Shown: positions 1-64,000 of the stretch, in pieces
How positions within the stretch are numbered: the stretch's first letter is position 1
Layout of the letters: the number at the start of each line of letters is the position of its first letter
DNA from: Tateyamaria omphalii
Lineage (GTDB): Bacteria > Pseudomonadota > Alphaproteobacteria > Rhodobacterales > Rhodobacteraceae
Length of the DNA stretch: 64,000 nucleotides
Assembly (NCBI RefSeq): GCF_019802125.1
Contig: NZ_JAHVHT010000002.1
Location: 496,001-560,000 of the forward strand
Direction of reading: 5' to 3'
Notes under the pieces: generated by a model
What the model saw: only the letters and a program-made list of their open reading frames with translations
The model's database searches: none
What the model was told of the DNA's origin: nothing
Translations under genes and position numbers: made by a program

Positions 1-105
1 GCACAGGTTGCCAACACGCGCCGCATATCGCGCCGGGATTTCACGTGGGAGGACCCGGTCTGGGTCAGCTGGACCAAAACAGCCGGGGTGTTGTTGGCGG
101 AATGA
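1..105 (+). CDS. ABC transporter ATP-binding protein, C-terminal fragment (PotA/PotG-like)
   Basis: Reading frame 1 is open from the left edge to a TGA at 103-105 and encodes 34 residues ending in VSWTKTAGVLLAE. A W-x-P-V-W-V-S-W pattern followed by a short hydrophobic end is typical of the C-terminal TOBE region of spermidine/putrescine importer ATPases. The stop overlaps the ATG of the following permease (ATGA at 102-105), as expected for one operon. The catalytic domain lies outside the window, so the substrate cannot be judged from this fragment alone. Assignment rests on the tail pattern and the two permeases downstream. Confidence 0.7.
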   Translation, partial: AQVANTRRISRRDFTWEDPVWVSWTKTAGVLLAE

Positions 106-977
106 GGCGCGCGATCCTCATAGCGGTGCCCTATGCCTGGCTGCTGGCGCTGTTCCTGATCCCCTTTGCGGTGGTCTTCAAAATCTCGCTGTCGGACATC
201 GCGCTGGCCATTCCGCCCTATACGCCCACGGCGAAGGACGGCATCTGGAATATGCTGTCGCAACTGGATTTCGAGAACTTCGTCTTTCTGACCGAGGATG
301 ACCTGTATTGGAAAGCCTATATCAGTTCGTTGCAGATCGCGCTGATTTCGACGGTGCTGACGCTGCTGGTGGGCTATCCCATGGCCTATGCCATGGCGCG
401 TGCGCCGGAACAGTGGCGGCCCACGCTGCTGATGCTGGTGATCCTGCCATTTTGGACGTCCTTTCTGATCCGCGTTTATGCGTGGGTGGGCATCCTGTCC
501 GGCGAGGGGTTTCTGAACCAATTCCTGCTCTGGATCGGGATTATCGACGCGCCGCTCACGATCCTGAACACCAACACGGCGGTCTATATCGGCATCGTCT
601 ACACGTATCTGCCATTCATGATCTTGCCGATCTATGCCGCTTTGGATCGGCTGGACGGTTCGTTGATCGAGGCGGCGGAGGATCTGGGTTGCTCACGGAT
701 CAAGGCGTTCTGGCTTGTCACAATTCCGCTGTCGCGAAACGGGATCATCGCGGGCTGTTTCCTCGTCTTCATCCCGGCGCTGGGCGAGTTTGTGATCCCG
801 TCTTTGCTGGGCGGGTCGGGCACCCTTATGATTGGCAAGGTGCTGTTTGAAGAGTTCTTCTCCAATCGCGACTGGCCGGTTGCATCGGCGGTGGCCGTGA
901 TCCTGTTGCTGATCCTGATTATCCCCATCGTCCTGTTCCAGCGAAACGAGCAGAAGCAGGTGGAGGACGGTAAATGA
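102..977 (+). CDS. ABC transporter permease, PotB/PotH-like
   Basis: This 291-residue integral membrane protein is an inner-membrane permease of the spermidine/putrescine importer family. It has about six hydrophobic segments and the cytoplasmic EAA loop near residues 190-210 (EAAEDLGCSRIKAF...), which docks on the ATPase. I chose the ATG at 102 because it forms a 4-bp overlap with the upstream ATPase stop. A GTG at 45 in the same frame would lie inside the ATPase tail and has no visible ribosome site. The stop overlaps the next permease by 4 bp. Family and membrane role are clear. Polyamine specificity is inferred from the family and from the oxidoreductase downstream. Confidence 0.88.
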   Translation: MRRAILIAVPYAWLLALFLIPFAVVFKISLSDIALAIPPYTPTAKDGIWNMLSQLDFENFVFLTEDDLYWKAYISSLQIALISTVLTLLVGYPMAYAMARAPEQWRPTLLMLVILPFWTSFLIRVYAWVGILSGEGFLNQFLLWIGIIDAPLTILNTNTAVYIGIVYTYLPFMILPIYAALDRLDGSLIEAAEDLGCSRIKAFWLVTIPLSRNGIIAGCFLVFIPALGEFVIPSLLGGSGTLMIGKVLFEEFFSNRDWPVASAVAVILLLILIIPIVLFQRNEQKQVEDGK

Positions 978-1792
978 ACCGGCTGTCTTCCTTCAACGTC
1001 GTGTCGCTGACCCTGGGTTTTGTGTTCCTGTACGTGCCGATGCTGATCCTGGTGATCTACAGCTTCAATGCCTCGAAACTGGTCACAGTCTGGGCCGGGT
1101 TTTCGACGCGGTGGTATGGTGAACTCTTGTCGAACGAGGCGTTTCTGGATGCCGCTTGGGTGACGCTGCGCGTGGCCGTGATTTCATCCACCATCGCAAC
1201 GGTTCTGGGCACCATGGCCGCCTATGTGCTGGTGCGCGGTGGTCGGTTCATGGGGCGAACGCTGTTTTCGGGCATGATATACGCGCCGCTGGTGATGCCG
1301 GAGGTGATCACGGGGCTGTCGCTTTTGTTGCTGTTCATCGGCCTTGGACTGGATCGCGGCGTGTTGACGATTGTATTGGCGCACACAACCTTTTCGATGT
1401 GCTTTGTCTCTGTTGTGGTGTCGTCGCGTCTGGTCAGCTTCGACAGGTCGCTTGAGGAAGCCGCCCTGGATCTTGGTGCCTCACCCTGGGACGCCTTTCG
1501 GCTTGTTACCCTTCCCATTATCGCGCCAGCTGTGATTTCGGGGTGGCTCCTGGCATTCACGCTGAGCCTTGATGATCTCGTGATTGCGTCCTTTACGTCG
1601 GGGCCATCAGCCACGACGCTGCCGATGAAGATCTGGTCGTCGGTCCGGTTGGGTGTCAGCCCCGAGATCAACGCGCTCAGCACCATTCTGATCGGTCTTG
1701 TGACCGTGGGCGTGATTGCAGCCTCGCTTGCGTCAAAACAGGCGGCCTTGCGTGCCAAGCGGGATGAGCAAGCCGCTGCGCGGGCGGCGTGA
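974..1792 (+). CDS. ABC transporter permease, PotC/PotI-like
   Basis: This is the second permease (272 residues) of the same importer. It shows the typical N-terminal transmembrane helix at residues 12-30, further hydrophobic segments, and an EAA loop around residues 161-185 (EEAALDLGASPWDAF). Length and motif order match PotC/PotI. It begins in an ATGA overlap with the first permease and ends in a GTGA overlap with the oxidoreductase gene, so the set is translationally coupled. Together with the ATPase and a periplasmic binding protein outside the window it would move polyamines or related amines into the cytoplasm. Confidence 0.88.
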   Translation: MNRLSSFNVVSLTLGFVFLYVPMLILVIYSFNASKLVTVWAGFSTRWYGELLSNEAFLDAAWVTLRVAVISSTIATVLGTMAAYVLVRGGRFMGRTLFSGMIYAPLVMPEVITGLSLLLLFIGLGLDRGVLTIVLAHTTFSMCFVSVVVSSRLVSFDRSLEEAALDLGASPWDAFRLVTLPIIAPAVISGWLLAFTLSLDDLVIASFTSGPSATTLPMKIWSSVRLGVSPEINALSTILIGLVTVGVIAASLASKQAALRAKRDEQAAARAA

Positions 1793-3108
1793 AGCGCATC
1801 TTTTCCAGCTATGCGTATGGGAGTGGGCCCCGTGCGGGTTGCTGGTGGGACGAGACGGCAGCGCTGCCACGTTTCCCATCCTTGGCGGGTGATGTGACAT
1901 GCGATGTTGCCATAGTCGGTGCTGGATTTACCGGGCTATCGGCCGCCTTGCATTTGGCACGGCAGGGTGCGCAGGTCGTTGTGATTGATGCGTTGACCGT
2001 CGGGTGGGGTGCTTCGGGGCGCAATGGCGGGTTTTGCTGTTTGGGCGGCAGCATGCGATCGGACGTGGGCCTGGACCGTCGCTTTGGCGTGGCGGCCCGG
2101 CGGGAATGGCGGTGCGCGGAACGTCGGGCGGTCGAGGGTGTCGACGCGCTGCTTTCCGAGCTTGCGTTGGACGTGGATCGCCATTCTGCGGGAGAAACAT
2201 CTCTGGCCCATAGGCCCCGCGACTTCACCGGACTGCGGGATGAGGTGCAGTCCATTCGTGAAAACTATGACGTCGAGCCAGATCTATTGTCGGCGTCCGA
2301 CTTGAAGTCGGCAGGACTTTGCGGTCCGTTTCATGGGGGTATGACGGTACCGATCGGATTTGGTCTGAACCCACGCAAGCTGCTGGCGGGGTTGGTTCAG
2401 GCCTGTGTGGCACTTGGTGTTCTGATTTACGAGCGAAGTCCCGTGATACGTGTTGGTGTTGGCCGCGCTGATACGGCACATGGCGGTGTGCGTGCGTCGC
2501 AAACCATCATCGCGACGAACGGGTATTCGAGCGAAGATGTCCCGGCCTGGATGGCAGCGCGCTACATGCCTGCGCAATCTTCGGTGATCGTTACACGTCC
2601 GTTGTCAGTGGACGAGTTGGATGATCAAGGTTGGAACAGCGACCAGATGGCGTATGACACGCGCCACCTGTTGCACTATTTCCGTCTTATGCCTGACCGA
2701 AGATTTCTGTTCGGTATGCGTGGTGGCCTGCGTGCGTCGCCGCAGGGTGAACAGGCGGCACGCAGGGCAGTTGTGCGGGACTTCAATCGCATGTTCCCTG
2801 CATGGTCTCGGGTCGATGTGACCCATGGATGGTCTGGGTTGGTCTGTCTGGCGCGCGATAGAGTACCGTATGTCGGCGAAGTACCTACGATGCCGGGTGT
2901 GTTTGCGGGATTTGCCTATCATGGAAATGGCGTCGCGATGGGAATGCACTGCGGTAAGCTGCTTGCCCAAATCGCGAGCGGGGACAGCACCGGCAAGGTA
3001 CCTGCGGTCATGGCGCAGCCAGCCGCTCGATTTCCGTTCGGGTCTCTTCGCAGGATCGTCATGCCGGGCATCTACGCGGCGTTCAAAGCAATGGACGCTT
3101 TGCCCTAG
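1789..3108 (+). CDS. FAD-dependent oxidoreductase, DAO / PuuB-like family
   Basis: This 439-residue protein has an FAD-binding Rossmann motif, GAGFTG, at residues 44-49 and the GWGASGRNGGF signature typical of gamma-glutamylputrescine oxidoreductase-like members of the DAO family. A second conserved stretch near the C terminus (GFAYHGNGVAMG) fits the FAD-contacting end of these enzymes. The start is the GTG at 1789 overlapping the permease stop by 4 bp. Being last in a polyamine-type transporter operon suggests oxidation of an imported amine, or of its glutamylated form, in the cytoplasm. The exact substrate is inferred, and sarcosine- or amino-acid-oxidase activity is possible. The stop overlaps flgD, which converges on it, by 4 bp. 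Confidence 0.85.
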   Translation: MKRIFSSYAYGSGPRAGCWWDETAALPRFPSLAGDVTCDVAIVGAGFTGLSAALHLARQGAQVVVIDALTVGWGASGRNGGFCCLGGSMRSDVGLDRRFGVAARREWRCAERRAVEGVDALLSELALDVDRHSAGETSLAHRPRDFTGLRDEVQSIRENYDVEPDLLSASDLKSAGLCGPFHGGMTVPIGFGLNPRKLLAGLVQACVALGVLIYERSPVIRVGVGRADTAHGGVRASQTIIATNGYSSEDVPAWMAARYMPAQSSVIVTRPLSVDELDDQGWNSDQMAYDTRHLLHYFRLMPDRRFLFGMRGGLRASPQGEQAARRAVVRDFNRMFPAWSRVDVTHGWSGLVCLARDRVPYVGEVPTMPGVFAGFAYHGNGVAMGMHCGKLLAQIASGDSTGKVPAVMAQPAARFPFGSLRRIVMPGIYAAFKAMDALP

Positions 3109-3770
3109 GTTGGCTCGCGCAATCCTGTGACGTTTTGCGCGAGCACCATGTAGCCACTGTTCAACACAAGCAGGGTAGACCCGTTGTCAACGCGGGCTTC
3201 GGTCACGCGGTTGTACGCCAGGGCCGGTTCGGTGAGCAAAACATCCCCGTTGGCGGCGCTTTCGATTTGGAACGAGTATTCACCGTGTGGAAGTGCAGTG
3301 CCCGTGGCGGTGCGACCATCCCACTCGTAGGGTTCTGCGCTGACCGGCATATTGCGGCGGGCAACCTCCGTTCCTTGTGCGTTTGTGACAACCAGAGTGA
3401 CTTCATCTGCCGCCACGGGCGGGTTGGGCGCAATTGTCACAGGCGTGCCATCAAATTGAACCGGACCTTGAACCAACGCTTCCATGCCGATCCAGTTGGC
3501 GGCGTTGGCCATGTCGTTGGCCCCAAGCGCCGACAGCATTTCCTGCATCAGATCGTTGGTCATGACTTGCTGCTCGACCATCGAGAACTGGGCAAGTTGC
3601 GCCGCATATTCCGATGAGTCGATGGGTTCCAGCGGGTCCTGGTACTCAGCTTGAGCCGTCAGCATCTGCAGAAACACCTCGAAGTCCGAGCTCAGAACGC
3701 TTGTCGTTGCAGCCGTTCCCACTGTTGTGTTCTGCCCGGTTGCGGCAGCAGGTGTTGGATTGATCTCCAT
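3105..3770 (-). CDS. flgD: Flagellar hook capping protein FlgD
   Basis: This 221-residue protein has the conserved N-terminal FlgD block near residues 30-70 (FLQMLTAQAEYQDPLEP and AQLAQFSMVEQ), followed by a beta-rich FlgD-Ig/tudor-like part (DGRTATGTALPHGEYSF) that is typical of the C-terminal half. FlgD caps the growing hook and helps FlgE subunits assemble before being replaced by FlgK. It lies 3 bp downstream of fliK on the same strand, a common fliK-flgD pairing. The end overlaps the convergent oxidoreductase stop. It marks the left border of the flagellar region. Confidence 0.95.
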   Translation of the reverse strand: MEINPTPAAATGQNTTVGTAATTSVLSSDFEVFLQMLTAQAEYQDPLEPIDSSEYAAQLAQFSMVEQQVMTNDLMQEMLSALGANDMANAANWIGMEALVQGPVQFDGTPVTIAPNPPVAADEVTLVVTNAQGTEVARRNMPVSAEPYEWDGRTATGTALPHGEYSFQIESAANGDVLLTEPALAYNRVTEARVDNGSTLLVLNSGYMVLAQNVTGLREPT

Positions 3771-3773
3771 GGT

Positions 3774-5486
3774 TCAGAACCTCATGTCTATGCCGGGTGT
3801 GATGCCGAGCCGTGCGATGGATTTTGGTGCGTTGTTGTGTTGCGTTTCAGCATGGCGTTCCGCACCCGGGACGTCAGTTTGTGCGTCGTCTGTTTCAGGC
3901 ACAGTTGAGCCATCCGACGAATTCTGCCCGCCCTCAAATGCAAAGGATACGTCACCGAAACCGAGGTCGTTAAGTGATTTGCCAAGGTCATCTATGTTGC
4001 GACGCATCAGATCCAGCGTGTCGCCACGGTCAGCTGTGATCGTGACGGTGACGCCGGCTTCGTGGGTGGACATAACCATGCGAACGCGTCCAAGTTCTGC
4101 AGGATTCAATGCCAGTTCAATAGGCCTGTCCGGCGCTTTGCGGAACGCCTCGGCAATCATGTGCTGTATCGCCGGGGGCAGCTCGGCCCGATGAAGTTGT
4201 GCCGATGAGAGGGTATTCCCGGTCACTACACTTGGTCGCACGTCCCAGACCAAGTCACTCGCAGGTTGCAAGAGGTCGATCGGTGCTGAGGAGAATTGCA
4301 CCACATTCTTCGCTTCAAGCTGAAAGGAGGCTTGCGGGACGGATGCTGTTTGGACTTTTGATACGACGACGGCTTTTGCTGGGCCAAGTGCAGTAGGTTC
4401 ATGAGGAACGCCCGCCGTGTCGACCCGTGGTCCCGGTTCTGCAGGTGAATGACTTTGCCGTGCGCGTTTGACGATCTGTGCCGTTGCGAATTGCGAAAGC
4501 TCCGGTCCTTGCAGCGAGGTCTGGCTTCCGTTGGCATAGAGCGCTTTTGTTGGTGGCGCGTGCGTCTCTGACGCGGAAGCACCCCCGACGGTTGCCTGTC
4601 CAAACTGTATTGAGTGACCGGCGCTGGAGGTTGAACTGGATTTCCAGTTCTTGGTCCCCGGTAAAATAGCGTTCTGTTCGGTTGCTGCGGCTGCAATTGA
4701 TGTATTGGATTGGATCGCTTCGCTTTTTGAGCGAGTCGACGATCCGTGCGATGGAACGAGCAACGCTTCAATGCGGGGTGCCTGACCATTCGAACTGTTG
4801 ATGCGTGCGGTGCCATCTGCCCCCTCCGCACTGCCCGTTGGTGTAAAAGACTGTGAATGTGCTGGCGCCGACGTGTTTGCGGTTTGAGCGGAATTGGTTT
4901 GCCTCGCACCATCGACAAAACCAGTTCCCGCACCATCAGGTGATCCCGCTCCTTGGTATTGAACGCCATTCTGTCGGGCCGATTGAGATGAAACCTGGTG
5001 TTGGATTGCCTGATCAACGTGATCTTGCGCCTCGGGCTGCCGCGCAGCTGATAGACCTTGCACCAATGCAGATATCGGAGTGGCTTTCTTGACGGCGCGC
5101 GGTTGCGTCGTCGGCTCGACCGGTTTTTCCGATGGCAAGGTGCTCTCTGCCGCAGAAGGGTTGATTGCACCCTCGTCAGTTGGATTGGTGACGGTCTCAC
5201 TGCTGCCCATGGCTTCCCTGGCGCTCCCATGGTGCGTTGCTGGTTTCCGCTCTGCATCGACATTCGCGGCGTTCGAGCGGGACGTATAAACCGCCGCCAT
5301 CTCGATCGTGTCTCCCTCTCTGGCCACAAAACCAGGTTCTGTTGCCTCGGCATCAAAGTCACGCGAAGTCGATGTCCCGACGAAATTTGAAAAGGGGACG
5401 TCCGCTGGATGAGCGTCCTCTCTGCCCGTTCGGTCGCCGGGGTGTGACGTCGATAGGTTTGAGCCCACTGTTTGAAAGGGTTGCAC
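3774..5486 (-). CDS. fliK: Flagellar hook-length control protein FliK
   Basis: The protein is about 570 residues long. A low-complexity S/T/Q/A-rich body is followed by the conserved Flg_hook domain at about residues 457-520 (ELALNPAELGRVRM and a DLGFGDVSF end). FliK acts as a molecular ruler during hook assembly and switches the export gate through FlhB. The frame is open further upstream, to 5678, but that would overlap the divergent rod-binding gene. I chose GTG at 5486, which has a CGGAGA ribosome site a few bases upstream. The N terminus is uncertain because this part of FliK is poorly conserved. flgD follows after 3 bp. Confidence 0.88.
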   Translation of the reverse strand: MQPFQTVGSNLSTSHPGDRTGREDAHPADVPFSNFVGTSTSRDFDAEATEPGFVAREGDTIEMAAVYTSRSNAANVDAERKPATHHGSAREAMGSSETVTNPTDEGAINPSAAESTLPSEKPVEPTTQPRAVKKATPISALVQGLSAARQPEAQDHVDQAIQHQVSSQSARQNGVQYQGAGSPDGAGTGFVDGARQTNSAQTANTSAPAHSQSFTPTGSAEGADGTARINSSNGQAPRIEALLVPSHGSSTRSKSEAIQSNTSIAAAATEQNAILPGTKNWKSSSTSSAGHSIQFGQATVGGASASETHAPPTKALYANGSQTSLQGPELSQFATAQIVKRARQSHSPAEPGPRVDTAGVPHEPTALGPAKAVVVSKVQTASVPQASFQLEAKNVVQFSSAPIDLLQPASDLVWDVRPSVVTGNTLSSAQLHRAELPPAIQHMIAEAFRKAPDRPIELALNPAELGRVRMVMSTHEAGVTVTITADRGDTLDLMRRNIDDLGKSLNDLGFGDVSFAFEGGQNSSDGSTVPETDDAQTDVPGAERHAETQHNNAPKSIARLGITPGIDMRF

Positions 5487-5536
5487 ACAAATCTCCGGGG
5501 TTCTTCCGCGTTTGATGCAGATTGGACCACCTATAG

Positions 5537-5551
5537 TTACCGGTTCTTTAC
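5537..5551. promoter_or_regulatory. CtrA-like box (TTAC-N7-TTAC)
   Basis: TTAC, seven bases, then TTAC lies between divergent fliK and the rod-binding gene. It differs by one base per half-site from the CtrA consensus TTAA-N7-TTAA. It sits about 50 bp upstream of the rod-binding gene start, similar to the boxes near flgB, flgE and fliF. Binding is inferred. Confidence 0.35.
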
Positions 5552-5600
5552 CGCTGTCCCCCAATGTTCGGAAAAACCTTTCGAATTCTAAGGAACGCGA

Positions 5601-5882
5601 ATGATTACCGATCCAATACAGCCGCAGGCCATTCAAAAGCCGAATGTAAGTGACGTGTCGTTGCGCCTGGCGGCGCAAAAACTCGAAGCCACCTTTCTTG
5701 CCGAAATGTTGAAATCGGCCGGATTTGGGGAAACACGTGAGAATTTTGGTGGAGGTTCAGGCGAAGACCAGTTTTCGTCCTTCCTTGTGCAGGCACAAGC
5801 CGAAAAAATGGTCGAAGCTGGTGGTATCGGCCTGGCGGAAGCACTGTTTGACTCACTGAAGGAGCGCAGCAATGGGACATGA
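5601..5882 (+). CDS. flgJ: Rod-binding protein, FlgJ N-terminal domain type
   Basis: This short protein of 93 residues corresponds to the rod-binding half of FlgJ only. The pattern LEATFLAEMLKSAG followed by a glycine-rich G-G-G-S-G-E-D-Q-F and a hydrophobic helical end is the family signature. It lacks the C-terminal muramidase found in enterobacterial FlgJ, as is usual in alphaproteobacteria, so rod passage through peptidoglycan needs a separate lytic enzyme. ATG 5601 is preceded by AAGGAA. The gene overlaps the next one by 11 bp and is divergent from fliK. Confidence 0.85.
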   Translation: MITDPIQPQAIQKPNVSDVSLRLAAQKLEATFLAEMLKSAGFGETRENFGGGSGEDQFSSFLVQAQAEKMVEAGGIGLAEALFDSLKERSNGT

Positions 5883-6231
5883 AAACATCGACATGATCAT
5901 GGATGAGCTTGACGATTTGCTCGATTCCGAAAGGGCAGCATTGCTGGAGGGCAATCTGGATGATGTGAAACGACTGTTCGAGCGGAAGACAAAACTGGTC
6001 GACGCCCTGAGCCGTTTCGACGACGCAGAATCCCTGAATGTGCAGGCTTTGCGCCAAAAGGTGGAACGCAATCAGGACCTCCTGCAAGCCGCTGCTGAAG
6101 GTGTGAAATCAGTTGCCAGAAGGCTGGCGACCATTCGACGTGTCCGTGAGTCCCTCGAAACCTATGACGCGCGTGGGCAGCGAAAGAAGGTCGATTTGAA
6201 AGCTGCAACCACCCTCGAGAAGCGTGCTTGA
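5872..6231 (+). CDS. FlgN-like flagellar export chaperone (putative)
   Basis: This is a predicted all-helical, charged 119-residue protein without membrane segments. It resembles FlgN-type chaperones in size and in its long heptad-like helices (DELDDLLDSERAALLEGNLD...LFERKTKLVDALSRF). FlgN chaperones escort the hook-filament junction proteins FlgK and FlgL to the export gate. It overlaps the end of the rod-binding gene by 11 bp and lies just before flagellin, which supports a flagellar role. Sequence similarity within this family is low, so a general coiled-coil export factor cannot be excluded. Confidence 0.6.
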   Translation: MGHENIDMIMDELDDLLDSERAALLEGNLDDVKRLFERKTKLVDALSRFDDAESLNVQALRQKVERNQDLLQAAAEGVKSVARRLATIRRVRESLETYDARGQRKKVDLKAATTLEKRA

Positions 6232-6271
6232 AACGTATTGATTCAAATCCGCATCTTTCAATGCGTGTGCG

Positions 6272-6286
6272 TTAGCAAAGCATTAG
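6272..6286. promoter_or_regulatory. Weak CtrA-like box upstream of flagellin
   Basis: TTAG, seven bases, TTAG lies about 150 bp upstream of the flagellin start. The spacing fits CtrA but both half-sites carry a mismatch. It could be coincidence. No convincing sigma-28 or sigma-54 promoter was recognised in 6232-6430. Confidence 0.2.
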
Positions 6287-6374
6287 CGAGTTCCCTTCAA
6301 AGGTGGCCCCGCACTTGAAAACAAGTGGCGCATATTCTCACCAGAGGAGTGCATTTGTCAGAACGGCAGTTTGG

Positions 6375-6417
6375 CCGTCCCATTGCGGACGGGACTTTAA
6401 CCAGGGCGCAAAGCGCC
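6375..6417 (+). promoter_or_regulatory. Flagellin 5' leader with two tandem hairpins
   Basis: Two perfect hairpins precede the flagellin ribosome site. The first is CCGTCC/GGACGG at 6375-6380 and 6387-6392. The second is GGCGC/GCGCC with an AAA loop at 6405-6417. The second ends about 7 bases before the AAGGA ribosome site at 6425-6429. In Caulobacter FlbT acts on the 5' leader of flagellin mRNA. flbT lies two genes downstream here, so these hairpins are candidate FlbT targets. This is an inference from position and structure. Confidence 0.5.
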
Positions 6418-6436
6418 GTGACAAAAGGAAATGCAC

Positions 6437-7651
6437 ATGTCGAGCATTCTTACGAACAATAGCGCAATGGTTGCGCTGCAAACGCTGAAGTCGATCAACA
6501 AGGACCTGGCGACGACCCAAAACGAGATTTCTACCGGTAAGTCGATTGCCACGGCCAAGGACAACTCGGCTGTATGGGCCATCTCCAAAGTCATGGAATC
6601 GGATGTCGAAGGGTTCAAGGCAATTTCTGACAGCCTGGCGCTGGGGGAAAGCTCCGTCGCCGTTGCGCGCAACGCATCGGAAACGGTCACCGACCTGCTC
6701 ACCGACATCAAGGGCAAGATTGTCGCGGCGCAGGAAGACAATGTGGATCGCGCAAAGATCCAGGAAGACATTGTTGCTCTGCGTGACCAGGTGAACTCGG
6801 TTGTGTCCGCTGCTCAGTTCAACGGTTTGAACCTCATTGATGGTGCAGGGGGCGGTGCGTCGGTTCTGTCGTCTCTCGACCGTGATGCTTCTGGCGGTGT
6901 GACCGCATCGTCCATCTCCATCGCAGAGCAAGATCTGTCGACCGGGGGCTATGTTGCGCGCGCGGGCACATTTGCACTTACAACTGGTACGGCAGCGGCG
7001 ACTGGTGACAGTTTCGGTGTTTCGCTCGACGCGACAAGTGGTTCGGACACGCTGACCATCGACTCGACGAACCTGCAGGCAGGCGATCGCTTGACGCTGC
7101 GTTTTGGCGACGACGAAGTGTCCTACACGGTCTCGGCTACGGACCTCGCAACCGGTGGCGGCAATGACCCCGATGCTGTTATCGCGACCGGGCTGAAATC
7201 CGCCATCGAAGGTGGTACATCCGGAATCACTGTCGCATATGATCCGGCCAATGCGGGCGACCTGGTGATTACCAACACCAACGCGACATCTGTCTCAGTC
7301 TCCGGCCAAGTGACCAACTCTGGGTCCGGCGGACTTGGTGCTCTGTCCGCGATTGACGTGTCCAGCAGTGCAGGGGCAACTGCCGCTTTGGGTTCGATTG
7401 AAGCGCTTATTGACACAGCGATCGACGCGTCCGCTGCCTTTGGTTCTGTTGAGGGCCGGATTGAAACCCAGTCCGAGTTTATCTCGAAATTGAGCGACTC
7501 GCTCAAGTCTGGCATCGGCGCGATGGTCGATGCTGATATGGAAGAGGTTTCGGCTCGCCTGCAGGCTCTGCAGACACAACAGCAGCTTGGTGTGCAGTCG
7601 CTGTCGATTGCCAACCAGGCGCCGCAGACCATCCTGTCGCTGTTCCGCTAA
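6437..7651 (+). CDS. fliC: Flagellin
   Basis: This is flagellin, the filament subunit (404 residues). The N-terminal D0/D1 block (SSILTNNSAMVALQTLKSIN, then NEISTGKSIATAKDNSA) and the C-terminal block (QTQQQLGVQSLSIANQAPQ) are clear. Between about residues 165 and 300 lies a T/S/G-rich, beta-like insert that would form the exposed outer domain. Two in-frame ATGs are present at 6431 and 6437. I prefer 6437 because the AAGGA site then sits 7 bases upstream and the product starts MSSILTN. The leader contains two hairpins, and a terminator-like hairpin separates it from flaF. Confidence 0.96.
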   Translation: MSSILTNNSAMVALQTLKSINKDLATTQNEISTGKSIATAKDNSAVWAISKVMESDVEGFKAISDSLALGESSVAVARNASETVTDLLTDIKGKIVAAQEDNVDRAKIQEDIVALRDQVNSVVSAAQFNGLNLIDGAGGGASVLSSLDRDASGGVTASSISIAEQDLSTGGYVARAGTFALTTGTAAATGDSFGVSLDATSGSDTLTIDSTNLQAGDRLTLRFGDDEVSYTVSATDLATGGGNDPDAVIATGLKSAIEGGTSGITVAYDPANAGDLVITNTNATSVSVSGQVTNSGSGGLGALSAIDVSSSAGATAALGSIEALIDTAIDASAAFGSVEGRIETQSEFISKLSDSLKSGIGAMVDADMEEVSARLQALQTQQQLGVQSLSIANQAPQTILSLFR

Positions 7652-7660
7652 GTCTGATGG

Positions 7661-7687
7661 AGGAGGCGCAGTCAAACAGCGCCTCCT
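7661..7687 (+). terminator. Hairpin between flagellin and flaF
   Basis: A 9-bp perfect stem, AGGAGGCGC (7661-7669) with GCGCCTCCT (7679-7687), has a 9-base loop and is followed by a short T run at 7694-7697. Its place right after the flagellin stop suggests a terminator or processing site. This would allow high flagellin mRNA with lower flaF-flbT expression. Confidence 0.65.
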
Positions 7688-7716
7688 TCGCCCTTTTCAA
7701 ATGAGCAGGTGAAACC

Positions 7717-8094
7717 TTGAATGCGATGTCCCAGGCCCTGAAGGGCTATGCAGAACACGCTACGTCAACCAAGAGTGGGCGCAGATCGGAATACGATGTT
7801 GTCGCTAAAGTTACTCAGCAACTGCGCGACAGCGCTGTCAATTCAAAGACCAACTTTGCCGCCTTTGCTGATGCGTTGCACATGAATCGACGGCTCTGGA
7901 CCGCGCTGGTGGTTGACGTCTCTGACGAAGCAAACCCTCTGCCAAACGAACTGAAGGCGCGCATCATCTATCTGGCTGAATTCACGCGGCATCACACGAC
8001 ACGTGTTTTGCGCCAGAAGGCGTCAGTGCTTCCTTTGCTGGAGATCAACATGGCGGTTCTACGTGGGCTGAAGCAGGAAGGCGGGACGCAATGA
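7717..8094 (+). CDS. flaF: Flagellar biosynthesis regulator FlaF
   Basis: This 125-residue protein of the FlaF family has the typical helical core with LHMNRRLWTALVVDV and LPNELKARIIYLAEFTRHH. In Caulobacter FlaF is needed for flagellin secretion and opposes FlbT in flagellin expression. I chose TTG 7717, giving the MNA N terminus common in the family, because AGGTGA at 7707-7712 is correctly spaced for it. The ATG at 7726 is too far from that site. The stop overlaps flbT by 4 bp. Confidence 0.9.
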   Translation: MNAMSQALKGYAEHATSTKSGRRSEYDVVAKVTQQLRDSAVNSKTNFAAFADALHMNRRLWTALVVDVSDEANPLPNELKARIIYLAEFTRHHTTRVLRQKASVLPLLEINMAVLRGLKQEGGTQ

Positions 8095-8492
8095 GTGGAT
8101 TGATTCTAAAGTTGAGCCCAAAGGAACGCGTTCTCATCAATGGAGCCGTTATTGAGAATGGTGACCGTAGAAGTCGGCTCGCCATTGTGACGCCGAACGC
8201 AAACATACTTCGGCTCCGCGATGCCGTTCATCCAGAAGATGCAAAAACCCCCGTCCGGCGTGTGTGCTACGCGGTCCAGTTGGTTTTGTCCGGCGACACC
8301 GACAAGGATGAAGCGCGCCATCCATTGCTGCGAAGCATTGAAGAGTTAAGCCAGGTGTTCGTTGATGCGGACAGTCGCAAGCATTTGGACATTGCCTCAC
8401 GGGCTCTCATTGATGGCGACCACTACCGATGTCTCAAGTCGCTTCGTGCGTTGATGCCGCGGGAAGAACGGCTATTGGTGGCGAGCCACTAG
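8091..8492 (+). CDS. flbT: Flagellin mRNA regulator FlbT
   Basis: This 133-residue FlbT family protein starts in the family pattern SGLILKLSPKERVLINGAVI and contains RLRDAVHPEDAKTPVRRVCYAVQL. FlbT binds the 5' leader of flagellin mRNA and destabilises it until the hook is complete (known in Caulobacter). It starts in an ATGA overlap with flaF and is followed after two bases by the DUF1217-like gene. The fliC-flaF-flbT order is typical of alphaproteobacteria. Confidence 0.93.
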   Translation: MSGLILKLSPKERVLINGAVIENGDRRSRLAIVTPNANILRLRDAVHPEDAKTPVRRVCYAVQLVLSGDTDKDEARHPLLRSIEELSQVFVDADSRKHLDIASRALIDGDHYRCLKSLRALMPREERLLVASH

Positions 8493-8494
8493 AG

Positions 8495-9283
8495 ATGTAT
8501 CAGCCTGTCCTCATTTCTTCCGGGCTTGTCGGCTGGCAGTTCTTGCAGCGGACATATGATCAACAGCTGGAGACGTTTAGCCAATCCGCGCAAGTCAAAC
8601 GCGACACGGATCACTTTGCCGAAAAGATAGGCTCGATTACCACTGCAGAAGACTTGGTTTCTGACAGGCAAGTTCTTACGGTTGCGCTTGGTGCATTTGG
8701 TTTGTCTGAAGACATCAACAACAAGTTCTTTATAGAGAAGATGCTTGGCGAGGGCACAACCGCCAATGACGCGCTTGCCAACCGGTTTACTGACAGCAGA
8801 TACCGTGAGTTTTCGGAAGCTTTTGGTCTTGGTCCAGGTGAGGTTCGAGGCAGTCTTTCCTCTGGCTTTGCAGACGATATCATCAGCAGATTTCGGGCCA
8901 ACAGCTTTGAGATAGAAGCGGGAAACCAGGACGAAAGTATGCGCATTGCGCTTTATGCCGAGCGTACATTGCCGGACGTTGTCAACGCTGAAGGCAGTGA
9001 CGCATCCAAGTGGTTCAACATAATGGGTCAGCCACCCTTGCGAAGCCTGTTTGAGACTGCATTAGGCCTGCCCGATGCCTTCGGGCAGGTAGATATTGAT
9101 CAGCAATTATCGGTTTTTCAAGAACGCGCCGAACGCATTCTTGGTGTGTCGGATCCGGCAGAGTTTGCAACAGAAGGCGCTCTCGACAAACTGATCACGA
9201 CATATTTTGCGCGCGCGCAGATTGAGCAGATTGGGAGTGGGGCCTCCAGTGCCTCCATAGCATTGACACTGCTGAGCGTGTAG
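8495..9283 (+). CDS. DUF1217-like flagellar-cluster protein
   Basis: This 262-residue, probably soluble protein looks like the DUF1217 family often encoded in alphaproteobacterial flagellar clusters (SSGLVGWQFLQRTYDQQLETF, LGAFGLSEDINNKFFIEKML). It is mainly helical with no signal peptide or transmembrane segment. The frame is open from 8429, but ATG 8495 lies just after the flbT stop and begins MYQPVLI, a better start. Its biochemical role is unknown to me. Co-transcription with flbT and its export-substrate-like composition suggest an axial or hook-associated component. Confidence 0.65.
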   Translation: MYQPVLISSGLVGWQFLQRTYDQQLETFSQSAQVKRDTDHFAEKIGSITTAEDLVSDRQVLTVALGAFGLSEDINNKFFIEKMLGEGTTANDALANRFTDSRYREFSEAFGLGPGEVRGSLSSGFADDIISRFRANSFEIEAGNQDESMRIALYAERTLPDVVNAEGSDASKWFNIMGQPPLRSLFETALGLPDAFGQVDIDQQLSVFQERAERILGVSDPAEFATEGALDKLITTYFARAQIEQIGSGASSASIALTLLSV

Positions 9284-9324
9284 ACCGCCAGCAGCGTCTC
9301 CATCGCTGGGACATACGCCTGTGT

Positions 9325-10680
9325 TTACTTGCGCGTTTTGCGCCCACTCGCGGTTACTCCGCCACGTCTCAACGCGAGACCGAGTTGGTCGAAACTGTGG
9401 TGACATCCCTGTTCGTGCACTTGCGACATCGCCGTATCCAGGTGAGATGACGCTTGTATCGCCATGTCGATGTCCGGATCTGTACCCTGAGTATACAATC
9501 CTGCGTTGATCATCATTTGGTTTTGAGCAAAAACGCTCATCAGTTTGCGCACTTGGGCTATTGTCTCATTCTCGGTTGTTGTGGCAGCGTCGGGCAAGCT
9601 GCGCGACACCGAACGCAGGATATCCACTGCGGGAAAGCGACCGCGCTCAGCTATTTCCCGATCAAGTACCACATGACCGTCCAGAACGCCGCGTAATATG
9701 TCGGCGATCGGTTCTTCCATGTCCGAGCCCGCGACCAGAACGCTGAAAACTCCCGTGATGTCGCCCTGGTCCGGCCCCCCCGGTCCCGCCCGTTCACACA
9801 GCGACATGATCAGATGTGATGTAGATGCGGGAAAGCCGCGCAAAACTGGGGCCTCGCCTGCAGCACTGGCGACCTCGCGGTGCGCTTCGGCGAACCGAGT
9901 GATGGAGTCTGCCAAGAATAGCACCGACATTCCTTCATCTCGAAAGTGCTCGGCCACGGCCATTGCCGTCCAGGCGCATCGTCGGCGTATGAGGGGTGAT
10001 TGATCGGATGTCGCCGCGACTACTACTGACTTTGCCAGTCCATCCGGGCCCAAAACACTATCGACAAAGTGCCGTACTTCGCGCCCACGTTCACCGATCA
10101 TCGCCACAACAACGACATCTGCGGACATGCGTTTTGCCAGCTGTCCCATGAGGTTGGACTTCCCAACACCAGAACCCGCAAACAGACCGACTCTTTGGCC
10201 CCGGACAATGGGGAGCATCGTATCGAAGACGAGATGCCCGGTGTCCATGCGCTTGCCCAATGGCCGTCTTGATGCTGCGGCGGGTGGGCTGTTCTTGAGT
10301 GGCCGGGGAATTGGACCGCATCCGAGTGGCCGACCATCAAGCGGTTCTCCGTTGGGGTCCACAATGCGACCAAGCCATGTCTCGTTTGGCGCAATCTTGT
10401 TTTGCTGATCGACAACAACGCGATCATTCAGTGCGACCCCGTCAAATGGGCCATCTGGAATGACAGTTGCGTCAGATTGAGAGAGTTGGACAACCTCGGC
10501 AGACAGTGGATCACCCATCAGACGGTTGATCGAAACGCGGTCGCCGATCCGAGCAACATCGTTCAGACCGGAGACTGTCAAAACATTCCCACGTGTTCCG
10601 TTGATACGCCCAATTGGACGAACGGCCTGTATGGCAGAAAGCTGAGTTTGCAGCATTTGCAATCGTATGGCGTGTCGCAT
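9325..10680 (-). CDS. fliI: Flagellum-specific ATPase FliI
   Basis: This 451-residue hexameric ATPase of the flagellar type III export apparatus has a Walker A motif GSGVGKS at residues 169-175 and a Walker B motif VLFLAD at 253-258, followed by SITRFAEAHREV. The beta-barrel N-terminal domain occupies roughly residues 15-90. It couples ATP hydrolysis to delivery of FliH-bound substrates to FlhA/FlhB. ATG 10680 has a GGAGAA site upstream. It is divergent from flgB and converges on the DUF1217-like gene. Confidence 0.96.
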   Translation of the reverse strand: MRHAIRLQMLQTQLSAIQAVRPIGRINGTRGNVLTVSGLNDVARIGDRVSINRLMGDPLSAEVVQLSQSDATVIPDGPFDGVALNDRVVVDQQNKIAPNETWLGRIVDPNGEPLDGRPLGCGPIPRPLKNSPPAAASRRPLGKRMDTGHLVFDTMLPIVRGQRVGLFAGSGVGKSNLMGQLAKRMSADVVVVAMIGERGREVRHFVDSVLGPDGLAKSVVVAATSDQSPLIRRRCAWTAMAVAEHFRDEGMSVLFLADSITRFAEAHREVASAAGEAPVLRGFPASTSHLIMSLCERAGPGGPDQGDITGVFSVLVAGSDMEEPIADILRGVLDGHVVLDREIAERGRFPAVDILRSVSRSLPDAATTTENETIAQVRKLMSVFAQNQMMINAGLYTQGTDPDIDMAIQASSHLDTAMSQVHEQGCHHSFDQLGLALRRGGVTASGRKTRK

Positions 10681-10724
10681 CGGCTTCTCCTGTCATCTGC
10701 AAACAGTTTTTTAGGGAATCACAG

Positions 10725-10739
10725 TTAAGCGTTGATTGA
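10725..10739. promoter_or_regulatory. CtrA-like box (TTAA-N7-TTGA)
   Basis: TTAA, seven bases, TTGA lies in the 81-bp gap between divergent fliI and flgB, one mismatch from TTAA-N7-TTAA. It is 23 bp upstream of the flgB start and 45 bp from fliI, a position fit to control both. Binding is inferred. Confidence 0.4.
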
Positions 10740-10761
10740 AATTCACGAGGGAGAAGCCCTG

Positions 10762-11154
10762 ATGTTTCAGAAGCTGGCCATTTTCGAGACTGCGCATGCA
10801 ATGTCTGTGCATGCAGGTCAGAAACAAGCTGTCATAGCGCAGAACATAGCGAATGCTGATACGCCCGGATACGTATCCCGGGATATCCCCAGCTTTGCCG
10901 CAACCTATGCACCGGGATCGGCGGATGCGTTCGGGCAACGTGCGACACGGTCCGGGCACATGCACGGCAGCATGAGGGGCGACCTGACCGCAATTGCGCA
11001 GGAAGACAAGTCATTTGCTGCGCCTGATGGAAATAGCGTTTCGATCGAAACCGAGATGTTACGCGCTACGGATGCCAAGCGACAGCACGATAGATCACTG
11101 GCCATCTATAAAAGCTCCCTGACAATTCTTCGCGCCAGCTTGGGCCGCCAGTAG
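10762..11154 (+). CDS. flgB: Proximal rod protein FlgB
   Basis: This 130-residue rod protein has the FlgB/FlgC-type motif GQKQAVIAQNIANADTPGY at about residues 23-42, the ANNxANxxTPGY signature of axial proteins. FlgB is the first rod component above the MS ring. ATG 10762 has GGGAGA 7 bases upstream; an upstream in-frame TTG at 10732 lacks such a site. It leads the operon flgB-flgC-fliE-fliQ-flgF-flgG-flgA-flgH-fliL-like. Confidence 0.93.
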   Translation: MFQKLAIFETAHAMSVHAGQKQAVIAQNIANADTPGYVSRDIPSFAATYAPGSADAFGQRATRSGHMHGSMRGDLTAIAQEDKSFAAPDGNSVSIETEMLRATDAKRQHDRSLAIYKSSLTILRASLGRQ

Positions 11155-11164
11155 GGGTGCCGAC

Positions 11165-11557
11165 ATGAACGAATTTTCAAAATCATTGTCTGTCTCCGCC
11201 AGCGGTCTGAAAGCGCAGGCATCCCGTCTGCGACACTTGTCGGAGAACATTTCGAATGCCGATACGCCCGGTTATCGCCGCAAAACCATTCCCTTTCGTA
11301 CGGAATTTGATGGTGGCCATGGTGTTGCACGTGTCGACGTTGGCCGCATGTCGCTCGATGACCGCCCATTGGAGCGTGTTTACGATCCGTCGCATCCTAT
11401 GGCGGACGCGACCGGGCACTACGAAGGATCGAATGTCGACCTGTTGATTGAACTGGCGGACGCCCGCGAGGCGCAACGCAGCTATGAAGCAAATCTGAAG
11501 ATGTTCGAGCAGGCGAGGCAAATGTCTTCGAGCCTTATGCAACTACTGCGCCGCTGA
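11165..11557 (+). CDS. flgC: Proximal rod protein FlgC
   Basis: This 130-residue rod protein has an N-terminal axial motif, LRHLSENISNADTPGYRRKTIPF, and a C-terminal coiled-coil segment (REAQRSYEANLKMFEQARQM) that matches the conserved FlgC end. It forms the proximal rod with FlgB and FlgF inside the periplasm. It follows flgB after 10 bp and precedes fliE after 25 bp. Confidence 0.95.
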   Translation: MNEFSKSLSVSASGLKAQASRLRHLSENISNADTPGYRRKTIPFRTEFDGGHGVARVDVGRMSLDDRPLERVYDPSHPMADATGHYEGSNVDLLIELADAREAQRSYEANLKMFEQARQMSSSLMQLLRR

Positions 11558-11582
11558 TCGCGCGCACCAAAGGAGATCCAGA

Positions 11583-11867
11583 ATGGAAATCGGAACACTA
11601 TCAGCCGCCCAAAACTATGCGGCCTTGCGCCCGGCTACCCAACCAGGTGGTGGCGAAGGTGGCAGCGTTTTTGGCAAAGTCGCAATGGATTTTGCCCAGA
11701 CACTCGCCAACGGTGAGCAAGTTGCCAAGGACGCAATGGTCGGCAAAGCGGATCCGCATTCCCTGGTTCAGGCGCTGGCGCAGACAGAGCTTGCCGTCGA
11801 AACTGCTGTCACGGTTCGGAACAAAGTCGTCGAAGCGTATCAGGAAATCTTGCGGATGCCCGTGTGA
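11583..11867 (+). CDS. fliE: Flagellar hook-basal body protein FliE
   Basis: This 94-residue protein matches FliE in size and in its C-terminal signature (DPHSLVQALAQTELAVETAVTVRNKVVEAYQEILRMPV, described here by its ends). FliE links the MS ring to the rod and is among the first exported substrates. An AGGAG site lies just before ATG 11583. fliQ starts 1 base after its stop. Confidence 0.94.
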   Translation: MEIGTLSAAQNYAALRPATQPGGGEGGSVFGKVAMDFAQTLANGEQVAKDAMVGKADPHSLVQALAQTELAVETAVTVRNKVVEAYQEILRMPV

Positions 11868-11868
11868 T

Positions 11869-12138
11869 ATGCTGAACGAGGTCGTCTTTTTCGACACGAT
11901 GCGTCAGGGCTTGTGGATCGCGGTTCTCGTTTCGATGCCGATCCTGGTTGTTGCCTTGGTCACTGGGGTCTCCATTGGCCTGGTCCAGGCGCTGACTTCG
12001 ATCCAGGAGATGACGCTGACCTTCGTTCCAAAACTTGCGGCAATCGTGCTCGTGTTTTGGCTGACGATGGGCTTCATGACGCACACGCTGGTGTCGTTTT
12101 TCCAAAGCCGGATCATTCCACTGATAATCGGAGGATAG
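11869..12138 (+). CDS. fliQ: Flagellar export gate protein FliQ
   Basis: This 89-residue membrane protein has two hydrophobic helices at about 15-40 and 52-76 and the family sequence GLVQALTSIQEMTLTFVPK between them. FliQ is a core subunit of the FliPQR export gate. The frame is open much further upstream through fliE, but ATG 11869 right after the fliE stop gives the standard FliQ length. Its position between fliE and flgF is a known alphaproteobacterial order. Confidence 0.94.
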   Translation: MLNEVVFFDTMRQGLWIAVLVSMPILVVALVTGVSIGLVQALTSIQEMTLTFVPKLAAIVLVFWLTMGFMTHTLVSFFQSRIIPLIIGG

Positions 12139-12139
12139 G

Positions 12140-12859
12140 ATGGACAGTACCGGATACATCGCGCTGACCCGTCAATCAGGTTTGATGCGTGAAATGCAGA
12201 TTGTGGCCAACAACATAGCCAACAGCGCAACGACGGGATACCGGCAGGAAGGCCTGATATTCTCCGAATACGTGCAGGCGATGGAAGGGGGGGCATCCCT
12301 CTCTATGGGTCACGGAAACGTGCGTCAAACTTCCTTTGTGCAGGGTGCGTTGACCCAAACGGGTGGAACATTCGACTTCGCCATCGAAGGCGACGGGTTC
12401 TTCTTGATCCAGACACCGGATGGAGAGCGTGTGACACGCGCGGGCAGCTTTTCACCGAACGCGCAGGGCGATCTGGTCACACCGGACGGATATGCGGTTC
12501 TCGATGCGGGCGGTGCACCTGTCTTTATTCCTCCAGGGGCCAAATCACTTTCCGTATCGCCCGATGGGTCGATCAGTGCGGACGGCGCATTTGTTGGTCA
12601 GGTCGGCTTGGTTCAGCCGGTTGATCGTACAACCCTGATGCGTGAGAGCGGTGTTCTGTTCCGCTCTGATCAAGGGTTCGAGCCGTCGGAGACTGCGAAA
12701 GTTCTGCAGGGTTTCGTCGAAGAGTCGAATGTCGATCCCATTGGGCAGCTTGCCCGCATGATCGAAATCCAGCGCGCCTATGAGATGGGGCAAAACTTTT
12801 TGAATTCCGAAGATGAACGCGTTCGTCGTGCGATGGATGCGATGTTGAAATCCAATTGA
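12140..12859 (+). CDS. flgF: Rod protein FlgF
   Basis: This 239-residue axial protein contains an N-terminal motif, MQIVANNIANSATTGYRQEG, a central beta domain (FDFAIEGDGFFLIQTPDGERVTRAGSF region) and the C-terminal EESNVDPIGQLARMIEIQRAYE helix. It matches FlgF by length and by its position before flgG. It starts 1 base after fliQ and is separated from flgG by 10 bp. Confidence 0.93.
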   Translation: MDSTGYIALTRQSGLMREMQIVANNIANSATTGYRQEGLIFSEYVQAMEGGASLSMGHGNVRQTSFVQGALTQTGGTFDFAIEGDGFFLIQTPDGERVTRAGSFSPNAQGDLVTPDGYAVLDAGGAPVFIPPGAKSLSVSPDGSISADGAFVGQVGLVQPVDRTTLMRESGVLFRSDQGFEPSETAKVLQGFVEESNVDPIGQLARMIEIQRAYEMGQNFLNSEDERVRRAMDAMLKSN

Positions 12860-12869
12860 GGAGACGCAT

Positions 12870-13655
12870 ATGCGCGCACTGAAAATCGCGGCCACGGGTA
12901 TGTTGGCCCAGCAAATGCGGGTCGAAACAATCTCGAACAACCTCGCGAACATGAGCACAACAGGTTACAATGCGCGTCGCGCGGAGTTTGCTGATCTGCA
13001 CTACCAACAGATGACGCGGCCTGGTGCAATCAATGCATCTGACGGAACCGTTTTGCCCACGGGTGTTCAGCTTGGCTTGGGCGTGCGACCAGCCGCAGTG
13101 TCGTTACACTTGGCGCAAGGCTCATTGGCTGCGACCAACGGTGATCTTGATGTTGCGATCGACGGCAACGGCTACCTGGAGGTGACCTTGCCATCGGGCC
13201 AGACCGGGTACACCCGTGATGGCGCACTCAAGCGCACGGGCGAAGGACTGATTGTCACTTCTGACGGATACCCGGTCGCGCCTGAAATCGTCATACCCGA
13301 AGATGCTCGCAGTATTTCGATCAACGGGGATGGAGAGGTTTATGCCTATTTTGCAGATGCTGCGGCCGGGCAGTTGATTGGTCAGTTCAACTTGACTGGC
13401 TTTGCCAATCCAAAAGGGCTTGAGGCGCTGGGTAGCAATCTATTTGCCGAAACGGACGCTTCCGGTCCTCCCATTGTGACCACGCCCGGGCTCGATGGTT
13501 TGGGAACACTCAGGCAGGGCTACCTCGAAGAAAGCTCGGTTGATGCTGTCCGCGAAATCACTGACCTGATTGCAGCACAGCGTGGATATGAAATGAACTC
13601 CAAGGTGATTTCAGCAGCAGATCAGATGATGGGGGCGATGACGCAAATCAGATGA
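12870..13655 (+). CDS. flgG: Distal rod protein FlgG
   Basis: This 261-residue protein has the conserved FlgG start (MRALKIAATGMLAQQMRVETI) and C-terminal helix (LEESSVDAVREITDLIAAQRGYEMN). FlgG forms the distal rod crossing the peptidoglycan and the P and L rings. The AACGGG/NLANMSTTGYN axial motif is intact. The stop overlaps flgA by 4 bp. Confidence 0.96.
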   Translation: MRALKIAATGMLAQQMRVETISNNLANMSTTGYNARRAEFADLHYQQMTRPGAINASDGTVLPTGVQLGLGVRPAAVSLHLAQGSLAATNGDLDVAIDGNGYLEVTLPSGQTGYTRDGALKRTGEGLIVTSDGYPVAPEIVIPEDARSISINGDGEVYAYFADAAAGQLIGQFNLTGFANPKGLEALGSNLFAETDASGPPIVTTPGLDGLGTLRQGYLEESSVDAVREITDLIAAQRGYEMNSKVISAADQMMGAMTQIR

Positions 13656-14068
13656 TGCGTTGGATTGGCATATTCTGTCTGACCGCCGGTATGGCGAGTG
13701 CTGACATGGTGACCCCGACACGAACGTTGCGTCCCGGTACTGTCATCACAACGGCCGACCTGGTGGTGCGCGATGCGGCGCAGCCCGGCACATTTGATCG
13801 AATTCCGGATGTCGTCGGGCAGGAAGCTCGCGTTGCGCTTTACGCCGGTCGGCCCATCCCTTTTGAGGCGATTGGTCCGCCCGCAATCATCAATCGCAAC
13901 CAGATCGTGCCGCTGTTTTTCAATGTCGGCGGACTATCGATTACGACTGAAGGGCGTGCACTGGAACGGGGCGGTATCGGTGATCGCGTGCGGATCATGA
14001 ACCTCAGTTCACGAGCGACGCTGTTCGGTTTTGTTCAAGAAGACGGTTCTATCAAGGTGACACGATGA
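13652..14068 (+). CDS. flgA: P-ring assembly chaperone FlgA
   Basis: This 138-residue protein carries a signal peptide (about residues 1-18) and the SAF-like beta-clip domain typical of the FlgA C-terminal half (LRPGTVITTADLVVRD, DVVGQEARVALYAGRPI). FlgA helps polymerise FlgI into the P ring in the periplasm. It is shorter than enterobacterial FlgA, as in other alphaproteobacteria. Two adjacent in-frame ATGs at 13652 and 13655 are both possible; it overlaps flgG and flgH by 4 bp each. Confidence 0.9.
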   Translation: MMRWIGIFCLTAGMASADMVTPTRTLRPGTVITTADLVVRDAAQPGTFDRIPDVVGQEARVALYAGRPIPFEAIGPPAIINRNQIVPLFFNVGGLSITTEGRALERGGIGDRVRIMNLSSRATLFGFVQEDGSIKVTR

Positions 14069-14817
14069 CCAAGTCATGTTTCAAAATTCCAGCCCACGCT
14101 GTCACGGCTTTCGCGGCGCTCAGCCTTACGGTCGCCTGTGGTCGTGGCGATCACTTGGGCAAGGCTCCCAGCTTCTCCAACCCGCTCGAGACACAGGAGC
14201 ATTCAGCTATGGTGAGCGCCACTTTACCGTTGGCGATTGAGGACGTCGGCCCAACCGACCGCGCGTCTCTTTGGAGTGGTCAGCGATCATCCCTGTTGGG
14301 GGATCGCCGTGCCATGCAGCGGGGGGATATCATGACCGTCGTCATTGAAATTGACGAAAGTGCGGAAATCTCGAACGAAACGGATCGGTCACGCAGCGGA
14401 ACTGAAAGCTTGCAAGTACCCCAGCTGGGCGGATTGCCTCAGCGGTTGGATGAAAAGCTTCCGGTCGGTGCGTCGTCGTCTGACCTGGTGTCGATCACGT
14501 CCAGTTCAGGGTCGAGCGGCGACGGATCTGTCAAACGGGAAGAGAAGCTGACGCTGCGCGTAGCGGCAACTGTGGTGGACGTTCTTCCCAATGGCATACT
14601 CTCCATCTCCGGGTCGCAGGAATTGCGGGTCAATTTTGAAATGAGAGAGTTGCTTGTGTCAGGCTACGTGCGACCAGAAGATATCTCGCGTCAAAATGAA
14701 GTCACATATGACAAGATTGCCCAGGCGCGCGTGTCATACGGCGGACGTGGTCAGATCACGGATGTGCAGCAGCCGCGGATTGGCCAGCAGGTTCTTGACG
14801 CGATCTTGCCTTTCTAG
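14065..14817 (+). CDS. flgH: Flagellar L-ring lipoprotein FlgH
   Basis: This 250-residue outer-membrane lipoprotein has a signal peptide ending in a lipobox (LTVAC, Cys25). The conserved FlgH parts are present: SLWSGQRSSLLGDRRAMQRGDIMTVVIE, a S/T-rich middle, and the C-terminal ISRQNEVTYDKIAQARVSYGGRGQI block. It forms the L ring around the distal rod. It starts in an ATGA overlap with flgA and is followed after 11 bases by the FliL-like gene. Confidence 0.95.
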   Translation: MTKSCFKIPAHAVTAFAALSLTVACGRGDHLGKAPSFSNPLETQEHSAMVSATLPLAIEDVGPTDRASLWSGQRSSLLGDRRAMQRGDIMTVVIEIDESAEISNETDRSRSGTESLQVPQLGGLPQRLDEKLPVGASSSDLVSITSSSGSSGDGSVKREEKLTLRVAATVVDVLPNGILSISGSQELRVNFEMRELLVSGYVRPEDISRQNEVTYDKIAQARVSYGGRGQITDVQQPRIGQQVLDAILPF

Positions 14818-14828
14818 GAGCGAATGCC

Positions 14829-15311
14829 GTGAAAAAGTTGCTTCCCCTTATCCTTTTGCTGATTGGCGCGGGCGCGGGTGTCGGCGCGGGCATCTTCATG
14901 CGTCCTGAGCCAGATCCGACCGTCGCGGAAAGCTCAGAAGATACAGCTGAGGTGGAAAAGCAGGCTGAAGAGAACACGGATATTTCGGATCGCGAATATG
15001 TTAAGATGAACAACCAATTCGTGGTGCCTGTTGTCAAAGGCGATTCTGTTCAAGCGCTTGTAGTGATGTCGCTCAGTCTTGAGGTCCCCGCAGGTCAGAA
15101 AGATGCAATCTATTCGCGGGAGCCAAAACTACGGGACTCGTTCCTGCAGGTTCTGTTCGATCATGCGAATGTTGGTGGCTTTGATGGGGCGTTTACCAAC
15201 GCAAACAATCTTGCGGTGTTGCGGAGCGCTCTAAGAGAGGTTGCGCAGAAAGATATGGGCGATCAGATATCCGACGTCCTGATCCTGGAGATCGCGCGCC
15301 AAGACTATTGA
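14829..15311 (+). CDS. FliL-like basal-body protein (copy 1, flgH operon)
   Basis: This 160-residue protein has a single N-terminal transmembrane helix (about 4-23), an acidic linker and a C-terminal FliL-like domain with a VLRSALREVAQKDMGDQISDVLILEI pattern (given by its ends). FliL-type proteins surround the stators and aid torque generation. The start is GTG 14829 with AGGAG 8 bases upstream; the nearby ATG runs into a stop. A second FliL-like gene lies at 24177-24680, so the organism carries two. This copy closes the rod/ring operon and converges on the FliJ-like gene. Confidence 0.78.
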   Translation: MKKLLPLILLLIGAGAGVGAGIFMRPEPDPTVAESSEDTAEVEKQAEENTDISDREYVKMNNQFVVPVVKGDSVQALVVMSLSLEVPAGQKDAIYSREPKLRDSFLQVLFDHANVGGFDGAFTNANNLAVLRSALREVAQKDMGDQISDVLILEIARQDY

Positions 15312-15727
15312 TCGCGGTCTCCAAGCCGAGTTTGGGCCATGTCCATGATCTGGTCCAAGCGTTTTCTCTTCCTTTCCGCCTCAAACTTGAGTGCTTCTTG
15401 CGACACCAGACGCTGGGCAACCGATTTCTTGCCGTTGTCCTTCCGGAATCTGACCAAGAGAACTTCCTTTTGTGCCAGCACCTGTGCCAATTCAATGCTC
15501 ACACGCCGCTGATTGGCAGCCAACCACTTCAGCCAGATGATGTCGCCGCCAATCGCGCGCAGCTCGGCATCAACCGCGGGCTGGCAATGGGTTTCGTGAG
15601 CGAGACCCTGAAGCCGCTTGAGTTCGGAACGCAAAGCTGTCTCCCTATCTCGTACCTTCGCCAGAGCCTGCTCGCTTTTGTGGTACTTCAGATCGGACAG
15701 CTGCTTTAGTTTGGACAGGTCGCTCAC
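15305..15727 (-). CDS. FliJ-sized coiled-coil protein, candidate FliJ
   Basis: This 140-residue, very charged and predicted fully helical coiled coil (LKQLSDLKYHKSEQALAKVRDRE..., ...FEAERKRKRLDQIMDMAQ) has no membrane segment. It begins at the flhB stop (1-bp overlap) and closes the flhA-fliR-flhB run. FliJ is a coiled coil of about 140-150 residues that couples FliI to FlhA. No other fliJ candidate was seen in the window. Size, structure and context support FliJ, but primary sequence alone does not prove it. Confidence 0.5.
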   Translation of the reverse strand: MSDLSKLKQLSDLKYHKSEQALAKVRDRETALRSELKRLQGLAHETHCQPAVDAELRAIGGDIIWLKWLAANQRRVSIELAQVLAQKEVLLVRFRKDNGKKSVAQRLVSQEALKFEAERKRKRLDQIMDMAQTRLGDRDQ

Positions 15728-16812
15728 TAGATCCGGCCCCTGGCTTGTTCGCGCATCCTGTCGGCGAAACGAATGGCTGCTGCAACAGCTGCGTACTGAT
15801 CTGGTTCGATTTCGTCGCCGATCGCTGTCACTGCGTACAGAGTGCGAGCGGTTGGAGGATCGCTGTGGATTGGGATCGTGTGATCTTGCGCGATTTCACG
15901 GATACGCAAAGCCACTTCGTCAACACCCTTGGCGACACAAACCGGTGCAGTTCCACTGGCGCGCGACCATTTTAGGGCGACAGCATAGTGGGTTGGGTTG
16001 ACCACAATCACATCCGCTGACGGCACATCCGTCATCATTTGTTGCGTGGCTATGGCTTGGGCACGAGCCCGGCGTTCCTGTTTGAAATGCGGGTCACCTT
16101 CTGAGTTTTTCGTTTCATCCATGATCTCTTTGCGTGACATCCGGTTCTTTCGGATATGTTCATGGTGCTGCCATACCGCGTCAACTCCACCGAGAATGAC
16201 GGATATGATTACGACTACAAACAGGAAAGCTACGACCAACTCGGCCAATAGCGAAACCACCAGGCCCGGCGAGCCATGCATCACGCTGATCATGTCGGGC
16301 AATCGCGCGACAAGAAAAAATGCCAAACACGTCGAGTATAGCACCAACTTCACGAAGCTCTTGGCAAACTCGAAAAAGCCGTTCCGTCCAAACTTCTGTT
16401 TGGCGTTTTGAATCAAGGAAATCTTGGACAGCTTCGGCTTGAGTTTCGTTGGCGCAACAACAAATGCACGTTGCGCAAGTATGGCGGCCAGTACGGCCAA
16501 AGACGGAACAAGAAAGATTGGCGCAATTGCAATGGATGCGGACCACAAAACAGGTCCCATCGTTGCGGCAGGACCGCCCGCAAATAGATCGCTCGACAAT
16601 GCTCCTGCTTGATCCAGCAATACTTGCATCGCACTGCCGAACGCCTGGAGACTGCTCGCACCCAGCGCGACAAAGGCAAGAGAAAGCCCAGCATAGGCGG
16701 CAGCTGTATGCAGATCTACGGACTTTGCGACTTCGCCTTTCTTGCGCGCCTCCTGCAGCTTGTGTGGCGTCGGGTCGAATGACTTGTCGGTATCTTCGTC
16801 CTGCGCGCTCAT
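15727..16812 (-). CDS. flhB: Flagellar export switch protein FlhB
   Basis: This 361-residue protein starts with the conserved cytoplasmic segment (DKSFDPTPHKLQEARKKGEVAKS) and has four transmembrane helices. The C-terminal cytoplasmic domain carries the autocleavage motif NPTH at residues 272-275. FlhB cleavage and FliK together switch export from rod/hook to filament substrates. It overlaps fliR by 4 bp and the FliJ-like gene by 1 bp. Confidence 0.96.
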   Translation of the reverse strand: MSAQDEDTDKSFDPTPHKLQEARKKGEVAKSVDLHTAAAYAGLSLAFVALGASSLQAFGSAMQVLLDQAGALSSDLFAGGPAATMGPVLWSASIAIAPIFLVPSLAVLAAILAQRAFVVAPTKLKPKLSKISLIQNAKQKFGRNGFFEFAKSFVKLVLYSTCLAFFLVARLPDMISVMHGSPGLVVSLLAELVVAFLFVVVIISVILGGVDAVWQHHEHIRKNRMSRKEIMDETKNSEGDPHFKQERRARAQAIATQQMMTDVPSADVIVVNPTHYAVALKWSRASGTAPVCVAKGVDEVALRIREIAQDHTIPIHSDPPTARTLYAVTAIGDEIEPDQYAAVAAAIRFADRMREQARGRI

Positions 16813-17579
16813 CTCCGAGCCTCGAATGGGGACGCCATGAACTGGTCCAATGCGGACAACCAGACCGAAAGCATGATCGGGGTAGCGAGAAACAGCAGGA
16901 ACAGACCGCCAAGAGTAATCACCGGTGCCCCGACAAACGCCACCATGAGCTGAGGCATTGCTTTGTTGATGACCCCAAGTGCCAGATTATAAAGAGCTGA
17001 CATCAAGAGAAATGGCGCGGCCAGCAGAAACGCGAGTTCAAATGCATAGGCAATTTGATCAAGCCCCCAATCCGCTACGTCGCTCCCGGACGCGAACAAT
17101 CCCATTGGCAGCAAGACGTAAGAGTGGATCAAAAGCTGTGCTGCCTTGACATGCAGCCCGGCCAATACGGCGAGCGCGATGGCTCCAACGGTCAGGATGT
17201 ATCCCATGGCGGGAAGCGGTTCGATGGCTGCTCCGCCAAGAATCTGAGAAAGCGACGTTGATTGCGCTGCGATCGCGCCTGCTGTCTGCAAGGCCAAAAC
17301 AAAGAGACGGATGCCAAGCCCGATCAAGACACCGGCAATGGTTTCCGTCATCGCTAAAACGACCATGGCATTGATTGTAAAGTCTGGCAAAACGCCGGGG
17401 GCGGCCGGCGCGACGACCAGAGTAAAGGCAATTGCAATAACCAACTTGATCCTTACGGGAACCGACTGTTCTCCGAACCCCGGAAGCAACGCAATTGTCG
17501 CGCCGACGCGCAGAAATACGGCAAACCCCAACCAGATTTCCATTTGAAGGACGCCAATCAACTCTGCTGCGGCAGTCAT
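16809..17579 (-). CDS. fliR: Flagellar export gate protein FliR
   Basis: This 256-residue integral membrane protein has the FliR pattern (FAVFLRVGATIALLPGFGEQSVPVRIK at the N-terminal side; PFLLMSALYNLALGVINKAMPQLMVAFVGAP region near the C terminus, given by its ends). It forms the export gate with FliP and FliQ. It overlaps flhA and flhB by 4 bp on both sides, so the three are translated together. Confidence 0.95.
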   Translation of the reverse strand: MTAAAELIGVLQMEIWLGFAVFLRVGATIALLPGFGEQSVPVRIKLVIAIAFTLVVAPAAPGVLPDFTINAMVVLAMTETIAGVLIGLGIRLFVLALQTAGAIAAQSTSLSQILGGAAIEPLPAMGYILTVGAIALAVLAGLHVKAAQLLIHSYVLLPMGLFASGSDVADWGLDQIAYAFELAFLLAAPFLLMSALYNLALGVINKAMPQLMVAFVGAPVITLGGLFLLFLATPIMLSVWLSALDQFMASPFEARR

Positions 17580-19657
17580 GCAGCGACAACTCCGACAAGG
17601 GCCGGGCGCGCATCCACGCCGATCTCTTCAAAGGAAAGCACCGGGTTGTTCAAACCCTTGGCGCGCATCATGGTTTTCAGGAAACGCCGCCGACGCGTAT
17701 TGGTTACGACGGCCGGAAAAATCCCTTGGTCGCCTGCATCCTGTAGCTTCTCAGATACGTTGTCGGCCAAGCGGTTGAAAAGGTCTGGCGGAAGAGCAAT
17801 GTCCAGACCCCGATCTGCATCTACCTGATAGCTTGCGAATGTGTCTTCCCACTCTGGAGCGAGTTGTATCAGAGGAAGTGTCCCGTCATCACGTCGTATG
17901 CCGGAAATAATCTGAAACCCGAGGCGTTGTCGAACATGCTCGCAAATCGCTTCCGGTTGTGCATTGATCGCGCGTGCTTCGGATACAGCTTCCAGGATCA
18001 GCGGTAGATTTCGGATGGAGACCTGCTCTTCGAGCAATAGGCGAAGGACAGCGTGCAGCACGTCTACAGGCACCTTGTCCGGGATAAGCGCGTCCAGCAT
18101 CTTGCGGTTCGCTTCTGCCCTGACCGGATCTGAAACGGACTTCATTTCCTCCAACAATCGACGAAGTGATTTCAGGGTCAAAAGTCTGCTGAAATTGCGT
18201 TTAACCACTTCAAGCAGATGAGTGGCCAAAATCTCTGTTGGCGTCACCATCGTCACGCCGGACAGTGCAGCTTTTTCCTGATCCTGCGTGGCAATCCACC
18301 GAGCTGGGGCGCCGTATACAGGTTCGGTCGTATCCTGCCCATTGGGCAGGCTTTCTACACTGTCCGGCGCGAGCGCAAGGATTTCATCCGGCCTGATTGT
18401 ACCGCGAGCCTGTTCAACTCCTTGAATACGCAGCACGTATCCACCATTAGGCAGGCCAGGATTGTCCGTTAGGCGGATCTCGGGAAGGATTACGCCAAAG
18501 ACTGTCGCGACATGTGTGCGCATGTTGGCAATACGCGCATCCAAGCCGGTGCCCGGGTCGAGGACCATGTTGACCAGATCTGGGGCAAACTCGACGTGTA
18601 CGTCGTCAAGCTCAAGAATGTCGCCGAGAGATTTGTCTGGTGCCGCCTCGGTGACTTCGTCAAGGTCTATCTCTGCGACCGCCTGATTTTCAGCTCTTTG
18701 CCTTACGAAGTAAGCAGCAACAGCAAGGCCGAACGCACCTGCCATAAAAGGTATGAGCGGCAAGCCCGGGACCAGCCCCATCAACGCCATCAATACTGCG
18801 ACAGTCGCAAGAGCGGCAGGATGTCGGCCAAGTTGTCCAAACACGGCCAGATCGGTCGCACCTTTTGCGCCACCGCGCGCAAGCAACAACGCCGAAGCAA
18901 TCGATATGACAACTGCCGGGATTTGCGAAACGAGGCCGTCTCCGACGGTAAGTATTGCATAGGTTTCAAAGGCGCTGCTCAAGGCCATGCCGTGAACTGC
19001 TACACCCATGACCAAACCTGCCACGAGGTTCAACAGTGTAATGAGCAAGCCGGCAACAGCGTCGCCTTTCACAAACTTTGATGCGCCATCAAGTGACCCA
19101 AAGAAGGTTGTCTCCGCTTGCTCCAGCTCACGCCGAGCCTTGGCTTCTTTGTGATCTATCGCACCAGCGGACATGTCACTGTCGATAGCAAGCTGTTTGC
19201 CGGGCATTCCATCCAGCGCGAACCGCGCGCCGACTTCGGCCATTCGCGTTGCGCCCTTGGTGATGACCATGAAGTTCACGATCAGGAGAACGCAGAACAC
19301 CACCAGTCCCAAAAACACGCTGCCGCCCATAATGAATTGAGCGAAGCCTTCAATAACATTTCCGGCGGCGTGAGTGCCGCTGTGGCCCTGGCCGATGATC
19401 AGTTTTGTTGATGAAACGTTGAGAGAAAGGCGCAACATCAACGAAGCAAGCAGGATTGTGGGGAACGAGGAAAAGTCGAGTGGGCGCTCAATAAAAAGCG
19501 TAATTGTAAAAATCAGGATAGCGAGTGCAAATGACGCGGCCAATCCGATATCCAGCACCCACGCAGGCATTGGCAGGATCATCATGACGATGATCGCCAT
19601 AAGTGCGATGGCGAGCAGCACGGTCGGGCTGAAAATAGCAGAGGTGGTCAATCTCAT
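17576..19657 (-). CDS. flhA: Flagellar export gate protein FlhA
   Basis: This 693-residue protein has about eight N-terminal transmembrane helices, the FHIPEP signature around RMAEVGARFALDGMPGKQ, and a large cytoplasmic C-terminal domain that forms the nonameric docking ring for chaperone-substrate complexes. Length is as expected for the family. It is the first gene of the flhA-fliR-flhB-FliJ-like run. The 297 bases upstream contain no recognised gene and should hold its promoter. Confidence 0.96.
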   Translation of the reverse strand: MRLTTSAIFSPTVLLAIALMAIIVMMILPMPAWVLDIGLAASFALAILIFTITLFIERPLDFSSFPTILLASLMLRLSLNVSSTKLIIGQGHSGTHAAGNVIEGFAQFIMGGSVFLGLVVFCVLLIVNFMVITKGATRMAEVGARFALDGMPGKQLAIDSDMSAGAIDHKEAKARRELEQAETTFFGSLDGASKFVKGDAVAGLLITLLNLVAGLVMGVAVHGMALSSAFETYAILTVGDGLVSQIPAVVISIASALLLARGGAKGATDLAVFGQLGRHPAALATVAVLMALMGLVPGLPLIPFMAGAFGLAVAAYFVRQRAENQAVAEIDLDEVTEAAPDKSLGDILELDDVHVEFAPDLVNMVLDPGTGLDARIANMRTHVATVFGVILPEIRLTDNPGLPNGGYVLRIQGVEQARGTIRPDEILALAPDSVESLPNGQDTTEPVYGAPARWIATQDQEKAALSGVTMVTPTEILATHLLEVVKRNFSRLLTLKSLRRLLEEMKSVSDPVRAEANRKMLDALIPDKVPVDVLHAVLRLLLEEQVSIRNLPLILEAVSEARAINAQPEAICEHVRQRLGFQIISGIRRDDGTLPLIQLAPEWEDTFASYQVDADRGLDIALPPDLFNRLADNVSEKLQDAGDQGIFPAVVTNTRRRRFLKTMMRAKGLNNPVLSFEEIGVDARPALVGVVAA

Positions 19658-19954
19658 TGGTCAAATCCACAACGGACTGAGACGCAATTTTGCAACCGGT
19701 TCGGTGTCGAGTAATCCAGGATCTTCGATCTATTGAACAGGTGAATGATGCGCAGAACGACGGTTGCTTTCACATCAATTCGTGATTGCGGCGAACGCCG
19801 CGGCCTTCTGAAGGCCGAAATAGAGCGTAAGAAATTCCAGATCTTAAGCCACGGCTTGGTTATGGAAGTCACCTGCTGTCCTCATCACTTCTGTGATTTC
19901 GGCAGACTAGAGCTGATCATGTTTAGATTTGGTAACCAACCAAAGATCTGCCGA
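19658..19954. other. Intergenic region upstream of flhA
   Basis: No convincing gene is seen in these 297 bases; the open frames present have no ribosome site or recognisable product. A perfect hairpin, CGGCCTT/AAGGCCG with a 3-base loop, lies at 19801-19817. It has no T run on either side. The flhA promoter is expected here, but no CtrA-like box was found. Confidence 0.5.
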
Positions 19955-22258
19955 CTAGTTTTCACGAGTGGCTACATCATCCATGTTTGCGTCAAGCAGT
20001 TGTTTGATCACATCGCGCGATTCTTCACTTTCGTTCAACGCACGTTCAAGGCGCCCTAACATGCCTTCGAGGTCAGTCGACGTGTTTAATTGTGACGATG
20101 CTATTTCTAACGTCGGACCAAAAGTCGGCGCATCTCGGCTGAGAAGCGTTTTCCACTCATCCGACAACCATGCGGCTTGTAGGCTATGCGTTTCATCCTC
20201 AAGCTGAGAAAAGACTTCGTAGGCATTTGTGTGATCACCGGCCTGACTGCTCGCCGCGGCCCGCAATCGAGCGGCCTCTTTGCCATCCAGCCCCCTCAAA
20301 ACGGCTAGCGCTTCTTGCGGGCGTGACAAGCCAAGAGAGATCTTAGCTCTCAACAACTTGTTGCGAACAGTTTGAGGCACATCACGTTGGGAAAACATCA
20401 CTTGTTCGGCCTCTGAGAAAAAACCGAGGTCAGCCAGTCGATCTGCCAGCATGAGTACTGAAGAAAGCGAGAGCTCGGACGCTCTATTCGGCATGTTTGC
20501 AAATGCGTGTCGGACAAATGTTGAGTCATCCGCGTCCAGGGAAAGGGCTTCCAGAACAGTTGATCGCAGGGTGTCGGCTGTGTTCTTCATCTTTGTTGAC
20601 CTGATGCGATCCAAGGCCGAGAACGCCTCGTCGAACTGGTTGGACTTGGCCAAGGCAAGCACGTGAGTGCGCCGCAATTCGTCTCCGAGCGGGTCATCTC
20701 GGAATTCAATCGCATAGGCCTCTACCAATGTTGCAACGTCGTTGCTGATTGCCACACCAGCTTCAAACTGCGTATCCACATAGCGCACAAGCGCCTCTGC
20801 CGATTGTTGGTCGTTGGATGCAACAACATCCTCCAATCTGCTCTGTGCCGTCTCGACCTTGCCCTGCACAAGCTCGATCTCCGCTTTGGCCAACTCTGCC
20901 GGAGACGTAAGAGGCTCTGAAGTACGTTCGAGGCCTCTCAACGCTGAAGCAGCACCGTCTTCATCACCATAGTCAAGTAGCTTTCTGCTAAGTATCGGAG
21001 CGAGATGTCGCCGCAAATGAATAGGCAGGCTGCTCAAAGTTCGAATGGCTGCAAGGTTGTTCACAGAGTCTGAGGGGTGTAACGAACTTGATGATAATAT
21101 CGCCCAAAGTGCTGCTTCAGAATCGCAATCCAGGTAATTGGCGAGATAGCCATCCACTTTTCTATCACCCAATTCCAGTATATCCGCGATATCAATCAAT
21201 GCCGGGTTTTCTGACCACAGCTCGGCGTTCATTCTAAGCACTTGTCGAGCTTCTGGACCGAAGCCAAAGTGCAGGTACAACCGGGCTAGATCCAGCGCGA
21301 CTTTCGTGTTCAGCTTGTCAAACTCCGAGTACAAATTCTTGCGTAGAACGGCTAATTGTTGTGCAAAATCTGCTTCAGAGGCCCAATCCTGAATCCTTAC
21401 TTTGGATGGGTCAACGCATCCAAAGCCGAACGTAGTCGAGGCCTGATTTTGTCGCGACGTTTCAGTTGGTACGTCATGGGATGAAGTGATGCGCAAATTC
21501 ACGCTGGCCGAACGCATCGATTCAGTGGCCTCACTTTGCGAGCGCGAGGAATCAAATATCCGCGTGTCGATTTGCGCGCGTCGTTCCTGCTCATAGATGA
21601 GCCAGGGTTTTCTACTTGGATTCAAAACGCCGGTCGTCGCTGCTTCGCCAATTCTTTCGGCTAGTTTTTCCTGCGCTCTTTGTAATTTGGCTGGGTTGCT
21701 CTCCTGGCGATCAATCCTCGGTTCGATCACGGTTGGCATTTCTACTGATATCGTCCGTGAGTCCGAAGCAACGATTTGAGATACTTGAACTGTTGTGTTT
21801 TCCGATGGCTCCTTTTTCGGAGCCCTTGGTGCAAATCTGAGTGGCGTGGATCCGGTAAAGAGGGAAGAAGGAAATGAGGCTTCCTCTATCGAGTTTTCAG
21901 GTTTCAGGTTTTGTCGACCGACATCAATAACGACCATGCGGTTTCCTGCCCAAAAGACTTCCGCTCTGCATTGACAGTTGAAGACTATTTCGATCGTATC
22001 TGAAGAGGCTGAGACGGCATCAATAAAAGTGCGGTCAATTTTCTCGAATATGCTTGAAGTCTCAAATCCATTTTCGTGATCAACGATGCGAACTCGGGCG
22101 CCCAGCGAATCCTGCTCGACCGACCATTGAGTACCTGTTGCAACATCCAGGACAAGTCGCGAGAAATTTTCATGCGCTCCGGATCGCACTGTGATTTCCG
22201 CAGAGATTGCGAAGCTGCTGGAGATAATCCAAAGAATTAGAGAGGCGAGTGTGCGCAT
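19955..22258 (-). CDS. Large exported protein coupled to motA; unknown, AMIN-like N terminus plus helical repeats
   Basis: I do not recognise a named family for this 767-residue protein. It starts with a signal peptide (about 1-19, ...SSSFAISA). A beta-rich segment at about 20-115 (RLVLDVATGTQW, RMVVIDVG) resembles AMIN-type domains that bind peptidoglycan or outer-membrane machines. A variable linker follows, and from about residue 300 to the end there are A/L-rich helical pairs that look like TPR/SEL-type repeats. Its ATG overlaps the motA stop (TAATG), so the two are coupled. A MotE-like gene is in the same run. In Sinorhizobium the periplasmic MotC works with MotB and is folded by MotE, so a MotC-like stator role is a reasonable inference, not proof. 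Confidence 0.6.
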   Translation of the reverse strand: MRTLASLILWIISSSFAISAEITVRSGAHENFSRLVLDVATGTQWSVEQDSLGARVRIVDHENGFETSSIFEKIDRTFIDAVSASSDTIEIVFNCQCRAEVFWAGNRMVVIDVGRQNLKPENSIEEASFPSSLFTGSTPLRFAPRAPKKEPSENTTVQVSQIVASDSRTISVEMPTVIEPRIDRQESNPAKLQRAQEKLAERIGEAATTGVLNPSRKPWLIYEQERRAQIDTRIFDSSRSQSEATESMRSASVNLRITSSHDVPTETSRQNQASTTFGFGCVDPSKVRIQDWASEADFAQQLAVLRKNLYSEFDKLNTKVALDLARLYLHFGFGPEARQVLRMNAELWSENPALIDIADILELGDRKVDGYLANYLDCDSEAALWAILSSSSLHPSDSVNNLAAIRTLSSLPIHLRRHLAPILSRKLLDYGDEDGAASALRGLERTSEPLTSPAELAKAEIELVQGKVETAQSRLEDVVASNDQQSAEALVRYVDTQFEAGVAISNDVATLVEAYAIEFRDDPLGDELRRTHVLALAKSNQFDEAFSALDRIRSTKMKNTADTLRSTVLEALSLDADDSTFVRHAFANMPNRASELSLSSVLMLADRLADLGFFSEAEQVMFSQRDVPQTVRNKLLRAKISLGLSRPQEALAVLRGLDGKEAARLRAAASSQAGDHTNAYEVFSQLEDETHSLQAAWLSDEWKTLLSRDAPTFGPTLEIASSQLNTSTDLEGMLGRLERALNESEESRDVIKQLLDANMDDVATREN

Positions 22259-23127
22259 TATGCTGCGTTTTGCTTTACTGATTTCAAAGCGTCTTCCAAA
22301 TCTGAAAACGATGGGCGACAGTGGGATGGGGTGTTTTGGCGACCAACTTCAATACAGATATTGGTTGCGTGGTTATGCAAATTGGCCACCAATACTTCCC
22401 GAATGAGTTGATAAAAGTGGCTATCTTCTTCCACCACAGCTTTAACTTTGGCAGCGAACGGGCCAACCAATCCATACGCGAGAAAAACACCCAAGAAAGT
22501 ACCAACAAGTGCACCACCGATCAGCTTTCCAAGGATTTCAGGGGGCTGATCAATCGAAGCCATCGTTTTGATAACGCCCAAAACGGCAGCAACGATCCCC
22601 AACGCAGGCAAGCCGTCCGCAACGGTTTGCAAAGCATGGCTTGAGTGAAGGGCGTGATGCATGTTTGTTTCCATGCGCTTTTCCAGAACTTCTTCGACTT
22701 GATGAGGGTCATCGTAGTTCATTGAGGCGGATCGCATCGTGTCGCAAATCAGAGCAGTTGCCTCGCCATCTGCAACGATCTTGGGGTAACGTGAAAAGAT
22801 CGAAGAAGTTTCGGGATCTTCTATGTGCTCCTCGATCGCGACTGGGTTTTGTCTTGCAAGACGTATCAACTCAAACAACAGGCACAACAAATCTTTGTAG
22901 TCTTCATGCGCCCATTTCGGGCCCTTAAAGACTTTTCCAAGGTCCTTTACAGTACGCTTAACCTCAGCCATGGAATTGCTGATCAAGAAAGCACCGACCG
23001 CGGCGCCAAGAATCATTGTCATTTCAAATGGGAGAGATTTCAGAATAATCCCCATTTTCCCACCGGCAGCCAGGTAACCGCCGAACACCATCACAAAAAT
23101 GGTTACAATGCCGATGATGCCGATCAC
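22258..23127 (-). CDS. motA: Flagellar motor stator protein MotA
   Basis: This 289-residue protein has four transmembrane helices, a large cytoplasmic loop and the conserved stator region LPALGIVAAVLGVIKTM in the third helix. MotA with MotB forms the proton channel that drives rotation. motB is not adjacent: it is a single gene about 12 kb away (34050-34889). motA is followed by the 767-residue exported protein with a 1-bp overlap and preceded by the MotE-like gene after 68 bp. Confidence 0.95.
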   Translation of the reverse strand: MIGIIGIVTIFVMVFGGYLAAGGKMGIILKSLPFEMTMILGAAVGAFLISNSMAEVKRTVKDLGKVFKGPKWAHEDYKDLLCLLFELIRLARQNPVAIEEHIEDPETSSIFSRYPKIVADGEATALICDTMRSASMNYDDPHQVEEVLEKRMETNMHHALHSSHALQTVADGLPALGIVAAVLGVIKTMASIDQPPEILGKLIGGALVGTFLGVFLAYGLVGPFAAKVKAVVEEDSHFYQLIREVLVANLHNHATNICIEVGRQNTPSHCRPSFSDLEDALKSVKQNAA

Positions 23128-23195
23128 GTGATGCTTCCTCTATTTGGATTCTTTGTCACGATCGCAAATGTCTGTTAAAAAAACCTCACATAGGC

Positions 23196-23798
23196 TCAGT
23201 TTTTTGGTGCTTGAGCGTTTCGCCCAGCCAATATCGCACTTATCGAGTATGCAACTTGCGGATCAAGACCGGCCAGGATCTTGGCGGCGACAGTGGGTTC
23301 CATACGGCCCATAAAGCCTGCCGCAAAAGCTGGCTCCATTGCCTCAAATAGTGCGGCGGCGTCCTTGGGTTTCATGTTTTCATATACTGCAGTCAGCCGT
23401 GTCAAATCATCCTCAGCTGCTGTCTGAGCAATGGAAAGCGTAGCGCGCAGACGCTGCTCAGCATCCTCGAGTGCCTCTAGACGACGTTCGATCTCGATTT
23501 GTGCGACATCCAACGCTTTGCTTCTCGCGGCCAAAACACCTTCGCGTTTGACTACATTCTTCTCACGCGCGCGAAGCGCATCAAGCAGGGATTGAATGTT
23601 TACTTCGTCGCTTACTTGCGGAGTTGCGGAGGCTGAAACGGTGCTCAAGGGAAGTGAAAAGCCTTCTGCCAAGTCGACTTCAGCCAATGCTGAATTTGCA
23701 CTGGTTCCGATCCGGACTGCAGCCGATCCAACCAACAAAATAATTAGAAGCGCTACGGAGCCGCGGTTGGAAAACCTGCTTGGTCGATGCTTTTTCAT
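23196..23798 (-). CDS. MotE-like / MgtE-N-type flagellar protein
   Basis: This 200-residue protein has one N-terminal transmembrane segment or uncleaved signal (about 14-34), a coiled coil at about 70-125, and a C-terminal MgtE-N-like helical domain (LTAVYENMKPKDAAALFEAMEP, AAKILAGLDPQVAYSISAIL). This architecture is typical of proteins annotated MotE or FliG-like near alphaproteobacterial motor genes. MotE of Sinorhizobium is a periplasmic chaperone for MotC. It overlaps the upstream coiled-coil gene by 4 bp and precedes motA. Confidence 0.72.
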   Translation of the reverse strand: MKKHRPSRFSNRGSVALLIILLVGSAAVRIGTSANSALAEVDLAEGFSLPLSTVSASATPQVSDEVNIQSLLDALRAREKNVVKREGVLAARSKALDVAQIEIERRLEALEDAEQRLRATLSIAQTAAEDDLTRLTAVYENMKPKDAAALFEAMEPAFAAGFMGRMEPTVAAKILAGLDPQVAYSISAILAGRNAQAPKN

Positions 23799-24166
23799 TG
23801 CCGGACCCCCGCACTGCGCCTGGTAAAGATCGGTTCACTTTTCTCCTGAGGAGCTTGTTGAACCGGGTCGCTGGGTTGCATTGCTTGCACGTCATGCAAT
23901 GCTGCCATCTGCAGCTCCAGTCGCCTTGCGATTTCGGTTGCTCGCTGGGTCGTGTCATTGAGCGTTTCGGCCGATGCGGCTGCTGTTTTCTGAGCAGCCT
24001 CCAAGGTCTTCGTCAGGTCATCGACTTGGCTAGACAGCATTGCAACTGCTCCGCCAACCCCTTTTTCAAGACTGTTGAAGCGCTTCAACCTGCGACTCAA
24101 AACAAAGCAGTAGAAGCCTGCACCCAGTGCACCGGCAGCCAGCAAGATGTCAGCAATCAAGTCCAT
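23795..24166 (-). CDS. Small bitopic membrane coiled-coil protein (DUF6468-like?)
   Basis: This 123-residue protein has one N-terminal membrane helix (about 4-24, ending FVLSRRLKRF), a coiled-coil cytoplasmic part (DLTKTLEAAQKTAAASAETL...ATEIARRLELQ) and a short polar tail. It lies between fliL and the MotE-like gene, which it overlaps by 4 bp. It recalls DUF6468 proteins and the Caulobacter flagellar positioning factor PflI in layout, but I cannot confirm this without an alignment. A role at the flagellar base is inferred from context only. Confidence 0.5.
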   Translation of the reverse strand: MDLIADILLAAGALGAGFYCFVLSRRLKRFNSLEKGVGGAVAMLSSQVDDLTKTLEAAQKTAAASAETLNDTTQRATEIARRLELQMAALHDVQAMQPSDPVQQAPQEKSEPIFTRRSAGVRQ

Positions 24167-24176
24167 GTATCCACCA

Positions 24177-24680
24177 TCAGCTCAAGACAAATTCCATAAT
24201 GAGCAGGTCATTGACCCGCCCTGCCCCGGTCACGATTTGCACCCGGCGAAGCATCTGCGCCCGCAACCGCATAAGGGCTGCAGGGCTTTCGATATCTTTT
24301 GTTTCCAATGCACGAAGGTACCCGTTCAATACGTCAACAACCCGCGGCAGTATGGATTCAACATCGGCTGCGTGCTGAGATGGCACTTCCAACTGCGCGC
24401 GGAAGCGCAGGTGCCGCCCCTGCGAACTGGGAGCGAGAGAGATAACCATCGGCTCAATGGCAACGAAAGATACGTTGGGCAGCTCCGCCGGCGTCTCACT
24501 CTGCCTGGCCACTTCCGTTGCCGATTCGGGTGCAAGTATGATGCCGGAGAAAGTTGCAAAAAAACCGCCCCCCACCCCGAGCAGAAGCGCAACAACACCA
24601 AGTATCAAAGGTACTTTTGATGCTTTGGCTGCCTCTTCAGGTGTATCTTCAACTGCGTCCGTCATCCGAGTTCCGTTCAA
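24177..24680 (-). CDS. fliL: Flagellar basal-body protein FliL (copy 2, next to fliF)
   Basis: This 167-residue protein has a cytoplasmic N terminus, one transmembrane helix (about 25-47) and a FliL domain (NVSFVAIEPMVISL, GRHLRFRAQLEV, ending in a LRRVQIVTGAGRVNDLLIMEFVLS-type helix and strand, given by its ends). It matches classic FliL better than the copy at 14829. It heads the run fliL, coiled-coil protein, MotE-like, motA, 767-residue protein, and is divergent from fliF. Confidence 0.88.
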   Translation of the reverse strand: MNGTRMTDAVEDTPEEAAKASKVPLILGVVALLLGVGGGFFATFSGIILAPESATEVARQSETPAELPNVSFVAIEPMVISLAPSSQGRHLRFRAQLEVPSQHAADVESILPRVVDVLNGYLRALETKDIESPAALMRLRAQMLRRVQIVTGAGRVNDLLIMEFVLS

Positions 24681-24712
24681 AGTTTGTCGGACTCAGATTT
24701 CTCATACATCAA

Positions 24713-24727
24713 CTAACCGATTGTTAA
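24713..24727. promoter_or_regulatory. CtrA-like box (CTAA-N7-TTAA)
   Basis: CTAA, seven bases, TTAA lies between divergent fliL and fliF. It has one mismatch to the CtrA consensus TTAA-N7-TTAA. It is 33 bp from the fliL start and 61 bp from fliF, so it could govern both operons. CtrA control of motility is established in Rhodobacterales; binding here is inferred. Confidence 0.5.
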
Positions 24728-24787
24728 GGCTGTTCAGTCATTGCTTCCGCAACGCCGGGCAGAACGCCTGGTACGACGGAGGCAATT

Positions 24788-26407
24788 GTGCAGCAATTAC
24801 TGAATGTCTGGATGGGACTGGATATCAAACGCCAGATAACGGTCGTAGCAGCGACCGTGGCGATGTTTTTGGCGATTCTGGCGATGTCGCGGGTCGTAAC
24901 GGCGCCTACAATGACACTGCTTTATGCAGGGCTCGAAAACGGTGCGGCTGGTGATGTTGTGCGTGCGCTTGAGCAGCGGGGTGTGCCATTCGAGGTGCGT
25001 GGAGGATCAATTTTTGTCGACGCGCAAGAACGAGACCAGCTTCGACTGACCTTGGCAAGTGAAGGTTTGCCCGCAAACAGCAGTCAAGGCTACGAACTCT
25101 TGGACAACCTGTCCGGGTTCGGAACGACATCGCAGATGTTCGATGCCGCATATTGGCGTGCAAAAGAAGGCGAATTGGCACGTACAATTGTGGCCAGCCC
25201 GCATGTTTCAATGGCGCGCGTCCACATTGCCTCAACGGGATCAAATCCGTTTCAGCGCAGCGTCACGCCGACGGCATCCGTCGCAATAACCGCAAATGGA
25301 GGAGAGCTTTCCGCCCAACAGGCCAAGGCAATTCGCTTCCTGGTGGCGTCTGCGGTCGCCGGTCTTTCATCCGACGATGTTGCGGTCATCGATGCCAATG
25401 GAGCTGTCCTGGGTGCCGGTGATGAAGTCGCGCCCGCCAACGGTTCCAATGACAAGGCGCAGATACTTCGAGAACGGGTTGAACGGCTGCTGGAAGCGCG
25501 CGTTGGACCGGGAAATGCTGTGGTTGAGGTCAGTGTTGATACAGTCAACGCGACGGAAGAAATTCGTGAGCGTCGCTTTGATCCGCAGGAACGCGTTGTC
25601 ATCAGCACGGACACCGAAGAGCGGACAAGCACCTCGAATGAGGCAGGCAACGGAGATGTCACTGTCGCCTCCAATCTGCCTGACGGTGAAGGGGCAGGCG
25701 GCGACAATTCGTCTTCGCAAAACTCCGAAACCCGGGAACGGATCAACTACGAAGTGTCTGAAACGGAACGGGCCATCGTCAAATCGGCGGGTGCGATTCG
25801 CCGGGTCACGGTCGCGGTCTTGGTCAACGACGCCGTCGCAGCAGAAGAGGAGGGCGTCGATACCGCCACTCGATCGCCAGAAGAATTGGATGCCTTGCGT
25901 GAACTGGTGGCCTCGGCAGTGGGGTATGATGAAAGCCGGGGTGACGTGATAACGATCAAGGCTATGGCGCTCCAACCGGTCTTGCCCCAAGGCACAACGG
26001 CTGAAACGTCACTGCTCGATGGTTTCCACCTTGATGTGATGTCCGCGATCCAGATGGCTATCCTTGCCATTGTCACCCTGATCCTTGGTTTGTTTGTCGT
26101 AAGACCAGTACTGACGCGCCCGCCTGTTAATGCTGATCCGGTTCCTGCACTGCCACCGGGTATGGCCACCAGCGGTTTTGAAAACACCGCACAGATTGGT
26201 GGGGAATCTGGCGAGCTTCCCGAGATCAACTTGGCGTCTGCACCCCAGATGCTACCGGATCTGCCCGCCATCGATGTGCCTCAGGAAACAAACATGCCCG
26301 CAGTTCTATCGGAGGATCCAGTGGACCGTTTGAGATCCATGATCGGGGAACGGCAGGAAGAAACCGTGGAAATCCTGCGCAGCTGGCTTGAAGAGGAGCG
26401 TGCGTAA
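24788..26407 (+). CDS. fliF: Flagellar MS-ring protein FliF
   Basis: This 539-residue protein has transmembrane segments at about 18-40 and 415-440, the YscJ/FliF domain (LRLTLASEGLPANSSQGYELLD...EGELARTI) and a C-terminal tail ending VDRLRSMIGERQEETVEILRSWLEEE, which is the FliG-binding region. FliF is the scaffold on which the whole basal body is built. GTG 24788 has GGAGG 5 bases upstream. It is followed immediately by fliH (1-bp overlap). fliG is not found nearby although its binding tail is conserved. Confidence 0.95.
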   Translation: MQQLLNVWMGLDIKRQITVVAATVAMFLAILAMSRVVTAPTMTLLYAGLENGAAGDVVRALEQRGVPFEVRGGSIFVDAQERDQLRLTLASEGLPANSSQGYELLDNLSGFGTTSQMFDAAYWRAKEGELARTIVASPHVSMARVHIASTGSNPFQRSVTPTASVAITANGGELSAQQAKAIRFLVASAVAGLSSDDVAVIDANGAVLGAGDEVAPANGSNDKAQILRERVERLLEARVGPGNAVVEVSVDTVNATEEIRERRFDPQERVVISTDTEERTSTSNEAGNGDVTVASNLPDGEGAGGDNSSSQNSETRERINYEVSETERAIVKSAGAIRRVTVAVLVNDAVAAEEEGVDTATRSPEELDALRELVASAVGYDESRGDVITIKAMALQPVLPQGTTAETSLLDGFHLDVMSAIQMAILAIVTLILGLFVVRPVLTRPPVNADPVPALPPGMATSGFENTAQIGGESGELPEINLASAPQMLPDLPAIDVPQETNMPAVLSEDPVDRLRSMIGERQEETVEILRSWLEEERA

Positions 26408-27006
26408 TGTCTGCCGCGCACTTGTTTCAGGACTTCGGGGAGGAAAAACCCAAACCGGCTGATGCGGAAGCTCTGCCATTGGAAGAAGTCGAGGATCAAA
26501 AGCTTGAAGCTTTTGAGAAGGGATTTCAGGCCGGCTGGGAAGACGCGGTGGCAGCGCAGTCCGAAACGCAGTCATTCGTGTCCAGCGATCTCGCATCCAG
26601 CCTGCAAAGCGCTTCGTTTGAATACCACGAACTGCGCGCAACAATGAGCGCGTCTGTCGAAACAATTGTCAAAAACATCACTGATGTAATTCTTCCGCAA
26701 ATCGCGCAGGCCAGCCTTGGCGCGCATGTGCGTGAAAAAGCTCAGGCAATGGCCCGTGCCAGTCTGGACCGGCGCATTGAAATCGCCGTTGCACCCGACA
26801 GCGAAGCCGCAGTCCGCCGAGTTCTAGTGGATGAGATTCCAGAACCGTTTCTGTTGGTTACCGACAATTTGCTCGGCCCGTCTCAAGTGGTCTTGCGCAC
26901 CGAGCGGATGGAAGCGGAGCTGGATCTAGAACGGACTGTCGCCGAAATATCGGATGCAGTTGCATCCTTCTTCGAAGTTCAATCCGCTGAGGTAAATGAT
27001 GACTGA
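26407..27006 (+). CDS. fliH: Flagellar export regulator FliH
   Basis: This 199-residue soluble protein has an acidic N terminus, a helical middle with A/G-rich spacing (FEKGFQAGWEDAVAAQ) and a C-terminal FliH/V-ATPase-E-like domain (RIEIAVAPDSEAAVRRVL, ...ELDLERTVAEISDAV). FliH holds FliI and brings it to the export gate. It begins at the fliF stop and overlaps fliN by 11 bp. Sequence conservation in this family is low, but order and domain layout agree. Confidence 0.82.
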   Translation: MSAAHLFQDFGEEKPKPADAEALPLEEVEDQKLEAFEKGFQAGWEDAVAAQSETQSFVSSDLASSLQSASFEYHELRATMSASVETIVKNITDVILPQIAQASLGAHVREKAQAMARASLDRRIEIAVAPDSEAAVRRVLVDEIPEPFLLVTDNLLGPSQVVLRTERMEAELDLERTVAEISDAVASFFEVQSAEVNDD

Positions 27007-27292
27007 GACTCCTTCCACAAAGGCACTGGCATCGGACACGCACAATCCATTCACCGCTGTTCCGATCGAAATCACGGTATCCGTTGGCCGGGCCAGACCA
27101 ATGATTCGAGACCTGGTTATGCTCGGATCCAATGCTGTTCTGACATTGGACAAGCGGGTGGATGATCCTGTTGACTTGTTTGTTGGCGACAAACTGATCG
27201 CACGTGGCACGCTGGAAGAAGCTGATGGTGACGACCAGGGTCAGCTCGTTGTCCGCTTGACCGAAATCCTTGATCTGGGCGCGGGCTTGTGA
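26996..27292 (+). CDS. fliN: Flagellar motor switch protein FliN (short form)
   Basis: This 98-residue protein is a SpoA-type FliN domain (IEITVSVGRARPMIRDLVML then LDKRVDDPVDLFVGDKLIARGTL), close to the minimal FliN length. FliN forms the lower part of the C ring. Two adjacent ATGs (26996, 26999) overlap the end of fliH; GAGG lies just upstream. fliM, its usual partner, is not in this window. It overlaps or abuts fliP. Confidence 0.92.
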   Translation: MMTETPSTKALASDTHNPFTAVPIEITVSVGRARPMIRDLVMLGSNAVLTLDKRVDDPVDLFVGDKLIARGTLEEADGDDQGQLVVRLTEILDLGAGL

Positions 27293-27299
27293 CCCTGTG

Positions 27300-28022
27300 A
27301 TGAGATGGGCAACGCTATTTTGTTTGCTTGCGCTGTCGCCAACAGCAGCGTTTGCTCAAGATATTGCCATATCGCTGGGTGACGACGCTTCACTCAGTGC
27401 GCGAACCTTGCAGCTTATCGCCTTGATTACAGTGCTCAGCCTTGCCCCGGGGCTGGCCATCATGGTGACTTGCTTCCCGTTTCTGGTGACAGTGCTATCC
27501 ATTTTGCGTCAGGCGATCGGCTTGCAGCAATCCCCACCAAACATGCTGATCGTCAGCCTAGCGCTCTTCTTGACCTATTTCGTAATGGAACCGGTGTTTG
27601 TGGACGCATGGACAAATGGCTTGCGACCACTGGTCGATGAGCAGATCGCGCCGGATGCCGCATTTACCCGCACTTTGCAACCTTTCCGCATATTCATGGT
27701 GAGCCGACTGGATGCAGATACATTTACGGCGATGGCTGATCTTAGGCCGGACGCGCAAGGTGTGGCACTCAGTCCAGATGCTCCGCTATCGGTTTTGGTC
27801 CCGAGCTTCCTTCTGTCGGAGATTTCGCGGGCGTTTCAAGTCGGTTTCCTCATTTTTCTGCCATTCCTGATTATTGATCTGGTCGCGGCAGCTGTTCTGA
27901 TGAGCATGGGTATGATGATGGTTCCTCCGGCAATTGTTTCGCTACCGTTCAAGCTCGCATTTTTCGTTATCGCAGACGGTTGGAGCCTCATTGCTGGCAG
28001 CTTGGTGCGCAGTTATTTTTGA
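27300..28022 (+). CDS. fliP: Flagellar export gate protein FliP
   Basis: This 240-residue protein has a cleavable signal peptide (about 1-20, ...SPTAAFAQ) and the FliP core (LSLAPGLAIMVTCFPFLVTVLSILRQAIG; PSFLLSEISRAFQVGFLIFLPF; MGMMMVPP, given in parts). Together with FliQ and FliR it forms the gate. The frame is open from 27270, but ATG 27300, just after the fliN stop, puts the signal peptide at the N terminus. It ends the fliF-fliH-fliN-fliP operon and is followed by a decayed insertion sequence. Confidence 0.93.
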   Translation: MRWATLFCLLALSPTAAFAQDIAISLGDDASLSARTLQLIALITVLSLAPGLAIMVTCFPFLVTVLSILRQAIGLQQSPPNMLIVSLALFLTYFVMEPVFVDAWTNGLRPLVDEQIAPDAAFTRTLQPFRIFMVSRLDADTFTAMADLRPDAQGVALSPDAPLSVLVPSFLLSEISRAFQVGFLIFLPFLIIDLVAAAVLMSMGMMMVPPAIVSLPFKLAFFVIADGWSLIAGSLVRSYF

Positions 28023-28161
28023 TCCTCCAGCTGAATTGCGTGTGGTGCTTGGCGGCCTCTGCCGTTTCAAAGTCAGACCATCGGAGCCCTGACGCCCGAC
28101 GTCAGAACTTGGCGATTTTCGATTTGCCGAATGGTGCAGGGCTCGAAAACAAGCGGTGAAC

Positions 28162-28936
28162 ATGTCCGCTGTCTGCGTTGAGCGACATGCAGATGACGCC
28201 GCTGGAGCTGTGTTTTAACAACGCACCAAAAGCTCATCATTGATGACAAGTACATGTCGAGCAGAACCAGTTTCACATATCGCAATGGCTTGCGTCGGAC
28301 ATATGCGCCCTCGGAACACGGGCCGCATAAGACGGTCTACAATCGTCGGAAGCCCTGGAGTGATTGGGTGTCCCGCCCAAATAGTGGCGGATCTGGCTAC
28401 CGAGCAAGACAAAGGAGAGGCGATAATGATCACGGTAACCTATTGCACGATCCACGGCACAGCGATCAGAACAGGTGCCGGAGAGAGCGGTTTAGTCGCC
28501 TTATTGTTCGAGCGAAGGGTGTGAAGAACGCGAGGTTGCATGCCATTTGTGATGGATGAAGCAGGTCCCGCATTGGTGGGAAAGACAATGACGAACATCG
28601 CTATCAAGTCTATGCAGAGTTGGGCAGGTCGGTGGGTGCGCTTGCACAAGAGCATCACATCACGTGAGAACTTGCCCAAGATATACATATGCTCGAGCAT
28701 CGAAGCGATGATACAGACTGGATCCGAGAAGATTAAAAGACCGCAGTATGGTGCCTGCATCCTTGCTCGCAAGCTTGCTTTGCTCGCTCGCAAGCGCGGC
28801 CAAACGCGGCTCAATTGGATCGAAATCATGTTCGGAACGCTCGAAGACTGGCCGCGCATGGCAGAGGATCCGAAAGGTGTCGAATGGCCTTGCTCTCAGC
28901 ACCGCCTTCGATGCAACCGTCATTCAATGGCTTTGA
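28162..28936 (+). pseudogene. Decayed IS5-family transposase
   Basis: A transposase of the IS5 family can be read in pieces across three frames. The pieces are an N-terminal part near 28178 (LSDMQMTPLELCF), then 28254-28559 (NGLRRTYAPSEHGPHKTVYNRRKPWSDW, and RLIVRAKGVKNARLHAICDG, given separately), then 28780-28880 (RGQTRLNWIEIMFGTLEDWPRMA) and the end in another frame (LSTAFDATVIQWL, stop at 28934-28936). At least two frameshifts, internal stops and the loss of much of the catalytic middle show it is dead. The remnant sits between the convergent ends of fliP and flgI. Terminal repeats were not identified. The strand and family call rest on these matched motifs. Confidence 0.75.
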
Positions 28937-29049
28937 AACCCAACGAGCCCGAGCCCTGAAAGCCAGAGTTGTTTTGTAAGAGGTTGGGCTTTTTCAGTTT
29001 ATGTCAGCCAAAAAGGCCACGTGCTGCAGGCAGCGAGGCGGTATCAAAG

Positions 29050-30150
29050 CTATCTGACGACAAACTCTGCATGCAACGCGCCGGCCGCTTTGATACTCTT
29101 CAGGATGTCGATCATGTCTCTTGGAGCAACGCCGAGCGCGTTCAGCCCCGCAATGACTTCTGAAAGAGAAGCGCCTTCGGGAACTTCGGCCAGTCCTGGT
29201 CCGTCGTCTTCCTGCAGGTCCACCGTGGTGCGCGGCACTATCACGGTTTGCCCGTCAGCAAATGGGTTGGGTTGGATCGCAAGCGGTTGTTCTTGAATGC
29301 GAAGCGTGAGATTGCCTTGTGACACCGCGACGCGGGAAATGCGCACGTCGTCGCCCATAACGATTGTTCCGGACCTCTGATCGACAACAACCCGCGCTTT
29401 ACGTTCCGGTTCAACGGTGATGTTTTCGATACGTCCCAAAGCGTGCGCTGCTGAGCGCGCGCGCGTCTGAGCAATGTTCAGTGATACCGTTCCGGAATCC
29501 AGCATGGTTGCGACAGACCGTCTAAACTCATCATTGATGGCAGTTTCGATGCGGGCCGCTGTCGTGAAATCAGGGTCACGCAGCGCCAGGCGCATGTTTG
29601 TCAGGCTGCTCAATTCAAAGTCTATTTCCCGTTCGATTCTCGCGCCGGAGGGGATTACGCCAGAGGTCGGTACGCCCTGTGTCACGCGTGCGCCATCTCC
29701 CTCTGCCACAGCACCACCGGCAATGATCGTGCCTTGGGCCACAGCGTAAATCTCGCCATCAGCGGCGTTCATCGGCGTCATGACGAGAGTGCCACCGAGC
29801 AGGCTTTTGGCGTCACCAATTGCAGACACGGTGATGTCAATCTGAGCGCCACTGCGTGCGAACGGAGGCAACGTCGCAGTGACAATTACGGCCGCAACGT
29901 TTTTGGGACGGAATTGCTCACCGGTCACGTTGACGCCGAGACGCTCGAGTATGTTGGTCATGATGTCTTCGGTAAACGGTGCGTTCCGCAAACCGTCACC
30001 TGTTCCATCCAGTCCGACGACCAGCCCATAGCCGACCAGATCGTTGCCGCGCACGCCGTCAAAGTCGACCAGATCCTTTATCCGTACCGGGTTGGCCACG
30101 GCGGCCGTCCCCAAGGCGATGGCGAACAGGCAAATCAGAACACGGATCAT
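29050..30150 (-). CDS. flgI: Flagellar P-ring protein FlgI
   Basis: This 366-residue periplasmic protein has a signal peptide (about 1-19) followed by the highly conserved start VRIKDLVDFDGVRGNDLVGYGLVVGLDGTGDG (given by its ends). FlgI forms the P ring in the peptidoglycan layer with help from FlgA. The C-terminal SLSEVIAGLNALGVAPRDMIDILKSIKAAGAL block is intact. It is the last gene of flgE-flgK-flgL-flgI, overlapping flgL by 4 bp. Confidence 0.96.
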   Translation of the reverse strand: MIRVLICLFAIALGTAAVANPVRIKDLVDFDGVRGNDLVGYGLVVGLDGTGDGLRNAPFTEDIMTNILERLGVNVTGEQFRPKNVAAVIVTATLPPFARSGAQIDITVSAIGDAKSLLGGTLVMTPMNAADGEIYAVAQGTIIAGGAVAEGDGARVTQGVPTSGVIPSGARIEREIDFELSSLTNMRLALRDPDFTTAARIETAINDEFRRSVATMLDSGTVSLNIAQTRARSAAHALGRIENITVEPERKARVVVDQRSGTIVMGDDVRISRVAVSQGNLTLRIQEQPLAIQPNPFADGQTVIVPRTTVDLQEDDGPGLAEVPEGASLSEVIAGLNALGVAPRDMIDILKSIKAAGALHAEFVVR

Positions 30151-31154
30151 CTGACGAAGTTTACCAGTGTCAGATCCGACATGCGGGCGGTAATCGTATA
30201 GAGGGACTGGAGCTGGAATTGGACTGCCTCCAATTGAGTTGCGGTGTCATACGGATCAGCTTGAAGCAAAGCGCCTTTGGCGAACTCGAGCGTGGTTTCT
30301 CGCGTGGCGTTCCGGGTCGCGATGGTGTCGATGCGCGCTTGTGCAGAGCCCAGGTTGCTCTGCGTTGCGGTGAGTTGATCCTTGGCCATGATCAATTCCG
30401 TCCCTGCCAACTCGAGAAGGTCCTGTTGGCTTTCGCTCGATAGGTCCAAGTTGTCGTCAGCCGCAAGAGCGGCCAGCGAGGTGCTTTTGAGTAGATCTCT
30501 GAAAACAGCCTGATCTGCTTTCAGGTCTACGAGGACCTGCTCGTCGTCAGCTATCTGGAAGGGTGCGATCGAACTGTCTGATCCCGAGTATGCGGCACTG
30601 CGGAACCCGGCCGGGTCGTCGAACCACTGAGTTACTGCCGCAATAATATCCTGCACGGTCGTATTGCCTGCCACGGCGGCGCGAAGGTCATCAAGAATGG
30701 TATCCGCGTCGATCAAAGCGGGGCCGTCCGTTGCAGCCCCGGCGAAGATGGAACGCCCCGCGCTTGAAGTATTCAGTGCGGACACAATCGTCTGGAATTC
30801 ATTTGTCGCATCGACTGAAAGCTGATCCAGGACTGGTCCAACCGCGCTGGAAGAGACATTGAGAAGTGTGGTGCTCAGGGCGCCTGCGCTGGCATCCATT
30901 CGGTCAAGGGCGGTTTGCGCGCTTTCGGAAAATTGTGCTGCCTCTGACGTCGCGACCTTGTATGCGGACAGCGTGCGCATGTCTCCTTCAATGTCGGAGA
31001 GGTAGCTGACATTACCAGCCAGCACAGACTTGACATCACTGACCTGCCCACTCGCCAATTCTTCGTTCAGACGCGTCATCTCTGTTTTGAGAGCTGCGCT
31101 GCGACGCTGCAGAAGGAATGTCTGGGCAAGATCACCCAATCCATAAGTGTTCAT
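30147..31154 (-). CDS. flgL: Hook-filament junction protein FlgL
   Basis: This 335-residue protein has a flagellin-like N-terminal helix (LAQTFLLQRRSAALKTEMTRLNEELASG region) and C-terminal helix (LTATQSNLGSAQARIDTIATRN), with a variable centre. FlgL is the second junction protein between hook and filament. It lies 3 bp downstream of flgK and overlaps flgI by 4 bp, which settles the FlgL call among flagellin-like proteins. Confidence 0.92.
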   Translation of the reverse strand: MNTYGLGDLAQTFLLQRRSAALKTEMTRLNEELASGQVSDVKSVLAGNVSYLSDIEGDMRTLSAYKVATSEAAQFSESAQTALDRMDASAGALSTTLLNVSSSAVGPVLDQLSVDATNEFQTIVSALNTSSAGRSIFAGAATDGPALIDADTILDDLRAAVAGNTTVQDIIAAVTQWFDDPAGFRSAAYSGSDSSIAPFQIADDEQVLVDLKADQAVFRDLLKSTSLAALAADDNLDLSSESQQDLLELAGTELIMAKDQLTATQSNLGSAQARIDTIATRNATRETTLEFAKGALLQADPYDTATQLEAVQFQLQSLYTITARMSDLTLVNFVR

Positions 31155-31157
31155 TCT

Positions 31158-32612
31158 CTAGATCCTCATCAGGGCGTCGAACATTTCATCAACTGTCGAG
31201 ATCACACGCGCATTTGCAGCATAGGCCTGTTCAAGGATCATGAGCGTCTGAATTTCAGCGTCCGTATCAACACCATTGGCCAATTCAATTTGTGCCAGCT
31301 CAACAGCTTGAGCTGACGCAAAAGACAGTTGCTGATCGGCCCGCAAGCGATCAGAACCAATTTGCGATGAAATACTGGCGACGATTCCATCCACACCCAA
31401 ACCGGATGAGCCAAATGAACCGGACGCCTGAGGTTGTTTCGCCACCAGTACCTCCTTCAATGCGATCAGGAGTGTTCCATCGCCTGCATCGCCGGGGGCG
31501 GTTGCGCCCAATCCGTCTCTGATCCGCCAGGTTTCTGCACCTGCTTCCGGGTCGACCAGCGCATTCAAGCCAATACGATTCGCCAATCCGACTTCATCCG
31601 AGGGATCGAGCGCGTTGCCCGCGTCCGTGAACAATCCTGGGTCACCCGCAGCGAGGGTTGGATCCACCCCGCTGTCTTCGAAGCGACCGATCAGGTCGCG
31701 TGCGAGGGCGTCGATCTGTACCTGCGCTGCCGGTGCGATCTCATCGCGAATTTCAAATTGTGCGCCTAGTGTCCCGCCATGCAGACGCCCTCTGTCAGCG
31801 CTTGTGTTTACGGAGACCCCGTTCAGTGTCAGCCCGGACAATGTACCATCGCTCACCGACTGGTAGGCCGTGACCACGTTTGCCGGCTCAAAGCCGACTT
31901 CAACGGCGCGGCCTTCCAACAGGATGGCACCGCCCGTTGAATATAGCGCGACGGCCCCGTGATCTCGGGGGACGACGCGGATTGGGACCATTTCGCTGAT
32001 CTCATCAATTATCAGTTGGCGCTGGTCCTGCAATGCGGACAGTTCGGTGCCCTTTTTGTTACTTGCGACGATGCGGGAGTTCAGCGTTTCAATATTTTTA
32101 AGTGCATCGTTCAGCCGCTGGACCTGTGCATCTATGCTGCGATCCGCTTGCGTGCGAGCATCCTCGATTCCCTGGGCTATGCCGTTGATCGATTTCGCAA
32201 GATCCTTTGCAGCAAAGGCCACGGAAGTCAGGCGTTCAGTCGCGTCCGGTCGGCTGGCTGCGGTGATGAGACTTTGTTCAAAATCTGCGACACGCGCTGC
32301 GAGCGATCCTGCGCTGTCGGGCGTGCCGATCAGGTCTTCGATCTTGGTTAGCGCCGACGTGGTTTCCGACCTGTACCCCGCCTCTGCCTCTGCCAGGCGT
32401 CGATCGTTGATCACCTGCTGGTCGACATGGCGCACTACGCCGTTGATCCTGACACCTATCGCCGCTCCGCTGGTATCGGACGAAATCGAAAGTGTCCGGC
32501 GTGCATAACCGGGGGTGTTGGCGTTTGCGATGTTGCTCGACACGATTTCCGAGCCGCGACTCGCGGCTCGAATTCCGGACATTGCAGAGTGTAGTGCGCT
32601 GGAAAGTGACAT
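31158..32612 (-). CDS. flgK: Hook-filament junction protein FlgK
   Basis: This 484-residue protein starts with the FlgK pattern (SLSSALHSAMSGIRAASRGSEIVSSNIANANTPGYARR, by its ends) and ends with a helix that includes LMILEQAYAANARVISTVDEMFD. FlgK caps the finished hook and seats FlgL. The middle (roughly 120-400) is coiled coil and beta domains as usual. It follows flgE after 39 bp and precedes flgL by 3 bp. Confidence 0.95.
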   Translation of the reverse strand: MSLSSALHSAMSGIRAASRGSEIVSSNIANANTPGYARRTLSISSDTSGAAIGVRINGVVRHVDQQVINDRRLAEAEAGYRSETTSALTKIEDLIGTPDSAGSLAARVADFEQSLITAASRPDATERLTSVAFAAKDLAKSINGIAQGIEDARTQADRSIDAQVQRLNDALKNIETLNSRIVASNKKGTELSALQDQRQLIIDEISEMVPIRVVPRDHGAVALYSTGGAILLEGRAVEVGFEPANVVTAYQSVSDGTLSGLTLNGVSVNTSADRGRLHGGTLGAQFEIRDEIAPAAQVQIDALARDLIGRFEDSGVDPTLAAGDPGLFTDAGNALDPSDEVGLANRIGLNALVDPEAGAETWRIRDGLGATAPGDAGDGTLLIALKEVLVAKQPQASGSFGSSGLGVDGIVASISSQIGSDRLRADQQLSFASAQAVELAQIELANGVDTDAEIQTLMILEQAYAANARVISTVDEMFDALMRI

Positions 32613-32651
32613 GTCGCCAAGCCCCGCTCTCAGTTGTGCCGATAGCTGTTA

Positions 32652-33953
32652 TCAGCGTTTGATGTTTGTTGTTTCCTGCAGCATCTCATCCACGGTCTGG
32701 ATCACCTTGGCGTTGGATGAGTAGGCGCGCTGCGTCTGGATCATTGCAGTCAGTTCACCAGCCACATCAACAGCGGATTCTTCCCGTGCATAAGACACGA
32801 TATCGCCTGTCGGACCGTCACCGGCGTCCCAAAGGAAGAAGCTGCCGCTTTCTGGCGAGGGCAGGTAGGTCTGTTGGTCCAGAGCGACCATCCCATTGGG
32901 ATTGGGGAGGTCTACAAGAGGGATCTGGTAGATCGTGCGGTTGATCCCCGTATCGAAAAATGCCGTTACAAATCCGTTGGCATCGACTTCGACATTGGTC
33001 ATGTTTCCAACGGGCGAGCCGTCTTTCGAAATGGATACGGGTGCGAAGCTGTCAGACAGCTGCGTCAGGCCGTCGCTTTCACCCAACTGGCCGATGTTGA
33101 TTTCAAGCGGTCCGCCCTCTGCAGTGATGACGATGTTGCCTGTGGCCGGGTCATATGCGCCGCCGCTGGTTGTTGTCACCGAAGCAAGCGTACCTCCCGC
33201 AGTTCTGCTGTCGTCGAAGGTCAGGACATATTCGCCAACCACTGCACCGTCGAGGGCGGAGTCGGTCAACTGCATCGTCCATTCATTGGATGTACCTGTT
33301 CCCGGAACGGTTGGGGTAAAGCTGATGTTGATGTTTTCGGATGTGCCAAGATTGTCGAAATACTCGACAGAAAGGTATTGCACGTCACCTGCAGACCCCG
33401 CATCCGTATCTGTCGCAGGCAAGTTCACACCCAGCGACAGCTTGGTTGTCGGTTCACCCGAAAACTGGTTCACGTTGATCTGAACAGGTTGCAAGCCGTC
33501 CGAAGTATCCCGCGGGAACGTTGGGACCGTGCCGTCGGGCTGAGCTGGCCAACCCATCAAGACAAGACCAGAATCAGAGCGCAGATATCCAGCTGCGTCC
33601 GTTCGGAAAGACCCGGTTGTTGTCAGGAACATTTGGTTGCTCCCGTTGGCCAGATTGACATCTGTGAGCTGCGCAACCGGCAGCATCCCGCGACCTCGCA
33701 CGGCCAGGTCGGTCGCGTTTGATGTCGACACCAGTGAGCCGCGCTGATCAATCAACCGTTCTGTCGACGCGCGCACGCCGCCCGCGGAATAGGTCGCACC
33801 GTTCGAAGAGATCACCATTGACTGAAAATCAGTCTGAACCCGCTTGTAACCAAAGGTTGATGAATTCGCGATGTTGTCCGAGATAGACGCCAATCGCGTT
33901 GCATTTGCCTGTAGCCCTGCAACACCTGCATTGAGCGAGGAAGAAATCGTCAT
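32652..33953 (-). CDS. flgE: Flagellar hook protein FlgE
   Basis: This 433-residue protein has the axial motif ASISDNIANSSTFGYKRVQTDF near residue 20 and the C-terminal ELTAMIQTQRAYSSNAKVIQTVDEM block, with variable beta domains between. It forms the hook. An upstream ATG at 33977 is in frame, but ATG 33953 has AAAGG at the right distance and gives the conserved MTISSSLNAGV start. It opens the flgE-flgK-flgL-flgI operon; a CtrA-like box lies 56 bp upstream. Confidence 0.95.
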   Translation of the reverse strand: MTISSSLNAGVAGLQANATRLASISDNIANSSTFGYKRVQTDFQSMVISSNGATYSAGGVRASTERLIDQRGSLVSTSNATDLAVRGRGMLPVAQLTDVNLANGSNQMFLTTTGSFRTDAAGYLRSDSGLVLMGWPAQPDGTVPTFPRDTSDGLQPVQINVNQFSGEPTTKLSLGVNLPATDTDAGSAGDVQYLSVEYFDNLGTSENINISFTPTVPGTGTSNEWTMQLTDSALDGAVVGEYVLTFDDSRTAGGTLASVTTTSGGAYDPATGNIVITAEGGPLEINIGQLGESDGLTQLSDSFAPVSISKDGSPVGNMTNVEVDANGFVTAFFDTGINRTIYQIPLVDLPNPNGMVALDQQTYLPSPESGSFFLWDAGDGPTGDIVSYAREESAVDVAGELTAMIQTQRAYSSNAKVIQTVDEMLQETTNIKR

Positions 33954-34008
33954 GGACACGCCTTTCTGCTGTACCAACCAAATTCGGTCAACAGATAGGC
34001 CCGCCGCC

Positions 34009-34023
34009 TTAACGTGCGGCTAA
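34009..34023. promoter_or_regulatory. CtrA-like box (TTAA-N7-CTAA)
   Basis: TTAA, seven bases, CTAA lies 56 bp upstream of the flgE start, just after the motB stop. It has one mismatch to TTAA-N7-TTAA, and its distance matches the box-to-start distance at fliF (61 bp). Inferred operator for the flgE operon. Confidence 0.5.
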
Positions 34024-34049
34024 CAGATAAAATCCAAGCTATTCCACAC

Positions 34050-34889
34050 TCACTCTCGCAGAAAGATCACTTCGATCCGGTTGTTCCGCACGGCCATCGG
34101 ATTCTTGACCGCTGCCTCGCGATCGGCATGTCCCGTGATCCGGGTCACACGTTCGGTCGCCACGCCTGTTTGCTTGAGCAACTTGCGCATCGCGTCTGCC
34201 CGGGCCACAGACATTTTCCAAGCTGCGCGGTCTGCAAGCACAATCGGTTCGGCCTGAACGTGACCTTCGACCGCGATGTCGTTTTCAACCGTGCGTGCCG
34301 CTTCGACTATCAACCGCGCAAGATCGCGCAGCAGTGACGTCGGTATGTCCGTCTCATCTTCAAAAAGAGGCGTGTCTTCCAGTGCGAACAACTCGATGAC
34401 CAACCCTTCATCGGTCAGACGGGTTACGATGTGTTGTAACTCGTTGTCCATGACCTTGGTTTCACCGCCTTTGCCGAGCAGCTTCGCTTCCAGGGACTCA
34501 AACACCTCGTTCTGTTCGGCAGACGGATCGTCACCGTCCTGCCCGCCGATTTCACCACGGGCCTGTTTCGCCTCCGTGGGACGTTGCGAAGACGCGCCGG
34601 TTCCATTTTGCGGCAAGGTTACTTCTGAAAACACACTGTCACCGCCGAAAGCGCCATCGCCGCCACCGGAAATGCGATTGATCGGGATCGTCGGCGAGAA
34701 ATAGTCGGCAATCCCCTTGCGTTGCTTTTCCGTCGTCGCATTCAAGAGCCACATCAACATGAAGAACGCCATCATCGCGGTCACGAAGTCCGCATAGGCC
34801 ACCTTCCAGGCGCCGCCATGGTGGCCATCGCCGCCCGACACCTTTTTCTTCTTGATGATGATTGGCCGCGCATTGGCTTGCACGCTCAT
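34050..34889 (-). CDS. motB: Flagellar motor stator protein MotB
   Basis: This 279-residue protein has a K-rich cytoplasmic N terminus, one transmembrane helix (about 32-50) with the proton-accepting Asp34 (AYADFVTAMMAFFML), and a C-terminal OmpA-like peptidoglycan-binding domain (VEGHVQAEPIVLADRAAWKMSVARADAMRKLL region). It anchors the stator to the wall. ATG 34889 has GAGGTG upstream and is preferred to the ATG at 34910. It is a single gene upstream of flgE, separated from motA by about 12 kb. Confidence 0.94.
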   Translation of the reverse strand: MSVQANARPIIIKKKKVSGGDGHHGGAWKVAYADFVTAMMAFFMLMWLLNATTEKQRKGIADYFSPTIPINRISGGGDGAFGGDSVFSEVTLPQNGTGASSQRPTEAKQARGEIGGQDGDDPSAEQNEVFESLEAKLLGKGGETKVMDNELQHIVTRLTDEGLVIELFALEDTPLFEDETDIPTSLLRDLARLIVEAARTVENDIAVEGHVQAEPIVLADRAAWKMSVARADAMRKLLKQTGVATERVTRITGHADREAAVKNPMAVRNNRIEVIFLRE

Positions 34890-35019
34890 ATCCCACACCT
34901 CGATTTTCACCCAGAGAAGGACGTAGCATGGGGCCAGTTACGGCGCTCTTAACGGTTCGAATTGTCGATATTCAGTGTCGACGTCTTGCACCTTACCCGG
35001 CCCGGTGCGCAGATGACGC

Positions 35020-36234
35020 ATGAGCTTGTCACCGCATGATAGCAGCTATTCCTGGGTGCGCCTTGGCGTGACCCTGTTGATTGCGATGGTCGCAAATGTA
35101 GGCATGTGGGCGATCATCGTGATCATGCCGGCCGTCGAGGCCGAGTTCGGGGTCGGCCGAGCGGCTGCCAGCATGCCCTATACCCTGACCATGATCGGGT
35201 TTGCCGTGGGCAACTTTGTCGTGGGTCGGGCCGTGGATGTCTGGGGCGTCACGCGAGTTTTGATTGCCTGCGCGCTGGCGATTGCCGCGGGCTACGGGCT
35301 TGCGATGCTGAGTGGGTCGATCCTTGCACTGTCGCTGGCGCAACTGTTGATCGGACTTGGCACGTCGGTGGGGTTCGGGCCGTTGATCGCAGACATCTCG
35401 CACTGGTTTCTGAAGCGGCGCGGTATCGCCGTCGCCATCGCGGCGAGCGGCAACTACCTGTCAGGTGCGATCTGGCCGATCCTCTTGGCGGGCATCCTGG
35501 AGGATCAGGGCTGGCGTGCAGCCTATGCGGTGCTGGCTATCTCAACGCTGGTTGTGGTGATCCCCCTGGCCCTGATGTTGCGCCGCCAAGTGCCTGATAC
35601 AGCGCATGAATTGGCCGAAGCGTCGTCAACCGCGAACGCCGCGTCCGTCGGGCTTTCGCCCCGGACCCTGGCATGGCTTTTGGGTCTGGCTGGGGTGGGC
35701 TGCTGCGTGGCGATGTCCATGCCGCAGGTTCATATCGTCAGCTACTGCGTGGACCTTGGCTACGGGCCTGCAGTGGGGGCCGAGATGCTGGCGCTGATGC
35801 TGCTGGGCGGTGTCGGTTCGCGGTTGGTGTCTGGGGTGCTGGCGGACCGGTTGGGGGGCGTGCGGACGCTGCTTTTGGGGTCGGTCCTGCAGTGCATTGC
35901 CTTGCTTTTGTATCTGCCGTCCGACGCCCTTGTGTCGCTTTACGTGGTGAGCCTGATCTTTGGCCTGAGCCAAGGCGGTATCGTGCCCAGCTACGCCATT
36001 ATTGTGCGGGAATACATGCCCGCCCGAGAGGCGGGCGCGCGGGTCGGGTTCGTGATGATGGCCACGATCATGGGTATGGCGCTGGGCGGGTGGATGTCGG
36101 GGTGGATCTATGACGTGACCGGCAGCTACCAGATGGCGTTCTGGAACGGGATAGCCTGGAACGGTTTGAACATCGCGATCATGATTTGGCTGTTGTTCCG
36201 TGCCCGTCCGCAACACGTTCTGCGTCCGGTTTGA
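35020..36234 (+). CDS. MFS transporter, monocarboxylate/OFA-like
   Basis: This 404-residue protein has 12 hydrophobic segments in two halves and MFS loop motifs such as GRAVDVWGVTRVLIA after the second helix. The layout resembles monocarboxylate or oxalate:formate-type carriers. The substrate cannot be read from sequence. ATG 35020 follows a weak ribosome site. It is outside the flagellar set and divergent from motB. The downstream intergenic region carries phased GTGCACC-type repeats. Confidence 0.8.
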   Translation: MSLSPHDSSYSWVRLGVTLLIAMVANVGMWAIIVIMPAVEAEFGVGRAAASMPYTLTMIGFAVGNFVVGRAVDVWGVTRVLIACALAIAAGYGLAMLSGSILALSLAQLLIGLGTSVGFGPLIADISHWFLKRRGIAVAIAASGNYLSGAIWPILLAGILEDQGWRAAYAVLAISTLVVVIPLALMLRRQVPDTAHELAEASSTANAASVGLSPRTLAWLLGLAGVGCCVAMSMPQVHIVSYCVDLGYGPAVGAEMLALMLLGGVGSRLVSGVLADRLGGVRTLLLGSVLQCIALLLYLPSDALVSLYVVSLIFGLSQGGIVPSYAIIVREYMPAREAGARVGFVMMATIMGMALGGWMSGWIYDVTGSYQMAFWNGIAWNGLNIAIMIWLLFRARPQHVLRPV

Positions 36235-36332
36235 GGCACCGTACGCGCAACGGTTCTGTGCACCGTCTGGGCAATTTCTGCGAATTGCGCGTTAACGTCA
36301 TAAAAACAAGGGGGATGGGCCTGTCACCCCCC

Positions 36333-36361
36333 GTGCACCATGCGTGCACCCCCTGTACACC
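36333..36361. repeat. Three phased 11-bp repeats with GTGCACC core
   Basis: Heptamers at 36333-36339, 36344-36350 and 36355-36361 repeat every 11 bp, about one helical turn, with C-rich spacers; the third differs by one base. An outlying copy is at 36258-36264. They lie between two convergent genes. A protein-binding array is possible, but no known regulator is recognised. Confidence 0.55.
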
Positions 36362-36458
36362 GCCGCGGCGCAGCATTGGCGAAATAGCCGTGGTTAACGG
36401 TGCGCGCGGTGCCAAAGGTTGATGAAGGGTTAATCCGGCTGAACCGCGTCAATCGTAA

Positions 36459-36477
36459 GGCGGACGTGTCGTCCGCC
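36459..36477 (-). terminator. Hairpin at the 3' end of trhO
   Basis: A perfect 8-bp stem, GGCGGACG/CGTCCGCC, with a TGT loop lies 4 bp after the trhO stop. There is no clear T run, so it may be an imperfect terminator or RNA-stabilising hairpin. Confidence 0.45.
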
Positions 36478-36481
36478 CATG

Positions 36482-37405
36482 TCAGCTTTTGTCGGGGACC
36501 ATGGGACCACTGAGGTGATCTTCGCCCCGTGCGCGGGCCAGTTCGATCTGCTTTTGGCGCTCACGAAAGCGGGCCTTGTCCTCGGTGCCGGTCTCGTCAA
36601 TGCAGTGGTGACAACTGACGCCCGCCTCGTATTCCGGGCGCGACTGGTCGGCGGGAAGGATCGGGCGGCGGCAGGCGTGGCAGAGCTGGTGCGGGCCGAC
36701 CTGCAAACCGTGGCCGACACTCACCCGTCCGTCGAAAACAAAACACTCGCCTTGCCACGTGCTCTCATTGACTGGCACCTCCTCAAGATATTTGAGGATA
36801 CCGCCCTTGAGGTGGAACACATCCTCGATCCCCTGACCGAGCAGGTAGTTCGTGGACTTCTCACAGCGGATGCCGCCGGTGCAGAACATCGCCACCTTCT
36901 TGTTGTGGAAGCGGTGCTTGTTTTCCTCCCACCAGGCGGGAAACTCGCCAAAGCTGCGGGTGGCGGGGTCGATTGCGCCGTCGAAGGTCCCGATCGCGAC
37001 CTCGTAATCGTTGCGCGTGTCGATGACGGCGACATCCTCGCGCCCGATCAGGTCGTTCCAATCGGTGGGGTCGACATAGTGACCCACGCGGGCTTCCGGA
37101 TCGACATCCGGCTGGCCCATGGTCACGATCTCTCGCTTCAGCCGCACCTTCATCTTGCCGAATGGGGGCGTATCGCTGGTGCTTTCCTTCCACTCCAGAT
37201 CGGCGCAGCCGGGCAAGGCGCGGATATGAGCGAGGGCCGCGTCGATACCGGCGCGCGGGCCTGCGATGGTGCCGTTGATCCCCTCAGGGGCCAGTAGAAG
37301 GGTGCCTTTGACGCCCGCATTGCAGCACAGCTTGGCCAGCGGTCCCTTGATCGCGGCGGGATCGTTGAAGCGTGTGAAGTGGTAGAGGGCGGCGATGGTG
37401 TACAT
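36482..37405 (-). CDS. trhO: tRNA uridine(34) hydroxylase TrhO (rhodanese-related)
   Basis: This 307-residue protein of the YceA/TrhO family has an N-terminal ferredoxin-like part (MYTIAALYHFTRF, LLAPEGINGTIAG) and a rhodanese domain with the active loop CTGGIRCE, Cys175. It hydroxylates wobble uridine in certain tRNAs. The C-terminal Cys-rich segment (CHACRRPILPADQ, CHHCIDETG) fits the family. ATG 37405 is preferred to 37441 because it begins at the conserved N terminus. It is divergent from pncA. Confidence 0.92.
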   Translation of the reverse strand: MYTIAALYHFTRFNDPAAIKGPLAKLCCNAGVKGTLLLAPEGINGTIAGPRAGIDAALAHIRALPGCADLEWKESTSDTPPFGKMKVRLKREIVTMGQPDVDPEARVGHYVDPTDWNDLIGREDVAVIDTRNDYEVAIGTFDGAIDPATRSFGEFPAWWEENKHRFHNKKVAMFCTGGIRCEKSTNYLLGQGIEDVFHLKGGILKYLEEVPVNESTWQGECFVFDGRVSVGHGLQVGPHQLCHACRRPILPADQSRPEYEAGVSCHHCIDETGTEDKARFRERQKQIELARARGEDHLSGPMVPDKS

Positions 37406-37492
37406 GGGCGCGAGATAGGCGATGGGTGTGCCCTTGCGCAAGGGGGCGGGCGGGTGTCACAAGGCAGCTATGCAAAGCAGGAGGCTCACGCC

Positions 37493-38089
37493 ATGACCCG
37501 TGCCCTGATCGTGATCGACGTCCAGAACGACTTTTGCCCCGGCGGCGCGCTGGCCGTGCCGGAGGGCGACGTGATCGTGCCGGGCATCAACGCGCTGATG
37601 GCGGAGTTCGAGGCCGTCGTGCTGACGCAGGATTGGCATCCGGCGGGGCATTCGTCGTTCGCATCGTCGCATGAGGGCAAAGGCCCATATGACATGATCG
37701 ACATGCCCTACGGGCCGCAGGTGCTGTGGCCGGATCATTGCGTACAGGGAACGGATGGGGCCGATTTTCACGCGGACCTGAATGCAGACCGGGCCGATAT
37801 GATCGTGCGCAAGGGCTATCGGCCCGCCATCGACAGCTATTCCGCGTTCTTCGAAAATGATCAGAAGACGCCGACAGGGCTGGATGGCTATCTGCGCACG
37901 CGGGGCATCACGGATCTGACCATGGTGGGGTTGGCGACGGATTTCTGCGTGAACTTCTCTGCCGTGGATGCGGCGAAGCTGGGGTTCACGGTCGATGTGC
38001 GGATGGATTTGTGTCGGGCGATTGATTTGGACGGATCATTGGTTGCTGCGACCGAGGGGATGACCGGCGCGGGCGTCAAACTGGCCTGA
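37493..38089 (+). CDS. pncA: Nicotinamidase PncA
   Basis: This 198-residue isochorismatase-fold enzyme hydrolyses nicotinamide to nicotinate. The catalytic triad is visible as Asp9 (VIDVQNDF), Lys107 (VRKGYRP) and Cys152 (GLATDFCVNF). Metal ligands are expected at Asp47 and His49 (TQDWHPAGH). The frame is open from 37379, but ATG 37493, with an AGGAG upstream, gives the usual length. pncB follows 59 bp later and uses its product, so this is NAD salvage. Confidence 0.95.
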   Translation: MTRALIVIDVQNDFCPGGALAVPEGDVIVPGINALMAEFEAVVLTQDWHPAGHSSFASSHEGKGPYDMIDMPYGPQVLWPDHCVQGTDGADFHADLNADRADMIVRKGYRPAIDSYSAFFENDQKTPTGLDGYLRTRGITDLTMVGLATDFCVNFSAVDAAKLGFTVDVRMDLCRAIDLDGSLVAATEGMTGAGVKLA

Positions 38090-38148
38090 CTTGCCCCCAC
38101 CCGCCAAGGTAGGGCACAACGGGGCCAGCCGTTCAAGGAAGCCTGCAT

Positions 38149-39441
38149 ATGGTCGACATCGCCACCCGTGTCTGGAACCACAAATGGAAGATCGACCCCA
38201 TCGTGCGGTCGCTCATCGATACGGATTTCTACAAGCTGCTCATGTGCCAGTCGGTGTTTCGGAACAAGCCGGACACGCAGGTGACGTTTTCGCTGATCAA
38301 CAGGTCGAAGCACGTGCCGCTGGCCAAGTTGATCGATGAGGGGGAGTTGCGGGAGCAGCTCGATCACATTCGCTCGCTGTCCCTCCGCCGGGGCGAGAGC
38401 ACGTGGATGCGCGGTAACACGTTCTATGGCAAGCGGCAGATGTTCACGCCCGAGTTCATGGACTGGTTCGAGGCGCTGCGCCTGCCTGCCTATCATCTGG
38501 AGCGGCGGGACGATCAGTATGAACTGACCTTTGAAGGGTCATGGCCCGAGGTGATGCTGTGGGAAATCCCGGCTTTGGCCGTGCTGATGGAGTTGCGTGG
38601 GCGGGCCGTGCTGAACGAGATGGGCAAGTTTGAGCTTCAGGTCCTCTATGCCCGTGCGATGACAAAGCTGTGGGAAAAGATCGAGAAGCTGCGGCAGGAG
38701 AACGGGCCGCGCGTGGCTGACTTTGGTACGCGGCGGCGGCATTCCTTCCTTTGGCAGGACTGGTGTGTGCAGGCCATGGGCGAGGGGCTGGGGGCGCAAT
38801 TCGCAGGTACGTCGAATTGCCTGATCGCGAAGAACCGCGATCTGGAGGCCATTGGGACAAATGCGCATGAGTTGCCCATGGTGTATTCCGCCCTGGCCCA
38901 GTCCGATGCCGATCTGGCGCGTGCGCCCTATGACGTGCTGAGCGACTGGCATGACGAGCATGAAGGGAACCTGCGGATCATCCTGCCGGATACATATGGC
39001 ACCGAAGGGTTCCTGAAGCGCGCGCCCGACTGGCTGGCGGGCTGGACCGGCATTCGGATCGACAGCGGCGACCCGGCCACAGGGGCCGAGGTGGCGATCA
39101 AGTGGTGGCAGGAAAGGGGAGAAGATCCGCGCGAGAAGCTGGTGATCTTTTCCGACGGGCTGGATGCGGACAAGATTGTCGAGTTGCATCAGCAGTTTGC
39201 GGGGCGGGTGAAGGTGTCGTTCGGTTGGGGCACGATGCTGACCAACGATTTCAAAGGGCTCGCGCCCGATGACCAGTTGGCGCCGTTTTCGCTGGTCTGC
39301 AAGGCGGTGTCGGCAAATGGGTTTCCGACGGTCAAGCTGTCTGACAACCCGAAAAAGGCGATGGGGCCCAAGGCCGAGATCGAACGCTACAAGCGCGTCT
39401 TCGGCGTTGGGGAGCAGAAAGAGATGGAAGTTCTGGTCTGA
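38149..39441 (+). CDS. pncB: Nicotinate phosphoribosyltransferase PncB
   Basis: This 430-residue enzyme forms nicotinate mononucleotide from nicotinate and PRPP. The phosphorylated histidine is His240 in GTNAHELPM; other family blocks are TDFYKLLMCQ near residue 25 and FGTRRRHS near residue 192. ATG 38149 starts MVDIATRVWN. It completes the NAD salvage pair with pncA. Confidence 0.94.
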   Translation: MVDIATRVWNHKWKIDPIVRSLIDTDFYKLLMCQSVFRNKPDTQVTFSLINRSKHVPLAKLIDEGELREQLDHIRSLSLRRGESTWMRGNTFYGKRQMFTPEFMDWFEALRLPAYHLERRDDQYELTFEGSWPEVMLWEIPALAVLMELRGRAVLNEMGKFELQVLYARAMTKLWEKIEKLRQENGPRVADFGTRRRHSFLWQDWCVQAMGEGLGAQFAGTSNCLIAKNRDLEAIGTNAHELPMVYSALAQSDADLARAPYDVLSDWHDEHEGNLRIILPDTYGTEGFLKRAPDWLAGWTGIRIDSGDPATGAEVAIKWWQERGEDPREKLVIFSDGLDADKIVELHQQFAGRVKVSFGWGTMLTNDFKGLAPDDQLAPFSLVCKAVSANGFPTVKLSDNPKKAMGPKAEIERYKRVFGVGEQKEMEVLV

Positions 39442-39542
39442 TCGACCGTCTTTCGCAATTTTAGAAACAATAGCCTAATTTCAGCCGCATTTGTTTCCTA
39501 CCGCTTTGCGCAAACGAGAAAAGCAAAGCAGGTACGACTGAA

Positions 39543-40259
39543 ATGCACCCTAAATCCATGACCGTTACGGTCGCGCTTCTGGCCCTTCTGACAGGCTGTG
39601 CGGCACCAATGACCGACGCAGTGACCCGGCTGGACAATACGATGGCGTTTGCTGCGAGCGTCGATCGCGAAGAGCTTCAGCATCAGGCCGACGCCTTGTC
39701 GCGCATGGCGCGTGATCTGGAACGCCGGTCGCGGATCAAGGGGGCAGTCACGGGTGCTGCGGTCGGGTGCGGCCTTGTGCTGGTGTCGGGGTCCAATGCG
39801 GGGAAATGCGTGACGGGTGCTGCGGCCGGTGGCGCGATTGGCGCCGTTGTCGGGCATCATGCGGGCCAACGTCAGGTTCAGAAACGGGTCGACCTCGTGT
39901 CGGCCAATGCGCTGGTGCGCAGCCTGCGTGGGATGACGGACCAGATGGATGCGATCACCGTGTCATTGCCCGAATTGCTGCGGGAACAGGATGCCGAATT
40001 GGCTGATCTTGCGATGCGCCGCGATGCGGGCGCGTTGTCGGACGCGGAGTATGAGGCCGGAGTGGATGCCATTCGCCTGAGCCGCGCCGAACTTGCTGCT
40101 GCGCTGAGCGCGAGCGAGGACACGGCGCGCCGTGCTCGGGCCAACATGGACGAGGCGGCGCAGCAGGGGCAAACCGGTTTGGACTGGCACATGCTGACAA
40201 CCGACGCCCTGGTGCGTGAGGCGCATTCGGCGCGGTCCAGCATTAACCTTTTGAGCTAG
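39543..40259 (+). CDS. Lipoprotein with glycine-rich segment, unknown function
   Basis: This 238-residue protein has a signal peptide with lipobox LTGC (Cys19), so it is probably anchored in the outer or inner membrane. Residues about 60-105 are glycine- and alanine-rich (GAVTGAAVGCG, GAAAGGAIGAVVGHHAG) and resemble glycine-zipper segments. The remainder is predicted coiled coil (LPELLREQDAELADLAMRRDAG...). I do not recognise a named family. A second small lipoprotein is encoded 118 bp downstream on the same strand. Confidence 0.75.
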   Translation: MHPKSMTVTVALLALLTGCAAPMTDAVTRLDNTMAFAASVDREELQHQADALSRMARDLERRSRIKGAVTGAAVGCGLVLVSGSNAGKCVTGAAAGGAIGAVVGHHAGQRQVQKRVDLVSANALVRSLRGMTDQMDAITVSLPELLREQDAELADLAMRRDAGALSDAEYEAGVDAIRLSRAELAAALSASEDTARRARANMDEAAQQGQTGLDWHMLTTDALVREAHSARSSINLLS

Positions 40260-40377
40260 ATCGGCACGGCAACGCCATGGCTTTTGTCCTCAATTCGCGA
40301 ACATTCACCGTAAAATTGCCAAGATTGAGCGTGATACTGATCACAATAACCAAGCAACTATTGAATCGAGCAGACAC

Positions 40378-40557
40378 ATGAAACGTATTCAGTTCGCCTT
40401 TGTATTGGCAGCCCTTACCACCGTCGCAGCGTGCGGCGGTTCAAATCATTATGTGACGCGCGGTGACAGCGTGCCGATGAGCTTTGCGCCCTATGCGCAG
40501 GGCTACGACGACACCACGTCGCAACGCGCCGCCATCGACCTTCTGTCGTTGGGCTGA
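40378..40557 (+). CDS. Small lipoprotein, 59 residues, unknown function
   Basis: ATG 40378 to TGA 40557 encodes a 59-residue peptide with a signal peptide and lipobox (VAACGG, Cys19) and a short polar mature part ending in LLSLG. The lipoprotein signal is good evidence that it is translated and exported. It lies between the larger lipoprotein and arfB, whose stop is 2 bases away on the other strand. No family recognised. Confidence 0.65.
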   Translation: MKRIQFAFVLAALTTVAACGGSNHYVTRGDSVPMSFAPYAQGYDDTTSQRAAIDLLSLG

Positions 40558-40559
40558 AC

Positions 40560-40982
40560 CTACTCGTCAGGGCCCACGCGGCCGCGCAGGGCCTTGACCT
40601 CACCCCGTTCCTTCTTGGCCTTCAGCCGCCGCTTTTTGGATCCAAGCGTCGGTTTGGTCGCGATGCGACGCTTGGGTTTGACCAATGCCTTGCGGATCAG
40701 GTCCACCAATCGCTGCCGCGCGATGTCGCGGTTGCGCGCCTGGCTGCGGGTTTCGTCGCATTGAATGATCAGCGCGCCTTCGGTGGTCCAGCGCCGACCG
40801 GCCAGCCGTTTGAGTCCGGTCTTGACCGGGCCGGGCAGGGAGGGCGAGCGCTGCGCCTCGAACCGCAGCTCGACCGCCGTCGCCACCTTGTTTACGTTCT
40901 GGCCACCAGGGCCGGAAGCGCGCACGAATTGCTCGCTCAGTTCCCAGTCTTGTATCGTGATGTCGTCGTTGATGCGTAGCAT
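40560..40982 (-). CDS. arfB: Peptidyl-tRNA hydrolase ArfB (YaeJ)
   Basis: This 140-residue protein has the catalytic GGQ motif at residues 26-28 (ASGPGGQNVNK) and a basic C-terminal tail (KPKRRIATKPTLGSKKRRLKAKKERGE by ends) that enters the mRNA channel of stalled ribosomes. ArfB releases peptides from ribosomes that lack a stop codon. Length and layout match. It is followed by the VOC gene upstream on the same strand with a 20-bp gap. Confidence 0.93.
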   Translation of the reverse strand: MLRINDDITIQDWELSEQFVRASGPGGQNVNKVATAVELRFEAQRSPSLPGPVKTGLKRLAGRRWTTEGALIIQCDETRSQARNRDIARQRLVDLIRKALVKPKRRIATKPTLGSKKRRLKAKKERGEVKALRGRVGPDE

Positions 40983-41002
40983 GGCGTTCGGTGCGGTCCT
41001 GA

Positions 41003-41359
41003 TCAGGCCAGCCGACCCGATACGCTGATCGAATTGCCGGCGGGGTCCTTGGCGTTGGCAAAGACATAGCCATCTGCCTTGTGCAGCGACCCAAACTCAA
41101 GCCCCTTGGCGCTTGCAGCGCCGCAGAACGCGGCGACGTCTTCCATGGCGAAGACCAGTTTGACGAGCACCTGCCCCTGTTTGCGCCCCTTGCCCATCGG
41201 GTGCAGCAGCAGGGTCATGCCGTTGCCCGGTGGGCGCAGCTCGACGATCCGGTCGCCTTCCTCGACATGTGGGCTGTAGCCAAAATGGTCCGTATAGAAC
41301 TGCGCCATCTCCTCCATCCGGGAGGTGTAGAGGACAAGGCTGCTGAGCGGTGGTGACAT
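41003..41359 (-). CDS. VOC (glyoxalase/bleomycin resistance) family protein
   Basis: This 118-residue protein has the VOC fold pattern, LVLYTSRMEEMAQFYTDHFGY at the N terminus and FANAKDPAGNSISVSG at the C terminus. Members are small metal enzymes or binding proteins; the substrate is unknown. ATG 41359 has AAGGGA upstream. About 20 bp before its ribosome site lies a strong hairpin with a T run, preceded by a micro-ORF, so its expression may be subject to attenuation. Confidence 0.8.
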   Translation of the reverse strand: MSPPLSSLVLYTSRMEEMAQFYTDHFGYSPHVEEGDRIVELRPPGNGMTLLLHPMGKGRKQGQVLVKLVFAMEDVAAFCGAASAKGLEFGSLHKADGYVFANAKDPAGNSISVSGRLA

Positions 41360-41381
41360 GGTATGTTCCCTTGGATCGAAA

Positions 41382-41408
41382 AAGGGCCGCCTGGTGTGGG
41401 CGGCCCTT
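41382..41408 (-). terminator. Intrinsic terminator upstream of the VOC gene
   Basis: A 10-bp perfect stem, AAGGGCCGCC (41382-41391) with GGCGGCCCTT (41399-41408), has a 7-base loop and is followed on the minus strand by five Ts. It lies between the micro-ORF at 41482-41538 and the VOC start. It could end the yhhQ/micro-ORF transcript or act as an attenuator. Confidence 0.75.
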
Positions 41409-41481
41409 CTCGAAATGTTTCGGAGGTTGTGCCGGTTAGATCAACCGACCAACTTGGCGGTCTGCGCCGCGCGGGGCTGCC

Positions 41482-41538
41482 CTAGCAGGCGACCTCCCAA
41501 GCTGTTCCGACACCTCTCTCCAATACCTTTCTCGACAC
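41482..41538 (-). CDS. Micro-ORF, 18 residues, with perfect Shine-Dalgarno
   Basis: GTG 41538 to TAG 41482 encodes the peptide MSRKVLERGVGTAWEVAC. Upstream, AAAGGAGGTGATCC (41540-41553) is fully complementary to the 3' end of 16S rRNA with ideal spacing. A terminator lies about 75 bp downstream. It could be a leader peptide for the VOC gene or part of a small RNA. Whether it is translated is unproven; the ribosome site is the main support. Confidence 0.45.
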   Translation of the reverse strand: MSRKVLERGVGTAWEVAC

Positions 41539-41598
41539 TGGATCACCTCCTTTCAAATGTTGAACTCACATTTGATGGTGGCACAGTGCCTGCGAAAG

Positions 41599-42240
41599 TC
41601 AACGGATTTCAGCAGGCTCCGCCGCGCTTGCGGTGAACCAGCGGAAGGGTGCCAAAGCAATGAGCGCCAGCGACAGCTTGACCATCCAGTCGGCCACCGC
41701 GAGCGAAACCCAGAGCGGAACGGCGGGACCGACGCCCAGAAGCGGCAACACTTCGCCCGCCCAGGACACGTCGTTGCCGGGCTCGAGCCACATGAGGCTG
41801 CCGGAAAACGCGATGGTAAAGAAGATGGCCGTATCGACCGAGCTGCCGATGATGGTGGAGGCCAGCGGCGCTTTCCACCACGTACCGCGGCGCAGGGCCG
41901 AGAAGATGCCGACGTCGAGCAGTTGCGCTGTCAGGAAGGCGAGGCCGGAGCCGATAGCGATGCGGAAGGTGACGGCGGGGTAGGTGAACCCGTCTCCCTG
42001 GATCATGATCTGCGTGCCGATGAGCGAGCAGAAGACGCCGACGATGAAGCCGACAAAGACCACCGTGCGCGCAGGGCCTGCGCCGTAGACGCGGTTCATG
42101 ATGTCGGTGACAAGGAAGGCCAGCGGGTAGGTGAACGCCCCCCAGGTCAGCCAGTTTCCGAACAGGAACTGGACGAGGATGTTCGAGGCCACGACGATGG
42201 CGGCCATGGCAATGATGCCGGGAAGGTGTGCGCGTGTCAT
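41599..42240 (-). CDS. yhhQ: Queuosine precursor transporter, VUT/YhhQ family
   Basis: This 213-residue protein with about six transmembrane segments belongs to the VUT/YhhQ family that imports 7-cyano-7-deazaguanine or a related queuosine precursor. Family blocks NWLTWGAFTYPLAFLVTDIMNRVYG and STIIGSSVDTAIFFTIAF (parts) are visible. The frame is open from 42330, but ATG 42240 gives the usual N terminus. No queuosine synthesis genes are in the window. A structured leader lies upstream. Confidence 0.87.
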   Translation of the reverse strand: MTRAHLPGIIAMAAIVVASNILVQFLFGNWLTWGAFTYPLAFLVTDIMNRVYGAGPARTVVFVGFIVGVFCSLIGTQIMIQGDGFTYPAVTFRIAIGSGLAFLTAQLLDVGIFSALRRGTWWKAPLASTIIGSSVDTAIFFTIAFSGSLMWLEPGNDVSWAGEVLPLLGVGPAVPLWVSLAVADWMVKLSLALIALAPFRWFTASAAEPAEIR

Positions 42241-42304
42241 ATCTGGTGCCCGTTTTTGCAAGGTAGCGGCGACTTGGCCCGGCACCGTGCCGGACGGGCG
42301 TCTC

Positions 42305-43138
42305 CTAATCGCAGGTCGCACCGCCCGCAAGGGTTTCCGTCAGGGCGTATTCCACCAACTCGCTGCGTTGTACGGGCAGGAAGTTGTCGTCGGACACCAT
42401 GGTCAGGCAGGTGGCGCCGCTCTCGGATTGCCAGATGGCGAGCCCTTCGAGGTTGTCGTGCTGCCCGACCGATGCCGTCAAAAGCGTTTCTGCGGGCACG
42501 TCCGGTGCATTCGGATCCATGCGGCGGATACGGCTGCGAAAGCCGAGCGGGGTAAAGGCGCGTTCGAGGATGTAGAGCAGCCCATCGGGTCCGATGTCGG
42601 CCCCGGCAGGCAGGAAAGGCCCGGTGCGCGGCAGTGTGGTGAGGATGTCCCATGCGCCGTTCCTGTATCGATAGATCGGAAAAGGGCGGTCCTTGGCGCC
42701 CGACCGTTCGGGCAGGGTGTAGAGGGTCCCGTCCTCGTCTGCGGCGAGCGCCTCGAGTGAGCCGTTGGGATGGTAGGTTGAAAAATCCGGGTGCGGGGGA
42801 ATGCGCGTGCCATCGTGGGCAACAATTTCCGCTGGGCCCTCGTAGCTGAAATAGAGCGTGTCGCCCGACCGCGCGAGCCCTTCGCTGTCGCGGTCGGGGC
42901 GGGGCTGTGTGGCGGAGCCAATGTCTACCGTCAGCGCATCGCGGTCGAGGGCGAGTGTGAACAGCGCACCGCGATCGGACAGGACGATGGCGGCGTTGCC
43001 ATCCTCCATCTCGATTGCCGACAGACCGCCGAAATCCGCCCGATCCGAGACCATGGTCCAGCTTCGGACGAAGGTCAGCGGATCGGCAGTTGCGGCGGCT
43101 GCGGTCAGGATCAGCGCGAGGCCAGAACGCCAGAGCAT
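42305..43138 (-). CDS. Esterase-like activity of phytase family protein
   Basis: This 277-residue exported protein has a signal peptide (about 1-18, ...LTAAAATA) and the repeated beta-propeller pattern of the phytase-like/esterase-like family (ADFGGLSAIEM, RDSEGLARSGDTLYFSYEG, NLEGLAIW). Such proteins are periplasmic and their substrate is rarely known. The open frame reaches 43345, but ATG 43138 gives a clean signal peptide. It overlaps the mepA end by 28 bp. Confidence 0.8.
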   Translation of the reverse strand: MLWRSGLALILTAAAATADPLTFVRSWTMVSDRADFGGLSAIEMEDGNAAIVLSDRGALFTLALDRDALTVDIGSATQPRPDRDSEGLARSGDTLYFSYEGPAEIVAHDGTRIPPHPDFSTYHPNGSLEALAADEDGTLYTLPERSGAKDRPFPIYRYRNGAWDILTTLPRTGPFLPAGADIGPDGLLYILERAFTPLGFRSRIRRMDPNAPDVPAETLLTASVGQHDNLEGLAIWQSESGATCLTMVSDDNFLPVQRSELVEYALTETLAGGATCD

Positions 43139-44031
43139 TGTTGCGGCAGGTCTCCGACACGAAGTTCGCGGCGTGGTCTTGGGGCTGGTGCGTTCGGGTC
43201 TGGTGGTGGTGGATTGAGGATGTTGTTCACCCATTGCTGTGCATCTGCACAGCCGTCGCCGGGCGGTGGGGCGGCCTGATCCACGCAACCGCGGGCGCCG
43301 CGCGGGCAGTTCAGCCGGACGTGGAAGTGGTAGTGATGTCCCCACCAGGGCCGCACCTTGCGCAGCCAGGACCGGTCGCCGGTTTCATCCTTGCACATCT
43401 GAACTTTGGCACCCGGAAAAACGAAAATGCGGGCCGTGCGGCTGTCGCTGGCGGCGGCCTTGATGATCTCGTGATGCGCCCGGGTCCAGTTGCCGTTGGT
43501 ATAGGCGCCCGAGGACCGGCGGGTGGAGATGGAGGAGATGTTCTCGCGCTCGGCGGCGCTGAGGGTCAGATTCCGGGCGGGCAGCATCCAGATGTCGGCG
43601 TCGAGCCCGATCTGGTGGCTGCGGTGTCCGGTCAGCATCGGCCCGCCGCGCGGTTGGCTCATGTCACCGATATAGAGCCCTGACCATCCGGGCTGTTTGG
43701 CCGCAGCGCGGCTGAGGTCCTGCACGTAGTCCACAAGCTCGGGGTGGCCCCAGTTGCGGTTGCGGCTGAGTCGCATGGCCTGCCAGGTCGGCCCGGTTTC
43801 GGCCAGTTGCACACCGCCGGCCAGACACCCGCGCGAATAGCCGCCAAAGGCAGCTGAATTTTGGGCGGAGGCGCGCCGTTTGGCGCCGAATTGGCCCTTG
43901 GCTACATTTTGCAACGTGGCTGGATCCACGTCAGGGGTGGGTGCGCCCGAAATGTCGGTGCCCGCGCCGCTGGTGCAGGCGCAGAGCAAAAGGGCGGCGA
44001 TCAGGGTACAGGAACGGCGGATTTTGACCAT
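43111..44031 (-). CDS. mepA: Penicillin-insensitive murein endopeptidase MepA
   Basis: This 306-residue lipoprotein (lipobox LCAC, Cys19) has the LAS-type zinc peptidase motifs: His136 and Asp146 region in GHRSHQIGLDADIWM and a C-terminal PWWGHHYHFHVRLNCP block (the HxH ligand). It cleaves D-Ala-meso-DAP cross-links in peptidoglycan. Its start lies 31 bp inside the end of the MFS gene, and it is followed by the esterase-like gene. Confidence 0.9.
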   Translation of the reverse strand: MVKIRRSCTLIAALLLCACTSGAGTDISGAPTPDVDPATLQNVAKGQFGAKRRASAQNSAAFGGYSRGCLAGGVQLAETGPTWQAMRLSRNRNWGHPELVDYVQDLSRAAAKQPGWSGLYIGDMSQPRGGPMLTGHRSHQIGLDADIWMLPARNLTLSAAERENISSISTRRSSGAYTNGNWTRAHHEIIKAAASDSRTARIFVFPGAKVQMCKDETGDRSWLRKVRPWWGHHYHFHVRLNCPRGARGCVDQAAPPPGDGCADAQQWVNNILNPPPPDPNAPAPRPRRELRVGDLPQQCSGVLASR

Positions 44032-45398
44032 TTGGCGTGGTCTCCTTCGGGGTTCACGTAGCGCAGCAGCCAGAGGCCGAGAACGAACAGAGCGATAACC
44101 GGAATGTAACCCAATTGCGCACTGCCTGTCATGGTCGAGAAGAGCGCAATCATCATCGGTGCGAGAAAGGCCGTCGCTTTGCCGGACAATGCGAAGAGGC
44201 CAAAGGCCTCTGTTGGGCGTTCGGGATGGGTGTGGCGCACCATCATCGACCGGGATGCGGCATAGATCGCGCCGCCCGCGCCCCCGATGGCGGCACCGCA
44301 GATATAGAAGATGATGTCGGGCAGGGCCGAGCCTTCGGACAGTGCAATGACGCCAAAGAGGCTGATGCGGTTCATGCCCACAATGACGAGCGTGACAGCG
44401 ATCAGGACAAAGCAGCAGAACTTGATCACGGGCTTTGGGCCGAGGCGGCTGTCAAAGATGCCGCCGATCTGGGTCGCGACGGCCGCGGTGATCGCGCCCA
44501 CGATCCCGAACACGCCGATCTGAATGATGCTCCACCCCAGGATCAGCGTGGCATAGACCCCGCCCGCTGAATAAAGCGCGTTCAGCGCATCGCGGTAGAA
44601 CATGGATGAAACGAGGAAGTTCAGAAGCGAACGGCGCTTCAGGGCACCCTTGAGGGATTGTTTGAGGTCCGCCATGGCATCAGAAATGCCGCCGGTTCGG
44701 TTGGCTTGCTTCGGTTCGCGGACCCACAGAAAGAAGGGGATCATGAAGACCGCGAACCAGATTGCGATGAAGGGCCCGACAGAGCGTGTGCCTTCACGCG
44801 CCCCGGCATCGAGGCCGAGTACCGGATCCAGCCCGATCAACGTCTTGCCGCTTTCGTTCTCTGCAAAGAGCAGCAGCATGATGAACAGGGACACCACGCC
44901 GCCCCAATAGCCAAGCGCCGCCCCGTTGCCGGAAATCTTGCCAACCTCGTCCTTGTCGCCCAGCGATGGCAGGATGGCGTTGACAAAGATCAGCATGAAC
45001 TCGGACGCGATGAGGCCGACGTTGAATGCAATCAGGATGATGAACAGCGTCGACGCATCCGGGAACGTCCACCACAGCGCCCAGGTCATCGCGAAGTAGA
45101 TGGCGCTGAACATCCAGACCCACGGCATGCGCCTGCCGGTGCTGTCGGCATATGCCCCGATCAGGGGCGCGGTGAAGGCGATGAACAGGCCTGCGATGGT
45201 CGACCCCCAGAACCAGAGGGCCTGGCTGGCGGCGCGGGCCGCTTTCGGATCGTCTGTCGTTGTCTCGAAATAGCCCAGCGACACGGCCGCAAAGTAGGGA
45301 CCAAAGATAAATGTCAGCCCAAGTGTGTAAAATGGCTGCGTTGCCCAATCAAAGGCCATCCAGCCCCAAATGCGCTTTTTCAGGCTGATCTCTGCCAT
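44001..45398 (-). CDS. MFS transporter, UMF1 (Atg22-like) family
   Basis: This 465-residue protein has 12 membrane segments and the UMF1-type N-terminal pattern (WGWMAFDWATQPFYTLGLTFIFGPYF by ends, then AYADSTGRRMPWVWMF). Substrate unknown; bacterial UMF1 members are often near cell envelope genes. ATG 45398 follows a GAGG-type site and begins MAEISLKKR; the open frame upstream to 45521 is not used. It overlaps mepA by 31 bp. Confidence 0.82.
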   Translation of the reverse strand: MAEISLKKRIWGWMAFDWATQPFYTLGLTFIFGPYFAAVSLGYFETTTDDPKAARAASQALWFWGSTIAGLFIAFTAPLIGAYADSTGRRMPWVWMFSAIYFAMTWALWWTFPDASTLFIILIAFNVGLIASEFMLIFVNAILPSLGDKDEVGKISGNGAALGYWGGVVSLFIMLLLFAENESGKTLIGLDPVLGLDAGAREGTRSVGPFIAIWFAVFMIPFFLWVREPKQANRTGGISDAMADLKQSLKGALKRRSLLNFLVSSMFYRDALNALYSAGGVYATLILGWSIIQIGVFGIVGAITAAVATQIGGIFDSRLGPKPVIKFCCFVLIAVTLVIVGMNRISLFGVIALSEGSALPDIIFYICGAAIGGAGGAIYAASRSMMVRHTHPERPTEAFGLFALSGKATAFLAPMMIALFSTMTGSAQLGYIPVIALFVLGLWLLRYVNPEGDHAKWSKSAVPVP

Positions 45399-45474
45399 AC
45401 CTCGTCCCCGTCTTTTTTTGTTGGCGCGACCAAAGCAGGACGGGGGCGTTGTGGCAAGGTAAGGTTTCCCTGCC

Positions 45475-46020
45475 TCAGGACAGACCAAGCCGCGCGAGAA
45501 CGAACTGCGCCCGTTCCGCAACGCTCTGTTTGGGCAGGAGACATGTCTCGTACCCCAAGGCGGCGAAATGTGTCATCAGGCGGTCGAATTCTTCGACTGC
45601 CGCGTCGAACCCATGGGCCCGGTCTGCGTCCTGCACATAGATCTCTGGCCACGGCGGAGCGATGAAAACGGGGATCGCGTAGTGTCTTTGTGCACCAAGG
45701 CTTTCGCGCACGGCTGGGCCGTTTGTGTGCTCAAGCGCCACGGCGGCATCCACGACACCGCGGTCGAAGAACACTGGTTCTGAAGCGGACGTGGCCGCCT
45801 CAAGATCGGACAGGCCCATTGCAAGCGCGCGTTCGGCAAAGGCGCGAAGGTTGCGCCAGGGCAGGGCGTGGCCGGCCCCTTTGCGTTCCTCGGCAATGAT
45901 GCGGCGGCCGGGTTCGGCCACTGTTGCAAACCCTTGGGCGCGCAAGTGTGTGAGCAGGGAAGATTTTCCACCGCTCGAGCAGCCACTGATCAGGAACAGG
46001 TTTGTGTTTGGGCCGGTCAA
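45475..46020 (-). CDS. AAA_28-type P-loop protein (kinase-like)
   Basis: This 181-residue P-loop NTPase has Walker A GCSSGGKS at residues 13-20 and an RRIIAEER segment typical of the AAA_28/NadR kinase-like family. I chose TTG 46020, which overlaps the thioesterase stop (TTGA). No ATG gives a better N terminus, and the open frame upstream lies within the thioesterase gene. Its function is unknown; tight coupling to the thioesterase suggests a linked role. Confidence 0.7.
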   Translation of the reverse strand: MTGPNTNLFLISGCSSGGKSSLLTHLRAQGFATVAEPGRRIIAEERKGAGHALPWRNLRAFAERALAMGLSDLEAATSASEPVFFDRGVVDAAVALEHTNGPAVRESLGAQRHYAIPVFIAPPWPEIYVQDADRAHGFDAAVEEFDRLMTHFAALGYETCLLPKQSVAERAQFVLARLGLS

Positions 46021-46583
46021 GCCACCGACTTGAGCTTGGGCGCCTGCGCATCCTGCATGGGCGGCCAGGGGCGCTGGGCCTCTGCCTTGATCCATGCGGT
46101 GATCCAGTCCGGTGTGGGTGGTGAAACGGCATCTTGCCCCATGGCGGCCAGAACCTTGGCGGGTGGGACGATCCCGTTCCTGTCTGTCACGGCAGAGCGG
46201 TAGAGCACGTGGCTCGCGCATTCGCCGTCGGGTTTCCACATGGACTGTTCCAGATAGGTGAACTTGTCGTCCCAGCACACCGCGCGGCTGCGCATCTCGA
46301 ACGTCTGGAAGGCGTGCAGACGACGACGATAGCGCACGGACGACCCTGCCATCGTCAGGCCCCAGCGGTTTGCCTTGAGCGTGTCGATCAGTCCTGCCCG
46401 TTGGCCCAGACCAAGGCGCCCCAGATCATACAGCGTCAGGGCGCGGCCATTGTTCAATTCCAGGAACCCGTCGAGGTCCCAGGGCCAGACGCGGTGCTGC
46501 GTGACGTGCAGGTCGGTCAGGCCCAGCGGCGATTGCTTGCGAGCTTTGACCATTTCCTTGGCCAGACGAACGAATGGAAACAT
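46017..46583 (-). CDS. Acyl-CoA thioesterase-like protein (4HBT, Them6-like)
   Basis: This 188-residue hotdog-fold protein has WPWDLDGFLELNNGRALTLYDLGRLGL near residue 28 and a RRRLHAFQTFEMRSRAVCWDDKFTYLEQSM core (parts). It resembles the YbgC/Them6-like thioesterases that act on acyl-CoA. ATG 46583 has AAGGAG 7 bases upstream; the upstream ATG at 46661 does not. The stop overlaps the AAA_28 gene by 4 bp. Confidence 0.8.
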   Translation of the reverse strand: MFPFVRLAKEMVKARKQSPLGLTDLHVTQHRVWPWDLDGFLELNNGRALTLYDLGRLGLGQRAGLIDTLKANRWGLTMAGSSVRYRRRLHAFQTFEMRSRAVCWDDKFTYLEQSMWKPDGECASHVLYRSAVTDRNGIVPPAKVLAAMGQDAVSPPTPDWITAWIKAEAQRPWPPMQDAQAPKLKSVA

Positions 46584-46708
46584 GGCATTTCTCCTTGCCG
46601 TTCTATGTGCGGCAGCGCAGCGAAAGTTCAATGGCGTGGCTCCCGTGACCTTGCGCCACATGCCCCTTCGCCCTAGGTCTGTGGCCGGAACAACAAAGGA
46701 CCCCGCCC

Positions 46709-46990
46709 ATGCTGGTGATCTACCAACTGCTCGACCTGATCCTGAGCGTCGTTTACGTGATCATGATCGTCCACATCATCATGAGTTGGCTGATCAACTT
46801 CAACGTGCTGAACATGCACCAGCCGCTTGTGGGGTCGATCTGGACCGGGCTGAACAAGCTGCTCGAACCGATTTACCAGCCGATCCGGCGGTACATGCCG
46901 GACACGCATCCGCTCGACCTGGCGCCGCTGGTGGCCTTTGTCATCGTGATCGCCCTGCGCAGCATCATCCTGCCCGCCATCTTCTTCTGA
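46709..46990 (+). CDS. YggT family membrane protein
   Basis: This 93-residue protein has two transmembrane segments (about 4-28 and 70-90) and the YggT repeat pattern with LLEPIYQPIRRYMPDTHPLDLAPLVAF. Function is not established; family members are linked to envelope or osmotic functions. It is divergent from the thioesterase gene and upstream of recQ. Confidence 0.88.
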   Translation: MLVIYQLLDLILSVVYVIMIVHIIMSWLINFNVLNMHQPLVGSIWTGLNKLLEPIYQPIRRYMPDTHPLDLAPLVAFVIVIALRSIILPAIFF

Positions 46991-47081
46991 TCTGCGCCCG
47001 GAAACTCTTGTTCACGGCCCGTTAAAATGTGAGTCTGTATTCAACGTGCAGACTACATAAAATTTGACAGGGTTTTCGAAG

Positions 47082-49124
47082 ATGAGCGGCGCTGCCACGC
47101 TGTTGCGGGATGTATTCGGATTTGATGGCTTCCGTCCCGGACAGGAAGAGATCGTTGACGCCGTAGCCGCGGGTGACAATGCGCTCGCCATCATGCCGAC
47201 AGGTGGCGGGAAATCCCTGTGTTTCCAATTGCCTGCGTTGATGCGGGATGGGGTGACAGTCGTCATCTCACCACTCATTGCCCTGATGCGCGATCAGGTC
47301 CGTGCACTGCAAGAGGCGGGGGTGCAGGCGGGTGCGCTCACCTCGGGCAATACGCCTGAAGAAACAGATGCGGTGTGGGAAGCGCTAGAGCGGCGGGAGT
47401 TGAAGCTGCTTTACATCGCGCCGGAACGTCTGGCCGCCGGGTCCGCAATTGGAATGCTGCGCCGGATCGGCATCAGCCTGATTGCCGTGGACGAGGCGCA
47501 CTGCGTCAGCCAGTGGGGGCATGATTTCCGGCCTGATTACCTGCGCATCGGCGAGTTGCGTCGCGCCTTGGATGTGCCCTTGGCCGCGTTCACGGCGACG
47601 GCGGATGCCGAAACGCAGGTCGAGATTGTCCAGAAGCTGTTTGATGGTACCCAACCGCGCACCTTCCTGCGCGGCTTTGACCGGCCAAACATCCATCTCG
47701 CCTTTGCCGCCAAAAACGGGCCACGCGCGCAGATCCTGAACTTTGCCGCCGCGCGCAAGGGGCAGTCGGGGATCGTCTATTGCGGCACGCGGGCCAAGAC
47801 CGAGACGCTGGCGCAGGCGCTGCGCGAGGCGGGGCACGCGGCGATCCACTATCACGGCGGGATGGAGGCGGACGACCGCCGCATCGCTGAACGCCGGTTC
47901 CAGCAAGAGGATGGTTTGATCGTGGCGGCCACGGTTGCCTTTGGCATGGGCGTGGACAAGCCGGACATCCGCTGGGTGGCCCATGCCGATCTGCCGAAAT
48001 CCATCGAAGCCTATTATCAGGAAATCGGGCGTGCTGGGCGAGATGGAGCGCCGGCGGAAACGCTAACACTGTTTGGGCCCGACGATATCAAGTTGCGGCG
48101 CTCCCAGATTGACGAAGGGCTTGCCCCGCCCGAGCGGCGTATGGCGGATCATGCGCGGTTGAATGCTCTGCTTGGACTGGCGGAAGCGTTGGTATGCCGC
48201 CGCAAGACGTTGCTCGGGTATTTCGGTGAGGCAGACGTGGCCTGCGGCAAATGCGATCTGTGTGACCAGCCAGCCGAAGTCTTTGATGGGACCACAGCTG
48301 TGCGCAAGGCACTGTCGGCCATGTTGCGCACCGATGAGTGGTTCGGGGCAGGGCATCTGATCGACATCCTTTTGGGGATCGAGACAGACAAGATCCGCCA
48401 ACGCGGCCATGACAGCCTGCCGACCTATGGCGTGGGCAAGGAATATTCCAAACCGCAATGGCAGGCCGTGTTCCGGCAGATGATGGGGCATGATCTGGTG
48501 CGGCCCGACCCGGATCGCTATGGCGCGCTGCGGATGACCGACGCGGCTCTGCCGATCCTGCGGGACGAGGCGAAGATCACGCTGCGCAAGGACACGATCA
48601 AGGCCGCCGCAGCCCGCCGTCCTGCCGTCAAGGCGATGGTGTCCGAGGAAGACGCGCCGCTCCTGTCTGCACTGAAAGCCAAACGCCGCGCGCTGGCCGA
48701 GGCGGCCAAGGTCCCGGCTTATGTGATTTTCCCGGACCGCACGCTGATCGAGATGGCGGAACGGCGGCCTGCGAACTTGGACCAGATGGCGCAGGTCAGC
48801 GGGGTGGGGGCAAAAAAGCTGGAGAAGTTCGGGCGTGCTTTCCTTGAGGTGATCAATGGCGAGGCAGAGGCGCTGCATCCGTCGCGCCGCAAGCTGGCGG
48901 GGCATTCGGCGGCCACGATCTATGACCAGCTCTTGGCGGTGCAGGCGGAATTGGCGCGCGGCGAAGACGGAACGGACAAGCCGCTGAGCTGCTCGGCCTC
49001 GCAACTTGCCAAGGTCGCGCAATTGCGGCCCGATGACGGTGCCGGGCTCGAACGGCTGCTCGGAGATCGCAAGGCGGAACGTTTTGGTCCCGCTTTTCTG
49101 GACGTGCTGCGGGCGGCATCCTAG
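47082..49124 (+). CDS. recQ: ATP-dependent DNA helicase RecQ
   Basis: This 680-residue helicase has Walker A PTGGGKS at 40-46 and the DEAH box at 137-140 (DEAHCVSQWGHDFRPDY). Helicase motif VI (QEIGRAGRDG), the zinc-binding CRRKTLLGYFGE...CGKCDLC segment, the RQC winged helix and a C-terminal HRDC domain (IEMAERRPANLDQMAQVSGVG) are present. It unwinds DNA in recombination and fork repair. The frame can start at TTG 47064, but ATG 47082 gives the conserved N terminus. yaaA follows on the same strand after 30 bp. Confidence 0.95.
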   Translation: MSGAATLLRDVFGFDGFRPGQEEIVDAVAAGDNALAIMPTGGGKSLCFQLPALMRDGVTVVISPLIALMRDQVRALQEAGVQAGALTSGNTPEETDAVWEALERRELKLLYIAPERLAAGSAIGMLRRIGISLIAVDEAHCVSQWGHDFRPDYLRIGELRRALDVPLAAFTATADAETQVEIVQKLFDGTQPRTFLRGFDRPNIHLAFAAKNGPRAQILNFAAARKGQSGIVYCGTRAKTETLAQALREAGHAAIHYHGGMEADDRRIAERRFQQEDGLIVAATVAFGMGVDKPDIRWVAHADLPKSIEAYYQEIGRAGRDGAPAETLTLFGPDDIKLRRSQIDEGLAPPERRMADHARLNALLGLAEALVCRRKTLLGYFGEADVACGKCDLCDQPAEVFDGTTAVRKALSAMLRTDEWFGAGHLIDILLGIETDKIRQRGHDSLPTYGVGKEYSKPQWQAVFRQMMGHDLVRPDPDRYGALRMTDAALPILRDEAKITLRKDTIKAAAARRPAVKAMVSEEDAPLLSALKAKRRALAEAAKVPAYVIFPDRTLIEMAERRPANLDQMAQVSGVGAKKLEKFGRAFLEVINGEAEALHPSRRKLAGHSAATIYDQLLAVQAELARGEDGTDKPLSCSASQLAKVAQLRPDDGAGLERLLGDRKAERFGPAFLDVLRAAS

Positions 49125-49154
49125 ATATGCCCAAACACTCGTGGGGGTAGGCAC

Positions 49155-49928
49155 ATGTTGGTGGTGATTTCGCCAGCCAAGCGGCTGGATTGGGCAGAAC
49201 GGGATGTGGCAACGACCACTCCTGACATGCAGGACGACGCGGTGCGATTGGTGCGAACGGCGCGGAACCTCACGCTCGGACAGTTGAAGTCCCTGATGGA
49301 CCTCAGCGACGATCTGGCCCGGTTGAACCGCGACAGGTTCAAAGCGTTCGAGGACGCTCCAAGGGATGAGGTGACACGTCCGGCGATGCTCGCCTTTGCC
49401 GGGGATACATATCAGGGGCTTGATGCCGCAACCCTGTCGGAGGCCGATACGGGGTATGCGCAGGATCATTTGCGCATTCTGTCGGGTCTTTACGGTCTTT
49501 TGCGGCCATTGGATGCGATCCAGCCCTATCGGCTGGAGATGGGCAGCCGATTGAAGACCCGGCGCGGTGCCTCGCTTTATGATTATTGGCGCAATGATCT
49601 GGCAAAGGCGCTGAACGGGCAGGCCGAAGAGACGGGAAGCGACACGCTGGTGAACTGCGCGAGCCAGGAATATTTTGGCGCGGTGCCGGAAAAAGCGCTG
49701 AAGCTGAAGCTGATCACGCCTGCCTTCATGGAAGACAAGGGGCAGGGTCCCAAGATCGTCAGCTTCTTTGCCAAGCGCGCCCGCGGGGCCATGGCGCGGC
49801 ATATCATTCAGAACCGGGTTACGGACTTGGAGGGTGTGCGCAGTTTCGACACCGACGGTTACGCCTATCAACCGAACCTGTCGACCGACGCCAAGCCGGT
49901 CTTTGTGAGGCCCTACCCGGTCAGCTAG
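49155..49928 (+). CDS. yaaA: Peroxide stress protein YaaA (DUF328)
   Basis: This 257-residue protein has the family start MLVVISPAKRLDW and signature blocks (AFAGDTYQGLDA, LSGLYGLLRPLDAIQPYRLEMGS region, NCASQEYF, FFAKRARGAMARHI). YaaA lowers free iron during hydrogen peroxide stress in E. coli and binds DNA. The stop overlaps the end of the convergent histidine kinase gene by 4 bp. Confidence 0.94.
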   Translation: MLVVISPAKRLDWAERDVATTTPDMQDDAVRLVRTARNLTLGQLKSLMDLSDDLARLNRDRFKAFEDAPRDEVTRPAMLAFAGDTYQGLDAATLSEADTGYAQDHLRILSGLYGLLRPLDAIQPYRLEMGSRLKTRRGASLYDYWRNDLAKALNGQAEETGSDTLVNCASQEYFGAVPEKALKLKLITPAFMEDKGQGPKIVSFFAKRARGAMARHIIQNRVTDLEGVRSFDTDGYAYQPNLSTDAKPVFVRPYPVS

Positions 49929-52108
49929 GCGGCTCCTTCCTCGGGGATGGTGTCGTCAAACGGGGGGAGAACGCCCACAGGGCACATGTCGTGCAGCATC
50001 CCGTGGATTTCCGGTTTGCGCAGCGGTTTTGTCAGGTAGTGGTCGAGACCCGCATCAAGAATGCCTCTGTCGTCGCCGTCCATGGCATGCGCCGTAAGGG
50101 CGACGATGGGCACATGCTCACCTGTGCTCTGTTCAAGTTCGCGAATCTTTGTCGTTGCTTCCTTGCCATCCATTTTGGGCATGGAAATATCCATGAAGAT
50201 CAGGTCGGGTGACACCTGCTGAAACAGCTCCACAGCTTCGATCCCGTTATTGGCGAAATGCAGATCGATATCGGCAGACTTCACCATCTTTCCAAATACC
50301 AGCTGGTTGGTCTTGTTGTCTTCGGCCGCAAGCACCACCATGCGCCGCTTTTCTGGTGCGGGTGGCGGCGCGCCGTTGGTGCCGATCACAGGCCCGACAC
50401 TTTCCAGCCGCGCAAAGAGGTCCGCGCGCGGCACCGGTTTCTGCATGATCGCGTGAAGGTAACGGGCGCCGGGATCATTCGTCGCAAAACTGGGGTTCGA
50501 GCTGAGCAGCAATATGGGTGTTTCGACGCCGCGTGTGCGGATCGTTTCGGCGAGCTCTAACCCGTCCATGTCGGGCATGTTGTGATCCGTCAGGATCAGG
50601 TCGATATCGCGCAATTGCTCCAGCGCCTCGGCCCCCGATGCGCAGCTCACAACACCCAGGCCCAACTGCTCAAGCTGCCGTTGAAGGATGGTGCGGTTGG
50701 CTTCGATGTCGTCCACGACCATGACCCGGCGCAGGCCTTCCGGCACAGGGGGGTGTTCGGGTAGCTTGTCCTCGCTCAACTGCAGCGGAATGCGGAAGCC
50801 AAACACGGATCCAATGCCCTCTTCGCTGCTGACCCAGACCTCACCCTCCATCAGCTTGACCAGCCGTTCCGAGATGGCGAGCCCGAGGCCGGTGCCATCG
50901 AACTGGCGGTTTCGCTCGTTCTCCACCTGATTGAATTCACCGAAGATGTGGTCGATCTTGTCCTCGGGGATGCCGATCCCCGTGTCTTCGATCACGATCG
51001 TGACTTCGGCATGTCCGGCCTCGAGGTCCGGCACTCCGGTGACGCGGACCAGCACGTGGCCCTCGTTCGTGAATTTGACCGCGTTGCCCATCAGATTGGT
51101 CAGGACCTGACGGATGCGGCCCGGATCGCCCACATACATGGTCGGCAGGAACAGGTCATAGTCCAAGAGCAGTGTCAGCCCCTTGTCGCGGGCCGAAGGC
51201 TGGAGCAGCATGATGATCTCGTGAATGCTGCGTTCCAGATCGAAAGGTTCGAGGTGCAATTGCAGTTTCTGCGCCTCGATTTTCGAGTAGTCGAGCACGT
51301 CATTGATGATGACCAGCAGCGCTTCACCCGAGTTCTTGATCGTATCGACATAGAGCTGCTGTTCTTCGCTCAGCCCGGTGTCACCGAGCAGCTCTGCCAT
51401 GCCGACAACGCCATTCATCGGAGTGCGAATTTCGTGGCTCATGTTGGCGAGGAACGCAGATTTCGCGCGGCTCGCGGCTTCCGCTTCTGCCCGCGCGGTT
51501 TTCAGCTCCTGCTGGTAGCGCACGGATTCGGTGATGTTGAGGCCAAGTGAAACGATGTCCCCCGCAGGGCTCCGCCTGTCGACCAGTTTGACATATTGGT
51601 CGTTCCACAGCCGCACGGTCACCGGGTCGGGTTGTGGCTGCATCCAGCGGTCCAGCATCATCTGGCGCCATTCCTGACCGGGCATCCCTTCGGTGTCGAC
51701 GATCCCCTCATCCGTGAGCACCTGCAGGATCGTCATGTAATTCACGCCGGGGCGGATCGCGTCGACTTTGTCGAAGATGGCCATGTAGCTTTCGTTGGCC
51801 GCAATCATCTGGTTGTCCGAGTTGAAGAAGGCAAAGCCATCCGTGATCGTCTGAACGGAATGCCACAGCCGGCGTTCGGCGATCTGCACCTTCTGATTGG
51901 CCTGGCCAAGCTCGGTCTTGAACCGCTCGTTCTCCGTCTTGACGGTGGCGACCTCGGCCCGTGTCTCGACGATTTCGCCCTGCAAGGCTGCCGCGTGCTT
52001 GCCCAGTTTGCGGTTGGCTGCCGACAGTTCGGCCTCTTTCAGCTCAAGCAAGCGCTCCGCCGCAAGACGCCCGCGCCGCTCTTCTGCCAGTTTGTTTGCA
52101 AGGCTCAT
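49925..52108 (-). CDS. Soluble hybrid sensor histidine kinase with two receiver domains
   Basis: This 727-residue protein has a coiled coil (about 1-80) and then a PAS domain (about 82-200). The HisKA domain has His225 ([10 protein letters not shown]), and the HATPase has N box [11 protein letters not shown] at 337-347 and G box DTGIGI. Two receiver domains carry phospho-acceptors Asp508 and Asp640. No transmembrane segment is seen, so it senses a cytoplasmic signal. ATG 52108 has GGAGGG upstream. No response regulator or phosphotransferase gene is adjacent, and its pathway is unknown. Confidence 0.93.
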
Positions 52109-52254
52109 ATCTGCCCTCCGCCTCGAACACGCCATCCGGTATTTCACGAGGATGATGAAGAACGGCTTAACCCCTGGGCGAAAGCGTTGCGTGCCCTGTC
52201 TCGCCCGTGGCAGGCTGTGCGCATAGAATCCAAGTTGTTTGCGGGAGGTGCGTG

Positions 52255-55200
52255 ATGCGCCACATGATCGTTGCACTATGTGCTGTGCTGTGGGCCATTG
52301 CGGCATGGGGTCAGAATGCCATCCCCGATCATCGATACGTTGTGACGCGGGACATGGATTTCTTCGGCGCGGACCGTACGGCCTTGTTCGACACCACCTT
52401 CGATGCCTGTGTCCGCGCGTGCAGTGCGGATGAAGCGTGCGTGGCTTTCACATTCAACGATCGCTCAAACGCCTGTTTCCCCAAGTCGGACATCACCGAC
52501 CGGCAACCCTATGCCGGGGCCCGGTCCGCCACACGTATCCCGCTGGTCCCCGCGTTCCGGGCGGCTGCGCAGCAACGGGCGGAGGCGCTGGACTTGCCAG
52601 AAGATGACTTTGCCGCCGCGCTTGCGCTTGGCACTGACATGGGGCTGCGCTTTGCGCTGTCTGGTGAAACGGTCGATGAACTGCTTGCTGCCTCTCGCGC
52701 AGCGTGGGAGCGCGGCAATCGGGCAGAGGCGCTGCGCTGGATCGGGTCTGCCGTGGCGCTGACGGATGCGCCGGATCTTTGGGTGCGCTATGCCTATATC
52801 GCGCTGCGTCTGGATGATGGCGTGTCCACGTCCCAGCGCCGCCGCGCGCGGGCAGAGGCGGTGCCCGCGGCCCTCAATGGCTACCTGCGTGCTGACACGG
52901 CGGGGGGTCAGGCAAGCGCCCTGCAAACGCTCGCGGAGGCACTCGAACGCAACAATCGGGGCCGCGACATGATCGACGCGCTGCGGCTCGCCCAGTCCAT
53001 CCAGCCCCGCGATGACACCGCCCGCGCGCTGGACGAGGCTATTGGCAAGTACGGCTTCCGCATTGTCGAGCATCAGGTGGACAATGACAGCGCCGCGCCA
53101 CGCATCTGCGCGACCTTCTCCGAACCGCTGGTGCAGGCGGGTGTCGACTACGAACCCTTCGTGCGCACCGCGATACCGGGCCTCGTCGTGGCGGCCGATG
53201 GGCGCGACCTGTGTATCGACGGCGTGTCCCACGGCGCGCGCTACACGGTGACCTTCCGGTCCGGCCTGCCCGCCGAAAGTGGGGAAGTCTTGGCCAAGGA
53301 TGTCAGTCTTGACCTCTATGTTCGCGACCGTTCCCCTGTGGTGCGCTTTCCCGGGCGCGGCTACGTCCTGCCGCGCGGCGCGGGACCCAGCGTTCCGATT
53401 GAAACCGTCAACGTGAACGAGGTTGATCTGGTTCTCAGCCGCGTCAGCGACCGCAACCTCGTGCAATCCCTGCGCCGCGATTTCTTTGCCCGGCCCCTGT
53501 CGCAATGGCAGATGGCAGAGTTCACCGGCGACATCGCGGAAGAGTTCTGGCGCGGCACGGGCGAGGTTCAGAACGAGCTGAACACCGAAATGCGCACCCG
53601 CCTGCCGTTGGAAGAGGCGCTGGCCGACCAGCCGCCCGGTGTCTATGTGCTGTCGGCGCGCGAGCCGGGGCGCGATCCATACGACGTGGCTGCGGCGACG
53701 CAGTGGTTCGTGCTGTCCGATCTGGGGCTGTCCACATGGCAAGGCAATGACGGGCTGACCGCCTCTGTCCGTGCGCTCAGCGATGCAGGCGCGGTCGCGG
53801 GCGCCACCGTGCACCTGATTTCGCAAGCCAATGCGGTGCTGGGCACCACGCAGACGGATGCCGACGGCTTTGCGCAGTTTGATGCCGGGCTGACGCGCGG
53901 ACGTGGTTCGGCCCGCCCGGCCATGGTGCAGGTCGAAACGGCGGACGACTTCGTCTTCCTGCCCCTGACCGATGCAGCCTTTGACCTGTCGGATCGCGGG
54001 GTCAAGGGGCGCCCGCCCGCGCCGCCCATCGACCTGTTCCTGACCACCGACCGCGGGGCGTACCGGCCCGGTGCGACGATCCACATGACGGCACTTGCAC
54101 GCGATGCCCGCGCGCAGGCCATCACCGGTCTGCCGCTGACCGTGATCCTCAGCCGTCCGGACGGAGTGGAATACAGCCGTACCATCAGTGCACAGGGCCA
54201 AAGCGGGGGGCATGTGGTTTCGCTGCCCCTCGGATTGGCGGTGCCGCGCGGCACATGGCGGATCGAGGTCAAGGGCGATTTGAACGCCCCAGCGCTCGCC
54301 ACCCGCACCGTGCTGGTGGAGGATTTTATTCCCGACCGCATCGACGTCACGCTGACCTCCGACGATGCGCCCCTCTCCCTGCGCGCTCCGGCCGTCGTTG
54401 ATGTGGATGCCCAGTATCTCTTTGGCGCACCGGGCGCGAACCTAGTTGTCGAGGGAGACGTGCAGGTGCAGCGCCGCGCCGGGATGGCGGAGCATCCGGG
54501 CTACCGCTTTGGTCGCCACGATGCAGCCTTTTCCCCGCAGCGCCGCTATGTGCAGGGCGGGCGCACCGATGCGCAGGGCCGCTTCCGCCTGTCGTTGCCA
54601 TGGCCCGATTTGATCGCCGAAGATGTGCTGCTTGAAGCCATTGCCACCGTCCGCGTTTCCGACAGTGGCGGACGCCCGGTCGAACGCACCCTGACCCGAC
54701 CCATCGCGCCACAAGGGCCGGTGATCGGGATCAAACCCGGTTTCGAGGATGTGCTGCCCGAAGGGTCTACGGCCAGTTTCCAGGTCATCGCCGTGGGTGC
54801 CCCGAACGACGTGCCGGTCACATGGACCGTCAACCGGATCGAGACGCGCTATCAATGGTATCAGCTCTACGGCAACTGGAACTGGGAGCCGGTCACCCGC
54901 CGCATCCGCGTGGGGCAGGGCAATGCGGTTCTGGGTGAAGCGCCCATCGACATCAGTACGCCCACCGAATGGGGCGACTACGAGTTGGTGATCGAAAGCA
55001 CCGAAGGTGTTTACACCGCCAGCTCCGTCAGCTTCGCCTCGGGCTGGTATGGCGCGACGGATGGCAGTGACACGCCGGACCGGCTCGGGCTGTCACTGGA
55101 TGCCGAACGCTACAGCGTAGGCGACACGGCCCAATTGCGCATCACGCCGCCCCATGACGGGGTTGCCCTGATTTCCGTTCTGTCGGGCCATGTCATCTCG

Positions 55201-57642
55201 CGCCAGGCCGTGCCGGTCACGGCCGGCGAAACGGTGATCCCGCTTGACGTGACCGAAGACTGGGGCACCGGAGTATATGTCACAGCGTCAGTGTTGCGCA
55301 GCGGCGATTCGACAGGGCCAAATCCAGACCGCGTCCTCGGCCTCGCCCACGCCGCCATCGATCCTGCGGAAAAGGCGCTGTCCGTCTCCATCGACGCGCC
55401 TGTCGAGACCGACGGTCATCCCGGCACGACTGAGGTCTCGGTGCAGGTCGATGGCCTCAAAGGCGCAGCAGGATACGTCACACTGGCTGCGGTCGACGTT
55501 GGCATCCTCAACCTGACCGGTTTCGAGCCACCGAACCCGCAAGACCACTATTTCGGTCAGCGCCGCCTCGGCGTTGACTTGCGCGACGTCTATGGCCGCC
55601 TGATCGATGGAGAAAGCGGCGCGCTGGGTGCCGTGCGCTCGGGCGGCGATGCGGGCAATGCCATGCAACGGCAAGGGCCACCGCCGATCGAGGCGGTGAT
55701 GGCCGCATTCTCCGGCCCTGTCGCGGTCGGTGCAGATGGGCGCGCGCAGGTGACGATCCCGCGCCCGGCCTTCAACGGAACGATCCGGCTGATGGCAGTG
55801 GCATGGTCGGAGCAGGGCGTGGGGCAAGCGACAACGGACATGGTTGCGCGCGATCCGGTTGTGATCTCGGCGGCATTGCCACGCTTTCTCGCGCCCGATG
55901 ATCAAAGCCGTCTGCAACTGGAATTCGTCCATGCAGCGGGCGCGTCGGGGGAGATGCCGCTTGCGGTGACGGCTACGGGCATTTCCGTTGGCAGTGCTCC
56001 GACCACCGTCGCTTTGGCAGAGGGTGGCACCGTGCGCGTCGCATTGCCGTTGACAGTGGATGCGGTCGGCGACCACCAGATAAAAGTAGCACTCACCACT
56101 CCTGACGGAACCGTATTGCGCAAGGATCTGACACTTGGCGTGCGCTCCAACGATCCGACGATTGCGACCACGCAGCGCCTGTCGCTGGCGGCGGGTGAAG
56201 CGCTGACGTTCGACGACAATGTCTTTGCCAACCTGCGCCCCGGCAGCGCGCGGGCCACTCTGGCGGCGGGACCACTGGCACGGTTCGACATGCCGGGCCT
56301 GCTGCGCCAGCTTGACCGCTACCCCTATGGCTGTACGGAGCAGATCACCTCGGCCGCTTTGCCGCTGCTCTATGTGCCGCGCACGGCGCAGGCGGCCGGG
56401 CTGAACGACATCGACACGCGGATTGATGGTGCCATCGCCCGTGTCCTGACCCGGCAGGCCAGCAACGGGGCCTTTGGCCTCTGGCGGGCGCAGTCCGGGG
56501 ATTTCTGGCTCGACGCCTATGTCACGGATTTCCTGCTTCGGGCGCAGGACCAAGGGCATGAGGTGCCCGACCGCGCCCTGCGTCTCGCCCTCGACAACCT
56601 GCGCAACAGGATCAACTACGCCCCGGATTTCGATCAGGGCGGAGAGGACATCGCCTACGCCCTCATGGTTCTGGCCCGCGCCGGATCGGCGTCGATTGGG
56701 GACCTGCGCTACTACGCGGACACCAAGACCGACGCGCTGTCGACACCGCTTGCACGGGCACAGCTTGGCGCGGCCCTGGCCAGCTACGGCGAACAGACCC
56801 GCGCGGATCGACTGTTTGGGCTAGCGGAAGCGCTTGCCATCCGCTCCGGCAACGAGGGGTCCCGATGGCGCGCGGACTACGGCACACCCCTGCGGGATGC
56901 GGCTGGCCTCCTGCACCTCGCGGCTGAGGCGGGCAGCACACGGGTTGACCAGGCGCGGCTGGCGGCCTCCATCACCGCCAATCGCGGCGGCTATTCCACG
57001 CAGGAAGCCGCGCAGGTGCTGATGGCGGCGCAAGCCTTGCGCAGCGGGGCAGGTACGCCTGTCCTGTCGGTGGATGACACACCGATGTCCGGTCCCGTCG
57101 TGCAAAACCGCGCCGCGGGCGATGCACCATCGACGATCCGCAACATCTCGGGCACTGCGCAGGATGTGACGCTGACCACCTACGGCGTGCCCACCGTTGC
57201 ACCGGAGGCGGGCGGCTACGGCTATAGCATCACACGCTCCGCCTACTCCATGGAAGGTACGCCTGCGGACGGGCCGTGGCGCATCGGCGAACGTCGCGTG
57301 ATCGTGCTGACCATCACCCCGTTCGAAGAGGTCGGCGCGCGGCTGATCGTCGACGATCCCCTGCCCGCAGGGATCGAAATCGACAATCCGCGCCTCATCC
57401 GTTCAGGCGATGTGTCGGGTCTGGATTGGCTGGAACAGGTAAACACGGAACATGCCGAATTCCGGTCGGATCGCTTCCTTGCGGCCGTGAACCACACCGG
57501 TTCAAACGCATTCCGCCTTGCCTACATCGCGCGCGCGGTCAGCCCGGGCGACTTCCACCACCCAGCCGCTTTGGTCGAGGATATGTACCGCGCGGAATAC
57601 CGCGCCGTCACCGACACGGGGCGCACGGTCGTGACCGAATGA
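52255..57642 (+). CDS. Bacterial alpha-2-macroglobulin with N-terminal PAN/apple domain
   Basis: This 1795-residue exported protein has a signal peptide (about 1-20) and an N-terminal Cys-rich PAN/apple-like domain (about 40-100, ACVRACSADEACVAFTF). The MG repeats of alpha-2-macroglobulins follow. The thioester motif is at Cys1360-Gln1363 (YPYGCTEQIT), followed by the helical TED region. It traps proteases in the periplasm and protects the envelope. There is no lipobox, so it is probably soluble. ATG 52255 has GGGAGG upstream. pbpC follows in an ATGA overlap, the same pairing as in E. coli yfhM-pbpC. Confidence 0.93.
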   Translation: MRHMIVALCAVLWAIAAWGQNAIPDHRYVVTRDMDFFGADRTALFDTTFDACVRACSADEACVAFTFNDRSNACFPKSDITDRQPYAGARSATRIPLVPAFRAAAQQRAEALDLPEDDFAAALALGTDMGLRFALSGETVDELLAASRAAWERGNRAEALRWIGSAVALTDAPDLWVRYAYIALRLDDGVSTSQRRRARAEAVPAALNGYLRADTAGGQASALQTLAEALERNNRGRDMIDALRLAQSIQPRDDTARALDEAIGKYGFRIVEHQVDNDSAAPRICATFSEPLVQAGVDYEPFVRTAIPGLVVAADGRDLCIDGVSHGARYTVTFRSGLPAESGEVLAKDVSLDLYVRDRSPVVRFPGRGYVLPRGAGPSVPIETVNVNEVDLVLSRVSDRNLVQSLRRDFFARPLSQWQMAEFTGDIAEEFWRGTGEVQNELNTEMRTRLPLEEALADQPPGVYVLSAREPGRDPYDVAAATQWFVLSDLGLSTWQGNDGLTASVRALSDAGAVAGATVHLISQANAVLGTTQTDADGFAQFDAGLTRGRGSARPAMVQVETADDFVFLPLTDAAFDLSDRGVKGRPPAPPIDLFLTTDRGAYRPGATIHMTALARDARAQAITGLPLTVILSRPDGVEYSRTISAQGQSGGHVVSLPLGLAVPRGTWRIEVKGDLNAPALATRTVLVEDFIPDRIDVTLTSDDAPLSLRAPAVVDVDAQYLFGAPGANLVVEGDVQVQRRAGMAEHPGYRFGRHDAAFSPQRRYVQGGRTDAQGRFRLSLPWPDLIAEDVLLEAIATVRVSDSGGRPVERTLTRPIAPQGPVIGIKPGFEDVLPEGSTASFQVIAVGAPNDVPVTWTVNRIETRYQWYQLYGNWNWEPVTRRIRVGQGNAVLGEAPIDISTPTEWGDYELVIESTEGVYTASSVSFASGWYGATDGSDTPDRLGLSLDAERYSVGDTAQLRITPPHDGVALISVLSGHVISRQAVPVTAGETVIPLDVTEDWGTGVYVTASVLRSGDSTGPNPDRVLGLAHAAIDPAEKALSVSIDAPVETDGHPGTTEVSVQVDGLKGAAGYVTLAAVDVGILNLTGFEPPNPQDHYFGQRRLGVDLRDVYGRLIDGESGALGAVRSGGDAGNAMQRQGPPPIEAVMAAFSGPVAVGADGRAQVTIPRPAFNGTIRLMAVAWSEQGVGQATTDMVARDPVVISAALPRFLAPDDQSRLQLEFVHAAGASGEMPLAVTATGISVGSAPTTVALAEGGTVRVALPLTVDAVGDHQIKVALTTPDGTVLRKDLTLGVRSNDPTIATTQRLSLAAGEALTFDDNVFANLRPGSARATLAAGPLARFDMPGLLRQLDRYPYGCTEQITSAALPLLYVPRTAQAAGLNDIDTRIDGAIARVLTRQASNGAFGLWRAQSGDFWLDAYVTDFLLRAQDQGHEVPDRALRLALDNLRNRINYAPDFDQGGEDIAYALMVLARAGSASIGDLRYYADTKTDALSTPLARAQLGAALASYGEQTRADRLFGLAEALAIRSGNEGSRWRADYGTPLRDAAGLLHLAAEAGSTRVDQARLAASITANRGGYSTQEAAQVLMAAQALRSGAGTPVLSVDDTPMSGPVVQNRAAGDAPSTIRNISGTAQDVTLTTYGVPTVAPEAGGYGYSITRSAYSMEGTPADGPWRIGERRVIVLTITPFEEVGARLIVDDPLPAGIEIDNPRLIRSGDVSGLDWLEQVNTEHAEFRSDRFLAAVNHTGSNAFRLAYIARAVSPGDFHHPAALVEDMYRAEYRAVTDTGRTVVTE

Positions 57643-59591
57643 AGCGTCCGCATCGCCTGTTCTTTGCTACCGCAGCGTTCATGCTTGCGGCGGCCAGCCT
57701 GCACGACGCATGGGACGCGTGGGTGGACCGCACCGTCCTGCCTGCAACGCTGACCGAAACGTCGGTCGAGATGCGGGATCGTGACGGCCACCTCATGCGG
57801 GCCTTTGCCGTCGAGGATGGTCGGATCAGGCTGTCGGTGCCGCGCGGAGGTGTCGATCCAAGGCTCCCGGACATGCTGATTGCCTATGAAGACAAGCGCT
57901 TCTATCGCCACAACGGGGTCGATGGGTGGGCGATGCTGCGCGCCGTTGGTCAGGCCGTGCGATCGGGCCGCGTGGTTTCTGGTGGCTCGACCCTGACCAT
58001 GCAGCTCGCAAGGATACTGGAAAACTCCGGCACCGGTTCCGTCTCGGGCAAGTTGCGGCAGATGCGCGTGGCCTGGGCGTTGGAGCGGCAGATGGGCAAG
58101 GACGACATCCTGCATCTCTATTTGCAGCACGCCCCGTACGGAGGTCGGATCGAAGGCGTGCGCAGTGCGACGTTCACATGGTTCGGAAAGGAACCGCACC
58201 GGCTGACAGAGGCCGAAGCGGCCCTGCTGGTCGCCCTGCCGCAAGCGCCCGAAGCGCGGCGACCCGACCGCCATGCCGACGCCGCGCGCGTGGCAAGAGA
58301 CCGCGTGCTGGCGCGTGTTGGTGCCGATCCATCCCGCACGCCTGTACCTAAAGAGGCCCGGCCGCTACCACGCCTTGCACCGCATCATGCCGACGCCTTG
58401 CGCAAGGACACGCCCGAGGCACGCCGCTTCGACACCACTCTCTCGGCGCCGGTGCAGCGCAGCATGTCTCGGCTCGCCAGATTGCACAGCCTGCGCATGG
58501 CGCGGGGCACATCGCTGGCGATCATGGTCATGGATCACACGACCGGAGAGGCTATCGCCCGCGTTGGCTCACCCGAATATACGGATGCGGATGGTCAGCC
58601 GGGTTTCATCGACATGACGCGTGCAAAACGCAGCCCCGGATCGACACTGAAACCCGTGATCTATGCGCTCGCCTTTGACCGGGGCCTGGCGCATCCCGAA
58701 ACTGTCTTTGCCGACCGGCCCACCCGGTTCGGTGCCTACGCCCCGCAGAACTTCGACGGTGTCTTTCGCGGAGACATCACCGCGCGGCAGGCGCTGACCC
58801 TGTCACTCAACATCCCGCCCGTTGCGCTTACGGATGCGCTGGGGCCCGAACGGCTGATGGCCGCGCTGCGCGCCTTTGGCGCCGACCCCAAACTGCCTGG
58901 CGGGAAGGCTGGCCTTGCGGTTGCGCTCGGTGGGGTTGGCCTCAGCCTCGAAGATCTGGTGAAGGTTTATGGGCATCTGGCGGCACCGGATGCGCCGAAG
59001 ATCGCGCCGCGCGTCGCTTGGCAGGTCGGTGACATCCTGCGCGGGATTGCTCCGCCACCCGGGGCACCTGCGGGGCTCGCTTACAAGACAGGCACGTCCT
59101 ACGGGCATCGCGACGCCTGGGCCATTGGGTATGACGGGCAGCATGTTATCGGTGTGTGGATGGGGCGCCCCGATGGCACACCTGTGCCCGGGGCGTTTGG
59201 CGGCGCACACGCGGCCCCCATCCTGTTCGAAGCCTTCGGGCGGTTGAAGCCGCAACTCACTCCAGCCCCACCGCCGCCGCCCGACACGCTCCTGCTGGCG
59301 ACGGCGGACCTGCCGCCAAACTTGCGCCGGTTCGGACAGACGATGGATCAGGCAACGCAGCCCAAGATGGTCTTTCCGCCGGACGGCGCGGTGCTGGCCC
59401 AATCGGAAACAGTGGTAATAGTGGCCGGAGGCACGCTGCCGCTGACGGTGCTGGTCAACGGGGCCGTGGTGACAACACACGCCGCGCGGCGTGAGGTTGA
59501 TATCGGGGCGCTCGCGCCAGGGTTTTCGGACATATCGGTCATAGATGCGCTGGGCCGCTCCACCCGGTCCGCCATTCGCGTAGAACCGTAG
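57639..59591 (+). CDS. pbpC: Penicillin-binding protein 1C (PbpC)
   Basis: This 650-residue bifunctional peptidoglycan synthase has an N-terminal membrane anchor (about 8-25) and a glycosyltransferase domain with Glu84 in YEDKRFYRHNG and GGSTLTMQLAR. The transpeptidase domain has SxxK at Ser335-Lys338 (SPGSTLKP), SLN and KTG (YKTGTSYGHRDAW). The C-terminal PBP1C domain (FPPDGAVLAQ, PLTVLVNG) is present. It repairs peptidoglycan after protease or other damage, with the alpha-2-macroglobulin guarding it. Start ATG 57639 overlaps the upstream stop. Confidence 0.94.
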   Translation: MKRPHRLFFATAAFMLAAASLHDAWDAWVDRTVLPATLTETSVEMRDRDGHLMRAFAVEDGRIRLSVPRGGVDPRLPDMLIAYEDKRFYRHNGVDGWAMLRAVGQAVRSGRVVSGGSTLTMQLARILENSGTGSVSGKLRQMRVAWALERQMGKDDILHLYLQHAPYGGRIEGVRSATFTWFGKEPHRLTEAEAALLVALPQAPEARRPDRHADAARVARDRVLARVGADPSRTPVPKEARPLPRLAPHHADALRKDTPEARRFDTTLSAPVQRSMSRLARLHSLRMARGTSLAIMVMDHTTGEAIARVGSPEYTDADGQPGFIDMTRAKRSPGSTLKPVIYALAFDRGLAHPETVFADRPTRFGAYAPQNFDGVFRGDITARQALTLSLNIPPVALTDALGPERLMAALRAFGADPKLPGGKAGLAVALGGVGLSLEDLVKVYGHLAAPDAPKIAPRVAWQVGDILRGIAPPPGAPAGLAYKTGTSYGHRDAWAIGYDGQHVIGVWMGRPDGTPVPGAFGGAHAAPILFEAFGRLKPQLTPAPPPPPDTLLLATADLPPNLRRFGQTMDQATQPKMVFPPDGAVLAQSETVVIVAGGTLPLTVLVNGAVVTTHAARREVDIGALAPGFSDISVIDALGRSTRSAIRVEP

Positions 59592-59596
59592 ACCGC

Positions 59597-61639
59597 CTAT
59601 CGCCGTCCTTCGCGCAGCCATGCCCCGATGATGAAACCCGATGCCAGCAGCAACACGAGCCATGGCGGCAGCAGTCCCATCTGGCGGACGTCCTGTGTCT
59701 CGTACGCGCCGCGCGGTGTGATTCCGATCCAGCCGCGACCAGCGGCAGGCCGACCCTCGCGCACCGTGCGGATGCGGGGTGTTCCGTCTTCGAGGCGCAG
59801 AATACCGCCCCGGGTGCCTTCGACCCGTGCTGCCAAAACATCGCCAGTTGCGATGGTGGCTTCAAATTCCTTGGGTGCAGCGGGCCCAAGGCCGATGACC
59901 GTCTCCGCTTCGCCGTTTTGTAGGCGGTAAAGGCCAATCTCCGGACCTTCGTGCCGCGCTTCGAACCGCCCGGGGCCGGCTTCTGTCATCTCCAACTCGA
60001 CCACATTGCCGGAGGGGTCAGTGATGGTCACTGGCGGCACGGTGTCTGACAGGGTGCGCCGTTCGATCCGCATGGACTGCCCCGTGGCGGTCGCGGTCAG
60101 CGCCTCTTCCTCAAGCTCGGGTTCTTTCATCATCCAGTGAGCCAGACGACGCAGCAGTTCCAGTTGCGGCCCACCGCCTTCGTAGCCCCGGTTCCAGAGC
60201 CATGCATGATCCGACGCCAGCAGCGCCACGCGCCCTTCCTCGACCCGGTCAAGGATCAGGAGTGGACGGCCATCGACCCCCTCCATCACGACATTGCCTG
60301 CCTGTGCATCTACTTCGATCTGGCGCAACCAGCGACCCCAATCGCCCGCCTCGGGCAGACCTGTGGTGACAGGGTGCTTTTCACCAATCTCGGATACGGT
60401 TGGGCGGTATGCTTCCTCGAGCACCCGCGCAGATGGTTGGGCGGGCATGACCGAACCAAGCGGTGAGCGATAAAGACTGTCCGCGCTGGCAAAGTCCGGC
60501 CCTGCCGCCACCAGCACGGCACCCCCGTCGCGGATGTAGCGCGCCACATTGTCGAGGTAGAGCGCAGGCAGGATGCCGCGGCGTTTGTAGCGGTCAAAGA
60601 TGATCAGATCGAAATCGTCGATCTTTTCCAGAAACAACTCGCGGGTCGGAAAGGCGATCAGGGACAACTCGCCCACAGGCACCCCGTCCTGTTTTTCGGG
60701 CGGGCGCAGGATGGTGAAGTGGACAAGGTCCACCGAGCTGTCGGACTTGAGCAGGTTCCGCCACGTGCGTCCCCCGGCATGGGGCTCGCCCGACACAAGA
60801 AGCACGCGCAACCGGTCCCGCACACCATTCATCTGGATCAGGGCGGTGTTGTTGCGGTCCGTCAGCTCGCCCTCGGCTTCCGGCACCGTGAACTGGATCA
60901 CATTGCGGCCCCCGTGGGGGAGGCTAATGGGCAGTTCGATATCCTCGCCCGTGCGCACGTTAAATCGCTGGGGTGGCGCACCATCGACGGATATGTCGAG
61001 CGGGGCCAGATCTGTCCCCGCGGGGACAGCACCCATGTCCTCGATCCGCAGGGTGAGGGTGACGGGTTCGCCGATGATGGCAAAGGCGGGTGCGTTCTTG
61101 ACCAGCAGGCGGCGGTCCCAATCGGTTTCACGCCCGGTCAGCAACAGGTGCAACGGCGCGGGCAGATCAAGGGGCAGGTCGGCGTCGTGCACCTGTCCAT
61201 CACTCAGCGCAATCAGCCCAGCCACACGCGCACGGGGCTCTTCCGCCAGCGCATCGGACAGAGCGCTCATCAGGCGCGTGCCCGCGTCTTCTTCGCCATC
61301 TGGGACGGTGATCCGGCGCACTTCGGTATTCTCTCGTGCCGCCAGCGCAGTTTCCAGCGTGTCAGCTGCACCGGTGGTCTGATCGGCGCGGTCGTTGAGG
61401 CGTTGGCTGGCACTTTCGTCTTCGGCCAGGATCACGATGTCGGTGAGCGGTGCGCGGTCTTCCTGTTGCAGAGACGGCCCTGCCAGCGCGGCCAGCACAA
61501 CCAGCGCTGCCATGCCACGCAGGGCCCAGCCGTTCAGTCCCCGGATCAAGGCCAACACAACACCGGTTACGGCCAATGCGGCAACAACGGCCAATATCGG
61601 CCACGGAAGGAGCGGATCGAAAAGGATGGTCCCAGTCAT
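59597..61639 (-). CDS. Large membrane protein with glutamine-amidotransferase-like middle (COG5426-like)
   Basis: This 680-residue protein has N-terminal transmembrane helices (about 9-55), a long extracytoplasmic or cytoplasmic middle and one C-terminal helix (about 655-675). The middle includes a segment (LRVLLVSGEPHAGGRTWRNLLKSD, LFLEKIDDFDLIIFDRYKRRGILP) that resembles the class I glutamine amidotransferase-like fold of COG5426 proteins. It starts in a 3-base-offset ATGA overlap with the upstream DUF4159-type gene (ATG 61639; stop 61636), so they are coupled. Function unknown; both are likely linked to MoxR/VWA-type systems. Confidence 0.7.
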   Translation of the reverse strand: MTGTILFDPLLPWPILAVVAALAVTGVVLALIRGLNGWALRGMAALVVLAALAGPSLQQEDRAPLTDIVILAEDESASQRLNDRADQTTGAADTLETALAARENTEVRRITVPDGEEDAGTRLMSALSDALAEEPRARVAGLIALSDGQVHDADLPLDLPAPLHLLLTGRETDWDRRLLVKNAPAFAIIGEPVTLTLRIEDMGAVPAGTDLAPLDISVDGAPPQRFNVRTGEDIELPISLPHGGRNVIQFTVPEAEGELTDRNNTALIQMNGVRDRLRVLLVSGEPHAGGRTWRNLLKSDSSVDLVHFTILRPPEKQDGVPVGELSLIAFPTRELFLEKIDDFDLIIFDRYKRRGILPALYLDNVARYIRDGGAVLVAAGPDFASADSLYRSPLGSVMPAQPSARVLEEAYRPTVSEIGEKHPVTTGLPEAGDWGRWLRQIEVDAQAGNVVMEGVDGRPLLILDRVEEGRVALLASDHAWLWNRGYEGGGPQLELLRRLAHWMMKEPELEEEALTATATGQSMRIERRTLSDTVPPVTITDPSGNVVELEMTEAGPGRFEARHEGPEIGLYRLQNGEAETVIGLGPAAPKEFEATIATGDVLAARVEGTRGGILRLEDGTPRIRTVREGRPAAGRGWIGITPRGAYETQDVRQMGLLPPWLVLLLASGFIIGAWLREGRR

Positions 61640-64000
61640 TGGCCCAACCGATCCAGCAAAGCAGGTACATGGACCTGATCGCTTTTGTAGTTGCCGGTCA
61701 GTACGTGCATCACGAGGTTCACACCAAAGCGATATGCCAACTCGCGCTGCCGCTCGCCGCCAAAGCCGCGGCCCACGGGCAGCATGGCCTGACCGGAGGA
61801 TGTGACAGCCCACGCGGCCGCCCAGTCATTGCCGCCGATCACCACGGGCGTGACGCCGTCATTGAGGTTGCGGAACGGCATCCCCTCGACCTGTTCGGCG
61901 CCCGGTGGGGCAGCTTCGACCCAGATCTCTCCACCTTGATGGCGCCCGGGAAAGTCCTGCAGCAGGTAGAATGTGCGCGTCAGCACATGGTCGCGCGGCA
62001 CCGGTTCAAGCGCAGGAATGTCGAGCGGAGCCGCAAGATCCCGCAGCTTGCGCCCGTTTGGAGTCGCAGCACCAAAGCCCGCGATGTCCCCGTCGCGCGT
62101 GTCGAACAGGATCAGCCCGCCGGAACGCAGGTAGTCGTTCAACTTGGCATAGGCTTCCTGGCTCGGGCGCGGCTGATCGGGCGTGACGGGCCAGTAGAGA
62201 ATGGGGAAGAACGCCAGCTCGTCCATCTCGAGGTCCACCGCAAAAGGCGGCGCCGGTTCGACCGAGGTGCGGAAGAACAGCGTATCGGACAGGCCGCGGA
62301 GGCCTGCCTCTGCCACCTCGTCCACCTCGCTGTTGCCGGTGAGGACATGGGCCAGAACAACTTCTGCTGCTGCGGCGATTTCATCCGTCGGTTCGTCTTG
62401 GGCGTGCGCATCGGGCGCGGTGAAACCGGTCAGGGCGATGGCCGCGATCAGCGCGCCAGCGGTCGCGCGCACGCGGCCCGTCAGCCGCCCGGACAAGGCG
62501 AGCGATGCCAGCACGTCAGCCAGAAGCAAACCGATGGCCGCTGCCAGCAGCAGCCCACCGAGCGGCCGCTCCGGGGCCGCGACAAGGCCAGAGACCGGCA
62601 CGTCAGTGGGCCATGTCGCAGGCTCCAGCGTGGCGTCTGCCGTCAGCACGTTGCGTGCCAGTGCGCGGTCGCCTGAGACGTAGACGCCGGGCAACAGTCC
62701 GGGACCCGTCGGTTCGCTCACCAGTGCGGGACCCGGCACGCCCGGCATCGCGCCCGCGTCGCGCAAGGCTCCAAATCCGTCCATCACAACCTCCGGCGTC
62801 CAGATCGTGCCTTCAAGGTCCCCCGCCTCGGGCGAGGAGCTTGTGGCCGACACCGCCAACCGTTCCAACATTTCCACAAAGAGCCCTGACAGGGGTAACG
62901 AGGACCATTCGGCGTTGGCGGTCACATGGAACAGCACAATCTGTCCCTGGCCTTCGCGTTTGCGGGTCACAAGCGGCGTGCCGTCGCTCAGTTCCGCAAT
63001 GACACGTTCGGCGAGCGTGGGATCAGGCTGCGCCATCACTTGCGCCGTGATGGCAACGTCCTCGGGCACGGCCAATCCAAAGAAGGGCGAGTTTTCACGG
63101 AAAGGCGCCAGTGTCTTGGGCGACCCCCAGCTCATGGCACCACCGACACTTCGCCCGCCCGCGCGCAGGCGCACAGGCATCAGCGGATCCTCGTCCCCGC
63201 GGCTGATGTCGCTCGCCGCGACACGAGGTCCGGCAAAGCGCAAGAGCAACCCGCCTTGATCCACCCAATCCAGAATGGCCTCGGTTTCGCCCTCTGACAG
63301 CGTGGCCACGTCGGCCAATGCAATAACATCGGGGTTTGCGGGCAGCACATCGGTGAGTGATCCGCGCAGCAGGTCGGCGTTGGGCGCAAGCGCACGCTCG
63401 AGGTAGTGCAGCGGCGACAGAAGCTCCAACCCCTCGCGTCCCTCACGGCCCGCGATCAATGCAATCTCACGACGCCGCAGGCTGTCATCGACCAGTGTGA
63501 CGGCACCGGCAGAGCGCGCGTTGGCGACCTCAAACCGGGTCACGCGGGCGCGCAGTTCGGCGGGGAGGGAGAGCGAGGTGGTCGCGGTGGCGGCACCCAT
63601 GTCAAATACCGCGTTGGCACTGGCGAGGATCGTCGCGTTCCCCGCGGGGTCACGACCCTGCGCAAGGATGCTCACACCGCGCTCTGGCCCTGCATCCGAG
63701 CGAATGGCGGTCACCTCGACCACGCCGTCGACGTAAGCGGCAGGTGTCAAAGCGATGATCTCCGTTGCGCTTTGGACCACGCGGACAGGACCACGTGACT
63801 GGAAAGCGGCCAGCAGGTCGGCGCGGGCCGGATAGTCGAGCGCATCGCTGTACCAGACGGTTTCAAACCCGCCGTCCGGCAGGACATTTGCAATCGCGTC
63901 CGCGTCCGAGGGCTGCCACGGCGACGGTGCAAGACCGGGCAACGTGGTTGCAACGGCATTGGCGGCCCGGAATGCAGGCTGTTGTGGATCGCCAAGGTCC
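61636..64000 (-). CDS. DUF4159 domain protein, N-terminal part outside the window
   Basis: The frame stays open from 61636 to the right edge, so the gene is truncated there. The TTG at 63942 is not a real start: the frame continues through it to 64000. The visible 788 residues contain a beta-rich region (LDYPARADLLAAFQ...), two membrane segments near the middle (PLGGLLLAAAIGLLLADVLASLAL; RATAGALIAAIALTGF) and a C-terminal DUF4159 domain (DELAFFPILYWPVTPDQPRPS, GGLILFDTRDGD, LTRTFYLLQDFPGR). In relatives the missing N terminus is a BatA-like membrane/VWA-binding part. Coupled to the downstream membrane protein; a MoxR/DUF58 operon probably begins beyond the edge. Confidence 0.78.
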   Translation of the reverse strand, partial: DLGDPQQPAFRAANAVATTLPGLAPSPWQPSDADAIANVLPDGGFETVWYSDALDYPARADLLAAFQSRGPVRVVQSATEIIALTPAAYVDGVVEVTAIRSDAGPERGVSILAQGRDPAGNATILASANAVFDMGAATATTSLSLPAELRARVTRFEVANARSAGAVTLVDDSLRRREIALIAGREGREGLELLSPLHYLERALAPNADLLRGSLTDVLPANPDVIALADVATLSEGETEAILDWVDQGGLLLRFAGPRVAASDISRGDEDPLMPVRLRAGGRSVGGAMSWGSPKTLAPFRENSPFFGLAVPEDVAITAQVMAQPDPTLAERVIAELSDGTPLVTRKREGQGQIVLFHVTANAEWSSLPLSGLFVEMLERLAVSATSSSPEAGDLEGTIWTPEVVMDGFGALRDAGAMPGVPGPALVSEPTGPGLLPGVYVSGDRALARNVLTADATLEPATWPTDVPVSGLVAAPERPLGGLLLAAAIGLLLADVLASLALSGRLTGRVRATAGALIAAIALTGFTAPDAHAQDEPTDEIAAAAEVVLAHVLTGNSEVDEVAEAGLRGLSDTLFFRTSVEPAPPFAVDLEMDELAFFPILYWPVTPDQPRPSQEAYAKLNDYLRSGGLILFDTRDGDIAGFGAATPNGRKLRDLAAPLDIPALEPVPRDHVLTRTFYLLQDFPGRHQGGEIWVEAAPPGAEQVEGMPFRNLNDGVTPVVIGGNDWAAAWAVTSSGQAMLPVGRGFGGERQRELAYRFGVNLVMHVLTGNYKSDQVHVPALLDRLGQ

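Follow-up and report, generated by a model that had tools for sequence, protein, structure and literature searches.

What does the gene that directly follows motA in a flagellar operon of Tateyamaria omphalii (Rhodobacteraceae) encode, and is its product part of a described system or of a new one? The gene lies in a window of 64,000 nucleotides, the whole stretch of DNA analysed here (GCF_019802125.1, contig NZ_JAHVHT010000002.1, positions 496,001 to 560,000), and a first-pass annotation had presented its product as an uncharacterised exported protein that might be a distinct kind of stator partner. Our preferred reading, to which we assign a probability of roughly 0.8, is that the product is the MotK of the T. 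omphalii flagellum, a Sec-exported protein that, with MotE, helps to hold the MotA/MotB stators or to switch them on. The epithet "uncharacterised" has to be dropped: MotK received its name, and was mutated, in work on Cereibacter sphaeroides (PMC10954123), and mutants have been published for CP4 of Phaeobacter inhibens (PMC12363192) and FssB of Caulobacter (PMC7885107).

The frame comprises 767 codons and a stop, read on the minus strand from 22258 down to 19955. The first-pass annotation, which left the strand unstated, had both extent and length exactly right, and over the same stretch of the plus strand the given frame is full of stops. At 22260-22256 the letters TAATG let the motK ATG and the motA stop share one base, the overlap that had been pointed out earlier. 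This is a genuine gene and not a chance reading frame, because 102 of the 149 family genomes surveyed, one per genus, contain homologues. The genes run on the minus strand in the order fliL, pflI-like, motE, motA, motK, flhA, fliR, flhB (Table 1). The motA product scores 365.8 bits on TIGR03818 (cut-off 303.8). The MotE-like gene that had been placed in the same operon is indeed there: its product reaches 25.1 bits on MgtE_N (E 2.7e-5), slightly below the cut-off of 25.9, while the FlbB-collar model gives it 28.6 bits (E 1.1e-6), far below the cut-off of 110. The genome that carries motK also holds motE, motA and motB. With a single MotB_plug match, and with one MotA above the TIGR03818 cut-off and a weak second match (E 1.7e-4), it leaves hardly any doubt about the stator partners of the protein.

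The flagellar cluster has the order motB-flgE-flgK-flgL-flgI / fliP-fliN-fliH-fliF / fliL-pflI-motE-motA-motK-flhA-fliR-flhB / fliL'-flgH-flgA-flgG. The family scan supports motB, flgE, flgK, flgI, fliP, fliF, both fliL genes, motA, flhA, flgH, flgA, flgG, the flagellin and fliI. For the flgL place it gives a flagellin-type gene, and for fliH there was no Pfam match at 1e-4; fliR, flhB and pflI were named from position and from matches in other loci, and fliN from the order alone. The same gene order is listed for the fla1-type cluster of P. inhibens (PMC12363192), a type that we take to be the Fla2 of workers on C. sphaeroides; the P. inhibens report assigns one cluster of C. sphaeroides to the fla1 type and has C. 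sphaeroides as its fla3 reference.

Some further features of the cluster may be recorded here. It holds a second FliL-family gene at 14829-15311 on the plus strand (PF03748, E 3.2e-6). A DUF1217 protein (8429-9283, plus strand, E 5.8e-41) follows the flagellin and two small frames in the flaF/flbT positions, and its position makes it the probable CP1 of the P. inhibens study (PMC12363192). CtrA-like sites of the form TTAA-N7-TTAAC with at most one mismatch number 9 in the window against 1.41 expected, with overlapping pairs just upstream of motB and of the FliI-type gene (e.g. 34937-34953 and 10724-10739). Upstream of fliL, where a CtrA box is known from C. sphaeroides, no site lies within one mismatch; a site with two mismatches can be read there by eye at 24727-24712 (minus).

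Table 1. Features of the motK region and of the surrounding flagellar cluster, in window coordinates
Feature	Position	Strand	Basis or remark
motK (feature under study), exported AMIN + TPR-like periplasmic protein, 767 aa	19955..22258	minus	
Sec signal peptide, residues 1-20, cleavage between AISA and E by eye	22199..22258	minus	first predicted helix 2-15
AMIN domain, residues 22-115, C95-x-C97 motif	21914..22195	minus	AlphaFold2 and AmiC superposition
Linker, residues 116-276, mostly low confidence, one helix 189-208	21431..21913	minus	AlphaFold2
TPR-like helical solenoid, residues 280-724, C281 and C378	20087..21421	minus	AlphaFold2 and alignments
C-terminal helix, residues 733-766	19961..20062	minus	AlphaFold2; TPR_14 best stretch 733-765
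motA	22258..23127	minus	TIGR03818
motE (MgtE_N/FlgY-like), no cysteine	23196..23798	minus	weak MgtE_N and FlbB-collar scores
pflI-like gene	23795..24166	minus	same slot as in L033, phmmer match there E 3e-32; Pfam weak only
fliL	24177..24680	minus	PF03748 E 3.7e-13
motB (MotB_plug + OmpA)	34050..34910	minus	sole MotB_plug match in this genome
flhA, next gene downstream of motK	17576..19657	minus	family scan
Flagellin	6431-7651		
FliI-type ATPase	10680-9325		

The identification rests above all on homology. BLASTP aligned the window protein with a 652-residue protein of locus L033 at 25% identity over 625 residues (E 3e-37), and the similarity extends along the length of the protein. Gene lengths, operon order and a strong PufX match suggest that L033 is a C. 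sphaeroides-type fla2 locus; it carries fliL, pflI, motE, motA and the 652-residue frame in one operon, and the published C. sphaeroides MotK and MotE measure 652 and 185 residues in the same operon order (PMC10954123), both of which L033 reproduces. The window protein has four cysteines (C95, C97, C281 and C378), each of which aligns with a cysteine of the L033 protein. The Fla2 MotK of C. sphaeroides (RSWS8N_12065; PMC10954123) likewise occupies the slot after motA with its start overlapping the motA stop, just as the window gene directly follows motA in a fliL-pflI-motE-motA operon, and the two proteins share the succession of signal peptide, AMIN domain, linker and helical repeats.

The two loci also differ. 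The C. sphaeroides protein has 652 residues against 767 in the window, and the gap between motK and flhA, geneless in the window (19658-19954), holds in L033 a frame of 226 residues (9245-9925) that we take, judging by eye, for the lytic transglycosylase described in the P. inhibens study. The MotE of C. sphaeroides forms a disulfide-linked dimer, its Cys-to-Ala form being undetectable (PMC10954123), whereas the window MotE contains no cysteine at all. Among 90 aligned MotEs, that of the window included, 45 lack a cysteine beyond position 40. Among the points that speak against the MotK reading are these: the identity to the L033 protein is only 25%, the window MotE is without the cysteine tied to dimerisation and stability in C. 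sphaeroides, and six genomes of the family combine a MotA above the cut-off with no MotK match and no nearby motE. We regard the window protein as a roseobacter MotK, a further member of a known family and an ordinary motor part that is probably essential.

The predicted structure fits this assignment. An AlphaFold2 model built from 77 aligned sequences has a mean pLDDT of 83.5 and a pTM of 0.64. Export had been proposed from the N-terminus, and a Sec signal is visible there by eye. Residues 22-115 form eight strands and a short helix, a sandwich on which the AMIN domain of AmiC (4bin, residues 33-145) superposes over MotK residues 19-116 with a Z of 11.9 and 2.2 A for 97 aligned residues, so that the AMIN-like N-terminus suspected in the first-pass annotation is borne out by the fold. 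The Pfam models give less, as PF24837 reaches 16.6 bits against a cut-off of 27 and PF11741 is unlisted among the matches. The fold is nonetheless also backed by sequence, because the A1 profile matches four of six picked short open reading frames from across the class, at profile positions 3-164, and all four carry Amidase_3 together with a PF11741 AMIN; the other two show a weak AMIN-like match only. The linker falls below a pLDDT of 50 at 121-186, 215-258 and 262-275. Beyond it, helices span residues 284 to 766, in keeping with the helical pairs that had been read as far as the C-terminus, and TPR_14 is matched at 23.9 bits against a cut-off of 23.5, the remaining TPR models staying under theirs. 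R34, C281, E336 and C378 are invariant in both alignments A1 and A3, and C95 and C97 are conserved at >=90%; the pair C281-C378 may form a disulfide.

Searches of known structures point towards the motor as well. The best of 1211 Foldseek matches in the PDB is 9hmf_K (E 4.3e-7), a chain of the periplasmic scaffold in the Campylobacter jejuni motor; a designed PPR protein comes next (E 4.0e-5). TPR-type folds match widely, and a TM of 0.15 with 11% identity across 903 columns means that parts agree and not the rigid whole. Chain K is presumably PflA, since its 773 residues equal the PflA 16-788 construct (PMC11870540). A second-look aligner that reranks the Foldseek matches has no 9hmf among its 50 matches, which is no evidence against the Foldseek match. 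The PDB sequence search with the window protein returned nothing at E<=1, and the 11 weak matches of profile A3 in the PDB (best E 0.0053), mostly eukaryotic helical proteins and Pup, were taken as chance or repeat matches.

Since wall amidases carry AMIN domains, and a lytic transglycosylase gene stands just downstream in P. inhibens and C. sphaeroides, the only two of five strains for which it is reported (PMC12363192), the protein might be thought an exported enzyme, or a protein of wall remodelling, that is unrelated to the motor and sits in the operon by chance. The Pfam and NCBIfam matches up to E 1, however, include no enzyme domain, nor does any of them link the protein to an unrelated exported enzyme family; the C-terminus consists of helical repeats, and the gene co-occurs with TIGR03818 MotA in a count that is not corrected for relatedness. 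For want of an enzyme domain in either collection we rejected this explanation, which we consider very improbable.

MotA above the TIGR03818 cut-off was found in 110 of the 149 family genomes; 101 have both proteins, 1 has MotK alone, 9 have MotA alone and 38 have neither, the genomes being counted here irrespective of relatedness. Contig ends account for G040 and G113, two of the ten discordant genomes. Two others retain the operon: in G023 the motK slot holds only a short unmatched frame, and in G039 it holds a mini-MotK of 309 residues. The remaining six have no motE within the 16.5-16.8 kb fetched around motA. The mini-MotK (L203:8836-9762, plus strand) keeps the signal, the AMIN with its CxC, further cysteines and a C-terminal piece, and has lost most of the repeats; its last cysteine resembles C378 by eye. 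It is possibly a natural minimal form, possibly a decaying gene. In 15 genomes drawn from those listed without a MotK match in the class-wide profile search, a MotB_plug search for a motB-motC pair found matches in 6, and a plasmid search returned one record, from Paroceanicella profunda (27% identity over 66% of the query).

The neighbourhood was followed in the best 80 of 86 relatives from named genomes, which were found through the motif VRSGEH[EGD]xFT and are therefore biased to typical members. In all 80 loci motK comes after motA; the overlap between its start and the motA stop amounts to 4 bases in 61 loci and to a single base in 16, and is absent in 3. Only 52 of the 80 have a motE match upstream, which rules out a fliL-pflI-motE-motA-motK order that is always intact; among the other 28, locus L079 ends at motA and 27 have no match in about 5 kb upstream. 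Salipiger, Mameliella and Puniceibacterium are among the genera with such loci. All 13 genomes given to a motE search yielded a match, and in five with a separate motA-motK (G067, G088, G025, G086 and G002) motE was found elsewhere. Thus motA is the constant neighbour of motK, because it precedes motK throughout even where motE has moved away.

Published mutants bear on what MotK does. The motK and motE mutants of C. sphaeroides form filaments, with similar amounts of extracellular hook protein, but do not swim; MotE binds both MotK and MotB2, the binding of MotK to MotB2 being weaker; MotE is unstable without MotK; and MotK is exported and found at the flagellated pole, where the localisation of MotK-sfGFP needs MotA2/MotB2 and is dimmer without MotE (PMC10954123). 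In Caulobacter, a mutant in FssB (CC_2058), a proposed MotK homologue, is nonmotile though flagellated (PMC7885107). In P. inhibens, CP4 (PGA1_c35690) is essential for motility; its mutant has a reduced exoproteome, with fewer flagellar proteins than the wild type, that still includes FliC, FlgK and FlgE, and the mutant of CP3, which fills the MotE slot, secretes only FlgH and shows no flagella (PMC12363192). The discussion of that report calls CP1 and CP3, not CP4, late-acting, in conflict with its own results section.

The secretion defects in P. inhibens, together with the instability of MotE in C. sphaeroides cells lacking MotK, would suit a protein acting mainly at the stage of assembly or export, or as a stability factor for MotE, with the loss of rotation following as a secondary effect. 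Against such a role stand the filaments and the hook protein of the C. sphaeroides mutants, the flagellated fssB mutant, the dependence of MotK-sfGFP on MotA2/MotB2, the continued secretion of FliC, FlgK and FlgE by the CP4 mutant, and the neighbourhood itself, in which the constant partner over the 80 loci is motA and not motE. Given the defects of the CP3 and CP4 mutants we leave an assembly role some room, as an improbable explanation. The idea of a stator partner, by contrast, draws support from the homology to MotK, the coupling to motA and the paralysis of the published motK mutant (PMC10954123). Of the earlier proposal of a distinct stator-anchoring or stator-stabilising factor, the role thus stands as likely, and the notion of a distinct, undescribed system falls, MotK being already known (PMC10954123).

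The motor function in T. omphalii is argued by analogy, and the following mechanism is put forward on that footing. MotK, exported by the Sec pathway, would act in the periplasm together with MotE and would help MotA/MotB units to be held or switched on at the motor. It may be a spoke of the PflA type bridging MotE to MotB, in which the TPR-like solenoid would point inward to the coiled coil of a FlgY-like MotE E-ring around the MS ring, and the AMIN domain, on its flexible linker, would reach outward near the stator and the cell wall and steady MotB. Both the spoke position and the end that would face MotE are inferred from the counterparts in C. jejuni. There, stator density is absent without PflA, whose AMIN lies at the rim, and is like wild type without FlgY (PMC11870540); cells lacking FlgY are motile (PMC13023049). 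The analogy of E-ring and spoke is therefore imperfect, because loss of FlgY preserves stators and motility, unlike loss of MotE.

Whether the AMIN domain touches the wall is a separate step. The authors of the MotK study favour wall binding (PMC10954123), and the close fold match is to the AMIN of AmiC, which is described as peptidoglycan-binding; that the model's AMIN domain may bind peptidoglycan too is our guess. In PflA, however, the AMIN lies at the rim and the loop that follows wraps PflB (PMC11870540), as one would expect if the domain were a protein-docking module without wall contact and MotK a spoke or bracket instead of a peptidoglycan anchor. We put this version at somewhat under even odds; it alters one step of the preferred explanation and not the identity of the protein, so that its odds overlap with those of MotK as a stator-holding factor.

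MotK seems, from profile comparisons, to belong to a family that spans the Alphaproteobacteria. Searched against 385 alphaproteobacterial genomes, a profile of 45 family MotKs matched in 167, of which 4 belong to the family. This figure is not a count of MotKs, as many matches cover just the N-terminus and some are bound to be amidases. From the better-scoring genomes outside the family we picked 20, carrying 14 family labels, with some same-family ones passed over. In all 20 selected loci a long frame (872-1420 residues) and a motE match are at most 5 kb apart; 19 of the loci have fliL nearby and 12 have a pflI match. AMIN-region matches (domain E <0.01) number two in 9 of these frames, one in 9 and none in 2. 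Profile-profile comparison of MotK with the long proteins gave E 5.8e-36 with 405 helical columns, and when the profiles were split, helical against helical gave 1.9e-26 and AMIN against AMIN 1.2e-17, with a probability of 0.2% for the cross control; these E-values are for single comparisons, and TPR-type repeats can inflate the helical score.

The same loci outside the family (L164-L182) have PF13677 MotB-like matches between motE and the MotK-like frame, two in 10 of the 20, one in 5 and none in 5, and these short proteins stand there without a MotA. Among four such pairs that were scanned (L166, L169, L174 and L168), OmpA matches are missing from the first member, which also shows no pore aspartate by eye, and are present in three of the four second members. 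We found no report of tandem MotB-like pairs in the open-licence papers searched.

Against this background the MotK of the window can be set beside proteins known under other names. 1) P. inhibens CP4 shares the slot between motA and (sltF-)flhA, the gene order and the requirement for swimming (PMC12363192), and is equated here with the window MotK by position and not by sequence. The P. inhibens report, for which CP3 and CP4 are "enigmatic", finds CP1-4 only in fla1-type clusters and not outside Rhodobacterales; the names MotK and MotE have no occurrence in its main text (PMC12363192), and we found no link between CP4 and MotK in the open-licence papers searched. 2) Caulobacter FssB (CC_2058) resembles MotK in its Sec signal, TPR repeats, place beside motE, an AMIN-like N-terminus in models made by others, and its flagellated, nonmotile mutant (PMC7885107). 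This link is partly in print, as the C. sphaeroides authors noted a structural likeness of MotK to CC_2058 in the absence of BLAST similarity (PMC10954123), and the searches of alphaproteobacteria by the C. jejuni group started from MotC, MotK and CC_2058 as queries (PMC11870540). In our comparison the class-wide relatives stand in for CC_2058; their frames are longer than the window protein, and 9 of the 20 have two AMIN-region matches. 3) C. jejuni PflA has the same order of AMIN, loop and TPR, gives the best structural match, and meets FlgY as MotK meets MotE (PMC13023049, PMC11870540); it differs in sequence and overall shape, and works with PflB. A 2026 review considers MotE homologous to FlgY, and both MotC and MotK PflA-like (PMC13023049). 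4) Sinorhizobium meliloti MotC is likewise periplasmic, stabilised by MotE and needed for motor function (PMC13023049). By its description, however, it has TPRs and no AMIN (PMC13023049), which agrees with the earlier suggestion of a MotE partner distinct from the shorter MotC, and the NCBIfam scan of the window protein has no MotC-named model among its matches.

Taken further, MotK, CP4, FssB and the class-wide AMIN-TPR proteins could form one inherited family of spokes with PflA as a distant counterpart, in which the number of AMIN domains (one or two) and the length of the solenoid, which runs from the 309-residue mini-MotK up to frames near 1,400 residues, would tune the reach or firmness of the hold on the stator, and the MotB-like pairs without MotA would be docking subunits in many lineages; we offer this as a tentative proposal and think it rather unlikely to hold in full.

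Two points are new here: by position, CP3 and CP4 of P. inhibens occupy the MotE and MotK slots, and profile comparison appears to tie MotK to the long proteins beside motE across the Alphaproteobacteria. If CP3 is MotE and CP4 is MotK, the published restriction to Rhodobacterales fails for these two. Both proteins would thereby gain a concrete and testable role, and the class-wide link speaks for a MotE/MotK module that the Alphaproteobacteria inherited, as opposed to one newly recruited by a single order. The value of the finding lies in joining MotK, CP4, FssB and the PflA-type spokes, relatives that carry several names in the literature.
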